Source of the DNA: Streptomyces sp. LS1784
GTDB taxonomy: Bacteria; Actinomycetota; Actinomycetes; Streptomycetales; Streptomycetaceae
Direction: 5' to 3'
Length of the DNA stretch: 35,115 nt
Assembly (NCBI RefSeq): GCF_020103755.1
Contig: NZ_JAHSQD010000027.1
Coordinates: 1-35,115, forward strand
The first letter of the stretch is position 1. Every line of letters starts with the position of its first letter. A program made the position numbers and the translations under genes. Below the pieces are notes generated by a model that was not told the DNA's origin, ran no database searches, and was given only the letters and a program-made list of their open reading frames with translations. Below, piece by piece: positions 1 through 35,115 of this stretch.

Positions 1-15
1 CGCGGGGGTCGCCCG

Positions 16-1678
16 GTGACCCGTGCGACCAGCCCCCGTACCACCGGCGGCTCCGGCCGGCCGACACCGGGGCGGGTCCGGCTCGCCCTGGCGATCGGAC
101 GGCGGGCCGGCCGGGGCCGAGCGGGCAGCGTGCACCGCGCCTCGCTGTTCTTCGCCGCTCTGATCACCTTCGCCACCGCCTGTGTGGTGGCCGGCTCCGC
201 CGTGGTCCACGACCAACGCGACCTGCGTATGACGGCCAGGAACCCCGTCCCCGTCGCCGAGTCCGAGCGCGCGTCGGCCGCGGCCCGCTGGTGGGAACGG
301 CCGGACACCTTCGACGGACGTGGCATCTCCGTCATCTTCGTCCAGCCCCTGGGCCAGGACGCCCCGCCGCCGCCCGGCCTGCCCCGGTGGCCCAAGCCCG
401 GCGAGGCCTACCTTTCCCCCGCACTGCTCGCCGCGAACGCAGCGATGGCCGACCGCTACGGAACGCTCGCCGGGACCATTGCGCACGAGGGTCTCGCCGA
501 CGGCGCCGAACTGGTCGTCTACACCAACCCGACCCGGCCGGGGTTCTTCGACGAGGTCGACGAACGGACCTCCTACATCAGCGGATTCGGCAACCCGGAC
601 CGCGTCTTCTTCTTCATCAGCAGCCATCAGTTCGACCGAGGGCTGGACGAACTGCAGCTCCTGCTTCTGCTCATGGCCGGACTCCCGTGCGCCGCACTGA
701 TCCTGGTCGCGGTCCGCAGCCAGTCCGAGTCCCGCGATCGGCGTCTGTCCATGCTGGACGCGCTCGGGGCGCCGACCAGCCTGCGCACACTGGTCCTCGC
801 GGGGGAGGCCGCCATGCCGCTCGTGGCAGGCATCGCCGCCGCAGGTCCGCTCGCGCAACATCCCCGCCACGGCGGAGGGGTTCATCACGGCCGCGGGTCC
901 GTCCCGCACCCTGCTCTACGCGCCGCAGTCGGGTTCGACGGACAACGCACCGCGGGTCTCCCTCACCGGCCGGTGCGAGGCGCTCGCGGAGCTGGGACGG
1001 ATGCGGACCTGTCCGACCCGGCCCAGGCCTCCGAAGGAGGCCTTCGAAAGCCTGACACCGCTCGGCCGCGAAGTCCTTCTGGGCGACGAGATGGTCAGCG
1101 CACCGGTGGCGACGGTCTGCGGCTGCACCGCCCCGACGGCCGGCGGCGAACTGGCGTTCTACGGCTTCCTCGTCCTCAACCGCGACGGCGAGCCCGGTGT
1201 GTCCGTGATCGAGCAGGCCGCCTACGCCCACCTCATCGGCCCCATGACCTACCGCCCGGGGCAGTCCTGGCTGCTCGGCACGGCCGCGCAGGCCGCGCAG
1301 ATCCGCTGGCTGCTCGACGTCGCACTGCTCGGCCTCCTCGCCCTGGCCCTGGCGGGATCGCTCGGCGCCGCCGGCATCTTCCTGGAACAGGCCAAGGCGC
1401 TCGGCCCGCTGGCCTCCTACCGCACCGACGCCCGCTTCTACCGCGGCATCGCGTTCTGGAACCTCGCCCTCCCACTGAGCGTCGTCGGCGTGGCCGGAGC
1501 CCTGGTAGCCGCACTGTTGGGCCGACTGCTGATCAACCTCGGCAAGGGCGGGACGATGTCCCTGTCCGTCCTCGTTCTCGGCCTCGCCGTCGTCGCTGCC
1601 TCCGGCGCGGGTGTCGCCATCGTCTGCGGCAGAGTCGCGGCGGGCCAGGCCGCCGCCTGGCGCCCAAGAGCGGACTGA
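16..1678 (+). pseudogene. FtsX-type ABC transporter permease, internally deleted and frameshifted
   Basis: The reading frame from GTG 16 encodes an N-terminal membrane segment (FFAALITFATACVVAGSAVV), an extracytoplasmic stretch, and a second membrane segment followed by the FtsX-like cytoplasmic motif (RDRRLSMLDALGAPTSLRTL). Near 840 the coding signal moves to another frame, which runs open to the stop at 1678 and supplies a second extracytoplasmic stretch and three C-terminal membrane segments. Permeases of this type usually have more membrane segments between these halves, so I infer a deletion around 840 that also shifted the frame. A full-length member would move a substrate across the membrane or act mechanically with a partner ATPase, probably encoded just upstream: the GTGA at 16 suggests overlap with a preceding stop. 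As it stands the product would be non-functional. Only the first bases of the upstream context are visible. Confidence 0.75.
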
Positions 1679-1784
1679 TCAGAGAGCCGGGCCGGGGACG
1701 AGCAGGTTCGTCCCCGGCCCTCGTCACATGCACGTTGCACCTCGAACGCCGGCCGGGTCGCTTTCGGCGTCGAGGGCGCTGTGC

Positions 1785-3029
1785 TCAGCCGGTGGTGTAG
1801 TAGCCGGTCAGGTCGGTGATGACGTCCACCGCACCGCCGAAGCTGTCCATGGAGAAGGTGGTGGAGTTGTCGTCGAGGCCGGTGGTGACCGAGTTGGCCA
1901 CGGTCAGGCCGGGGACATAGCTGAGGGTGGAGGTGCCCGGGACCTTCCAGTCGGCCGTGCCCGGGAACACCGTGAGGTGGCCGGCGGCGTCGGCGTTGGT
2001 GGCGGTGATGTTGAGCTCCGCGCCCAGGCCCTTCGGGTCCACCTCGATGCCGAGCCCCATGGTGGTCGGGCCGGTCATCTTGTAGCCCGTGGTCCGGGTG
2101 TCGTCCAGGCGGACGGGGGTTTTGAGCGCCTGGAACAGGCCGGTGCCCGAGGGGCTGTAGTAGCCGACGATGTCGACGATCACGTTGACCGAGCCGATGT
2201 GGTTGTAGATGTCGATCTTCCCGTCGGCCCCGACCGGCACCACGACCCGGTTCGCGACGTCGCGCCGGACCGGAACGGTGACGTTGGATGCCTCGGACGG
2301 GCGCGTCGTGCCGGTCGGGTAGACGGTCAGGAAGCTGTCCGCGGTGCCGTCGGTGGCGGTGACGTTGAGGACCACCGCATGGGCGTCCTGGTCGCCGAGT
2401 TCGGGCCGGGCGACCCGGATCGAGCGGGTGGCGGAGCTGCCGAGGGGGCCGGTGCCGTCGGTCCGGCTGTCGGCGATGCGGTTCGGGTGCAGGGGGGTGA
2501 ACTTGTCGGCCGCGCCGGGCGCGTAGTAGCCGACCACGTCGAGGATGACGTCGGTCGTCCCGGCGCTGTTGAAGATGTTGACGGTGTGCCGGACGTTGTC
2601 CTGGCTGAGCGCGACCGTGACCAGGTTGGACACCGTCTGGCCGGGCGTGAAGGTGAGGCTGGAGGTGTCCGGAGTGCCGGTCTGGGGCGTGGATTCGCCT
2701 CGGACCGAGAGGTAGCCCGCGGAGGTGGGGTTGGTCGCGGTCACGTTGACCACGACGGCCGTCGCCTCGTGCGGGACCACGCCCACCACCGCCGGGTAGT
2801 ACTCTCGCGGGCCGAGCGGAGTGAAGCCGTTGTGGAACGGAGTGTTGTCGGTCCGGGTGTCCAGGACGCGGGTCGGGCTCATCCCGACGAAGCCGGCCGG
2901 AGCGGTGAGGTCGGCGGTCCAACTCGGCGCCGAGGCCGGGGCGGCGAGGGCCGGGGACACGGTGAGGGCGGGGACGGTCAGGGTGAGGGCCGTCAGGACG
3001 GCCAGGGTGGTGGCGGTACGGGCACGCAT
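1785..3029 (-). CDS. Secreted protein with three tandem RVLDTR...VVGYY repeats
   Basis: The ATG at 3029 is preceded by a purine-rich GGGGGGAAG and starts a 414-residue protein. It has a clear signal peptide: MRARTATT, then a hydrophobic core (LAVLTALTLTVPALTV) and an AXA-like cleavage region (ALAAP). The mature part consists of three repeats of about 120-130 residues. Each opens with a DTRT/DSRT motif (RVLDTRT, RIADSRT, RLDDTRT), passes through VVVNVTAT or NITATN, and closes with DVVGYY, DIVGYY or DLTGYY. This architecture is common in exported actinobacterial proteins, where the repeats often accompany peptidase or hydrolase domains. No catalytic domain is visible here, so the role is unknown, perhaps cell-surface or adhesive. 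The gene stands alone, convergent with the broken permease upstream. The reading frame is intact. Confidence 0.85.
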   Translation of the reverse strand: MRARTATTLAVLTALTLTVPALTVSPALAAPASAPSWTADLTAPAGFVGMSPTRVLDTRTDNTPFHNGFTPLGPREYYPAVVGVVPHEATAVVVNVTATNPTSAGYLSVRGESTPQTGTPDTSSLTFTPGQTVSNLVTVALSQDNVRHTVNIFNSAGTTDVILDVVGYYAPGAADKFTPLHPNRIADSRTDGTGPLGSSATRSIRVARPELGDQDAHAVVLNVTATDGTADSFLTVYPTGTTRPSEASNVTVPVRRDVANRVVVPVGADGKIDIYNHIGSVNVIVDIVGYYSPSGTGLFQALKTPVRLDDTRTTGYKMTGPTTMGLGIEVDPKGLGAELNITATNADAAGHLTVFPGTADWKVPGTSTLSYVPGLTVANSVTTGLDDNSTTFSMDSFGGAVDVITDLTGYYTTG

Positions 3030-3317
3030 GCCTGCTTCCCCCCAAGTACGGCTACTGCATTGGCTGTTCCGGAGAGTCCGGTATCTCTTGGACGTCTGAA
3101 CCTGCCGGAGGTTGCGGGTCGACCGGAAATCTTTTGCGGAGGGGTGTGAGGGGATCGCCGTCCCGAAGTTCCGGACACCTGACCCGCTTGGCCGGTGGTG
3201 AAGCAGCCGTCGAGGTCGGCCGGGCGCACGGGACTTCGCCCTCTCGTCCCCGTCGACCGCCACCGTCGAGCGCAGCCGGGCGGTGGCGGTGCCGGCCGCT
3301 CCGGTGCGCCGCATGCG

Positions 3318-3755
3318 ATGGCGGTCAACGAGACCGTGCTCGCCTTCGTCCTCGGCGGCACCGTGCCGGGGGCCGCGGGCAGGATGGGCAGGGTGCGTTC
3401 CTGGTCGACCGAGACGGAGGTCCTGCTGCCGGGAGGGAAGCGGAAGGTGCGCCCTGACGGTGTGTGGCAGGCTCCGGCGATCGGGGTGCCGGTGCTCATG
3501 GTCGAGGTCGACCGTTCCACCATGGCGCCGGCCCGGGTGGCGGCGAAGTTCACCGCCTACCGCGAGCTGTTCCACGTCAAGGTCCGACAACGACCCGGCC
3601 CTCGCCGGCGAGGAGCCCGCCGACCGCACGGTGTACTGGTGGCGCCGCGCCCGCGAGCAGGCCGAGCGGGAGGCGAACCGCCCGGCCTGCACACGCTGCT
3701 CGGCCAAGCTCACCGACGCGGAGTGGGACCGGGCGCGATGGGGCGACCGGCTGTG
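3318..3755 (+). pseudogene. Replication-relaxation family protein, degraded remnant
   Basis: From ATG 3318 the frame reads VNETVLAFVLGGT, then a stretch matching the middle of actinomycete replication-relaxation proteins (KVRPDGVWQAP, VPVLMVEVDRSTMAPARVAA, FTAYRELF). At about 3585 the match jumps to another frame (DNDPALAGEEPADRTVYWWR) and then continues into a cysteine-pair tail (CTRCSAKLTDAEWD). Both the N-terminal part and a block after WWRR are missing compared with the family, so this is a fragment with at least one frameshift and one deletion. Intact members are found on Streptomyces plasmids and integrative elements, where they are thought to act in replication or mobilisation. It ends where the left end of a recombinase element begins (about 3757). 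Family recognition is from memory of conserved motifs. Confidence 0.6.
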
Positions 3756-3782
3756 CACCGTTATCTGCACCTTCCTCTCCTC

Positions 3783-3813
3783 GTTGATCGCCGTGCTGGT
3801 CACCGCGATCAAG
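3783..3813 (+). repeat. Inverted repeat at the left end of a recombinase element, relic copy
   Basis: GTTGATCGC (3783-3791) and GCGATCAAG (3805-3813) form arms that pair at 8 of 9 positions around a 13-nt spacer. They sit a few bases upstream of the start of the recombinase relic. The same structure with different arm bases occurs at 18797-18827 ahead of the better-preserved recombinase gene. It could be a recombinase binding site, an operator or a 5' leader hairpin. Confidence 0.5.
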
Positions 3814-3822
3814 GAGAGTGAA

Positions 3823-4252
3823 GTGGATCCGCGCCACGAACTGATGGAGGGTCGGTCCCAACTGCCCTGTGTGAGTGCTGTTCTGGAAATCGGCGAGGCC
3901 CATCCGCCGTACGTCCTCCTCAACGGCCTCGCGGCCGAGGTCGAGCCGGTCACTGCGTACCTGCGCGACCTGGCGCCGAGTGACAGCAGCCCGCTGACGG
4001 CTCGCAGCGATGGGTTCGGGATGCTGCGGGTTCCGGCTGCTGTGGCTGCTCGATGTCGCCGGGGAGCGGGCGACCGAGGCGGAAGCGGCCGTGCTGACCG
4101 GTTGGATGCGCACGGCACCGAACCCGCAACGCCGGCGGCGCAACCTCCTGTCGCCGGCCCCGGGAACGGTCAAATCCGCGCACCGGCAAGCCGTACCTCG
4201 GCACCGGATATGCCGCGACGACGATCAACCATGCGAGTCAGCTCTCCTGCGT
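3823..4252 (+). pseudogene. Tn554-like tyrosine recombinase (first gene), 5' fragment
   Basis: GTG 3823 starts a product with DPRHELMEGRSQLPCV and LAAEVEPVTAYLRDLA. These match the first recombinase gene at 18842 (DLRHELMEGR, DDEIEPITAYLRDLA). The match then changes frame near 4022 (LLWLLDVAGERATEAEAAVL) and again near 4165 (readable as RTGKPYLGTGYAATTINHA), and stops at about 4252. Only the N-terminal SAM-like DNA-binding portion is represented; the catalytic domain with the Arg, His and Tyr residues is gone. The upstream 60 bp also match the left end of the element at 18773. This is therefore an old, decayed copy of the same kind of element, left inside a replication-relaxation gene remnant. 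Confidence 0.75.
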
Positions 4253-4313
4253 CCATCCCCGCCGGAGGCCCGTCCGCCTGCGGCGGGGAGCGGCCGATGC
4301 CTCACGCATTCGC

Positions 4314-4755
4314 CTACGGCTTGGTCAACCGCAGGTACCACCACGGCCGACTCGGCGGGTCGAACCACTCGCTGCACAACCGTTCCGACGCATACGGATC
4401 CGGCAACGTACGCCGCTCGAACTCCGCATCGAGCCGGGTCACGATCTGGCTCAGTTCACGGCGCGCGGCCGACGGCAGCGCATGAAGCATGGCTTCCAGG
4501 TTGTTCCGACCACCCAGCATCGTGGCACGGACAATCCGCCAACGGCACATAGAGCCACCGACCAGGCTGGCGCAAGAACCGTTCGTACTGGCCGAGCGCC
4601 TCACTCAAGAAGCCGGGCCCAAACCTGCCAGCCTCAAGGCGCCTGACAGCAGCTTGGGCACTTCGTCGCAGGCCTCGGACCTGACTGAACTGTTGGGACT
4701 GACCCCGAATCAACCGCGTCTGGGCGCGCACGGCGCCGGGCGACTTACGCGGCAT
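4314..4755 (-). pseudogene. Uncharacterised protein gene with a frameshift
   Basis: On the minus strand an ATG at 4755 opens MPRKSPGAVRAQTRLIRGQ and continues through SEALGQYERFLRQPGRW. Near 4555 the plausible coding sequence moves to another frame that reads WRIVRATMLGGRNNLEAML, then RRELSQIVTRLDAEFERRTL, and ends at 4314. The two frames overlap without a good alternative start for the second, so I read one gene of about 145 codons with a frameshift. The composition is polar and Arg-rich, with no signal peptide or membrane segment. I do not recognise the family. A shared start or a read error at the shift point cannot be excluded. Confidence 0.45.
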
Positions 4756-4837
4756 CGCCCCTTCGGATCAACGTCATGGCGCCATCCTGCCACGCCACGG
4801 GCAGACCGACCGCCGAATTTCCTCCAGAACGGACGCC

Positions 4838-5218
4838 CTACCAGATAACCACACCACCCCTGACGTTCTGCGCACGCTCGGCAGCGTCCTCGATGTTCAC
4901 CAGTCGCTCGGCGATCTGCCGGACGTACTCAGCATGCGACTTCGCTGGGTCGGCGCCGGGCGCGACGAGTTCGAGGTTGCTCCGGAGCAGGGCGCATTCA
5001 CCCAGGAAGTCCGCCACCTGGTCCGGGGCCACCTTGAGCCAGTCACCGCTGGCCAAGATCGGGAAGAACCTCGCCCCCAACGAGCGCACGGCGTCGGATC
5101 CCCACACAGTGGTACGCCAGCGCTCGAAGCCCGCGAGGTCGGAACTGCCCTCCGGGACGTGCAGCAGGTCCATCTTGTCGTCTTCACCGACGACGAACAC
5201 ATCCACCGACAAGCTCAT
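4838..5218 (-). CDS. Conserved hypothetical protein, 126 residues
   Basis: ATG 5218 opens an intact frame beginning MSLSVDVFVVGEDDKMDLL and ending AERAQNVRGGVVIW. The protein is acidic and soluble, with a beta-rich start (SVDVFVVGEDD), a central Trp-rich stretch (FERWRTTVWGSDAV) and a C-terminal helical region (AEYVRQIAERLVNIEDAAERA). It has no signal peptide or membrane segment. I remember similar short proteins from Streptomyces genomes but no assigned function. It lies alone between a broken gene and a small doubtful ORF, both apparently parts of decayed accessory DNA, and is the only clearly intact gene in this stretch. Confidence 0.7.
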   Translation of the reverse strand: MSLSVDVFVVGEDDKMDLLHVPEGSSDLAGFERWRTTVWGSDAVRSLGARFFPILASGDWLKVAPDQVADFLGECALLRSNLELVAPGADPAKSHAEYVRQIAERLVNIEDAAERAQNVRGGVVIW

Positions 5219-5315
5219 GGCCTCAGTGGATCACGGCGATGGAGGACGGATCCACAGGGTTACATGCTCGGCCGCGCACCGGTCCCCGGCGGCCCCGATC
5301 GCCCAATCGGGTGAA

Positions 5316-5450
5316 GTGAAGAGAAGCACGTCCTGCCAGAAGGAGGAGTCCGACCGGAAGCGGGCCGAGCGGGTCGCCGCCAAGGCTGAAGCCGCGGCTG
5401 CCGAAGCGGCCAGGGCGAAGAACGCCGGCTCCTGGTGGCGCCGCTCCTGA
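5316..5450 (+). CDS. Possible small ORF or C-terminal gene fragment, Ala/Lys/Arg-rich helix
   Basis: From GTG 5316 the frame gives 44 residues: a start KRSTSCQKEESDRKRAERV, a charged helix of Ala, Lys, Glu and Arg, and a tail ending GSWWRRS. The frame stays open upstream, so this may be the 3' end of a longer gene whose start was lost. The helical part resembles coiled-coil tails of proteins from mobile elements, but I cannot name a family. The antisense strand over 5231-5330 also has a protein-like frame, which lowers confidence. Confidence 0.3.
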   Translation: MKRSTSCQKEESDRKRAERVAAKAEAAAAEAARAKNAGSWWRRS

Positions 5451-5461
5451 CCGGCGGGCCA

Positions 5462-5560
5462 GCCGCAACACGAGGTGCAACACGACCGCGTTGCACTGCT
5501 GACCTGCGAAAACCCCCGGCGATCTGGGCCGGGGGAAGCGTGTTGCACCCGTGTTGCGGC
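5462..5560. repeat. Long inverted repeat with GCAACACG boxes flanking a GC-rich hairpin
   Basis: A 23-nt left arm (5462-5484) contains GCCGCAACACG and GGTGCAACACG. Its reverse complement recurs with one base missing as the right arm (5539-5560: CGTGTTGCACC, then GTGTTGCGGC). Between them lies a perfect 8-bp stem, CCCCCGGC (5513-5520) and GCCGGGGG (5528-5535), around a 7-nt loop. GCAACACG thus appears twice in each orientation. The inner hairpin is terminator-like and sits 60 bp after the stop of the small ORF. The outer boxes look like a binding site for a dimeric or multimeric protein. Confidence 0.6.
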
Positions 5561-5977
5561 CAGCCCGGCCGCTGTGACCTGCACTGGGGAGTTTCACGGG
5601 CGGGCCGGTGAGCTTCGCCCGGGGCGGTGGTGAGTTTGCCCGCCCCGGGTGGCCGCCCGCCGGTGAGTTTCGGGTGTTGTCGTAGGTCAGTGCCCGGTGG
5701 GAACGGGCGGGGCTACTCCGTCCGGGTGGTGGCCGGGTTCGCCGGCCCACGGGGGCGGGCAGAGCCTTCGCATGACGACCCCCACCAGGCACCGCCGTCG
5801 CCGTCGCCACCCGGCGGCCGCTGCCCTCCCGGCCGTAGCCCGGACGGCACCGGCCGCTGCCCGACAGCGCGGCGCGGGCGGGTGCTGCCGGACCTGGTTC
5901 AGCGAGCGCATCCGTCCGGGCGGCCTGGTCGTCCGTACGACGTGGCACGAGCCCGCCTGCACGACCGGGGGCCGGCC
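5561..5977. other. Stretch without a convincing gene
   Basis: This GC-rich stretch contains repeated GGTGAGTTT/GGGAGTTTC words and an ATG frame at 5773-5981 (69 residues, with an RHRRRRRH block and a C-terminal WHEPACTTGGRP). The composition of that frame is what random high-GC DNA gives, and I see no ribosome binding site or family match. I treat it as non-coding or decayed sequence upstream of the DUF402 fragment. Confidence 0.4.
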
Positions 5978-6170
5978 GTGACCGCCTTTGCCGCGCAGGC
6001 CTCGCCCGCCCGGTTCGCGCCCGGTAGCACGGCGGTGCGCCGCGACGTCCACGCGGGTCGGATCTGGACCGCGATGCCGCAGCGGGTCATCGACGACACC
6101 GGCGACACCCTCCAGCTCGCCTACTGGCCCGGCATCACCTCGCTCGCCCCGACCACCTGGGTGACGGCAC
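5978..6170 (+). pseudogene. DUF402-type protein, N-terminal fragment
   Basis: GTG 5978 opens a product with FAPGSTAVRRDVHAGRIWTA, PQRVIDDTGDTLQLAYWPG and SLAPTTWV. This is the N-terminal pattern I know from actinomycete DUF402-domain proteins (beta-rich start, then YWPG and SLAPTTW). The match ends near 6165, where the frame runs into low-complexity Pro/Ser-rich sequence, so about two thirds of a normal gene are missing. DUF402 proteins are proposed nucleoside-phosphate phosphatases or RNA-processing factors, and this fragment lacks the residues needed for that. A strong terminator follows at 6218. Confidence 0.55.
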
Positions 6171-6217
6171 CCGCACCAGCCCCGAGCAGTACCCCGAGAA
6201 ATAGCAGCAGTCCATGG

Positions 6218-6251
6218 GACGGCCCGCCGCCCGAAGGGGCGGCGGGCCGTC
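6218..6251. terminator. Strong bidirectional hairpin terminator
   Basis: GACGGCCCGCCGCCC (6218-6232) pairs perfectly with its complement at 6237-6251 around a GAAG loop, giving a 15-bp GC stem. It lies between the truncated plus-strand DUF402 gene and the minus-strand GNAT fragment, so it could stop transcription from both sides. There is only a weak T-run (TCTGTTTTC) after it on the plus strand, as is common in Streptomyces. Confidence 0.75.
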
Positions 6252-6337
6252 GAGTCTGTTTTCGCCCCACCCACGAGCCCGTGGTGTGGGTTCTCCCGCA
6301 GCCGGCCTTCGAGGCAGTTGCTGCCAACGCGGGCAGC

Positions 6338-6614
6338 TCAGCTGTGGTTGATGCCGGGTGCGACCTCGCGGGTCATACGGAGGTTTGGCAGCCTTCCTTG
6401 CCAGAGCTCTCGCTCGCCCGTGATCTCGAATCCGTGGCGCTGATAGAAGCGGACCGCGCTGTCGTTGTAGTCGGTGGCCCATAGGCCTATGGGTGCGGCT
6501 CCGGCCCAGGTGAGGAACTCGGTCATCATGCGGCCACCGAGTCCCTGGCCCTGGACGTGTTCCAGCAGATACATCGGTCCGAGAGCGACCACCTCGCCGC
6601 GGCGCCCGCAGAGA
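6338..6614 (-). pseudogene. GNAT-family N-acetyltransferase, C-terminal fragment
   Basis: The minus strand to the stop at 6338 encodes the C-terminal half of a GNAT enzyme. It has a beta-4 strand (VVALGPMYLLEHV), the acetyl-CoA pyrophosphate loop (QGQGLGGRMM), then WATDYNDSAVRFYQRHGFE, the typical A/B motif end, and a final strand (LPNLRMTREV). The first half of the fold is absent. Immediately upstream (6615-6740) the DNA reads as an IS110-transposase fragment on the other strand, so an IS110 insertion and later decay probably removed the N-terminus. An intact enzyme would transfer acetyl from acetyl-CoA to an unknown amine. Loss of the N-terminal substrate half makes activity unlikely. Confidence 0.7.
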
Positions 6615-6740
6615 ACACTCATCACCGCCCCCGACGCCCTGCGCGCCCAACTGCGCGGCCTGGCCACAGCCGACCTGATCGCCACGTGCAGCCGCCTCCG
6701 GCCGGCCGGCGACCTGGCCACCCCGGCGGCCGCAGCTCGT
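6615..6740 (+). mobile_element. IS110-family transposase fragment
   Basis: The frame reads TLITAPDALRAQLRGLA, then TADLIATCSRLRPAGD and LATPAAAAR. This is the pattern of the central helical region of actinomycete IS110 transposases (VTAPxxLRxxLRGLxxxxLxxTCxxLRP). About 42 residues are left, and neither end of the element is visible. It abuts the broken GNAT gene, which it probably inactivated. Confidence 0.55.
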
Positions 6741-6807
6741 GGGTGCTCTGGTTCGAAGTTGCCTCGATGCCATGTCCGTTGCCCCCTAGCGGTGTTACTG
6801 TCACGCC

Positions 6808-7206
6808 ATGTCCAAGATCGAGATTGACGCGATAACCGCCGAGTTCTTCGGAGCCTTCGACAACCGCGGCGGCAAGCCCGCGGACGTGGCCCGGATCCGC
6901 CGGCTGGTCATTCCGGGTGGTGTGATCGTGCTGACCGGGCCGAAGTACACGGTCTACACTGTGGACGAGTTCATCGATCCGCGCGAACGCCTGCTCGCCG
7001 ACGGCCGGTTGGTCGAGTTCTCGGAGTGGGAGACCTCCGAGCGGACCGAGATCGCGGGCGACATCGCGTCGCGCTTCGGCGAGTACCGGAAGGCCGGCGT
7101 CCTGGACGGCGAGCCGTTCGAGGGCGGTGGGACCAAGACCATCCAGTTCGTCCGCACCTCGGAGGGCTGGCGAATCGCGGCGTTCTCCTGGTACGACCAG
7201 CCCTGA
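6808..7206 (+). CDS. NTF2-like (SnoaL/DUF4440-type) protein
   Basis: ATG 6808 opens an intact 132-residue frame starting MSKIEIDAITAEFFGAFDNR and ending EGWRIAAFSWYDQP. The length, the opening helix (ITAEFFGAFDNRGG), the central strands and the closing pattern (TKTIQFVRTSEGWRIAAFSWY) match the cone-shaped NTF2-like fold used by SnoaL-like and DUF4440 proteins. These act as small-molecule isomerases or hydrolases, or as ligand-binding proteins. The usual pocket residues vary too much to name a substrate. It is a single gene downstream of the IS110 relic. The following P450 operon is in the same direction but 400 bp away, with its own leader. Confidence 0.75.
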   Translation: MSKIEIDAITAEFFGAFDNRGGKPADVARIRRLVIPGGVIVLTGPKYTVYTVDEFIDPRERLLADGRLVEFSEWETSERTEIAGDIASRFGEYRKAGVLDGEPFEGGGTKTIQFVRTSEGWRIAAFSWYDQP

Positions 7207-7614
7207 GCTGAGGCACGGCCTCGAACCGCTTGACCAAACACATAGGGGCACCCCCCGCAAAACCGCGAAGGTCAATCAGCAGATCCCGACGGCGAGCCAG
7301 ACGTTCGAGCGGTGTACCAGGCTTAGGGTCAACGGCGAGACCGGCCCCAGGACCTGGGCCAAGCAGGGCTACCTCAGGGGCAACGGCTGGGCCTGTCGGC
7401 GGGGCGCGGTGAAGTACGGCCACCCGGCCGGCCTCCGGCATTGCCTTAGCCTTCTGCCATTGCAACGGCCCATTGCGTTTGAGTTCAGCGTCATTGCATC
7501 AATTTACCGCCACTGAGCTGGCAGAACGCATTTCATGCGATTGACGGTAAGTCAGAAAAAGCCGTAGCTTTCCAGTGATCCCGAACGTGAGGCAACGCGA
7601 AACGAGGAACAGCC
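7207..7614. other. Long leader / intergenic region before the P450 operon
   Basis: No convincing gene. The first part carries a frame with VNGETGPRTWA, reminiscent of a peptidoglycan-binding repeat, but it is too short and isolated to call. The last 170 bases are clearly lower in GC than the surroundings and contain the repeated boxes listed separately, so this is probably the promoter region of the P450 gene. A ribosome binding site (GAGGAA) lies about 8 nt before the ATG at 7615. Confidence 0.6.
7439..7550 (+). promoter_or_regulatory. Repeated CATTGC boxes and a TTACCG/CGGTAA inverted repeat
   Basis: CATTGC occurs at 7439, 7458, 7471 and 7492, four times in about 60 bp. It is followed by an inverted repeat of TTACCG (7504-7509) and CGGTAA (7545-7550). 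The segment is AT-richer than the flanking genes and ends about 65 bp before the P450 start codon. This arrangement suggests operator and promoter sites. Which protein binds is unknown. Confidence 0.4.
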
Positions 7615-8820
7615 ATGGGTGAATCCCCGCACACCGTCACGACCATGCCGGCGGCGCGCCGCCCCGGCTGTCCCTTCGACCCGCCTGCCGAGCTGATCGA
7701 CGCCCGCCGACACGGGCCGATGAGCCGCTACACGTTCCCCGGCGGAAAGCCCGGCTGGTTGGTCACCGGATACGACCTGGTCAGGGCGGTGCTGGCCGAC
7801 ACACGGTTCAGCTCGCGCAAGGACCTGATGCTCCACCCGACCATCGACTACGGCGACTTCCAGACCCCGCCGGCGCCGCCCGGGGAGTTCGTCCTCATGG
7901 ACGAGCCCCAGCACAGCCGCTACCGCAAGCCCCTGACAGGCAAGTTCACCGTACGGCGAATGCGGCTGCTCACCGAGCGCATCGAGCAGGTCACCGCCGC
8001 CCGCCTGGACGCCATGGAGGCGGCCGGGCCTCCGACAGACCTGGTGACCGCATTCGCCAAGCCGATCCCCGCCATCGTGATCTGCGAGCTGCTCGGGGTG
8101 CCGTACGAGGACCGGGGCTCCTTCCAGGAGCAGGTCGACTCGTTCATGAACGGGGAGACGAGCGACGAGGACCTCATGGCGGCCTACGCCTCGACCCAGG
8201 AGTACCTGGCAGAGCTGGTGGCCGCCAAGCGCGCCAACCCCACCGACGACGTGCTCAGCGACCTCACCGACAGCGATCTGACCGACGAAGAGCTGAAGGG
8301 GATCAGCCTGATTCTGCTCGCGGCTGGTCTCGACACCACCGCGAACATGCTGGCCCTTGGAACCTTCGCGCTGCTGCGCAACCCGGACCAACTGGCCGCA
8401 CTGCGCGCCGATCCCGCGCTCGCCGACCGGGCCGTGGAGGAACTGCTGCGGTACCTGAGCGTCGCCAAGACCTTCATGCGGACGGCCCTGGAAGACATCG
8501 AACTCGGCGGCCGGACCGTCAAGGCCGGCGAGCGGGTGATCCTCTCGTTCAACACCGCCAACCGCGATCCCGAGCGCTTCCCCGATCCCCACGCGCTCGA
8601 CCTGCGGAGGCAAGACGGCGGACACCTGGCCTTCGGCCACGGCATCCACCAGTGCCTGGGCCAACAACTGGCCCGCATCGAGATGCGGGTCGCCTTCCCC
8701 GCACTGCTCGACCGCTTCCCCACACTGCGCCTCGCCGTACCGCCCGAGGAGGTCGCCCTGCGCCCGGAGCTCGCGGACATCTACGGGGTGAAGAGCCTCC
8801 CCGTCACCTGGGACGCGTGA
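7615..8820 (+). CDS. Cytochrome P450 monooxygenase
   Basis: The ATG at 7615, preceded by GAGGAA, opens a 401-residue soluble bacterial class I P450. The I-helix oxygen-activation motif is present (LLAAGLDTTANML), as are the ExxR of the K helix (EELLRYL), the heme-ligand loop FGHGIHQCLGQQLAR with the axial cysteine at residue 347, and the C-helix region HSRYRKPLTGKFT. Length and motifs are complete, so it should be active. It probably hydroxylates a natural product or xenobiotic in the cytosol, using electrons from the ferredoxin encoded 3 bp downstream. No reductase gene is nearby, and actinomycetes often share one encoded elsewhere. The sequence resembles CYP105/CYP107-type enzymes, but the subfamily cannot be fixed by eye. 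Confidence 0.93.
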   Translation: MGESPHTVTTMPAARRPGCPFDPPAELIDARRHGPMSRYTFPGGKPGWLVTGYDLVRAVLADTRFSSRKDLMLHPTIDYGDFQTPPAPPGEFVLMDEPQHSRYRKPLTGKFTVRRMRLLTERIEQVTAARLDAMEAAGPPTDLVTAFAKPIPAIVICELLGVPYEDRGSFQEQVDSFMNGETSDEDLMAAYASTQEYLAELVAAKRANPTDDVLSDLTDSDLTDEELKGISLILLAAGLDTTANMLALGTFALLRNPDQLAALRADPALADRAVEELLRYLSVAKTFMRTALEDIELGGRTVKAGERVILSFNTANRDPERFPDPHALDLRRQDGGHLAFGHGIHQCLGQQLARIEMRVAFPALLDRFPTLRLAVPPEEVALRPELADIYGVKSLPVTWDA

Positions 8821-8823
8821 TCG

Positions 8824-9030
8824 ATGAGGATCACCGTGGACGTCGAACGCTGCATCGGCTCCGGAATGTGCGTCCTGACGGCCGGCGAGGTCTTCGACCA
8901 GCGCGACGACGACGGCACGTCGGTCGTGCGGCAACCCGAGCCTCCAGCCGGGGCGTTGGATGCAGTTCGCGAGGCGGTCGCCCTGTGCCCCGCCTCGGCG
9001 ATCAGCCTGTCGGCCGACCAGCGACGTTAG
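8824..9030 (+). CDS. Small [3Fe-4S]-type ferredoxin partner of the P450
   Basis: ATG 8824 starts 3 bp after the P450 stop and encodes 68 residues beginning MRITVDVERCIGSGMCVL. The cluster ligands follow the CX5C...CP arrangement (CIGSGMC, then ALCPASAI) of P450-associated ferredoxins. An alanine or glycine at the position of the fourth cysteine of [4Fe-4S] proteins suggests a 3Fe-4S cluster. Its role is to pass single electrons from a ferredoxin reductase to the P450. The tight spacing implies one mRNA and translational coupling. The stop at 9030 touches the left edge of a MITE-like element, so that element may have inserted at the gene end or supplied the stop. Confidence 0.9.
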   Translation: MRITVDVERCIGSGMCVLTAGEVFDQRDDDGTSVVRQPEPPAGALDAVREAVALCPASAISLSADQRR

Positions 9031-9221
9031 GGCGTGTCTTGCGGATCTTTGCCGGGTGCGCGACGCCGGGGCACGCATCTCGCCGCGTTGTCGTCGGTCG
9101 CCAATGGCCCCCAGCCTTCGGTCGGGAGGTGCCCCCACCGCAGTGGCTCCCTCCTCCGCCTTGCGATGCACGCACCCCAACGCCGCGGCCTGATCCGTCA
9201 AGATCCACAAGATGCGGCACC
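9031..9221. mobile_element. MITE-like palindromic element
   Basis: Both ends carry imperfect inverted repeats: TCTTGCGGATCTTTGCCGG on the left (from about 9037) and TCTTGTGGATCTTGACGG read inward on the minus strand from the right end (about 9215). Further in, GGGGCACGCATC on the left mirrors GGGGTGCGTGCATC on the right. There is no coding capacity. As far as I remember, closely similar 190-bp sequences recur in many Streptomyces genomes, which suits a non-autonomous element mobilised by a transposase encoded elsewhere. Confidence 0.55.
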
Positions 9222-9305
9222 TGTGTCATGAGAGCGGTGTTTGCCCTGGTGGAGGGGCGTGCCTGTGTCACCTGTAGCGGTTGTGTCCAGTTCAGCGTGG
9301 GAGCT

Positions 9306-9479
9306 TCATTCCATGACCGCGTTGGTAGTTGAGGCCACCGTCCAGACTTCCCGAACCCGTCGGCCCTCGATCCGCTCGTGCGGCAGCCGCATGCACACGA
9401 CTCCGGACGCCTTTGCGATGTCGATCACGGCGACCCGAGCCACGGCTCCGTCGTCTTGGTCCTCCCTCGTTTCTTCCAT
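9306..9479 (-). mobile_element. IS110-family transposase, N-terminal fragment
   Basis: The minus-strand ATG at 9479, preceded by GGGAGGG, opens 57 residues. They include VAVIDIAKASGVVCMRLPHE, the RuvC-like start of IS110 transposases with its first catalytic Asp (VIDIAK), and GRRVREVWTVASTTNAVME. A stop follows at 9306, where homologues continue with LADHL. Only the first strand-turn-strand of the DEDD domain is left. It lies head-to-tail downstream of another IS110 fragment (9722-10115) on the same strand. Confidence 0.7.
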
Positions 9480-9721
9480 GGTCGTCGGCCCTCCCTTGCT
9501 GTCGTGCTTCAGGGTGGGGCCGTCCGGGGAGCCTGAGGAAGGCGGAGAAGCTGAACGGCGTGCTCAAAGCGACAGTGCGTGGTCCCTCGGTCAGCCCCCT
9601 CACCAGACTCCTATGCGAGCTCGAAGCCCAAACATCATGCGGCGTCAGCGGGCGGCCCCCACACCGATTTTCACGCGGGCAAGGCGTCATCCGCAGGCGA
9701 ACGGCTGACTCCTATGGGGTG
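9480..9721 (-). repeat. IS110 end-to-end junction with a 10-bp direct repeat
   Basis: Read on the minus strand, the stop of one IS110 transposase (9722) is followed after 5 nt by CATAGGAGTC (9716-9707). After about 90 further bases there is an identical CATAGGAGTC (9615-9606), then a 126-nt leader and the start codon of a second IS110 transposase. This is the layout expected for two neighbouring insertions sharing a core sequence. It places a short right end after the stop and a longer left end before the start. In IS110-group elements the left end can encode the bridge RNA. Confidence 0.45.
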
Positions 9722-10115
9722 TCAAGCGGCGGTGAGCCATTCGCGGTAGGCGTTGGCGAGGTCGTCGTCGCGGCGGATTCCGCGTTCGAGGGTGGAGATG
9801 GTGGCGGGCCAGACGCCGAAGTGGTTGGCGACGGCGGTGAGGGTGATGTTCTTGGCCTGGCGGGCGGGCCGGAGGTCGGCGATCTCGGCGACGGTGACGG
9901 TTGTGGTGAGGCAGCGGAAGATCTCGCGGGCGATGGCGCGTTTGAGGAGGCGGATAATCTCCTTCTTGGTGCGGCCGGCCTCGGTCTGGCGGGCGACGTA
10001 GTCGCGGGTTCGCCGGTCGCTGGACATCCGGCACAGGGCTATACGGTAGAGGGCGGCGTTGGCCGCGCGGTGGCCGCCGCGGGAGAGGCGGTGGCGGTTG
10101 ATCCTGCCGTTGTGA
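9722..10115 (-). mobile_element. IS110-family transposase, C-terminal fragment with HTH tail
   Basis: From about 10115 down to the stop at 9722 the minus strand reads NGRINRHRLSRGGHRAANAA, LYRIALCRMSSDRRTRDYVA, then RTKKEIIRLLKRAIAREIF. This is the conserved second (Tnp20-like) domain of IS110 transposases with its Ser/Arg-rich region. It is followed by an extra helix-turn-helix (NITLTAVANHFGVWPATISTLE) and the tail AYREWLTAA. The N-terminal DEDD domain is missing because the match stops near 10115, where a membrane protein frame begins on the opposite strand. It is therefore an inactive relic. Confidence 0.7.
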
Positions 10116-10651
10116 TCCGACGTGGTGTTCGACTGGGAGTCCGCATAGGAGCTGTGCCTGCCGGGCTGGCCGCCTCGTTATGGCTCGGCGTAGCTGTCGC
10201 GCAGCTCCTCATGAAGCCGCATGCCCTGCCGGGTTTATCCCGACTTGTCATCGCGGTCGGCGGAAGCCTGGGTGTCGGCGTTCTGGTCGGCGCGATCACC
10301 GGTGCGGCACTTGCGCTGTCACCTGAGTGGCTGGCTGGGCGCACCTCGCTGCGAGGACTATTCGCCGGGATTGTCGCCGGGACGACATATCTCGGCGAGA
10401 CCGTCGTCGTGGCAGTGGCCTCCGATGGCGGATACGGGCCGATGCTGCTCACGCTCCTCTCCACTCCCGTGGTTAGCGTCGTGGCAGCGGTGCACAGCGG
10501 TGACATCCTGCAACGCAAACACTCGCAGAAAGTCAGCATGCTGACGCACCACCCGCGTCATCGCCAGCAGGAACCGTCAGGCCGGCGCCTGTTCGGCAGT
10601 GTCGAAGTCCCCGAGGGCCGTCACCATCCCGCCGATCAGCCGACCGAATAA
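10112..10651 (+). CDS. Putative multi-spanning membrane protein, probably 5'-truncated
   Basis: The frame is open well upstream; I place the start at GTG 10112 because sequence before it belongs to an IS110 relic. The product has hydrophobic segments at GLAASLWLGVAVAQLL, LVIAVGGSLGVGVLVGAITG, LFAGIVAGTTYLGETVVVAV and LLTLLSTPVVSVVAAV, so about four membrane spans, and a basic cytoplasmic C-terminus (HSGDILQRKHSQKV). I do not recognise the family. Two TTA leucine codons occur at 10178 and 10235, which in Streptomyces would make translation depend on the bldA tRNA. The last 30 codons may be read-through into unrelated sequence. The native start was probably lost when the IS110 element inserted. 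Confidence 0.5.
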   Translation: MIRRGVRLGVRIGAVPAGLAASLWLGVAVAQLLMKPHALPGLSRLVIAVGGSLGVGVLVGAITGAALALSPEWLAGRTSLRGLFAGIVAGTTYLGETVVVAVASDGGYGPMLLTLLSTPVVSVVAAVHSGDILQRKHSQKVSMLTHHPRHRQQEPSGRRLFGSVEVPEGRHHPADQPTE

Positions 10652-10837
10652 CGTTTTGCGCGCACCTTGGCTGGACCCCGCGAGCCCCGGGGGTTCGGGG
10701 AAGCCGAAGGTCCTTCAGCGCGAACTCACGGGTCCACCGGTGTGCGTCAGGCCGACGGACCCGTGGATTCGGATGAAACGCGAGGACGGAGCGATCCGAA
10801 GGGCTTCCGGTGTGACGTCGGTCTGGACGTCCTCGGG

Positions 10838-11389
10838 TTATGACGGGCGCCCGCCGAACTGCCAGTTGTGCACCTCGATGGTGGCGTATCGGTCCCGGGT
10901 CAGGATGGCTCCTGCCGTATCCGGGTCCGGCGCGCGGAGCAACGCGGCCGTGCCGAGCCAGGTGGTGCCGTCGTCGGACAGCAGCGGCCCGTAGGCGATG
11001 AGGTCGTCTCTGTCAGGCGGCACGGCGAGGTCGGCGGCCTGTCCTGCGCCGAGGCCCAGCACGAGGTATCGGTTGCTGCCGGTCCGGCCGCCGGGGAAGT
11101 CCCACATGGTGCGCCCCAGCGTGTTGCTCCACCGTCGCAGCAGCACGTCCCGGTAGACGCCAGCCTGGTAGCCCGGCTCGTCGAAGGCGAACGCGCGGGC
11201 GGCGGCGGGATCGGGCAGGTCGACGATGTGCACGCTGCCGGTGGGAGCGCCACCGTTGCCGGTGAGGGTCGGGCCCCGGGCGATCATCTCCTTCGCGTAC
11301 CGGTCCATGTAGGACCAGTGCTCTTCCAGTAGTTCGTTGCGAAGTGCTAGGGAGCCGGGCCGGTCGTGGTGGTAGCAGAAGAACTCCAT
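10838..11389 (-). CDS. YCII-domain protein (two tandem YCII-like domains)
   Basis: The minus-strand ATG at 11389 opens 183 residues. The first domain starts MEFFCYHHDRPGSLALRNEL, followed by EEHWSYMDRYAKEMIARGPT and SVHIVDLPDPAAARAFAFDE. This is the ferredoxin-like YCII pattern with its conserved His-Trp and Gly-Pro positions. A second, shorter repeat follows (NRYLVLGLGAG, LIAYGPLLSDDGTTWLGTAA, TRDRYATIEVHNWQFGGRPS). YCII proteins are small enzymes or ligand-binding proteins. Some act as dehydrochlorinase-like enzymes, most are uncharacterised. The frame is intact and monocistronic, convergent with the membrane protein. Confidence 0.8.
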   Translation of the reverse strand: MEFFCYHHDRPGSLALRNELLEEHWSYMDRYAKEMIARGPTLTGNGGAPTGSVHIVDLPDPAAARAFAFDEPGYQAGVYRDVLLRRWSNTLGRTMWDFPGGRTGSNRYLVLGLGAGQAADLAVPPDRDDLIAYGPLLSDDGTTWLGTAALLRAPDPDTAGAILTRDRYATIEVHNWQFGGRPS

Positions 11390-11431
11390 GCCCGTAGGGT
11401 CTCTTCAAGGAAGTAACCAGGTCCAGCGAAT

Positions 11432-11880
11432 TCACTGTGCTGGCTGTTCGGCGGTCTCACGCAGAAGCCTGCGTGCCGAGTCCGCGTACCGGATGGCGGT
11501 TTTCTCGGCCAGGCCGAAGACTTCGGCGAGGTGGAGCGGGTCGGGGCCGTGGACGAGGCTTCTTCGAGCTGGCGGTCGACGCGGAGCCGTTCGAGGGTGG
11601 CGGTTTGGCCGCGAAGCGCGGCGGAGACGGAGACGCCGCTGATGGGGCCGGTCTTCAGCGCGGTCTGCTTGTTGATCAGCAGGTGCGGGTTGGCGGTGTC
11701 GGGCCAGCGTCGTCGTCGGTGCTCCAGCCAGGCGAGGGCGGCCTGCAGGGTGAGTTCGTCCAGGGGCCGGACGCGGCCGTCGATGGCGAGTCGGCGGTCG
11801 CCGATGTCGAGGTCGTCGAGCTGGAGGCGGCGGATCGCGCCAGACAGGCCGCTCCGGCTGCGCCGTCGTCTGCGACCTGC
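11432..11880 (-). pseudogene. Site-specific integrase, C-terminal remnant with frameshift
   Basis: On the minus strand from about 11880 the frame reads IRRLQLDDLDIGDRRLAIDG, PLDELTLQAALAWLEHRRRR and NPHLLINKQTALKTGPIS, then LRVDRQLEEA. A one-base deletion in a C-run near 11558 moves the match to the frame DPLHLAEVFGLAEKTAIRYA, which ends at 11432. Together these resemble the C-terminal half of an integrase-like family I know from Streptomyces mobile elements, but without the Arg-His-Arg-Tyr constellation of active enzymes. The N-terminal part is absent. Restoring one C would join the two frames. Confidence 0.6.
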
Positions 11881-12090
11881 CGTTCGTCCGTCCGGTGCGC
11901 GGCATCGGATGGTGCCGTGAACTGCGCGTGGTCATCGGCCTTGGGATTGGTAAGCGTCGATGATCCTGAGTGCTGTATGGGGTAGTTCGACGCGACCGCT
12001 CTTCACGCTCCGTGACACTGAAATGTGGTGGGCGTGCACGGGCTGTGCTCATAGGATGCGCAGGATCTGCATCGACTTCCTGAGGGGGAC
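11881..12090. other. Intergenic region upstream of the kinase gene
   Basis: No supported gene. The minus strand has a short frame (ELPHTALRIIDAYQSQGR) that could be a scrap of another gene. The last 70 bases precede the kinase gene and include GAGGGGG, a good ribosome binding site 7 nt before GTG 12091. Confidence 0.4.
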
Positions 12091-12996
12091 GTGTTGAGAG
12101 AGCTGGCCTGCATTGCTCCCGAGGTGCGGGATCGTCTCGTCGTTCGGTTCGGCGCTGGTGTGCTCGGTTGGTGTGACGAGTTGCCGGCTCTCGTCGGTGA
12201 GCTCGCTGATCGCTGGAATCTGGATCTTGTTGCGACGGGGGGCGGAGGCACCTCGCGGGTGTTCCGCTGCTTGCAGCGTGGCTCTGGTGCCTCGGTGTGG
12301 CTGAAGCTCACGCCAGAGCCCTTGATTGCCTGCGAGGAAGCCGAAGCCCTGCGAGCCTGGGCAGATATGCCGTCGGTCGTCACTCTGCTGGCGGCGGACC
12401 TCGCTGCCGGGGCCTTGCTGCTGGAGAATGTGGAACCGGGAGTACCGGTGCGGCAGCTTGCTTGGAATTTGCCCGAGGTCGCGGCCCTGCTTCGAGATCT
12501 GCGGTTCTCGCCTCCCGTGCCAGGGGAGCACTCGGTGCTGCGGCCTCTCTCACACAGGATCGACTTCCTGTTCGACTTGACTGATCGCAGGCTGGCGGCG
12601 GCCCGCGCGAACGGCGTGGTTGCCCCGACGGTGCTTGGTCAGGCCCGAGCAGCAGCCCTGGAACTTGCCGCCAGTGGGCCTGTGGGACTTGTGCATGGTG
12701 ATCTCCATCCGGCGAACGTGCTGTCTGGTCCGGGAGCCCGCATGGTGGCGATCGATCCGAGGCCGACGTGGGGCGACCCGGACTTCGACGCTGTGGACTG
12801 GGTGCTTGAGGGAGTCGCAGATCCAGCCATGCTGGAGCAGAGGACTGAGGAGCTGGCGGCGCTGGTTCCTGGCCTGTCTCCTCGGCGTGTGGTGGGTTGG
12901 TGCCGGGCTCTGGCCGCCCTCGTTGCGGTTCCCAGAATGTGTGCGGGGCGGGACGACGCGGAGACCCGGTTCCTTATGGCCCTGGTCGGCGGCTGA
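12091..12996 (+). CDS. APH(6)/hydroxyurea-type antibiotic phosphotransferase homologue
   Basis: GTG 12091 with an upstream GAGGGGG opens 301 residues of the small-molecule kinase fold. The N-lobe has the nucleotide-binding loop (VATGGGGTSRVFRCLQ) and the likely Lys of strand 3 (VWLKLTPE). The C-lobe shows the Brenner motif VHGDLHPANVL with the catalytic Asp at residue 204, and AIDPRPTWGDPDFDAVDW as the metal-binding DPxP segment typical of the APH(6)/hydroxyurea kinase family. Known relatives phosphorylate streptomycin at O-6 or inactivate hydroxyurea. The real substrate here is unknown, and many such genes in Streptomyces are of uncertain function. The gene is intact and stands alone. Confidence 0.85.
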   Translation: MLRELACIAPEVRDRLVVRFGAGVLGWCDELPALVGELADRWNLDLVATGGGGTSRVFRCLQRGSGASVWLKLTPEPLIACEEAEALRAWADMPSVVTLLAADLAAGALLLENVEPGVPVRQLAWNLPEVAALLRDLRFSPPVPGEHSVLRPLSHRIDFLFDLTDRRLAAARANGVVAPTVLGQARAAALELAASGPVGLVHGDLHPANVLSGPGARMVAIDPRPTWGDPDFDAVDWVLEGVADPAMLEQRTEELAALVPGLSPRRVVGWCRALAALVAVPRMCAGRDDAETRFLMALVGG

Positions 12997-13226
12997 TTCG
13001 CCCGGTGGCTGTGACCGGATCCGCTCGGCCGTTGCCACTGTGCCTGTCAGCTGCCGTGAGCGCCCGGAGCGTAGTTCTTCCAGGGGTCTCCGGCGTCGAT
13101 GGCAATGCGGGTGGTGCTTTTGTCGGTGACGCCGTCCGCGCCGGGGCGGGGGCGGGGGATGATGGGCCGGGGTGCGGTACTGGGGGTTGGGTGTGCCGGG
13201 ATGCGTGGTGGGGCAGGGGGTGTTGC

Positions 13227-13622
13227 GTGGAGATCATGGCCGGTACGGGGCTGGTGGGCGGGGTGTGGCCGGAGCTGGTGCCGGGCCGGTGTCCGGTGCT
13301 GGTGGTGCCCGACGCGGTGGGACGCCCGGTGGCGGTGGGGGAGGGGTGGGCCCGCGACGCGGGCGTCCTGGAACGGGATCCGGCCCCGGACTGGTCCGCG
13401 TTTGCGGCTGCACCGGGCCTGACGGTGCGTCGGCCGGACGGCGAGGCCTGGTTCGAGGGGGAACTCGCGGCCGGGCGCGAGTGGTGACGGGCGCTGCGCG
13501 CGCACGAAGTCCTGCTGCTGGTGACCGAACCCTTCACCGATGTCTTCGACTTCCGCCCCGCCGCCGCAGCCGGGAACCTCGCCCTGCTGGCCGTACGGGC
13601 CCGTACCACCACCAGCCCCTGA
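13227..13622 (+). pseudogene. Hypothetical protein interrupted by an in-frame TGA
   Basis: GTG 13227, preceded by GGCAGGGGG, opens a product with GVWPELVPGRCPVLVVPDAV, DWSAFAAAPGLTVRRPDG and WFEGELAAGREW. It meets TGA at 13485-13487. The same frame continues with convincing coding sequence (RALRAHEVLLLVTEPFTDVF, then DFRPAAAAGNLALLAVRAR) to a stop at 13622. The whole would be about 130 residues, without membrane segments. A single CGA-to-TGA change (Trp-Arg-Arg to Trp-stop-Arg) explains the break. The TGA is followed by C, a leaky context, so some read-through is conceivable. I do not recognise a function. Confidence 0.5.
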
Positions 13623-14108
13623 CCCACCCCGGCCCCGCGCCGTGGCATGCCGGCCCGGCGGGCCTGTGGTCACCGTCGTCCGCAGAACAGGCGCGGTGCT
13701 TGGGCGGCCTCGGCGCAGCAGCCCGCCCCGCAGACCCCGGCCGAGTCGGCTGCCTCGGTCGCTTCGGTCGCTGCGTCCCGTCAGGCCGCCCGCGCGGAAG
13801 CCGCACCGGCTGTGGCCCGGCGTCCCGCCCTGTCGCTGGCGCGGTGTCGCGGGCGCGGAACACGGCGGCTTCCGAGGTGGTCCGGCGGACTGGGAGCCCG
13901 CTGTGGCGGCGAGGTTCCCGGTCGGTCCGCTTGCGGTGCTCGATGTCGCCCCGTCTGGGAAGGCCTTGGTGACCTTCCTCGCCGACGGCGAGTTGGCGCC
14001 GTCCGGTCGGACGCTCGCGGACGCGGTGGAGTGGGCGCTGGAGGGGTTGTCCAGCCAGCCCGACTTCCCGTGCACCGCACCCGTGGTGAGGCGACGCAGG
14101 GGTGCCCG
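13623..14108. other. Probable decayed coding region
   Basis: No intact gene. An Ala/Pro-rich frame (13647 to about 13830, with PAPQTPAESAASVASVAA) is followed in another frame by FPVGPLAVLDVAPSGKALVT and LADGELAPSGRTLADAVEWA (about 13910-14060). These look like pieces of one hypothetical mobile-element protein broken by frameshifts. I cannot assign a family. Confidence 0.3.
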
Positions 14109-15020
14109 TCAATCCGGCGTGGTGCGGTAGCGGCCCGGGGAGAGGCCGTGGTGGCGCTTGAAGGCGTGGGAGAAGGCGAACTCCGAGGCGTAGCCGACCC
14201 GGGCGGCGAGGGCGCTCAGGGGGAGGTCGGAGCCGCGGAGCAGGCGCGCGGCCAGCGCCATGCGCCACCAGGTGACGTATGCCAGCGGTGCCTGGCCGAC
14301 CGTGGCGGTGAAGCGGCGGGCGAAGGCGGAGCGGGAGAGGCCGGCCCGGGCGGCCAGCGCCTCGACCGTCCAACTCCGGCCCGGTTCCTCGTGGACGGCC
14401 TGGAGGGCCTGGCTCAGCGAGGGGTCGGCGAGGGCGGCCGCCCAGCCGCGCTCGGGCCCTGCCGAAGGATGCTCGGACGACGCCCGCAGGATGAACAGCA
14501 GCAGCATGTCCAGCAGCGCCGGGACCACGGCCGCAGCGCCCGGGCGGGGCTTCTCCAGCTCCCCGGCCAGGAGTTCGACTGCCGAGCGGATCTCCGGGTG
14601 GTGGCCGGGGCCGGCAGGCAGGTGGAGGACGTCCGGGACGTCCCGCAGCAGCGGGTGGGCGCGGACCGGGTCGAGTTGGTAGGCGCCGCAGAGGGTCACG
14701 ACGTCCGGCTCCGCTGCCCCGGTGGCCTCCGCCCCGTACGCCCCGACGCGCTGGTCGCAGACCGGCTCGGCGAGCGGGGTGCCGGGGTGGTCGGCCAGAG
14801 CGTGCCCGTGGCCTCTTGGGAGGAACAGCACGTCCCCGGCCGCGAGCCGCACCGGCTCGCCCTCGTCCGGGACCAGCCAGCAGGAGCCGTGCAGGACCAC
14901 CTGGAAACCCGCCCCCGGCGCCCCCGGGAACCGCTGACCCCACGGCGCCCGCCACCCGACCCGAGCCGAGCGGGGCTCCCCCGTCCGCAGGGTCGCGACC
15001 ACATCGCTCAGCACGTCCAT
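14109..15020 (-). CDS. AraC-family transcriptional regulator with cupin-type sensor domain
   Basis: ATG 15020 opens 303 residues. The first two thirds form a cupin-like ligand-binding domain (RFPGAPGAGFQVVLHGSCWL, VRLAAGDVLFLPRGHGHALA) of the type often paired with AraC HTH domains. The C-terminus carries both helix-turn-helix motifs: WTVEALAARAGLSRSAFARR, then LSALAARVGYASEFAFSHAF and the closing FKRHHGLSPGRYR. The gene is divergent from an NmrA-like oxidoreductase gene with about 80 bp between the start codons. This arrangement, common for this family, suggests that it controls that neighbour in response to a small molecule or redox signal. I see no internal break. Confidence 0.9.
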   Translation of the reverse strand: MDVLSDVVATLRTGEPRSARVGWRAPWGQRFPGAPGAGFQVVLHGSCWLVPDEGEPVRLAAGDVLFLPRGHGHALADHPGTPLAEPVCDQRVGAYGAEATGAAEPDVVTLCGAYQLDPVRAHPLLRDVPDVLHLPAGPGHHPEIRSAVELLAGELEKPRPGAAAVVPALLDMLLLFILRASSEHPSAGPERGWAAALADPSLSQALQAVHEEPGRSWTVEALAARAGLSRSAFARRFTATVGQAPLAYVTWWRMALAARLLRGSDLPLSALAARVGYASEFAFSHAFKRHHGLSPGRYRTTPD

Positions 15021-15101
15021 CCGGACGACGATAGACGATCGCGCATCAACGGAGGACTTGCGAGCATTGGGCACCTCGGAGCCACCGCATACGTTCGACA
15101 C
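15021..15101. promoter_or_regulatory. Divergent promoter region between the AraC regulator and the oxidoreductase
   Basis: Eighty-one bases separate two divergent start codons. ACGATAGACGATCG near 15030 and TACGTTCGACAC near 15090 are candidate operator or promoter parts. The region must contain both promoters if each gene has its own, but the boxes cannot be assigned by eye. Confidence 0.4.
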
Positions 15102-15968
15102 ATGACGGACAAGCGAACTGACGATGGGTCAACCGTGTTGGTGATCGGCGCCTCCGGAACGGTCGGACGCCATGTCACCCGGCAGCTCACGGAGGCCGGA
15201 ACGCACGTACGGGCACTGACCCGGCAGGCGGACCGCGCGCGGCAGGAGGGGTTCCGCCAGGGGGACCTGCTCGATCCGGCATCCCTGCGCGCGGCCGCCC
15301 GCGGAGCCGGTGCGGCCTTCCTGACCTGGCCGTTCCCGACCACCGAGGGCGCGGCGGAGGCGGTGGCGGCACTGGCCGGGGAGGTCGGACGGGTGGTGTT
15401 CCTCTCCTCGGCCGCCGTCCGGGACGTACCGGGGGCGGGCCCGCAGTCGCCGGGGCGGCCGGACGGCGGGATCGAGGCACTGCTCGCCGACAGCGGGGTG
15501 CGGCACACCGTGCTGCGGCCGCACGGCTTCGCGGCCAACGCGCTGCGCTGGGCGGAGGAGATCCGCACCGGGGGCGTCGTCCGCGGCTACGGTGGTGCGG
15601 CCGGGCTCAGCCCGGTGGACGAGCGGGACATCGCCGCGGTCGCCGTCCGAGCCCTGGTCGAGGACGGCCACGACGGCGCCCGGTACGTCCTGACCGGCCC
15701 GGAGTCACCCACCCAGGCGGAACAGGTGCGGATCATCGGCGAGGCCGCCGGCCGCCTGCTGCGCTGGGAGGAAATCCCCCGCGAGGCCGCCCGGCAGCGC
15801 ATGCTCACCACCGGCTGGCCCCCGGCGATCGCCGACGGCGCACTCGACTTCATCCACGCCCGCATCGCCGAGCCGGAGCCCGCCACCACGACGGTCCGGG
15901 ACGTCACCGACCGCCCCGCCCGCAGCTTCCGCACCTGGGCCACCGACCACGCCGCCCTCTTCCGCTGA
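15102..15968 (+). CDS. NmrA-like NAD(P)-binding oxidoreductase
   Basis: ATG 15102 opens 288 residues with an N-terminal Rossmann fold: TVLVIGASGTVGRHVTRQL contains the GxxGxxG dinucleotide loop, followed by a basic residue after strand 2 (VRALTRQADRA) that favours NADPH. Downstream are VVFLSSAAVRDVPG, HTVLRPHGFAANALRW and YGGAAGLSPVDERDIAAVAV, all typical of atypical short-chain dehydrogenases of the NmrA/TMR type, which lack the classical YxxxK pair. Members serve as quinone or flavonoid reductases or as redox sensors. The divergent AraC gene suggests regulated expression. A hairpin terminator follows the stop. Confidence 0.9.
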   Translation: MTDKRTDDGSTVLVIGASGTVGRHVTRQLTEAGTHVRALTRQADRARQEGFRQGDLLDPASLRAAARGAGAAFLTWPFPTTEGAAEAVAALAGEVGRVVFLSSAAVRDVPGAGPQSPGRPDGGIEALLADSGVRHTVLRPHGFAANALRWAEEIRTGGVVRGYGGAAGLSPVDERDIAAVAVRALVEDGHDGARYVLTGPESPTQAEQVRIIGEAAGRLLRWEEIPREAARQRMLTTGWPPAIADGALDFIHARIAEPEPATTTVRDVTDRPARSFRTWATDHAALFR

Positions 15969-15979
15969 CCACCCGCGCG

Positions 15980-16005
15980 GGAAGCCGGCCCCGGCCGGCA
16001 CTTCC
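15980..16005 (+). terminator. Hairpin terminator after the oxidoreductase gene
   Basis: GGAAG-CCGGCC (15980-15990) pairs with GGCCGG and CTTCC (15993-16005) around a 2-nt loop and a 2-nt bulge. It begins 12 bp after the stop codon at 15968. There is no T-run. It overlaps the edge of an IS5-type relic. Confidence 0.55.
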
Positions 16006-16066
16006 GGTCGCCGGCGCAATGGACCTTGCTGGTCAACCCGCCCCTGGAGCGCCCGAGCAAGGCTTC
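15990..16066 (-). mobile_element. IS5-family transposase scrap
   Basis: The minus strand reads LGRSRGGLTSKVHCAGDRKC followed by RPG. The motif LGRSRGGLTTKIHxAxD, just after the first catalytic Asp region, is diagnostic for IS5-type transposases in actinomycetes. Only about 25 residues remain. Confidence 0.6.
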
Positions 16067-16444
16067 CTTCAGCCAAAGCCTGCGCCGACGCCGGGTACGT
16101 CGCCGTTCTTCCCTTTCCGGGCCGCCTGAGGCGTCCCGCCCGTCTTGTTCCTCTGGGCCAAGTCCACCTCGCCGCGCTTCGCGGCTTCCGCGATCAGGCC
16201 CTCCATCAGGCGGGCGGAGCCGGGCGTCGTATCTGGGGCGGGAGAGCGCGTGCTGCTCGACGCCCTTGCCTCGCTACCTGCCGATGACCGCGACCGGTTG
16301 CTCCGGAAGGAGGCTGCACTGGTCGACTGTCTCGACAGCCGAGACCTCGGCCGGCACTGACCCGAGTCCCCGCCCTTCGGCCGTCGTGCTCGGCGCCATC
16401 ACCGTCCCCCGATGTGTGACCCTCCACGCCACCACGACCAGCGG
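16067..16444. other. Stretch without an intact gene
   Basis: A plus-strand frame ending at 16360 contains GERVLLDALASLPADDRDRL and CLDSRDLGRH. It is plausibly the tail of a real gene but has no recognisable family and no start. The rest shows no coding or structural signal that I can support. Confidence 0.35.
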
Positions 16445-16545
16445 TCAGGCGGCGTGGAGGACGCGCTTGCGCAGGGCGACCTCGTCGACGCCCAGAACGC
16501 GCGGCACCGCGTGCGCCCGATCCGGCAGGGCGCGAAACCAGTTTC
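16445..16545 (-). mobile_element. Possible ISL3-family transposase scrap
   Basis: The minus strand reads ALPDRAHAVPRVLGVDEVAL and RKRVLHAA before a stop at 16445. PRVLGVDExAxRKG is the first catalytic-Asp motif of ISL3 transposases. Only about 30 residues are left, so the assignment rests on this one motif. Confidence 0.45.
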
Positions 16546-16620
16546 CACTTGTCGCCGACAGTGGGCGCCCAGGAGGGCGCCGCGTCCTTCGCGGAGGACC
16601 GAGTCGGGAGGGGCGCCCCG

Positions 16621-17403
16621 TCAGGCGGGAACGTTCTTGATGACAGCGTCGGTCAGCGGCGAGAGCTGATCGGACAGCTTGTCGAGGTCTGCGGTCCGGC
16701 CGTCGGACCACTGGGCCGAACCGACGACCACGCCGTGCCCGTAGGCCGCGAAGCCCTGCACGCGGCCGCTGTCGGCCGGCAACCGGCGCAGACCCGAATC
16801 CGTGGGCGGGACATGGACGGCGACCTGGAAGGAGTCGGCGTGGGAGCCGAGAAAGCTCACCAGGTGCACGCCGTCGCCCTGGTCCGCCATGGTGAACAGC
16901 GCCACGTTGTACTGGTTGCCCTCGGCGTCCTTGTACAGCGCCAGGTCGACTCCGAGACAGCCGTGGCCCTGTGTGATCAACCCGGCGAGGGTCGGCGCCA
17001 CGGTGTCCGGGCCGGTGCAGTTCGAGCGCGCCACGCCCGCCACCAGCGTGTACCCCTGGACCTGCGCCGGAAAGACGGACAGCGGCATCGCCGAGACCGG
17101 AGCGCCGGATGCCGCCGACGAAGCACCGATCGACGGCGTCGCCACCTGCGGCGAGCGATCGGACGATGCCGGCGCAGCCAGCGCGGGCGGTGCGGCCGGT
17201 GCAGGGCTCGACGGCCGGAGCAGGTACGCCCCCGCGCCCGCTGCCACCAGCAGCGCAGCGGCCACCGAAAGCAGCAGCCGACGTCGCGCGCTTCGTCGTA
17301 CGGGCCGGCGCGCCTGTTCGGCGACACTCGGCTCCCGTACCGCGTTGTTCTTCTCAAACTCCTTGACGAACTCTTCCCACAGGTCGTCACCGGATCCACG
17401 CAT
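16621..17403 (-). CDS. Membrane-anchored protein with extracytoplasmic domain, function unknown
   Basis: ATG 17403 (alternative GTG 17418) opens about 260 residues. The first 35 are charged and cytoplasmic (MRGSGDDLWEEFVKEFEKNN, then a basic RRSARRR). They are followed by one membrane segment (LLLSVAAALLVAAGAGAYLL), a Pro/Ala/Ser linker and an extracytoplasmic domain (VFPAQVQGYTLVAGVARSNC, GHGCLGVDLALYKDAEGNQY, YGHGVVVGSAQWSDG). Two cysteines in the outer domain could form a disulfide. The layout resembles anti-sigma factors and sensor-type membrane proteins, but no zinc-binding anti-sigma motif is seen and no sigma-factor gene is adjacent. The frame is intact. Confidence 0.7.
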   Translation of the reverse strand: MRGSGDDLWEEFVKEFEKNNAVREPSVAEQARRPVRRSARRRLLLSVAAALLVAAGAGAYLLRPSSPAPAAPPALAAPASSDRSPQVATPSIGASSAASGAPVSAMPLSVFPAQVQGYTLVAGVARSNCTGPDTVAPTLAGLITQGHGCLGVDLALYKDAEGNQYNVALFTMADQGDGVHLVSFLGSHADSFQVAVHVPPTDSGLRRLPADSGRVQGFAAYGHGVVVGSAQWSDGRTADLDKLSDQLSPLTDAVIKNVPA

Positions 17404-17429
17404 GCTCACAGCTTCCACACCTTAATGAT

Positions 17430-17909
17430 CACCGCCACCGCTGGGAAGCCGCGCCCCGTGCCGTCGCTGGTGCTGGTCCTGCCGAACCGGATGGTGCGTG
17501 GCTGCGCCAGGCGCAGGGCGCCAGTCTCGTTCCCACCACCGTCCAGGTCCCGGCCGGGCCGGCCCCCGCTCCGGCCGAGGCCGCGCCCGTGCGCGCGGCC
17601 GCCGTTGTGGAACCCGCTCAGACTCCGGTTCACGCTGCTCCGGTCGTTCCGGTGCCAGCGGCGCCGGCGGCGTTCGGCGGCTGGTGGTCTCTGACCGGAT
17701 GGACCGTCAACCCTGACGTCTACCTCGTCCTCGGCGAGGGCCACCAGGTCGGCTGGGTCGAGCGCGGCCTGACCGGCATTGGCGATCAGTGGGTGGCGGT
17801 GTACGAGGGGTACGTCATCGGTGACCCGACCACCCAGGAGGCGGCCCTGCATGACACCCCGGAGCAGGCCCCCCGGACAGTCCGGCTCGCCTATCTGCAG
17901 AACCTGTGA
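17430..17909 (+). pseudogene. Mobile-element-associated hypothetical protein, C-terminal part
   Basis: The frame ending at 17909 reads AEPDGAWLRQAQGASLVPTT, a long Ala/Pro/Val linker, then a folded end: GGWWSLTGWTVNPDVYLVLG, QVGWVERGLTGIGDQWVAVY and EGYVIGDPTTQEAALHDTPE. I recall similar proteins, annotated as mucin-like or hypothetical, from Streptomyces integrative elements. No start codon with a ribosome binding site is visible. The upstream sequence belongs to the neighbouring divergent gene, so the N-terminus seems lost. Function unknown. Confidence 0.45.
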
Positions 17910-17923
17910 CCGGCGGGACCCGG

Positions 17924-18126
17924 CTACGACGGCAGGCCGTCGGCGTCGGCCCGGAGTTCGGCGTAGGCGTTCAGGCGTTCGTCGTCCTCCGGCCGCGATA
18001 GCCGTTGTCGCTCGGTCAGCCGGCCGCTTCGACGTACGACGCCAGATTGGCCAGCGAGGAGGCGATCCCAGCCTCGTGGATCGCTTGGTCGACAAAGATC
18101 AAGCGTACGTCCAGCAGCTCGGGCAT
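17924..18126 (-). pseudogene. Scraps of one or two unknown minus-strand genes
   Basis: ATG 18126 gives a 36-residue frame (MPELLDVRLIFVDQAIHEAG, then SSLANLASYVEAAG) to a stop at 18016. A separate frame ends at 17924 with RPEDDERLNAYAELRADADG. Both look like real protein sequence but neither is complete, and the family is unknown. This is the DNA that borders the 5' end of the group II intron. A plus-strand frame here (VDKDQAYVQQLGHRPSSEEV) is about equally plausible, so strand and identity are uncertain. Confidence 0.3.
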
Positions 18127-18155
18127 CGTCCCAGTTCAGAGGAGGTGGAGAGGAT

Positions 18156-18686
18156 GTAACCGGGCGTCAAGCTCAGGGCAGCCAGCCGGTGTGAGTCCGG
18201 TCCGGGGAGACGCCAGGGTCCTCGGTAGCTGACTCCCGGCGTTCGTCGAGAGGCGGGCGTCGAAGTGGAGTGACAAGCGTCCTTCGGGGGCGTGCGACCG
18301 GCCAGTCCGCAACATGAAGTGAAGCCTGCAGCGTCGTGATTTAAGCCCGTCGAGAGGCGGGGCCAAGGAGGAGCCGAGCCTGTGCTTGAAGGGCGAAGGC
18401 CATGGAAGGCGTCCCAGATCCTGGAGCGGGCGCTCAAGAACCTCCCGGCGTAAGGGGCGTGGAATGGTCGGAGGGTTGTCCTGGGAACTGGAGAGGGCCT
18501 CCTCCGCCCCGGGTATTGCGGACCGGGAGTGTGGCTCGCCTATAACCGGCGGAACCGGGAAGTGGCGGGCTGCCGAGAGGCGGCCGGAGGGGGTCGTAGT
18601 AGTGCCGATCGGCGGGACAACACAACCCGTCAGGAGCGAAGGGCCCCTGCTTCATCGATGCGTGACACGAACAAGGAGGGGCCCGG
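18156..18686 (+). ncRNA. Group II intron, 5' half (RNA domains I to IV start)
   Basis: This 530-nt stretch has no protein frame but has the look of actinobacterial group II intron RNA: many short GC helices, the segment GGTCGTAGTAGTGCC (about 18593-18607) and GGAGCGAAGGGCCCCTGCTTC shortly before the maturase start. These are features I know from domains II-IV of this intron class. The exact 5' splice site is uncertain: GTAAC at 18156 or GTGTG at 18190 are candidates for the GUGYG-type start. Its matching 3' half, with domains V and VI, is at 26201-27576. Both halves have the same strand and together give about 2.0 kb, a normal intron length. Confidence 0.65.
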
Positions 18687-18772
18687 GTGAGTGCCGGAAT
18701 GGCTGTGTCCGCCCGCCGGGAGGACACATGCCGCGGTGAGCGGCGTCCTCTGGACAAGGTCCGAGCCTTGCA
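18687..18772 (+). pseudogene. Group II intron maturase/reverse transcriptase, 5' codons
   Basis: GTG 18687 follows a perfect AAGGAGG (18673-18679) with 7-nt spacing. The product begins VSAGMAVSARREDTCRGERR, then PLDKVRAL. DKVRALQxxLYRxAKQ is the conserved N-terminal motif of this maturase family. It breaks off after GCA at 18770-18772, where the left end of the recombinase element starts. The remaining codons occur at 26201. The reconstruction (86 + 1276 nt) is divisible by three, contains no stop and gives 453 residues reading DKVRALQWTLYRCAKQEP across the join. Confidence 0.75.
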
Positions 18773-18796
18773 CAGTTATCTGCACCATCTCTGCTC

Positions 18797-18827
18797 GTTG
18801 ATCTCAGTGACGGTCCCCGAGATCAAC
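18797..18827 (+). repeat. Perfect 9-bp inverted repeat upstream of the recombinase gene
   Basis: GTTGATCTC (18797-18805) and GAGATCAAC (18819-18827) pair perfectly around a 13-nt spacer. The right arm is followed at once by GAGGAG, the ribosome binding site of the recombinase at 18842. The relic copy at 3783 has GTTGATCGC/GCGATCAAG, so the T-A pair at arm position 8 is replaced by a G-C pair. It is a candidate recombinase core site or operator. Confidence 0.6.
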
Positions 18828-18841
18828 GAGGAGAGTGAAAA

Positions 18842-20037
18842 GTGGATCTTCGACACGAACTCATGGAGGGGCGGGCGGATATCCCCCGTGTCGGGGCGGT
18901 GTTCCCGGCTCGGGGCGTCCATCCTCCGTACGTCGTCGTCAACGGGTACGACGACGAGATCGAGCCGATCACCGCGTACCTGCGTGACTTGGCGTTGAAC
19001 GACAGCAGTCCGCTGACGGTCCGCAGTTACGGGTATGGGCTGCTGCGCTGGTTCCGGCTGCTGTGGCTTCTCGGGGTGGTCTGGGAAAGGCGACCGAGGC
19101 GGAGACGGCGGTGTTGGCCGGGTGGCTGCGGACGGCGTCGAACCCGCAGCGCCAGCGCAAGACGGTCACCAACCCGGTGCCGGGCTCGGTGAACCTGCGG
19201 ACGGGCAAGCCGGTGCTGAGGGCTGGGTACGCGCCGCGGACGATCAACCATGCGCTGTCGGTGGTGAGCGGGTTCTACGAGTTCCACGCCCACCAGGGCA
19301 ACGGGCCGGTCACCAACCCGGTGCCGGTCTCTCCGCAGCGACGCCGGGCGCTGGCCCACCGCAGCCCGCTGGAGCCCAAGCCGGTGCTGGGCCGGGCCCG
19401 GCTGAGGCAGAAGGTCCCCGACCGTCCGCCGCGGTCGATCCCGGACCGTCTGTGGGATGAGCTGTTCGAGCGGATGGGGTGCCAGCGTGACCGCGCCCTG
19501 CTGGAGTTCTACGTCTCCAGCGGCGCCCGCGCCGAGGAACTCCTGGGTATCGGCATCGGGGACGTCGACTGGTCGGGCCAGGGGATCTATGTGATCTCCA
19601 AAGGGACGCGAGAGAGGCAGGCAGTTCCGGCCTCGCCGCAGGCGTTCCTGCGCCTGGCCTGCTACCTCGACGAGATCGGCACCGCGGCGGCGGACGAGCC
19701 GCTGTGGCGGACCCGTCGCGGCGCGGACCGGCCCATGTCCTACTGGGCGATGCGGCGGGTCATCCAGCGGGCCAACGAGGCACCGGGCACCAACTGGACC
19801 CTGCACGACCTGCGGCACACCGCGGCGAGCCGGATGGCGAACGGCGGCAAGCTGACCCTGCCGGAGGTGCAGGCGGTCTTGCGTCACGCCAACATCCAGA
19901 CCACCAGCCGCTATCTCGCGGTACGGGTCGAGGAGATCTTCGACAAGCTCACCGAGCACTACAACTCCCCGCGTGTTGAACGTAGTTACCCGTCCGGCTA
20001 CAACGCCGACGACATCGCGGCGGTGTTCGGTGCCTGA
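18842..20037 (+). pseudogene. Tn554 TnpA-like tyrosine recombinase, one-base frameshift
   Basis: GTG 18842 (GAGGAG upstream) starts DLRHELMEGRADIPRV and continues through the N-terminal SAM-like DNA-binding domain to LLWLLGVVWE. At about 19089 one A appears to be missing from an A-run (GAAAGG for GAAAAGG). After that the second frame continues with KATEAETAVLAGWLRTASNP to the stop at 20037. The catalytic domain is complete: Arg in SSGARAEELLGIGI, Lys in YVISKGTRERQAVP, HDLRHT for the HxxR pair, then LRHANIQTTSRYLAV with the second His and the nucleophilic Tyr. The corrected length of about 398 residues suits this family. It cuts and rejoins DNA in site-specific transposition together with its partner, whose start overlaps this stop. 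A homopolymer read error is as likely as real decay. Confidence 0.8.
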
Positions 20038-22482
20038 GACGCAGCTTCGCACCACCGGTCAAAGCCGCCGCCACGGTCCAGTCGTGGAGGGGCTCCAGTT
20101 CGCCAGCCGTTTCGTCGGGGGCCGATCACGCCGGAGCCTGCCGTTGCGGCCAGCCTGCCCCGGCCCCACGGCGAGTTCGCCACCGCTTCGGTCTCGCTGT
20201 TGTCGCAGGTGGCCGGCTCCTCCTCGATCTGGCCCGGCACACAGCGCGCAACCCGCCTGAACTGGAAGAATTCAACCCGCGCGCTGCTCGAATACCTCCT
20301 CACCTTCCCAGGGGAGACATGGCAGGTGAGATGGGACGCCAGTCCGCTCGGCCAGGGCCAGATCGCCGCCGATGAGGTGGGGTCCCGTCGGACAACGGGC
20401 ACCAGCGTCATCCCCGGAGTCCGAGCTCTGTACTGCCTGCGCGTCATCCAGCCGACGCCACTCGCCTTCCGGCGTAACCCTCTGCCCAACTACGGGGTGA
20501 TGTTCATCGCCGCTCAGGAGGACCCGCTCCTGGACAAGTACGTGGCGGAGGTACGCGCCCACCAGTTCCGCCAAGTGCACCGCCGCGACGCGATCAACGA
20601 GTTGTGCATGCTGCTGACCGTCCAGGGCGTCACCCTGAGCGATGTCACTCCCGCCGCGTTGCTGCACTTCACCCACGAGAATCGGCAGGCACGTTGCATC
20701 CTGCAACCGGGCAGCCAGGTGTCCAACCGGCTGATCGGCCGAGGCGTCTGGAACGTTCTGCATTCCATGGGGCACTTCCCGCCGTCCACACCGGAGAGCA
20801 TGCGGGCCGCCCTGCTGCGTGGACAGCTCAGCGTCGAGGAACTCGTCGACCAGTACGAGATCACCAACCAGGCCGTTCGCGGACTGCTCATCGACTACCT
20901 CACCCGACGCAAGGCCGACACCGACTACTCCACCCTGAAGGACCTCGCCTGCAAGCTCACCCGCCACTTCTGGAAGAACATCGAGAGGATCAACCCCGAC
21001 CAGGAGGAACTGCGCATCTCACCGGAGACCTACGCGACCTGGCGCCAGGCGATCACCGTCAAGGACGACGGCAAACCCCGCGTCGGCCAGGACAGCATCG
21101 TCATCGCGCTCCGCTCCTTCTACTACGACCTACACACCTGGGCCGCCGACGAACCTGAGCGCTGGGCGGCATGGGTCGCACCCTGTCCGGTCCCGCCCAG
21201 CGAACTACGCGGGCTCGGGGTTCGTCGCCGGCGCATCAACGAACGCTCCGCCGACCGCACCCGCCAGCGTCAGCCCCTCCTTCCCCTGCTGGTGAACCAC
21301 GTCGAAACCCGCTACGACCGCGCCCGCCTGCTCCTGGAGCAGGCCGACAAGTCGGCCGAAGGGGAGGTGTTCACTCACGAGGGGAGCGAGTACCGGCGGA
21401 TCCGCACCGAAGCCGACCGCAAGTTCCTTCGCCATGGAGATGCCGTCCCCACCCGCGTCCAGGAAGTCGACAGCGGTCGGATCGTCCACATCGGCACCGA
21501 GGAAGAAGGCGCCTTCTGGGAATGGGCGGCCGTCGAGACCCTGCGCCATTCCGGCGTGCGCATCGAGGAGCTCTGTGAACTGACCCACCTGAGCATTCGC
21601 CAGTACCAGCGGGCGAACGGCGAGGTCATCGCGCTGCTGGTGATCGCGCCATCGAAGACTGACCGCGAGCGTGTCATCCCGATGTCCGCCGAGCTCTTCC
21701 ACGTCATCGCCTCGATCATCCGCCGTCACACCCGCACCGGCCGTCCGATCCCTCTCGTCAGCCGGTTCGACTATCACGACAAGGTGTGGAGTCCCCCGAT
21801 GCCGTTCCTCTTCCAGCGGCAGAACGGCACTACCCCCATGGTGTTCAGCACCGCGACCATCCAGGTCATGCTCGGCCGGATCTGCGAGCAACTGGCCAAG
21901 AATCACCGGGAGTTCCGCGGGCTGAAGTTCACCCCGCACGACTTCCGAAGGATCTTCGCCACCGAGCTGGTCAACAGCGGCCTGCCCATCCACATCGGCG
22001 CGGCTTTGCTCGGCCATCTTGACGTCCAGACCACCCGTGGCTACGTCGCGGTCTTCGACGAGGACATCGTCCGCCACTACCAGGAGTTTCTCCACCACCG
22101 CCGTGAGGTCCGGCCGGAGGGTGAGTACCGCGACACGACGGAGCGGGAATGGGAGGAGTTCGAGGAGCATTTCGACCGCCGCAAGGTCGAGCTTGGCTCC
22201 TGCGGACGCCCCTACGGCACCCCCTGCCAGCACGAACACGCCTGCATCCGCTGCCCGATGCTCCACATCAACCCGAAGATGCTTGGCCGCCTCGAAGAAC
22301 TCGAAACCGACCTCCTCGCCCGCCTACGGCGGGCCCAGGACGAGAACTGGCTCGGCGAGGTCGAAGGCATCAACCTCACGCTCACCTTCCTGCGCGCCAA
22401 GCGCGAGGAAACGCAACGCCGAACCCGACGCCCCGCCGTCGACCTCGGCATCCCGACAGCCCGAAGGAAGGAGGACCACTGA
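20030..22482 (+). pseudogene. Tn554 TnpB-like large tyrosine recombinase, one-base frameshift near the start
   Basis: GTG 20030 overlaps the stop of the first recombinase (GTGCCTGA). The product starts VPETQLRTTGQSRRHGPVVE and GLQFASRFV. A G-run near 20118 seems one base short, after which the frame open to 22482 gives HGEFATASVSLL, SIWPGTQRATRLNWKN and about 760 further residues. Without the correction a TTG at 20200 would be the only start. The catalytic residues are intact: Arg in LRHSGVRIEELCEL, Lys in VIAPSKTDRERVIP, HDFRR for HxxR, then LGHLDVQTTRGYVAVF with His and Tyr. A C-terminal Cys-rich segment (CGRPYGTPCQHEHACIRCPM) may bind zinc. The end carries AAGGAGG, a ribosome binding site for a third gene that is now missing. 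Confidence 0.8.
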
Positions 22483-22492
22483 CGGACAGCAG

Positions 22493-22612
22493 CTATCCAC
22501 GCCGGGCGATCGTGATGATCTCCCGGCTGGAAGCAGTGATCGGCTCCCGGTTCCAGTCGCCGTACTGCGCCTCGACCTCAAACCCCGCATCAGCCAGGAA
22601 CCTGCCGAGCGC
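22493..22612 (-). pseudogene. Class I SAM-dependent methyltransferase, C-terminal scrap
   Basis: Read from about 22612 to the stop at 22493, the minus strand encodes LGRFLADAGFEVEAQYGDWN followed by REPITASSREIITIARRG. The pattern LLxxAGFxVExxYGDWDRxPxTxxSPEIITIARR is the C-terminal end of a common class I methyltransferase family. The Rossmann domain with the AdoMet loop is absent. It lies 10 bp after the recombinase stop, where the third transposition gene should begin, and abuts a Tn3 transposase tail of opposite orientation. It is a deletion or recombination scar. Confidence 0.6.
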
Positions 22613-22750
22613 CGGCTCTCCCCGCTCAAGGACCGGCACATCAACTTCCTGGGCCGCTACCTGTTCAACATCACCGCCAGCGGCCCCGGCCAGGGCCTGC
22701 GGCCCTTCCGCGACCCCGACGCCGCCGAGGACGACGAGGAAGAGGACTGA
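22613..22750 (+). mobile_element. Tn3-family transposase, C-terminal scrap
   Basis: The frame to the stop at 22750 reads LSPLKDRHINFLGRYLFNIT, then GPGQGLRPFRDPDAAEDDEE. Tn3-type transposases of Streptomyces end in LSPLKxxxxNxLGRYxF and RPLRDPD followed by an acidic tail, as here. About 45 residues are left, too few for activity. The upstream border with the methyltransferase scrap (near 22605-22620) is not precise. Confidence 0.6.
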
Positions 22751-22909
22751 CCGCCGGCGCACCCGGGACGTTAGGCCGTTCGTTGTACCTCGTGCCGGCC
22801 GGGCGGCACCGCCTGTGTATCCAGCGCAGGAAGAGAACGCTGATCTCCGAAAACCTTGGACTCGCCGACCGATTGTGGCCCACCAGCCGGTGAGTCGAGA
22901 GCATGGGAC

Positions 22910-23794
22910 TCAGCGGACCAGCAGGTCCTGGATGGCCGCCGCGATCTCGTCGGGTGCCTCCTCGGCCATGAAGTGGCCTGCTCGGGTCAGCCGGTGGTCC
23001 AGGTCCGGCGCCCACGCCTTCCACACCGCGGCAGCGTCGTAGCCCAGCTGTGCGCCCCAGTCCTGCTGGATGACCGTCACGGGCATGGCCAGCTGCGACC
23101 CGGCGTCCAGGTCCGCCTGGTCGTGCGTGACGTCGATGCCCGCCGAGGCCCGGTAGTCCGCAACGATGGACGTCACTGCCGCGGCGCTCGCGCTCAGGTA
23201 TTCGGCACGCACGTCTTCGGGCATGGTTGTCGGGTCGTTGGCCCAGGCGTTGAGGAACGAGCCGAAGAACGCGTCCGCACTGCCTGCGATCATCGCCTCC
23301 GGCAGGCCCGGCGGCTGCGCCATCAGGAAGAGGTGGTAGCCGACCGCCGCCGAGGCGCCGCGCAGGACGTTCCACATGTCGAGCGTCGGCACGATGTCGA
23401 GGATGCCCAGGTGCGTGATGGTCTCGGGGTGGTCCAACCCCGCCCGGAAGGCGACCAGGGCGCCCCGGTCGTGGCCGACGAGGGCGAAGCGCTCGTGGCC
23501 GAGGGCCGCCGCCAGGGTCACGACGTCGGCGGCCATGGTGCGCTTGGCGTACACATCGGGGCCGGTGGCCGCCGGCTTGTCGCTGGCGCCGTAGCCCCGC
23601 AGGTCAGGACAGATCACCGTGTGCTCGTCGGCGAGCCGCTCGGCGACGTGCCGCCACATCAGGTGGGTCTGCGGGAAGCCGTGCAACAGCACGACCGGAC
23701 TGCCGCTGCCGCTACCGCCGACAGCGGCGGCCAGCTCCACACCGTCCGCGCCGGGCAGGCGGACGTGGTCGAAGCCGGGAATCGTGGGGGTCAT
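22910..23794 (-). CDS. Alpha/beta hydrolase of the haloacetate dehalogenase type
   Basis: ATG 23794, with AAAGGA about 10 nt upstream, opens 294 residues of an intact alpha/beta hydrolase. The oxyanion-hole motif HGFPQ (residues 38-42), DLRGYGASDKP (from 64) and the nucleophile elbow GHDRGA with Asp109 are those of fluoro/haloacetate dehalogenases rather than Ser esterases. The catalytic His is His274 in RAGHFMAEEAP. Such enzymes displace halide from short haloacids, or act as epoxide hydrolases when two Tyr residues are present. Substrate cannot be fixed by eye. The gene is divergent from an AfsR/SARP-type regulator 111 bp away, which may control it. Both lie inside the recombinase element, so this looks like a cargo pair. 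Confidence 0.85.
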   Translation of the reverse strand: MTPTIPGFDHVRLPGADGVELAAAVGGSGSGSPVVLLHGFPQTHLMWRHVAERLADEHTVICPDLRGYGASDKPAATGPDVYAKRTMAADVVTLAAALGHERFALVGHDRGALVAFRAGLDHPETITHLGILDIVPTLDMWNVLRGASAAVGYHLFLMAQPPGLPEAMIAGSADAFFGSFLNAWANDPTTMPEDVRAEYLSASAAAVTSIVADYRASAGIDVTHDQADLDAGSQLAMPVTVIQQDWGAQLGYDAAAVWKAWAPDLDHRLTRAGHFMAEEAPDEIAAAIQDLLVR

Positions 23795-23905
23795 GGAAGG
23801 CCGTCCTTTCGGGTCGGGGACCGATCGGATCAGCCTGAGCGACGGCGATCAGCAGCCGATCAGTACGGCTGGGCGCAGCCCGCCCCCGTCACAGACACTG
23901 GGCGC
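23795..23905. promoter_or_regulatory. Divergent promoter region with SARP-like direct repeats
   Basis: Between the hydrolase and regulator starts lie two 7-bp repeats CGATCAG at 23846-23852 and 23857-23863, exactly 11 bp apart, and a related GGATCAG at 23827-23833. SARP-type regulators bind direct heptamers spaced by one helical turn (11 bp), usually just upstream of a -10 box. This suggests autoregulation and control of the hydrolase, but no binding data are implied. Confidence 0.45.
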
Positions 23906-25843
23906 ATGCGAATCGACGTGCTCGGTGCTGTGCGGGCCCTCCGCGACGACGGCAGCCCGGTCGACCTGGGCGGACCCCGTCATCGCGAGGTACTCGCCCG
24001 GCTCGTCGCCGCCGAGGGGCGGATGGTCACCACCGACACCCTGGTCGACGACCTGTGGACCGATCCGCCGGTCCGCGCCGTGGGCGCTCTGCGTACGTTC
24101 GTCGCCGCGCTGCGCCGCGCCCTCGAACCCGAACGGCCGCCCCGCGATCCGCCGCGTGTCATCGTCACCGAAGGTCCCGGCTACGCACTGCGCCTGCCGC
24201 GTGATGAGGTGGACGTCCACCGGTTCCAGGACACCCTGGCCCGTGCCCGGCGCCACCCCGACGCGGTGACCGACCTCGGCGCGGCACTCGCGGCCTGGCG
24301 CGGACCCGCGTACGCCGATGTGCCCGGCTCCGCATGGGCGCAGCGCGAGCGGATCCGGCTGGAGGAACTGCGGTTGGAGGGCGTGGAGTTGCGTGCCCGC
24401 CTCCTCCTCGGCTCCGGGGAAGGGGCCGATCTCGTCGCCGGGCTGGGTGCTCATGTCGCCGACCATCCGTGGCGCGAGCCGGCCTGGGGGCTGCTCGCCC
24501 GCGCGCAGTACCATGCGGGCCGCCGGGCCGACGCGCTGGCCACCCTCCGCCGCGCCCGCGCGATGCTCGTCGACCAACTCGGACTGGACCCCGGTGCCGA
24601 CCTGCAACGCCTGGAGATGGAGATCCTCGGCGGGTCCGTGCCGCTCGAAGGCGCACGTACTGCGTGGGCCGGCCCTGGTGTCCGGCTCGGTCCGCGCACC
24701 ACCGTGGATCTGGCCCGCACCCTCGCCCTGGCGGGTGGCGACGCCCTCGTCCACTCGCGGCGCGACCGTCTCGCCGCCGTCCAGGCCGCGGAACGCACAG
24801 GAGACCTCTCCCTGACCGCGCGGATCATCGGTGCCTACGACGTGCCCGCCCTCTGGAGCCGGGCCGACGACCCCGAACAGTCCCGCGCCGTCGTCGCGGC
24901 CGCCGAGCGCACCATCACCGCGCTCGGCCCCGACGGCCCCGCCGACCTCTCCGCCCGCCTGCTGGCCACGATCGCCGTCGAGAGCCGCAGCGCCGATCTG
25001 TCCGGGACCGAGCCGGGGCGCGCGCGGCAGGCGGCGCGGCGGGCCGAGGCGCTGGCACGGGACCTGGCCGATCCCGCCCTGCTCGCCTTCGCCCTCAACG
25101 GGGTGTTCCTGCAGTCCTTCACCCGCCCCGGGCTCGCGGCGGTACGGGACAGGACCGGCGCCGAGATCCTCGACCTGGCCACCCGGCACGCGTTGCCGAA
25201 CTTCGCCGTACTCGGCCGGCTCATCCGCCTGCAGTCCGCCTCCGCCCTCGGCGACCTCGACACCGCAACCTCCCACGCCGAGGCCGCCGAACAGCTCGCC
25301 GCCACCATCGAGGCGCCCCTCGTCCCCGTCCTCACCGGGTGGTTCCGGGCCCGGGTCACAGCCGCCCGCAGCACCGAACCCGGCGGACCGACCGCCGCCA
25401 CGGCCGCGGCGCACTACCGCGCTGCCGAGAACGCCCTCCGGACTGCCGGAATGCCCGGGCTGCACCGCGGCCTCTTCCCGCTCGCCCTGCTGGGGCTGCG
25501 CCTGCTGCACGACCGGCCCGCGCCCACCGACCCGCACCTCGACTGGGGTCCGTACCGGCCTTGGGCACGACCCCTCGTACTGCTCGCCCAGGACCGGACC
25601 GAGGAGGCCCGTGCCGCCCTCGCCACGGTGCCCGAACCACCGCGTGACCACATGCAGGAGGCCATGTGGTGCCTGACCGTCCGCGCCGCCGTACGCCTCG
25701 GCGCGCCCGGAATCGCCGCACGCGCCCAGGCTGCCCTGCGCGATGCCTGTGCCGAACACGCCGGCGCCACCAGCGGAATGGTGACCCTGGGCCCGGTGGC
25801 ACGGTATCTGGCAGAGGCGGAGGCATGCGCCGGAGCGGGGTAA
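23906..25843 (+). CDS. AfsR/SARP-type transcriptional regulator with BTAD and long C-terminal repeat domain
   Basis: ATG 23906 opens 645 residues. Residues 1-95 form an OmpR-like winged-helix DNA-binding domain (MRIDVLGAVRALRDDGSPVD, RHREVLARLVAAEGRMVTTD, LVDDLWTDPPVRAVGALRTF, GPGYALRLP). Residues 96-245 are the bacterial activator domain BTAD (VDVHRFQDTLARAR, ALAAWRGPAYADVP, LRRARAMLVDQLGLDPGADL). The rest is alpha-helical, TPR-like (RAVVAAAERTITALG, RARQAARRAEALARDLADPA), with no NB-ARC ATP-binding loop, so it is a medium-size SARP-like protein. Relatives activate secondary-metabolite genes. It is divergent from the hydrolase gene. The tandem duplication starts inside it at 24710 (codon 269), so the full-length gene exists only here and its C-terminal part recurs in a chimera at 29907. 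Confidence 0.9.
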   Translation: MRIDVLGAVRALRDDGSPVDLGGPRHREVLARLVAAEGRMVTTDTLVDDLWTDPPVRAVGALRTFVAALRRALEPERPPRDPPRVIVTEGPGYALRLPRDEVDVHRFQDTLARARRHPDAVTDLGAALAAWRGPAYADVPGSAWAQRERIRLEELRLEGVELRARLLLGSGEGADLVAGLGAHVADHPWREPAWGLLARAQYHAGRRADALATLRRARAMLVDQLGLDPGADLQRLEMEILGGSVPLEGARTAWAGPGVRLGPRTTVDLARTLALAGGDALVHSRRDRLAAVQAAERTGDLSLTARIIGAYDVPALWSRADDPEQSRAVVAAAERTITALGPDGPADLSARLLATIAVESRSADLSGTEPGRARQAARRAEALARDLADPALLAFALNGVFLQSFTRPGLAAVRDRTGAEILDLATRHALPNFAVLGRLIRLQSASALGDLDTATSHAEAAEQLAATIEAPLVPVLTGWFRARVTAARSTEPGGPTAATAAAHYRAAENALRTAGMPGLHRGLFPLALLGLRLLHDRPAPTDPHLDWGPYRPWARPLVLLAQDRTEEARAALATVPEPPRDHMQEAMWCLTVRAAVRLGAPGIAARAQAALRDACAEHAGATSGMVTLGPVARYLAEAEACAGAG

Positions 25844-25867
25844 GCGACCCCGGAACGGAGACGACCA

Positions 25868-26017
25868 GTGATCCCCATGCCGCCCCACCGTTGGAAGGAC
25901 CCCGGTGTCCTCGGCGCCACCGGACCCGGAGAACACGGACCCTTCGGCCGCTGGCCCAAACCCGAAGCAGGCGAGACTGCACCCGAGCCCAGCACGCCCG
26001 AGCCCCGGCAGGAGTAG
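25868..26017 (+). CDS. Small ORF downstream of the regulator, 49 residues
   Basis: GTG 25868, with GGAACGGAG about 8 nt upstream, opens 49 residues: VIPMPPHRWKDPGVLGATGP, then EHGPFGRWPKPEAGETAPEP. An in-frame ATG at 25877 is an alternative start. The peptide is rich in Pro, Gly and Trp with an acidic Pro/Glu tail and no cysteines. It lies 24 bp after the regulator stop, so it is probably cotranscribed. I do not recognise a family. The well-placed ribosome binding site and non-random composition favour a real gene, but 49 codons in high-GC DNA is weak evidence. Confidence 0.4.
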   Translation: MIPMPPHRWKDPGVLGATGPGEHGPFGRWPKPEAGETAPEPSTPEPRQE

Positions 26018-26200
26018 GGGAATCACAGCAAGATCAATCTCACCGGGATTTCCTGTACCTCAACTATTCACACCCGTAATCACGCAGTGCGGCGTGAGTT
26101 CGGTGCCACCTGGCACACTCCCCAGCCCCCTCATCAACGGAGCATCCCCTGCCCAACCACATACCCTTCCTCACCCTTTCGAGTGAAGTGCAGAGAAGCA
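26018..26200. other. Right end region of the recombinase element
   Basis: There is no gene in these 183 bases, which are noticeably lower in GC than the surroundings. The segment ends GAGTGAAGTGCAGAGAAGCA, after which maturase codons begin. Read inward from the right it starts TGCTTCTCTGCAC, which shares TCTGCAC with the left end (GCACAGTTATCTGCACC). I take 26200 as the right boundary because it restores the maturase frame. Confidence 0.5.
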
Positions 26201-27476
26201 GTGGACGCTCTACCGCTGTGCCAAGCAAGAACCCGAGCGCCGGTTCCATGCCCTGTATGGCCACGTCCTCCGCATGGACGTCTTGTGGCGGGCATGGTCC
26301 AGCGTGAGCACGAACCGGGGCGCCCCCGGGGTGGACGGCGTGAGCGTCGACCAGGTGGCGGCCTCGGGGGTGGATGAGTTCCTCCAGGACCTGTCGGATC
26401 GACTGCGGACGCATACGTATCGTCCGTCGGTGCTGCGGCGGGTCCAGATCCCGAAACCGGGGCGGCCGGGGGAGTTGCGGCCGCTGTCGATCCCCACTGC
26501 GGCCGACCGGGTGGTGATGACGGCCGCGAAACTGGTCCTCGAACCGGTCTTCGAGGCCCGGTTCACCGAGGCGAGCTACGGTTTCCGGCCCAAGCGGTCC
26601 GCGATCGACGCGTGTGAGGCTGTGCGCGTCGCGGCGAACCAGGGACGGGAGTGGGTGTTCGAGGCCGATATCCGGGACTGCTTCGGGACGATCGGACATG
26701 ATGCCCTTGTCGCTCAGGTGGAGCGGCGCGTGGCGGACCGGTCGATGCTGAAACTGATCCGGGCATGGCTGCGGATGGGAGTACTGGAGGGCGGGGTGAC
26801 CTCCCCGACTGGGGCGGGAACCCCGCAGGGCTCACCGATCTCCCCGCTGCTGGCCAACATCGCCTTGCACGTCCTCGACGAGGCGTGGCAGGACGAGGGA
26901 CGCCGGCTGGGGGTGCTGGTGCGCCACTGCGATGACTTCGTGGTCCTGTCGCCGACCAGACAGCGCGCCGAACAGGCGCGCGAGCTGGCCGCGCGGGTGC
27001 TGGGCAGACTCGGGATGCGGCTGCATCCGGAGAAGTCCGGCATCGTCTGCCTCACGCGGGGCGGGCAGGGTTTCGAGTTCCTCGGATTCCACCACCGGAA
27101 GGTGGAGTCGTGGAGATGGCGGGGCAGGTTCTACCTGCAACGCTGGCCCCCGCCACGGGCGTTGGGGGTTCTGCGGGACAAGATTCGCGCGGCCACCTCA
27201 AGGTCCCGGAGCGAGCGGCCGGTGGCCGCTGTGGTCGCCGATCTCAACCCGGTCCTGCGGGGCTGGGCAGCGTACTTCCGAAACGGCAACAGCGGGCGGA
27301 AGTTCAATGAGGTCGACGGCTATGTCCACGAGCGGCTGGCGATCTTCGCCAGCCGGAAACACGGCCTGCGGGGCCGGAACTGGACCAGCCGTTTCACCTA
27401 CGGGTGGATCAGTCGGCTCGGGGTCTACCGCCTGACCGGGAACGTGCGCTGGGCGACGGCGCATGCCAGCTGGTGA
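26201..27476 (+). pseudogene. Group II intron maturase/reverse transcriptase, 3' part (copy 1)
   Basis: The frame continues from the codons at 18687-18772. On its own it could start only at ATG 26274 (400 residues), after an in-frame stop at 26184. Visible domains: the N-terminal RT0/RT1 region (WTLYRCAKQEPERRFHALYG, NRGAPGVDGVS), fingers and palm with RPLSIPTAADRVV, YGFRPKRSAIDAC, ADIRDCFGTI (first Asp) and GTPQGSPISPLLANI, the active-site HCDDFVVL (DD at 220-221 of the short form), then the maturase-specific X domain (LNPVLRGWAAYFRNGNSGRK, HERLAIFASRKHGLRGRNWT). No HNH endonuclease domain is seen. The usual Tyr/Phe of YxDD is His here. In the intact intron it would help splicing and reverse-transcribe the RNA into DNA target sites. 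The split makes that unlikely from this copy. Confidence 0.85.
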
Positions 27477-27487
27477 ACGATGTCGGA

Positions 27488-27576
27488 AAGCCGTGTGCGG
27501 GAGAACCGCATGCACGGTTCGAAGCGGCGGGGACTGGAAACGGAGCATCAGCCACCGCGCCAGTCCCCGACCCTAC
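27488..27576 (+). ncRNA. Group II intron domains V and VI, 3' splice site (copy 1)
   Basis: Domain V is 27488-27521: AGCCGTGTGCGG, loop GAGA, then CCGCATGCACGGTTC, with the catalytic AGC triad at 27489-27491. Domain VI has a perfect 9-bp stem, GGGGACTGG (27529-27537) with CCAGTCCCC (27560-27568). A27570 is a good branch-point candidate, 7 nt before the 3' end CCCTAC at 27576. Both elements follow the maturase stop by about 10 and 50 nt, the standard order. Confidence 0.85.
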
Positions 27577-27696
27577 TCAGTGGCTCAGCGCTCCTGACCC
27601 AGCTCGGATTCGGTCAACGCGCCGAGTTTTACCGGGACGTGACACGATGCCTGCTTGGGCCGGTCGTTCCGGCGTCCGCCGGTAGGGTCGCCGATT

Positions 27697-28752
27697 ATGA
27701 GGATTCTGGTCACCGGCGGTGCCGGGTTCATTGGGTCGGCGGTCGTACTGGCCCTAGCGACGGCGGGCCACGAGGTCCGCGTTCTGGACGCACTGCTGCC
27801 CGCCGTCCACCCCTCCGGAGTGATGCCCAGCCTGCCGGACGACGTGGAGCTGCGGCACGGCGACGTGCGGGATGCGGTGGTGGTTGAGCAGGCACTGGCC
27901 GGTGTGGACGCGGTCTGCCACCAGGCGGCGATGGTGGGCCTGGGGCTGGACCTCGACGACGCGCCCGCCTATGCCGGCTGCAACGACCTCGGCACAGCGG
28001 TCCTGCTCTCCGCGATGGCGCGTTCGCACGTGCGGGACCTGGTGCTCGCCGGGTCCATGGTGGTCTACGGGGAGGGCCGGTACCGGTGTCCGGTGCACGG
28101 GGACGTCTCGCCCGGTCCGCGGCATCCGGACAACCTGGACGCCGGCCTGTTCGAGCCGCCGTGCCCGCGGTGCGGCGCTGAACTGAGCCCCGGGCTGGTG
28201 GCAGAAGACGCCCCGGTCGACCCGCGCAACGTGTACGCGGCCACCAAGCTGGCCCAGGAGCACCTGGCCTCCGCCTGGGCCCGCGCCTGCGGGGGACGCG
28301 TACTGACGCTCCGTTACCACAACGTCTACGGGCCGGGCATGCCACGCGACACGCCGTACGCTGGGGTCGCTTCCCTGTTCCGCTCGGCCCTGGCCCGAGG
28401 CAAGGCACCGCGGGTGTTCGAGGACGGCGGTCAGCGCCGGGACTTCGTCCACGTCCAGGACGTGGCCGATGCCAACGTCGCCGCGCTCGCTGCCGTTGGC
28501 GGCCGGCCCCCAGGCAGCGCCCGGGCGTACAACGTGGGCAGCGGCGAGGTCCGGACGATCGGCGAGATGGCCTCGGCGCTCGCCGCTGCCCACGGGGGGC
28601 CGATGCCGGTAGTGACGGGCGAGTACCGGCTCGGCGACGTCCGGCACATCACCGCGGACTCCTCGCGGCTGCTTGCGGAACTCGCTTGGCGGGCCCGGGT
28701 GGCCTTCACGGACGGCATGAGGGAGTTCGCGGCGGCACCGCAACGTGCCTGA
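27697..28752 (+). CDS. NAD-dependent epimerase/dehydratase with cysteine-pair insertion (copy 1)
   Basis: ATG 27697 opens 351 residues of an extended short-chain dehydrogenase. The NAD loop is MRILVTGGAGFIGSAVV, the first acidic residue after strand 2 is Asp in VRVLDALLP, and the catalytic pair is YAATK in NVYAATKLAQEHLASAW. Substrate-side motifs LRYHNVYGPGMP and RRDFVHVQDVADANVAAL are those of nucleotide-sugar epimerases. Unusually for the fold, residues about 128-170 contain CPVHG and CPRCG, a possible zinc-binding knuckle. The gene lies 120 bp after the intron 3' end. It is convergent with a decayed two-component pair, with only 2 bp between stops, and near a family 2 glycosyltransferase. 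Together these suggest a sugar-modification locus that predates the insertions. Confidence 0.9.
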   Translation: MRILVTGGAGFIGSAVVLALATAGHEVRVLDALLPAVHPSGVMPSLPDDVELRHGDVRDAVVVEQALAGVDAVCHQAAMVGLGLDLDDAPAYAGCNDLGTAVLLSAMARSHVRDLVLAGSMVVYGEGRYRCPVHGDVSPGPRHPDNLDAGLFEPPCPRCGAELSPGLVAEDAPVDPRNVYAATKLAQEHLASAWARACGGRVLTLRYHNVYGPGMPRDTPYAGVASLFRSALARGKAPRVFEDGGQRRDFVHVQDVADANVAALAAVGGRPPGSARAYNVGSGEVRTIGEMASALAAAHGGPMPVVTGEYRLGDVRHITADSSRLLAELAWRARVAFTDGMREFAAAPQRA

Positions 28753-28754
28753 CG

Positions 28755-29316
28755 TCAGCTTCGGGCAGCGGGAAGGACGATCTCGAAGCAGCAGCCCCCG
28801 GCGGTGTTGTGCACCCGGGCCCGACCGGCATGGGCCTCGACGATGCCGCGGACGATGGAGAGCCCAAGTCCGGCACCGCCCCCGCCCGGTTCCTGGGGGC
28901 TTCCGGGGTCGGCCGGGCGAGGAGTGCGGGCGGTGCTGCCACGCCACCCCGTCTCGAACGCCCGAGGCAGGTCCTGTTCCGGGATGCCGCCGCAGCCGTC
29001 GGTGACCGAGAGCACCAGCTCGTCCCCCCTTGGCGGTGAGCATGACGACCGGCAGGTCGGCACCGCCCTCGGCGGGCCGCAGCCTGCGCAGGATCTCCAG
29101 GCCGTCGATCCCGGGGAGCATGAGGTCCGGAACCAGCAGGTCCGGGCGGTGGGCGGGGGCCAGGGCGAACCCCTGCGGGCCGTCGGCGGCCCGGTCGACG
29201 CGGTGACCCGCCCGAGTGAGGTAGCCGGCCACGACCTCGGCCACGGTCGGGTCGTCACCGATCACCAGGACGCGGCAGGACGACGGTGATCCCCCTGTGG
29301 TGGGGCGGTCGTTCAC
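28755..29316 (-). pseudogene. Two-component response regulator / histidine kinase pair collapsed by deletion (copy 1)
   Basis: GTG 29316 opens a receiver domain: CRVLVIGDDPTVAEVVAGYL with the acidic pair, DLLVPDLMLPGIDGLEILRR with the phospho-acceptor Asp, and VVMLTAKG with the conserved Thr and Lys. At a C/G-run near 29024-29030 the coding signal shifts frame directly into the ATPase end of a histidine kinase: DELVLSVTDGCGGIPEQDLP (G1 box), GGGAGLGLSIVRGIVEAHAG (G2 box), ending CCFEIVLPAARS at 28755. The DNA-binding half of the regulator and the sensor and dimerisation parts of the kinase are gone, so one deletion removed the middle of an adjacent regulator-kinase gene pair. The relic is convergent with the epimerase gene. 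Confidence 0.8.
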
Positions 29317-29486
29317 CTTGCCGAGGATACGACCCCCCGGCCACGGCGGGGTCGCCCACCGGGACCGGCGTCCGCGTTCCGTGAGATCCCCGAGATCCCC
29401 CGAACGGGCCCCGCCGGACAGACGTGGCACTTCCACAAGGGCGCGGTTCGGTCCCGACGGGACCGCCCGCGGTTAGCGTGACCGGC

Positions 29487-31040
29487 GTGACTTCTCCCCT
29501 CCCTCCCCCACCGGTCGCCGATGTGGTCCTGCCCTGCCTGGACGAATCCGGGGCCCTGCCGTGGGTGCTCGGACGCATCCCTCCCGGCTGGCGGGCGATC
29601 GTCGTGGACAACGGCTCCCGGGACGGCTCCGCCGAGCTCGCCCGCTCCCTCGGCGCGACCGTGGTCGAGGAACCGAGGCGCGGCTTTGGCGCCGCCTGCC
29701 ACACCGGGCTGCGCGCCGCCACCGCCGACCTGGTCTGCTTCCTCGACTGCGACGGCTCGCTCGATCCCGCCCAACTCCCCCGGGTCGTCGCACCGGTGCT
29801 GGACGGTGCGGCCGACCTGGTGCTCGGCCGCCGCCGGCCGGCCACCGCCGGTGCCTGGCCGGTGCACGCCCGCCTCGCCAACGCCGTCCTCGCCCGACGG
29901 CTGCGGCTGGCCCGCACCCTCGCCCTGGCGGGTGGCGACGCCCTCGTCCACTCGCGGCGCGACCGTCTCGCCGCCGTCCAGGCCGCGGAACGCACAGGAG
30001 ACCTCTCCCTGACCGCGCGGATCATCGGTGCCTACGACGTGCCCGCCCTCTGGAGCCGGGCCGACGACCCCGAACAGTCCCGCGCCGTCGTCGCGGCCGC
30101 CGAGCGCACCATCACCGCGCTCGGCCCCGACGGCCCCGCCGACCTCTCCGCCCGCCTGCTGGCCACGATCGCCGTCGAGAGCCGCAGCGCCGATCTGTCC
30201 GGGACCGAGCCGGGGCGCGCGCGGCAGGCGGCGCGGCGGGCCGAGGCGCTGGCACGGGACCTGGCCGATCCCGCCCTGCTCGCCTTCGCCCTCAACGGGG
30301 TGTTCCTGCAGTCCTTCACCCGCCCCGGGCTCGCGGCGGTACGGGACAGGACCGGCGCCGAGATCCTCGACCTGGCCACCCGGCACGCGTTGCCGAACTT
30401 CGCCGTACTCGGCCGGCTCATCCGCCTGCAGTCCGCCTCCGCCCTCGGCGACCTCGACACCGCAACCTCCCACGCCGAGGCCGCCGAACAGCTCGCCGCC
30501 ACCATCGAGGCGCCCCTCGTCCCCGTCCTCACCGGGTGGTTCCGGGCCCGGGTCACAGCCGCCCGCAGCACCGAACCCGGCGGACCGACCGCCGCCACGG
30601 CCGCGGCGCACTACCGCGCTGCCGAGAACGCCCTCCGGACTGCCGGAATGCCCGGGCTGCACCGCGGCCTCTTCCCGCTCGCCCTGCTGGGGCTGCGCCT
30701 GCTGCACGACCGGCCCGCGCCCACCGACCCGCACCTCGACTGGGGTCCGTACCGGCCTTGGGCACGACCCCTCGTACTGCTCGCCCAGGACCGGACCGAG
30801 GAGGCCCGTGCCGCCCTCGCCACGGTGCCCGAACCACCGCGTGACCACATGCAGGAGGCCATGTGGTGCCTGACCGTCCGCGCCGCCGTACGCCTCGGCG
30901 CGCCCGGAATCGCCGCACGCGCCCAGGCTGCCCTGCGCGATGCCTGTGCCGAACACGCCGGCGCCACCAGCGGAATGGTGACCCTGGGCCCGGTGGCACG
31001 GTATCTGGCAGAGGCGGAGGCATGCGCCGGAGCGGGGTAA
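29487..31040 (+). CDS. Chimeric ORF: glycosyltransferase N-terminus fused to SARP regulator C-terminus
   Basis: GTG 29487 (alternative GTG 29478) opens a family 2 glycosyltransferase: VADVVLPCLDESGALPWVLG, AIVVDNGSRDGSAELA, then FLDCDGSLDP with the metal-binding DxD-like site. After 140 residues (LARRLR, 29906) the frame passes without a break into LARTLALAGGDALVHSRRDR, which is residue 269 onward of the regulator at 23906, and continues to that gene's stop, giving 517 residues in all. The regulator part lacks the winged helix and BTAD, so the chimera cannot act as a SARP. The glycosyltransferase part lacks its acceptor region. It exists only because of the tandem duplication junction. If real, it would be expressed from the glycosyltransferase promoter. 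Confidence 0.85.
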   Translation: MTSPLPPPPVADVVLPCLDESGALPWVLGRIPPGWRAIVVDNGSRDGSAELARSLGATVVEEPRRGFGAACHTGLRAATADLVCFLDCDGSLDPAQLPRVVAPVLDGAADLVLGRRRPATAGAWPVHARLANAVLARRLRLARTLALAGGDALVHSRRDRLAAVQAAERTGDLSLTARIIGAYDVPALWSRADDPEQSRAVVAAAERTITALGPDGPADLSARLLATIAVESRSADLSGTEPGRARQAARRAEALARDLADPALLAFALNGVFLQSFTRPGLAAVRDRTGAEILDLATRHALPNFAVLGRLIRLQSASALGDLDTATSHAEAAEQLAATIEAPLVPVLTGWFRARVTAARSTEPGGPTAATAAAHYRAAENALRTAGMPGLHRGLFPLALLGLRLLHDRPAPTDPHLDWGPYRPWARPLVLLAQDRTEEARAALATVPEPPRDHMQEAMWCLTVRAAVRLGAPGIAARAQAALRDACAEHAGATSGMVTLGPVARYLAEAEACAGAG

Positions 31041-31064
31041 GCGACCCCGGAACGGAGACGACCA

Positions 31065-31214
31065 GTGATCCCCATGCCGCCCCACCGTTGGAAGGACCCC
31101 GGTGTCCTCGGCGCCACCGGACCCGGAGAACACGGACCCTTCGGCCGCTGGCCCAAACCCGAAGCAGGCGAGACTGCACCCGAGCCCAGCACGCCCGAGC
31201 CCCGGCAGGAGTAG
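31065..31214 (+). CDS. Small ORF, 49 residues (copy 2)
   Basis: Identical to the ORF at 25868, with the same ribosome binding site. Here it follows the chimeric glycosyltransferase-regulator gene and so may be expressed from a different promoter. Confidence 0.4.
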   Translation: MIPMPPHRWKDPGVLGATGPGEHGPFGRWPKPEAGETAPEPSTPEPRQE

Positions 31215-31397
31215 GGGAATCACAGCAAGATCAATCTCACCGGGATTTCCTGTACCTCAACTATTCACACCCGTAATCACGCAGTGCGGCGTGAGTTCGG
31301 TGCCACCTGGCACACTCCCCAGCCCCCTCATCAACGGAGCATCCCCTGCCCAACCACATACCCTTCCTCACCCTTTCGAGTGAAGTGCAGAGAAGCA

Positions 31398-32673
31398 GTG
31401 GACGCTCTACCGCTGTGCCAAGCAAGAACCCGAGCGCCGGTTCCATGCCCTGTATGGCCACGTCCTCCGCATGGACGTCTTGTGGCGGGCATGGTCCAGC
31501 GTGAGCACGAACCGGGGCGCCCCCGGGGTGGACGGCGTGAGCGTCGACCAGGTGGCGGCCTCGGGGGTGGATGAGTTCCTCCAGGACCTGTCGGATCGAC
31601 TGCGGACGCATACGTATCGTCCGTCGGTGCTGCGGCGGGTCCAGATCCCGAAACCGGGGCGGCCGGGGGAGTTGCGGCCGCTGTCGATCCCCACTGCGGC
31701 CGACCGGGTGGTGATGACGGCCGCGAAACTGGTCCTCGAACCGGTCTTCGAGGCCCGGTTCACCGAGGCGAGCTACGGTTTCCGGCCCAAGCGGTCCGCG
31801 ATCGACGCGTGTGAGGCTGTGCGCGTCGCGGCGAACCAGGGACGGGAGTGGGTGTTCGAGGCCGATATCCGGGACTGCTTCGGGACGATCGGACATGATG
31901 CCCTTGTCGCTCAGGTGGAGCGGCGCGTGGCGGACCGGTCGATGCTGAAACTGATCCGGGCATGGCTGCGGATGGGAGTACTGGAGGGCGGGGTGACCTC
32001 CCCGACTGGGGCGGGAACCCCGCAGGGCTCACCGATCTCCCCGCTGCTGGCCAACATCGCCTTGCACGTCCTCGACGAGGCGTGGCAGGACGAGGGACGC
32101 CGGCTGGGGGTGCTGGTGCGCCACTGCGATGACTTCGTGGTCCTGTCGCCGACCAGACAGCGCGCCGAACAGGCGCGCGAGCTGGCCGCGCGGGTGCTGG
32201 GCAGACTCGGGATGCGGCTGCATCCGGAGAAGTCCGGCATCGTCTGCCTCACGCGGGGCGGGCAGGGTTTCGAGTTCCTCGGATTCCACCACCGGAAGGT
32301 GGAGTCGTGGAGATGGCGGGGCAGGTTCTACCTGCAACGCTGGCCCCCGCCACGGGCGTTGGGGGTTCTGCGGGACAAGATTCGCGCGGCCACCTCAAGG
32401 TCCCGGAGCGAGCGGCCGGTGGCCGCTGTGGTCGCCGATCTCAACCCGGTCCTGCGGGGCTGGGCAGCGTACTTCCGAAACGGCAACAGCGGGCGGAAGT
32501 TCAATGAGGTCGACGGCTATGTCCACGAGCGGCTGGCGATCTTCGCCAGCCGGAAACACGGCCTGCGGGGCCGGAACTGGACCAGCCGTTTCACCTACGG
32601 GTGGATCAGTCGGCTCGGGGTCTACCGCCTGACCGGGAACGTGCGCTGGGCGACGGCGCATGCCAGCTGGTGA
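31398..32673 (+). pseudogene. Group II intron maturase/reverse transcriptase, 3' part (copy 2)
   Basis: Identical to 26201-27476. This copy has the element's right end before it (to 31397) but no 5' intron half of its own between it and the duplication junction. It therefore cannot be rejoined by excision of the inserted element. Translation could begin only at ATG 31471, giving the RT palm with HCDD and the X domain. Confidence 0.85.
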
Positions 32674-32684
32674 ACGATGTCGGA

Positions 32685-32773
32685 AAGCCGTGTGCGGGAG
32701 AACCGCATGCACGGTTCGAAGCGGCGGGGACTGGAAACGGAGCATCAGCCACCGCGCCAGTCCCCGACCCTAC
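32685..32773 (+). ncRNA. Group II intron domains V and VI (copy 2)
   Basis: Identical to 27488-27576: domain V from 32685 with its AGC triad, domain VI stem at 32726-32734 and 32757-32765, candidate branch point A32767 and 3' end at 32773. Confidence 0.85.
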
Positions 32774-32893
32774 TCAGTGGCTCAGCGCTCCTGACCCAGC
32801 TCGGATTCGGTCAACGCGCCGAGTTTTACCGGGACGTGACACGATGCCTGCTTGGGCCGGTCGTTCCGGCGTCCGCCGGTAGGGTCGCCGATT

Positions 32894-33949
32894 ATGAGGA
32901 TTCTGGTCACCGGCGGTGCCGGGTTCATTGGGTCGGCGGTCGTACTGGCCCTAGCGACGGCGGGCCACGAGGTCCGCGTTCTGGACGCACTGCTGCCCGC
33001 CGTCCACCCCTCCGGAGTGATGCCCAGCCTGCCGGACGACGTGGAGCTGCGGCACGGCGACGTGCGGGATGCGGTGGTGGTTGAGCAGGCACTGGCCGGT
33101 GTGGACGCGGTCTGCCACCAGGCGGCGATGGTGGGCCTGGGGCTGGACCTCGACGACGCGCCCGCCTATGCCGGCTGCAACGACCTCGGCACAGCGGTCC
33201 TGCTCTCCGCGATGGCGCGTTCGCACGTGCGGGACCTGGTGCTCGCCGGGTCCATGGTGGTCTACGGGGAGGGCCGGTACCGGTGTCCGGTGCACGGGGA
33301 CGTCTCGCCCGGTCCGCGGCATCCGGACAACCTGGACGCCGGCCTGTTCGAGCCGCCGTGCCCGCGGTGCGGCGCTGAACTGAGCCCCGGGCTGGTGGCA
33401 GAAGACGCCCCGGTCGACCCGCGCAACGTGTACGCGGCCACCAAGCTGGCCCAGGAGCACCTGGCCTCCGCCTGGGCCCGCGCCTGCGGGGGACGCGTAC
33501 TGACGCTCCGTTACCACAACGTCTACGGGCCGGGCATGCCACGCGACACGCCGTACGCTGGGGTCGCTTCCCTGTTCCGCTCGGCCCTGGCCCGAGGCAA
33601 GGCACCGCGGGTGTTCGAGGACGGCGGTCAGCGCCGGGACTTCGTCCACGTCCAGGACGTGGCCGATGCCAACGTCGCCGCGCTCGCTGCCGTTGGCGGC
33701 CGGCCCCCAGGCAGCGCCCGGGCGTACAACGTGGGCAGCGGCGAGGTCCGGACGATCGGCGAGATGGCCTCGGCGCTCGCCGCTGCCCACGGGGGGCCGA
33801 TGCCGGTAGTGACGGGCGAGTACCGGCTCGGCGACGTCCGGCACATCACCGCGGACTCCTCGCGGCTGCTTGCGGAACTCGCTTGGCGGGCCCGGGTGGC
33901 CTTCACGGACGGCATGAGGGAGTTCGCGGCGGCACCGCAACGTGCCTGA
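32894..33949 (+). CDS. NAD-dependent epimerase/dehydratase (copy 2)
   Basis: A complete second copy of the 351-residue gene at 27697, with the same start, NAD loop, YAATK pair and cysteine-pair insertion. If the duplication is real, the cell carries at least two identical intact epimerase genes, and a dosage effect is the most direct functional consequence of the duplication. Confidence 0.9.
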   Translation: MRILVTGGAGFIGSAVVLALATAGHEVRVLDALLPAVHPSGVMPSLPDDVELRHGDVRDAVVVEQALAGVDAVCHQAAMVGLGLDLDDAPAYAGCNDLGTAVLLSAMARSHVRDLVLAGSMVVYGEGRYRCPVHGDVSPGPRHPDNLDAGLFEPPCPRCGAELSPGLVAEDAPVDPRNVYAATKLAQEHLASAWARACGGRVLTLRYHNVYGPGMPRDTPYAGVASLFRSALARGKAPRVFEDGGQRRDFVHVQDVADANVAALAAVGGRPPGSARAYNVGSGEVRTIGEMASALAAAHGGPMPVVTGEYRLGDVRHITADSSRLLAELAWRARVAFTDGMREFAAAPQRA

Positions 33950-33951
33950 CG

Positions 33952-34513
33952 TCAGCTTCGGGCAGCGGGAAGGACGATCTCGAAGCAGCAGCCCCCGGCG
34001 GTGTTGTGCACCCGGGCCCGACCGGCATGGGCCTCGACGATGCCGCGGACGATGGAGAGCCCAAGTCCGGCACCGCCCCCGCCCGGTTCCTGGGGGCTTC
34101 CGGGGTCGGCCGGGCGAGGAGTGCGGGCGGTGCTGCCACGCCACCCCGTCTCGAACGCCCGAGGCAGGTCCTGTTCCGGGATGCCGCCGCAGCCGTCGGT
34201 GACCGAGAGCACCAGCTCGTCCCCCCTTGGCGGTGAGCATGACGACCGGCAGGTCGGCACCGCCCTCGGCGGGCCGCAGCCTGCGCAGGATCTCCAGGCC
34301 GTCGATCCCGGGGAGCATGAGGTCCGGAACCAGCAGGTCCGGGCGGTGGGCGGGGGCCAGGGCGAACCCCTGCGGGCCGTCGGCGGCCCGGTCGACGCGG
34401 TGACCCGCCCGAGTGAGGTAGCCGGCCACGACCTCGGCCACGGTCGGGTCGTCACCGATCACCAGGACGCGGCAGGACGACGGTGATCCCCCTGTGGTGG
34501 GGCGGTCGTTCAC
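33952..34513 (-). pseudogene. Collapsed response regulator / histidine kinase relic (copy 2)
   Basis: Identical to 28755-29316, including the frame change in the C/G-run. The deletion therefore happened before the duplication. Confidence 0.8.
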
Positions 34514-34683
34514 CTTGCCGAGGATACGACCCCCCGGCCACGGCGGGGTCGCCCACCGGGACCGGCGTCCGCGTTCCGTGAGATCCCCGAGATCCCCCGA
34601 ACGGGCCCCGCCGGACAGACGTGGCACTTCCACAAGGGCGCGGTTCGGTCCCGACGGGACCGCCCGCGGTTAGCGTGACCGGC

Positions 34684-35115
34684 GTGACTTCTCCCCTCCC
34701 TCCCCCACCGGTCGCCGATGTGGTCCTGCCCTGCCTGGACGAATCCGGGGCCCTGCCGTGGGTGCTCGGACGCATCCCTCCCGGCTGGCGGGCGATCGTC
34801 GTGGACAACGGCTCCCGGGACGGCTCCGCCGAGCTCGCCCGCTCCCTCGGCGCGACCGTGGTCGAGGAACCGAGGCGCGGCTTTGGCGCCGCCTGCCACA
34901 CCGGGCTGCGCGCCGCCACCGCCGACCTGGTCTGCTTCCTCGACTGCGACGGCTCGCTCGATCCCGCCCAACTCCCCCGGGTCGTCGCACCGGTGCTGGA
35001 CGGTGCGGCCGACCTGGTGCTCGGCCGCCGCCGGCCGGCCACCGCCGGTGCCTGGCCGGTGCACGCCCGCCTCGCCAACGCCGTCCTCGCCCGACGGCTG
35101 CGGGCCCGCACCGGC
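34684..35115 (+). CDS. Family 2 glycosyltransferase, native copy, cut by the window end
   Basis: GTG 34684 opens the same 140 residues as at 29487 (VADVVLPCLDESGALPWVLG, VVDNGSRDG, FLDCDGS). After RRLR the frame reads ARTG, so it leaves the duplicated unit and continues as the natural protein beyond the window. It is the GT-A fold type that transfers sugar from a nucleotide donor. Intact relatives have roughly 230 or more residues. Its proximity to the epimerase gene suggests a shared role in making a glycosylated product or cell-surface sugar. Confidence 0.8.
   Translation, partial: MTSPLPPPPVADVVLPCLDESGALPWVLGRIPPGWRAIVVDNGSRDGSAELARSLGATVVEEPRRGFGAACHTGLRAATADLVCFLDCDGSLDPAQLPRVVAPVLDGAADLVLGRRRPATAGAWPVHARLANAVLARRLRARTG

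Follow-up and report, generated by a model that had tools for sequence, protein, structure and literature searches.

An IS110-family element very probably inserted under bridge-RNA guidance into the right end of another IS110 relic in Streptomyces

On the minus strand of the window, by which we mean the whole 35,115-nucleotide stretch of Streptomyces sp. LS1784 DNA analyzed here, the end of one IS110 transposase is followed by the ten-letter word CATAGGAGTC, which recurs ahead of the start of a second IS110 transposase. What is this word, and why does it stand there twice? A sequence-only reading had taken the decamer for a possible IS110 core at the ends of the elements and the DNA behind its second copy for a candidate bridge-RNA gene. 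We arrive at another answer: instead of marking two element ends, the word occurs once as a guide and once as the target of that guide, and the second relic (B) very probably belongs to an IS110-family element whose bridge RNA directed its insertion into the right end of the first (A).

Two relics and the junction between them

The repeat is real and lies where the sequence-only reading had placed it. Both occurrences in the window are on the minus strand (Table 1), the word is absent from 100 dinucleotide shuffles of the window, and the genome holds five exact copies, the window pair included. A 91-nt spacer (9616-9706) separates the two decamers, and a 126-nt leader (9480-9605) runs from the second to the ATG of the downstream frame at 9477-9479. 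That two IS110 relics lie head to tail is likewise borne out, by a Pfam match for A and by DNA homology for both. What the upstream frame retains of its IS110 transposase is the 3' part (Transposase_20, 21.9 bits, cut-off 21.3), and relic A, which has lost its 5' part, is 90.5% identical in DNA over 9704-10112 to a fuller relative (the A element in L191). Relic B, truncated near 9310 and devoid of its right end, is 83% identical to L087 over 9310-9716; its 57-aa frame gave no Pfam match up to E 0.1. Intact relatives of A (L218, L219), of B (L078) and of C, a cousin with 68% protein identity to B (L082), encode DEDD_Tnp_IS110 and Transposase_20 domains that pass both Pfam cut-offs, which places these relatives by sequence in the IS110 family; the window itself holds A and B as fragments only. 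The transposases of intact relatives measure 441 and 445 aa, and the B relatives L078, L090, and L095 are about 1,640 bp long. Because the best alignment between intact A and B representatives covers only 116 aa at 30% identity, A and B are not copies of one element.

Table 1. Features of the A-B locus (window coordinates)
Feature	Position	Strand	Remarks
Relic A, 3' part of an IS110-family element	9709-10112	-	transposase C-terminus, stop 9722-9724; right end to 9709
A right terminus (left donor) ATAGGAG	9709-9715	-	doubles as left half of the B target; ends in the AG core, 9709-9710
First decamer	9707-9716	-	A terminus and first two B bases; a junction, not a core
Relic B, second IS110: left end (complete) and first codons	9310-9708	-	from L087 homology and left junctions of relatives
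Predicted bridge RNA of B	9516-9690	-	RNAalifold consensus, 11 sequences
5' hairpin of predicted RNA	about 9664-9690	-	consensus fold
Closing helix of predicted RNA	9649-9660 with 9516-9527	-	consensus fold
Target-binding loop, predicted	9603-9646	-	helices 4 and 5 of consensus fold
Right target guide ATGATG	9633-9638	-	position fixed by covariation in relatives; B right flank lost in window
Second decamer	9606-9615	-	inside B left end; holds left target guide
Left target guide CATAGGAG	9608-9615	-	8/8 match to left flank 9709-9716
Donor-binding loop, predicted	9545-9588	-	helices 6 and 7 of consensus fold
Left donor guide CCGTTCAG	9551-9558	-	tracks right terminus of B copies, CCG[AT]TCAG
B transposase frame start, truncated, 57 aa	9304-9479	-	homology to IS110 start

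DNA relatives of the upstream and of the downstream side come from different genomes, and their matches break at the decamer: those in G046, G035, and G020 cover query positions 1-92 or 1-97, whereas that in G051 begins at query position 85 (window 9716). Two elements therefore meet there. On the A side, eight A elements terminate with ATAGGAG, the next bases being CATC or CTTC. The same ATAGGAG recurs as the element's own donor guide in seven of the eight; in L217 the donor guide falls outside the stretch fetched, hence seven. A variant element, A' (L220), carries ATAAGAG at both terminus and donor guide.

On the B side, we examined 18 copies of the lineage. In 15 the guide is of the ATAGGAG type and the left junction can be read; the others are L031, with a rearranged left end, and two copies with the guide CACAAGAG. 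B left ends begin TC(A/G)(G/A)CCGTTC and the DNA preceding them varies, yet ATAGGAG stands directly before the left end in 14 of the 15, the exception (L032/L093) reading ATAGGAGGAG. Right ends run to ...TTTTCCG[AT]TCAG and diverge beyond. We took AG, not CT, as the core because these are the bases common to both B junctions. The sequence-only assignments do not survive this comparison: the core is a dinucleotide within the first decamer (9709-9710) rather than the decamer, and the decamer is no element end, since the B left end begins at 9708, eight bases into the first copy. Checked against the ends of intact relatives, the second decamer coincides with none and the first only in part.

Two empty sites agree with these boundaries: the flanks of L116 align to L173 with 69 of 73 positions identical and those of L150 to L167 with 97 of 115, both without a gap, and there is no target duplication beyond the shared short core at either. 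A third comparison, of L093 with L190, points to a site of this kind in an A' left end, but there L093 has three additional bases. Near the ends of the elements compared lies a short inverted repeat, GAAAA/TTTTC, extended by one to three of three further matching bases; its left copy in B is about 35 nt inside the left end.

Some neighboring features deserve mention. Adjoining the relics, a cytochrome P450 followed by a small [4Fe-4S] ferredoxin is encoded on the plus strand (7615-9030). A YCII-domain protein is encoded on the minus strand (10838-11389). Farther on, 24705-29910 and 29902-35107 form a 5.2-kb head-to-tail duplication with 99.87% identity, each copy holding a group II intron reverse transcriptase/maturase frame (26274-27476, 31471-32673); ending within 8 bases of the window end, the duplication may be real or an effect of assembly.

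Guide words and a predicted bridge RNA in the left end

About 95 nt inside each of 74 aligned left ends, between conserved stems, lies a word resembling that element's own left flank. These 74, several of which are copies of one element at different sites, were kept from 120 matches after duplicates and matches with E > 1e-8 were dropped. The word is CATAGGAG in B and TAGGTCAG in C, where the flank is mostly CAGGTCAG; other guide words are CGAAACAG, CGTGAAAG, TTCATTAG, TGAAATAG, TCGTCTAG, CTGAGTAG, GGGGTCAG, and ACATTGAG. With one copy per guide word, small shifts allowed alike in data and permutations, and the six of the 74 with a replaced left end left aside (L007, L031, L035, L039, L086, L186), 25 guide 8-mers matched their left flanks at a mean of 6.72 of 8 positions against 4.09 when permuted (0 of 100,000 permutations as high). 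When the comparison was confined to the six bases immediately to the left of the core, 18 guide types matched at 4.94 of 6 against 1.93 (again 0 of 100,000). An unbiased scan of aligned columns peaked at the left guide (z 10.4), the other high peak (z 10.0) being the flank itself. In the scan and the 18-type test, the flanks of L046 and L129 were shifted by hand by one or two bases, the aligned boundary being off, and in the 18-type test also that of L162, a flank without AG. Cousins whose guides differ also differ in their flanks: in Streptomyces sp. NBC_01549, C copies occupy 15 sites, all with the flank AGGTCAG directly before the element. As for B, the internal word is present in the left end of all 15 copies, exactly ATAGGAG in 13, and guide and flank are both exactly ATAGGAG in 12; the guides of L036 and L085 have changed and are one and two bases of eight off their flanks, and L032 has extra bases.

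The dinucleotide that follows the left target guide is often the one with which the left end begins (TC, CC, TA), as in the window at 9606-9607 and 9707-9708, and because of this frequent identity the repeat is ten bases long, not eight. In the column scan this match reached z 4.1, the types being related to one another; it may reflect pairing after strand exchange.

The left guide sits within a conserved fold, and it is here that the proposal of a bridge-RNA gene holds in part: such a gene is predicted in the left end of the second relic, but the conserved fold spans about 9516-9690 and not 9480-9615, with the second decamer midway in it. The consensus fold has 93.2% of its cells paired and 14 pairs with double changes, compared with 4.4 in shuffled alignments (0 of 500 as high) and 2 to 5 in slid versions. 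Single-sequence folding was uninformative, the window RNA doing no better than shuffles (z +1.65) and L078 giving z -1.47, and an Rfam search of window 9200-10200 gave no match up to E 1. Covariation and fold together predict a two-loop bridge RNA in the long left end of B.

In the second loop, 57 nt beyond the left target guide, CCGTTCAG resembles the B right terminus and is the candidate left donor guide. An earlier comparison was circular, as termini had been located with the donor guide itself; the repeat found termini solely by the pattern TTTTC-N5-AG, which yields exactly one terminus in 53 of the 74 elements and none in 21 (locus cut, element truncated, or motif changed). Taken one copy per guide word, 13 donor guide words matched their termini at 5.69 of 6 positions against 3.31 permuted (0 of 100,000), and the column scan gave z 8.3. 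Among 12 B copies, four (L088, L090, L091, L144) have a one-base mismatch between donor guide and terminus; outside those 12, guide and terminus of L145 also differ by one base, and L145 lacks a base besides. For a right donor guide of B, neither inspection by eye nor the column scan gave a convincing candidate.

The right target guide was harder to place. Our first column scan placed the segment most complementary to the right flank 23 nt 5' of the left guide. Its z of 3.1 did not rise above background, since the right-flank identity control peaked at 3.3 in another place; the signal was weak because the distance from guide to stem varies. Read from the stem, as the six bases that precede the pair facing the core (9631-9632 in the window), the guide matched the complement of the right flank at 3.39 of 6 positions against 1.72 permuted in 18 types (0 of 100,000), with identity and unreversed controls at or below chance. 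This test, in which the place was picked after inspection of the sequences and guide words were read by hand, used 18 of 27 elements, omitting the close relatives L034, L166, L163, L169, L130, L134, L132, L127, and L151. Because the place had been chosen in that way, we repeated the test with an automatic anchor: among 380 windows the right-guide window scored best (z 5.9, next 3.6), as it did when another B copy was used (5.7, next 3.9). L094 and L147 share the left guide CACAAGAG and differ in their right guides, TTGTAG and TTCATG, each of which matches its own right flank at 5 of 6 positions and the other's at 2 of 6. The match is poor in some types (L150, 0/6; L054 and L107, 1/6) and also in L078 (1/6). 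In the consensus fold, the two target guides lie on opposite sides of one internal loop, the right one, complementary to the top strand, 5' and the left one 3'.

From these elements, namely the junctions, the core, the guide-flank match across relatives, and the conserved fold, all legible in the aligned DNA, we picture the insertion as follows. The B left end would be transcribed, on the strand given in Table 1, into a bridge RNA that would bind an active B recombinase, and the two would join a circular B to the target ATAGG-AG-C. In the circle, the right terminus CCGnTCAG, whose AG would be the core, would be followed by the left end TC.... Insertion after AG would part the ATAGGAG of A from the bases formerly next to it; alternatively, in relatives, B would split the donor-guide site of the A bridge-RNA gene. 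Either event should stop A from moving, a harm to A that we infer. The window locus is the fossil of one B-into-A event.

Where B copies sit, and other explanations

By homology, 11 of the 15 B copies lie within A-type IS110s, at the right end or at the donor-guide site of the A RNA gene: five adjoin the 3' end of an A transposase (the window, L097, L079, L145, L146), and six are preceded by an A left end that reaches as far as the donor guide (L087, L088, L090, L091, L093, L157). Two more (L095, L085) are placed in A by the right-end motif only, and two are not assigned to A: L078, on a plasmid of Streptomyces sp. NBC_01340, is in a reverse-transcriptase gene (RVT_1), and L144 is unclassified. 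In this tally, L096/L035, split by another insertion, was not counted, and L088/L089, which share genome and junction, counted as one. The share in A ends was not built in by the search, because the B queries held at most 16 bases of A; L087 was also found with a query spanning both sides of the decamer. To the right of L093 come the remainder of an A' donor loop and what, on inspection by eye, is an A' transposase start, so that B splits the A bridge-RNA gene there. In five genomes, the word ATAGGAG has only 32 to 93 occurrences each, and in G009 four of the 32 sites are those of its two A copies. Left-end-only A fragments (L102, L211, L212, L213), considered as small deletion derivatives of A, offered no clear case of a B target.

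In L087, L088, L090, and L091, an A left end lies to the left and sequence like that beyond an A right end to the right, the A transposase being missing. These might, as a guess, be hybrids from recombination between two B copies in one A; the idea fits three of the four donor mismatches (L088, L090, L091) but not L144, and L087 matches without mismatch. The two copies with the guide CACAAGAG, L094 (near 2884) and L147 (near 1496), sit in winged-helix transposase-like genes (HTH_23, HTH_29).

Could the decamer instead mark the ends of a single element type twice, as the right end-core-left end junction of a tandem or circle-derived array? IS110 elements as a class form circles and abutted ends, and G618 contains two C-type copies, oriented alike and separated by 1,675 bp, where the flank of L174, TTCCGGTCAG up to the element boundary, reads as such a junction should and suggests a natural one. 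For the window we consider this very improbable: A and B are different elements at 30% identity over 116 aa, the B right terminus is CCG[AT]TCAG and not ATAGGAG, which already contradicts it, and the internal word is found in 15 of 15 B left ends with other DNA, no second element start, after it. That ATAGGAG contains AGGAG invites the further thought that it is a ribosome-binding-site-like or promoter motif for transposase expression and the repeat incidental. This is scarcely credible, as the same aligned position reads AGGTCAG, GAAACAG, CATTAG, GTCTAG, etc., in other elements, each resembling its own left flank; a translation signal would not track the insertion site, and the covariation contradicts it.

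An explanation without guide-directed targeting of A ends, in which insertions elsewhere were lost by selection and mainly those at harmless mobile-element sites remain, has in its favor that homology or motif puts 13 of the 15 copies within A-type elements and that L078 lies in a gene for reverse transcriptase. We regard it as unlikely, given that ATAGGAG is at the left junction in 14 of 15 and that both copies carrying a different left guide are found at the sequence of that guide. Selective loss of insertions at other places may strengthen the bias toward A ends; it does not make the guide match. Guided insertion of B into A remains our reading of the locus.

Guide order compared with known systems

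In IS621, the left target guide (A50-U58) precedes the right one (G77-G80), as described in the text of PMC11208160 and PMC11208158. B is like IS621 in that the recombinase of its relatives combines DEDD and Transposase_20 domains, that its predicted RNA is in a long left end with a first loop for the target and a second for the donor, that left guides read as the top strand (and pair with the bottom) and the right target guide complements the top strand, and that target and donor have a two-base core in common. It departs from IS621 in its core (AG rather than CT), in a target loop with the right guide before the left, in the location of the donor guide, which is on the 3' side of the donor loop, and in the length of the transposase, 441 aa where the IS621 structure entry has 328. 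The donor loop of A-type elements, by comparison, has the IS621 order, ATAGGAGC first and then a segment complementary to the left end of the same element; this holds for 8 of 8 elements, which represent four alleles (GACACTGA/TCAGTGTC, GACATTGA/TCAATGTC, GACAGTGA/TCACTGTC, GACTGTGA/TCACAGTC).

Like B, ISEc21, an IS110-family element with a seekRNA, has an upstream non-coding region, an RNA that matches both strands of the linear target, and a target within another insertion sequence; its top-strand match lies 3' of the bottom-strand match, opposite to tested IS1111 elements, according to the text of PMC11187229. In B, the top-strand match lies 5', and the target, instead of an IS3-family transposase gene, is an IS110 end or RNA gene. 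With the IS1111 group B shares the order of the target guides (top-strand match first) and the use of ends of other mobile elements as targets; the short inverted repeat GAAAA/TTTTC may or may not correspond to the sub-terminal repeats of 7-17 bp of that group; IS4321 and IS5075 are said to target Tn21 ends, and the IS4321 transposase shows weak identity (24% over 119 aa). The RNA gene of B, unlike that of IS1111, lies upstream of the transposase, in the left end, and not downstream, and the transposases of intact relatives, of 441 and 445 aa, exceed the 330-350 aa of that group (PMC11187229). The same paper places IS110 itself in a long-transposase branch of 395-455 aa. B-type RNAs would therefore combine the IS1111 guide order with the IS110 RNA position, an order of right before left that is not described for left-end bridge RNAs in the passages of PMC11208160, PMC11208158, PMC11187229, and PMC12045711 compared here.

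We regard B as an IS110-family variant whose novelty, judged from sequence, lies in the uncoupling of guide order from RNA position and in the programming of one IS110 against another; element-on-element targeting itself has precedents, as with ISEc21 in IS3-family genes (PMC11187229). The B target guides match the A right terminus and the bases that follow, ATAGGAG-CATCAA, and the right flanks of nine free A elements match the six bases CATCAA at 4 to 6 of 6 positions. We hold it an even call whether these long-transposase actinomycete IS110s represent a third bridge-RNA architecture, with a left-end RNA, the IS1111 guide order, and an AG core, of which one branch became a dedicated parasite of a second IS110 lineage, disabling the mobility of its host by landing at the right terminus or the donor-guide site. 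Bridge RNAs are under development for programmable DNA insertion, and the lineage supplies about 18 natural guide types with known flanks, and many copies. If the reading is true, guide order and the position of the RNA gene would be separable, which bears on the origin of the IS110 and IS1111 groups, and the locus would offer an example from nature in which an RNA-guided element is programmed against a second such element.
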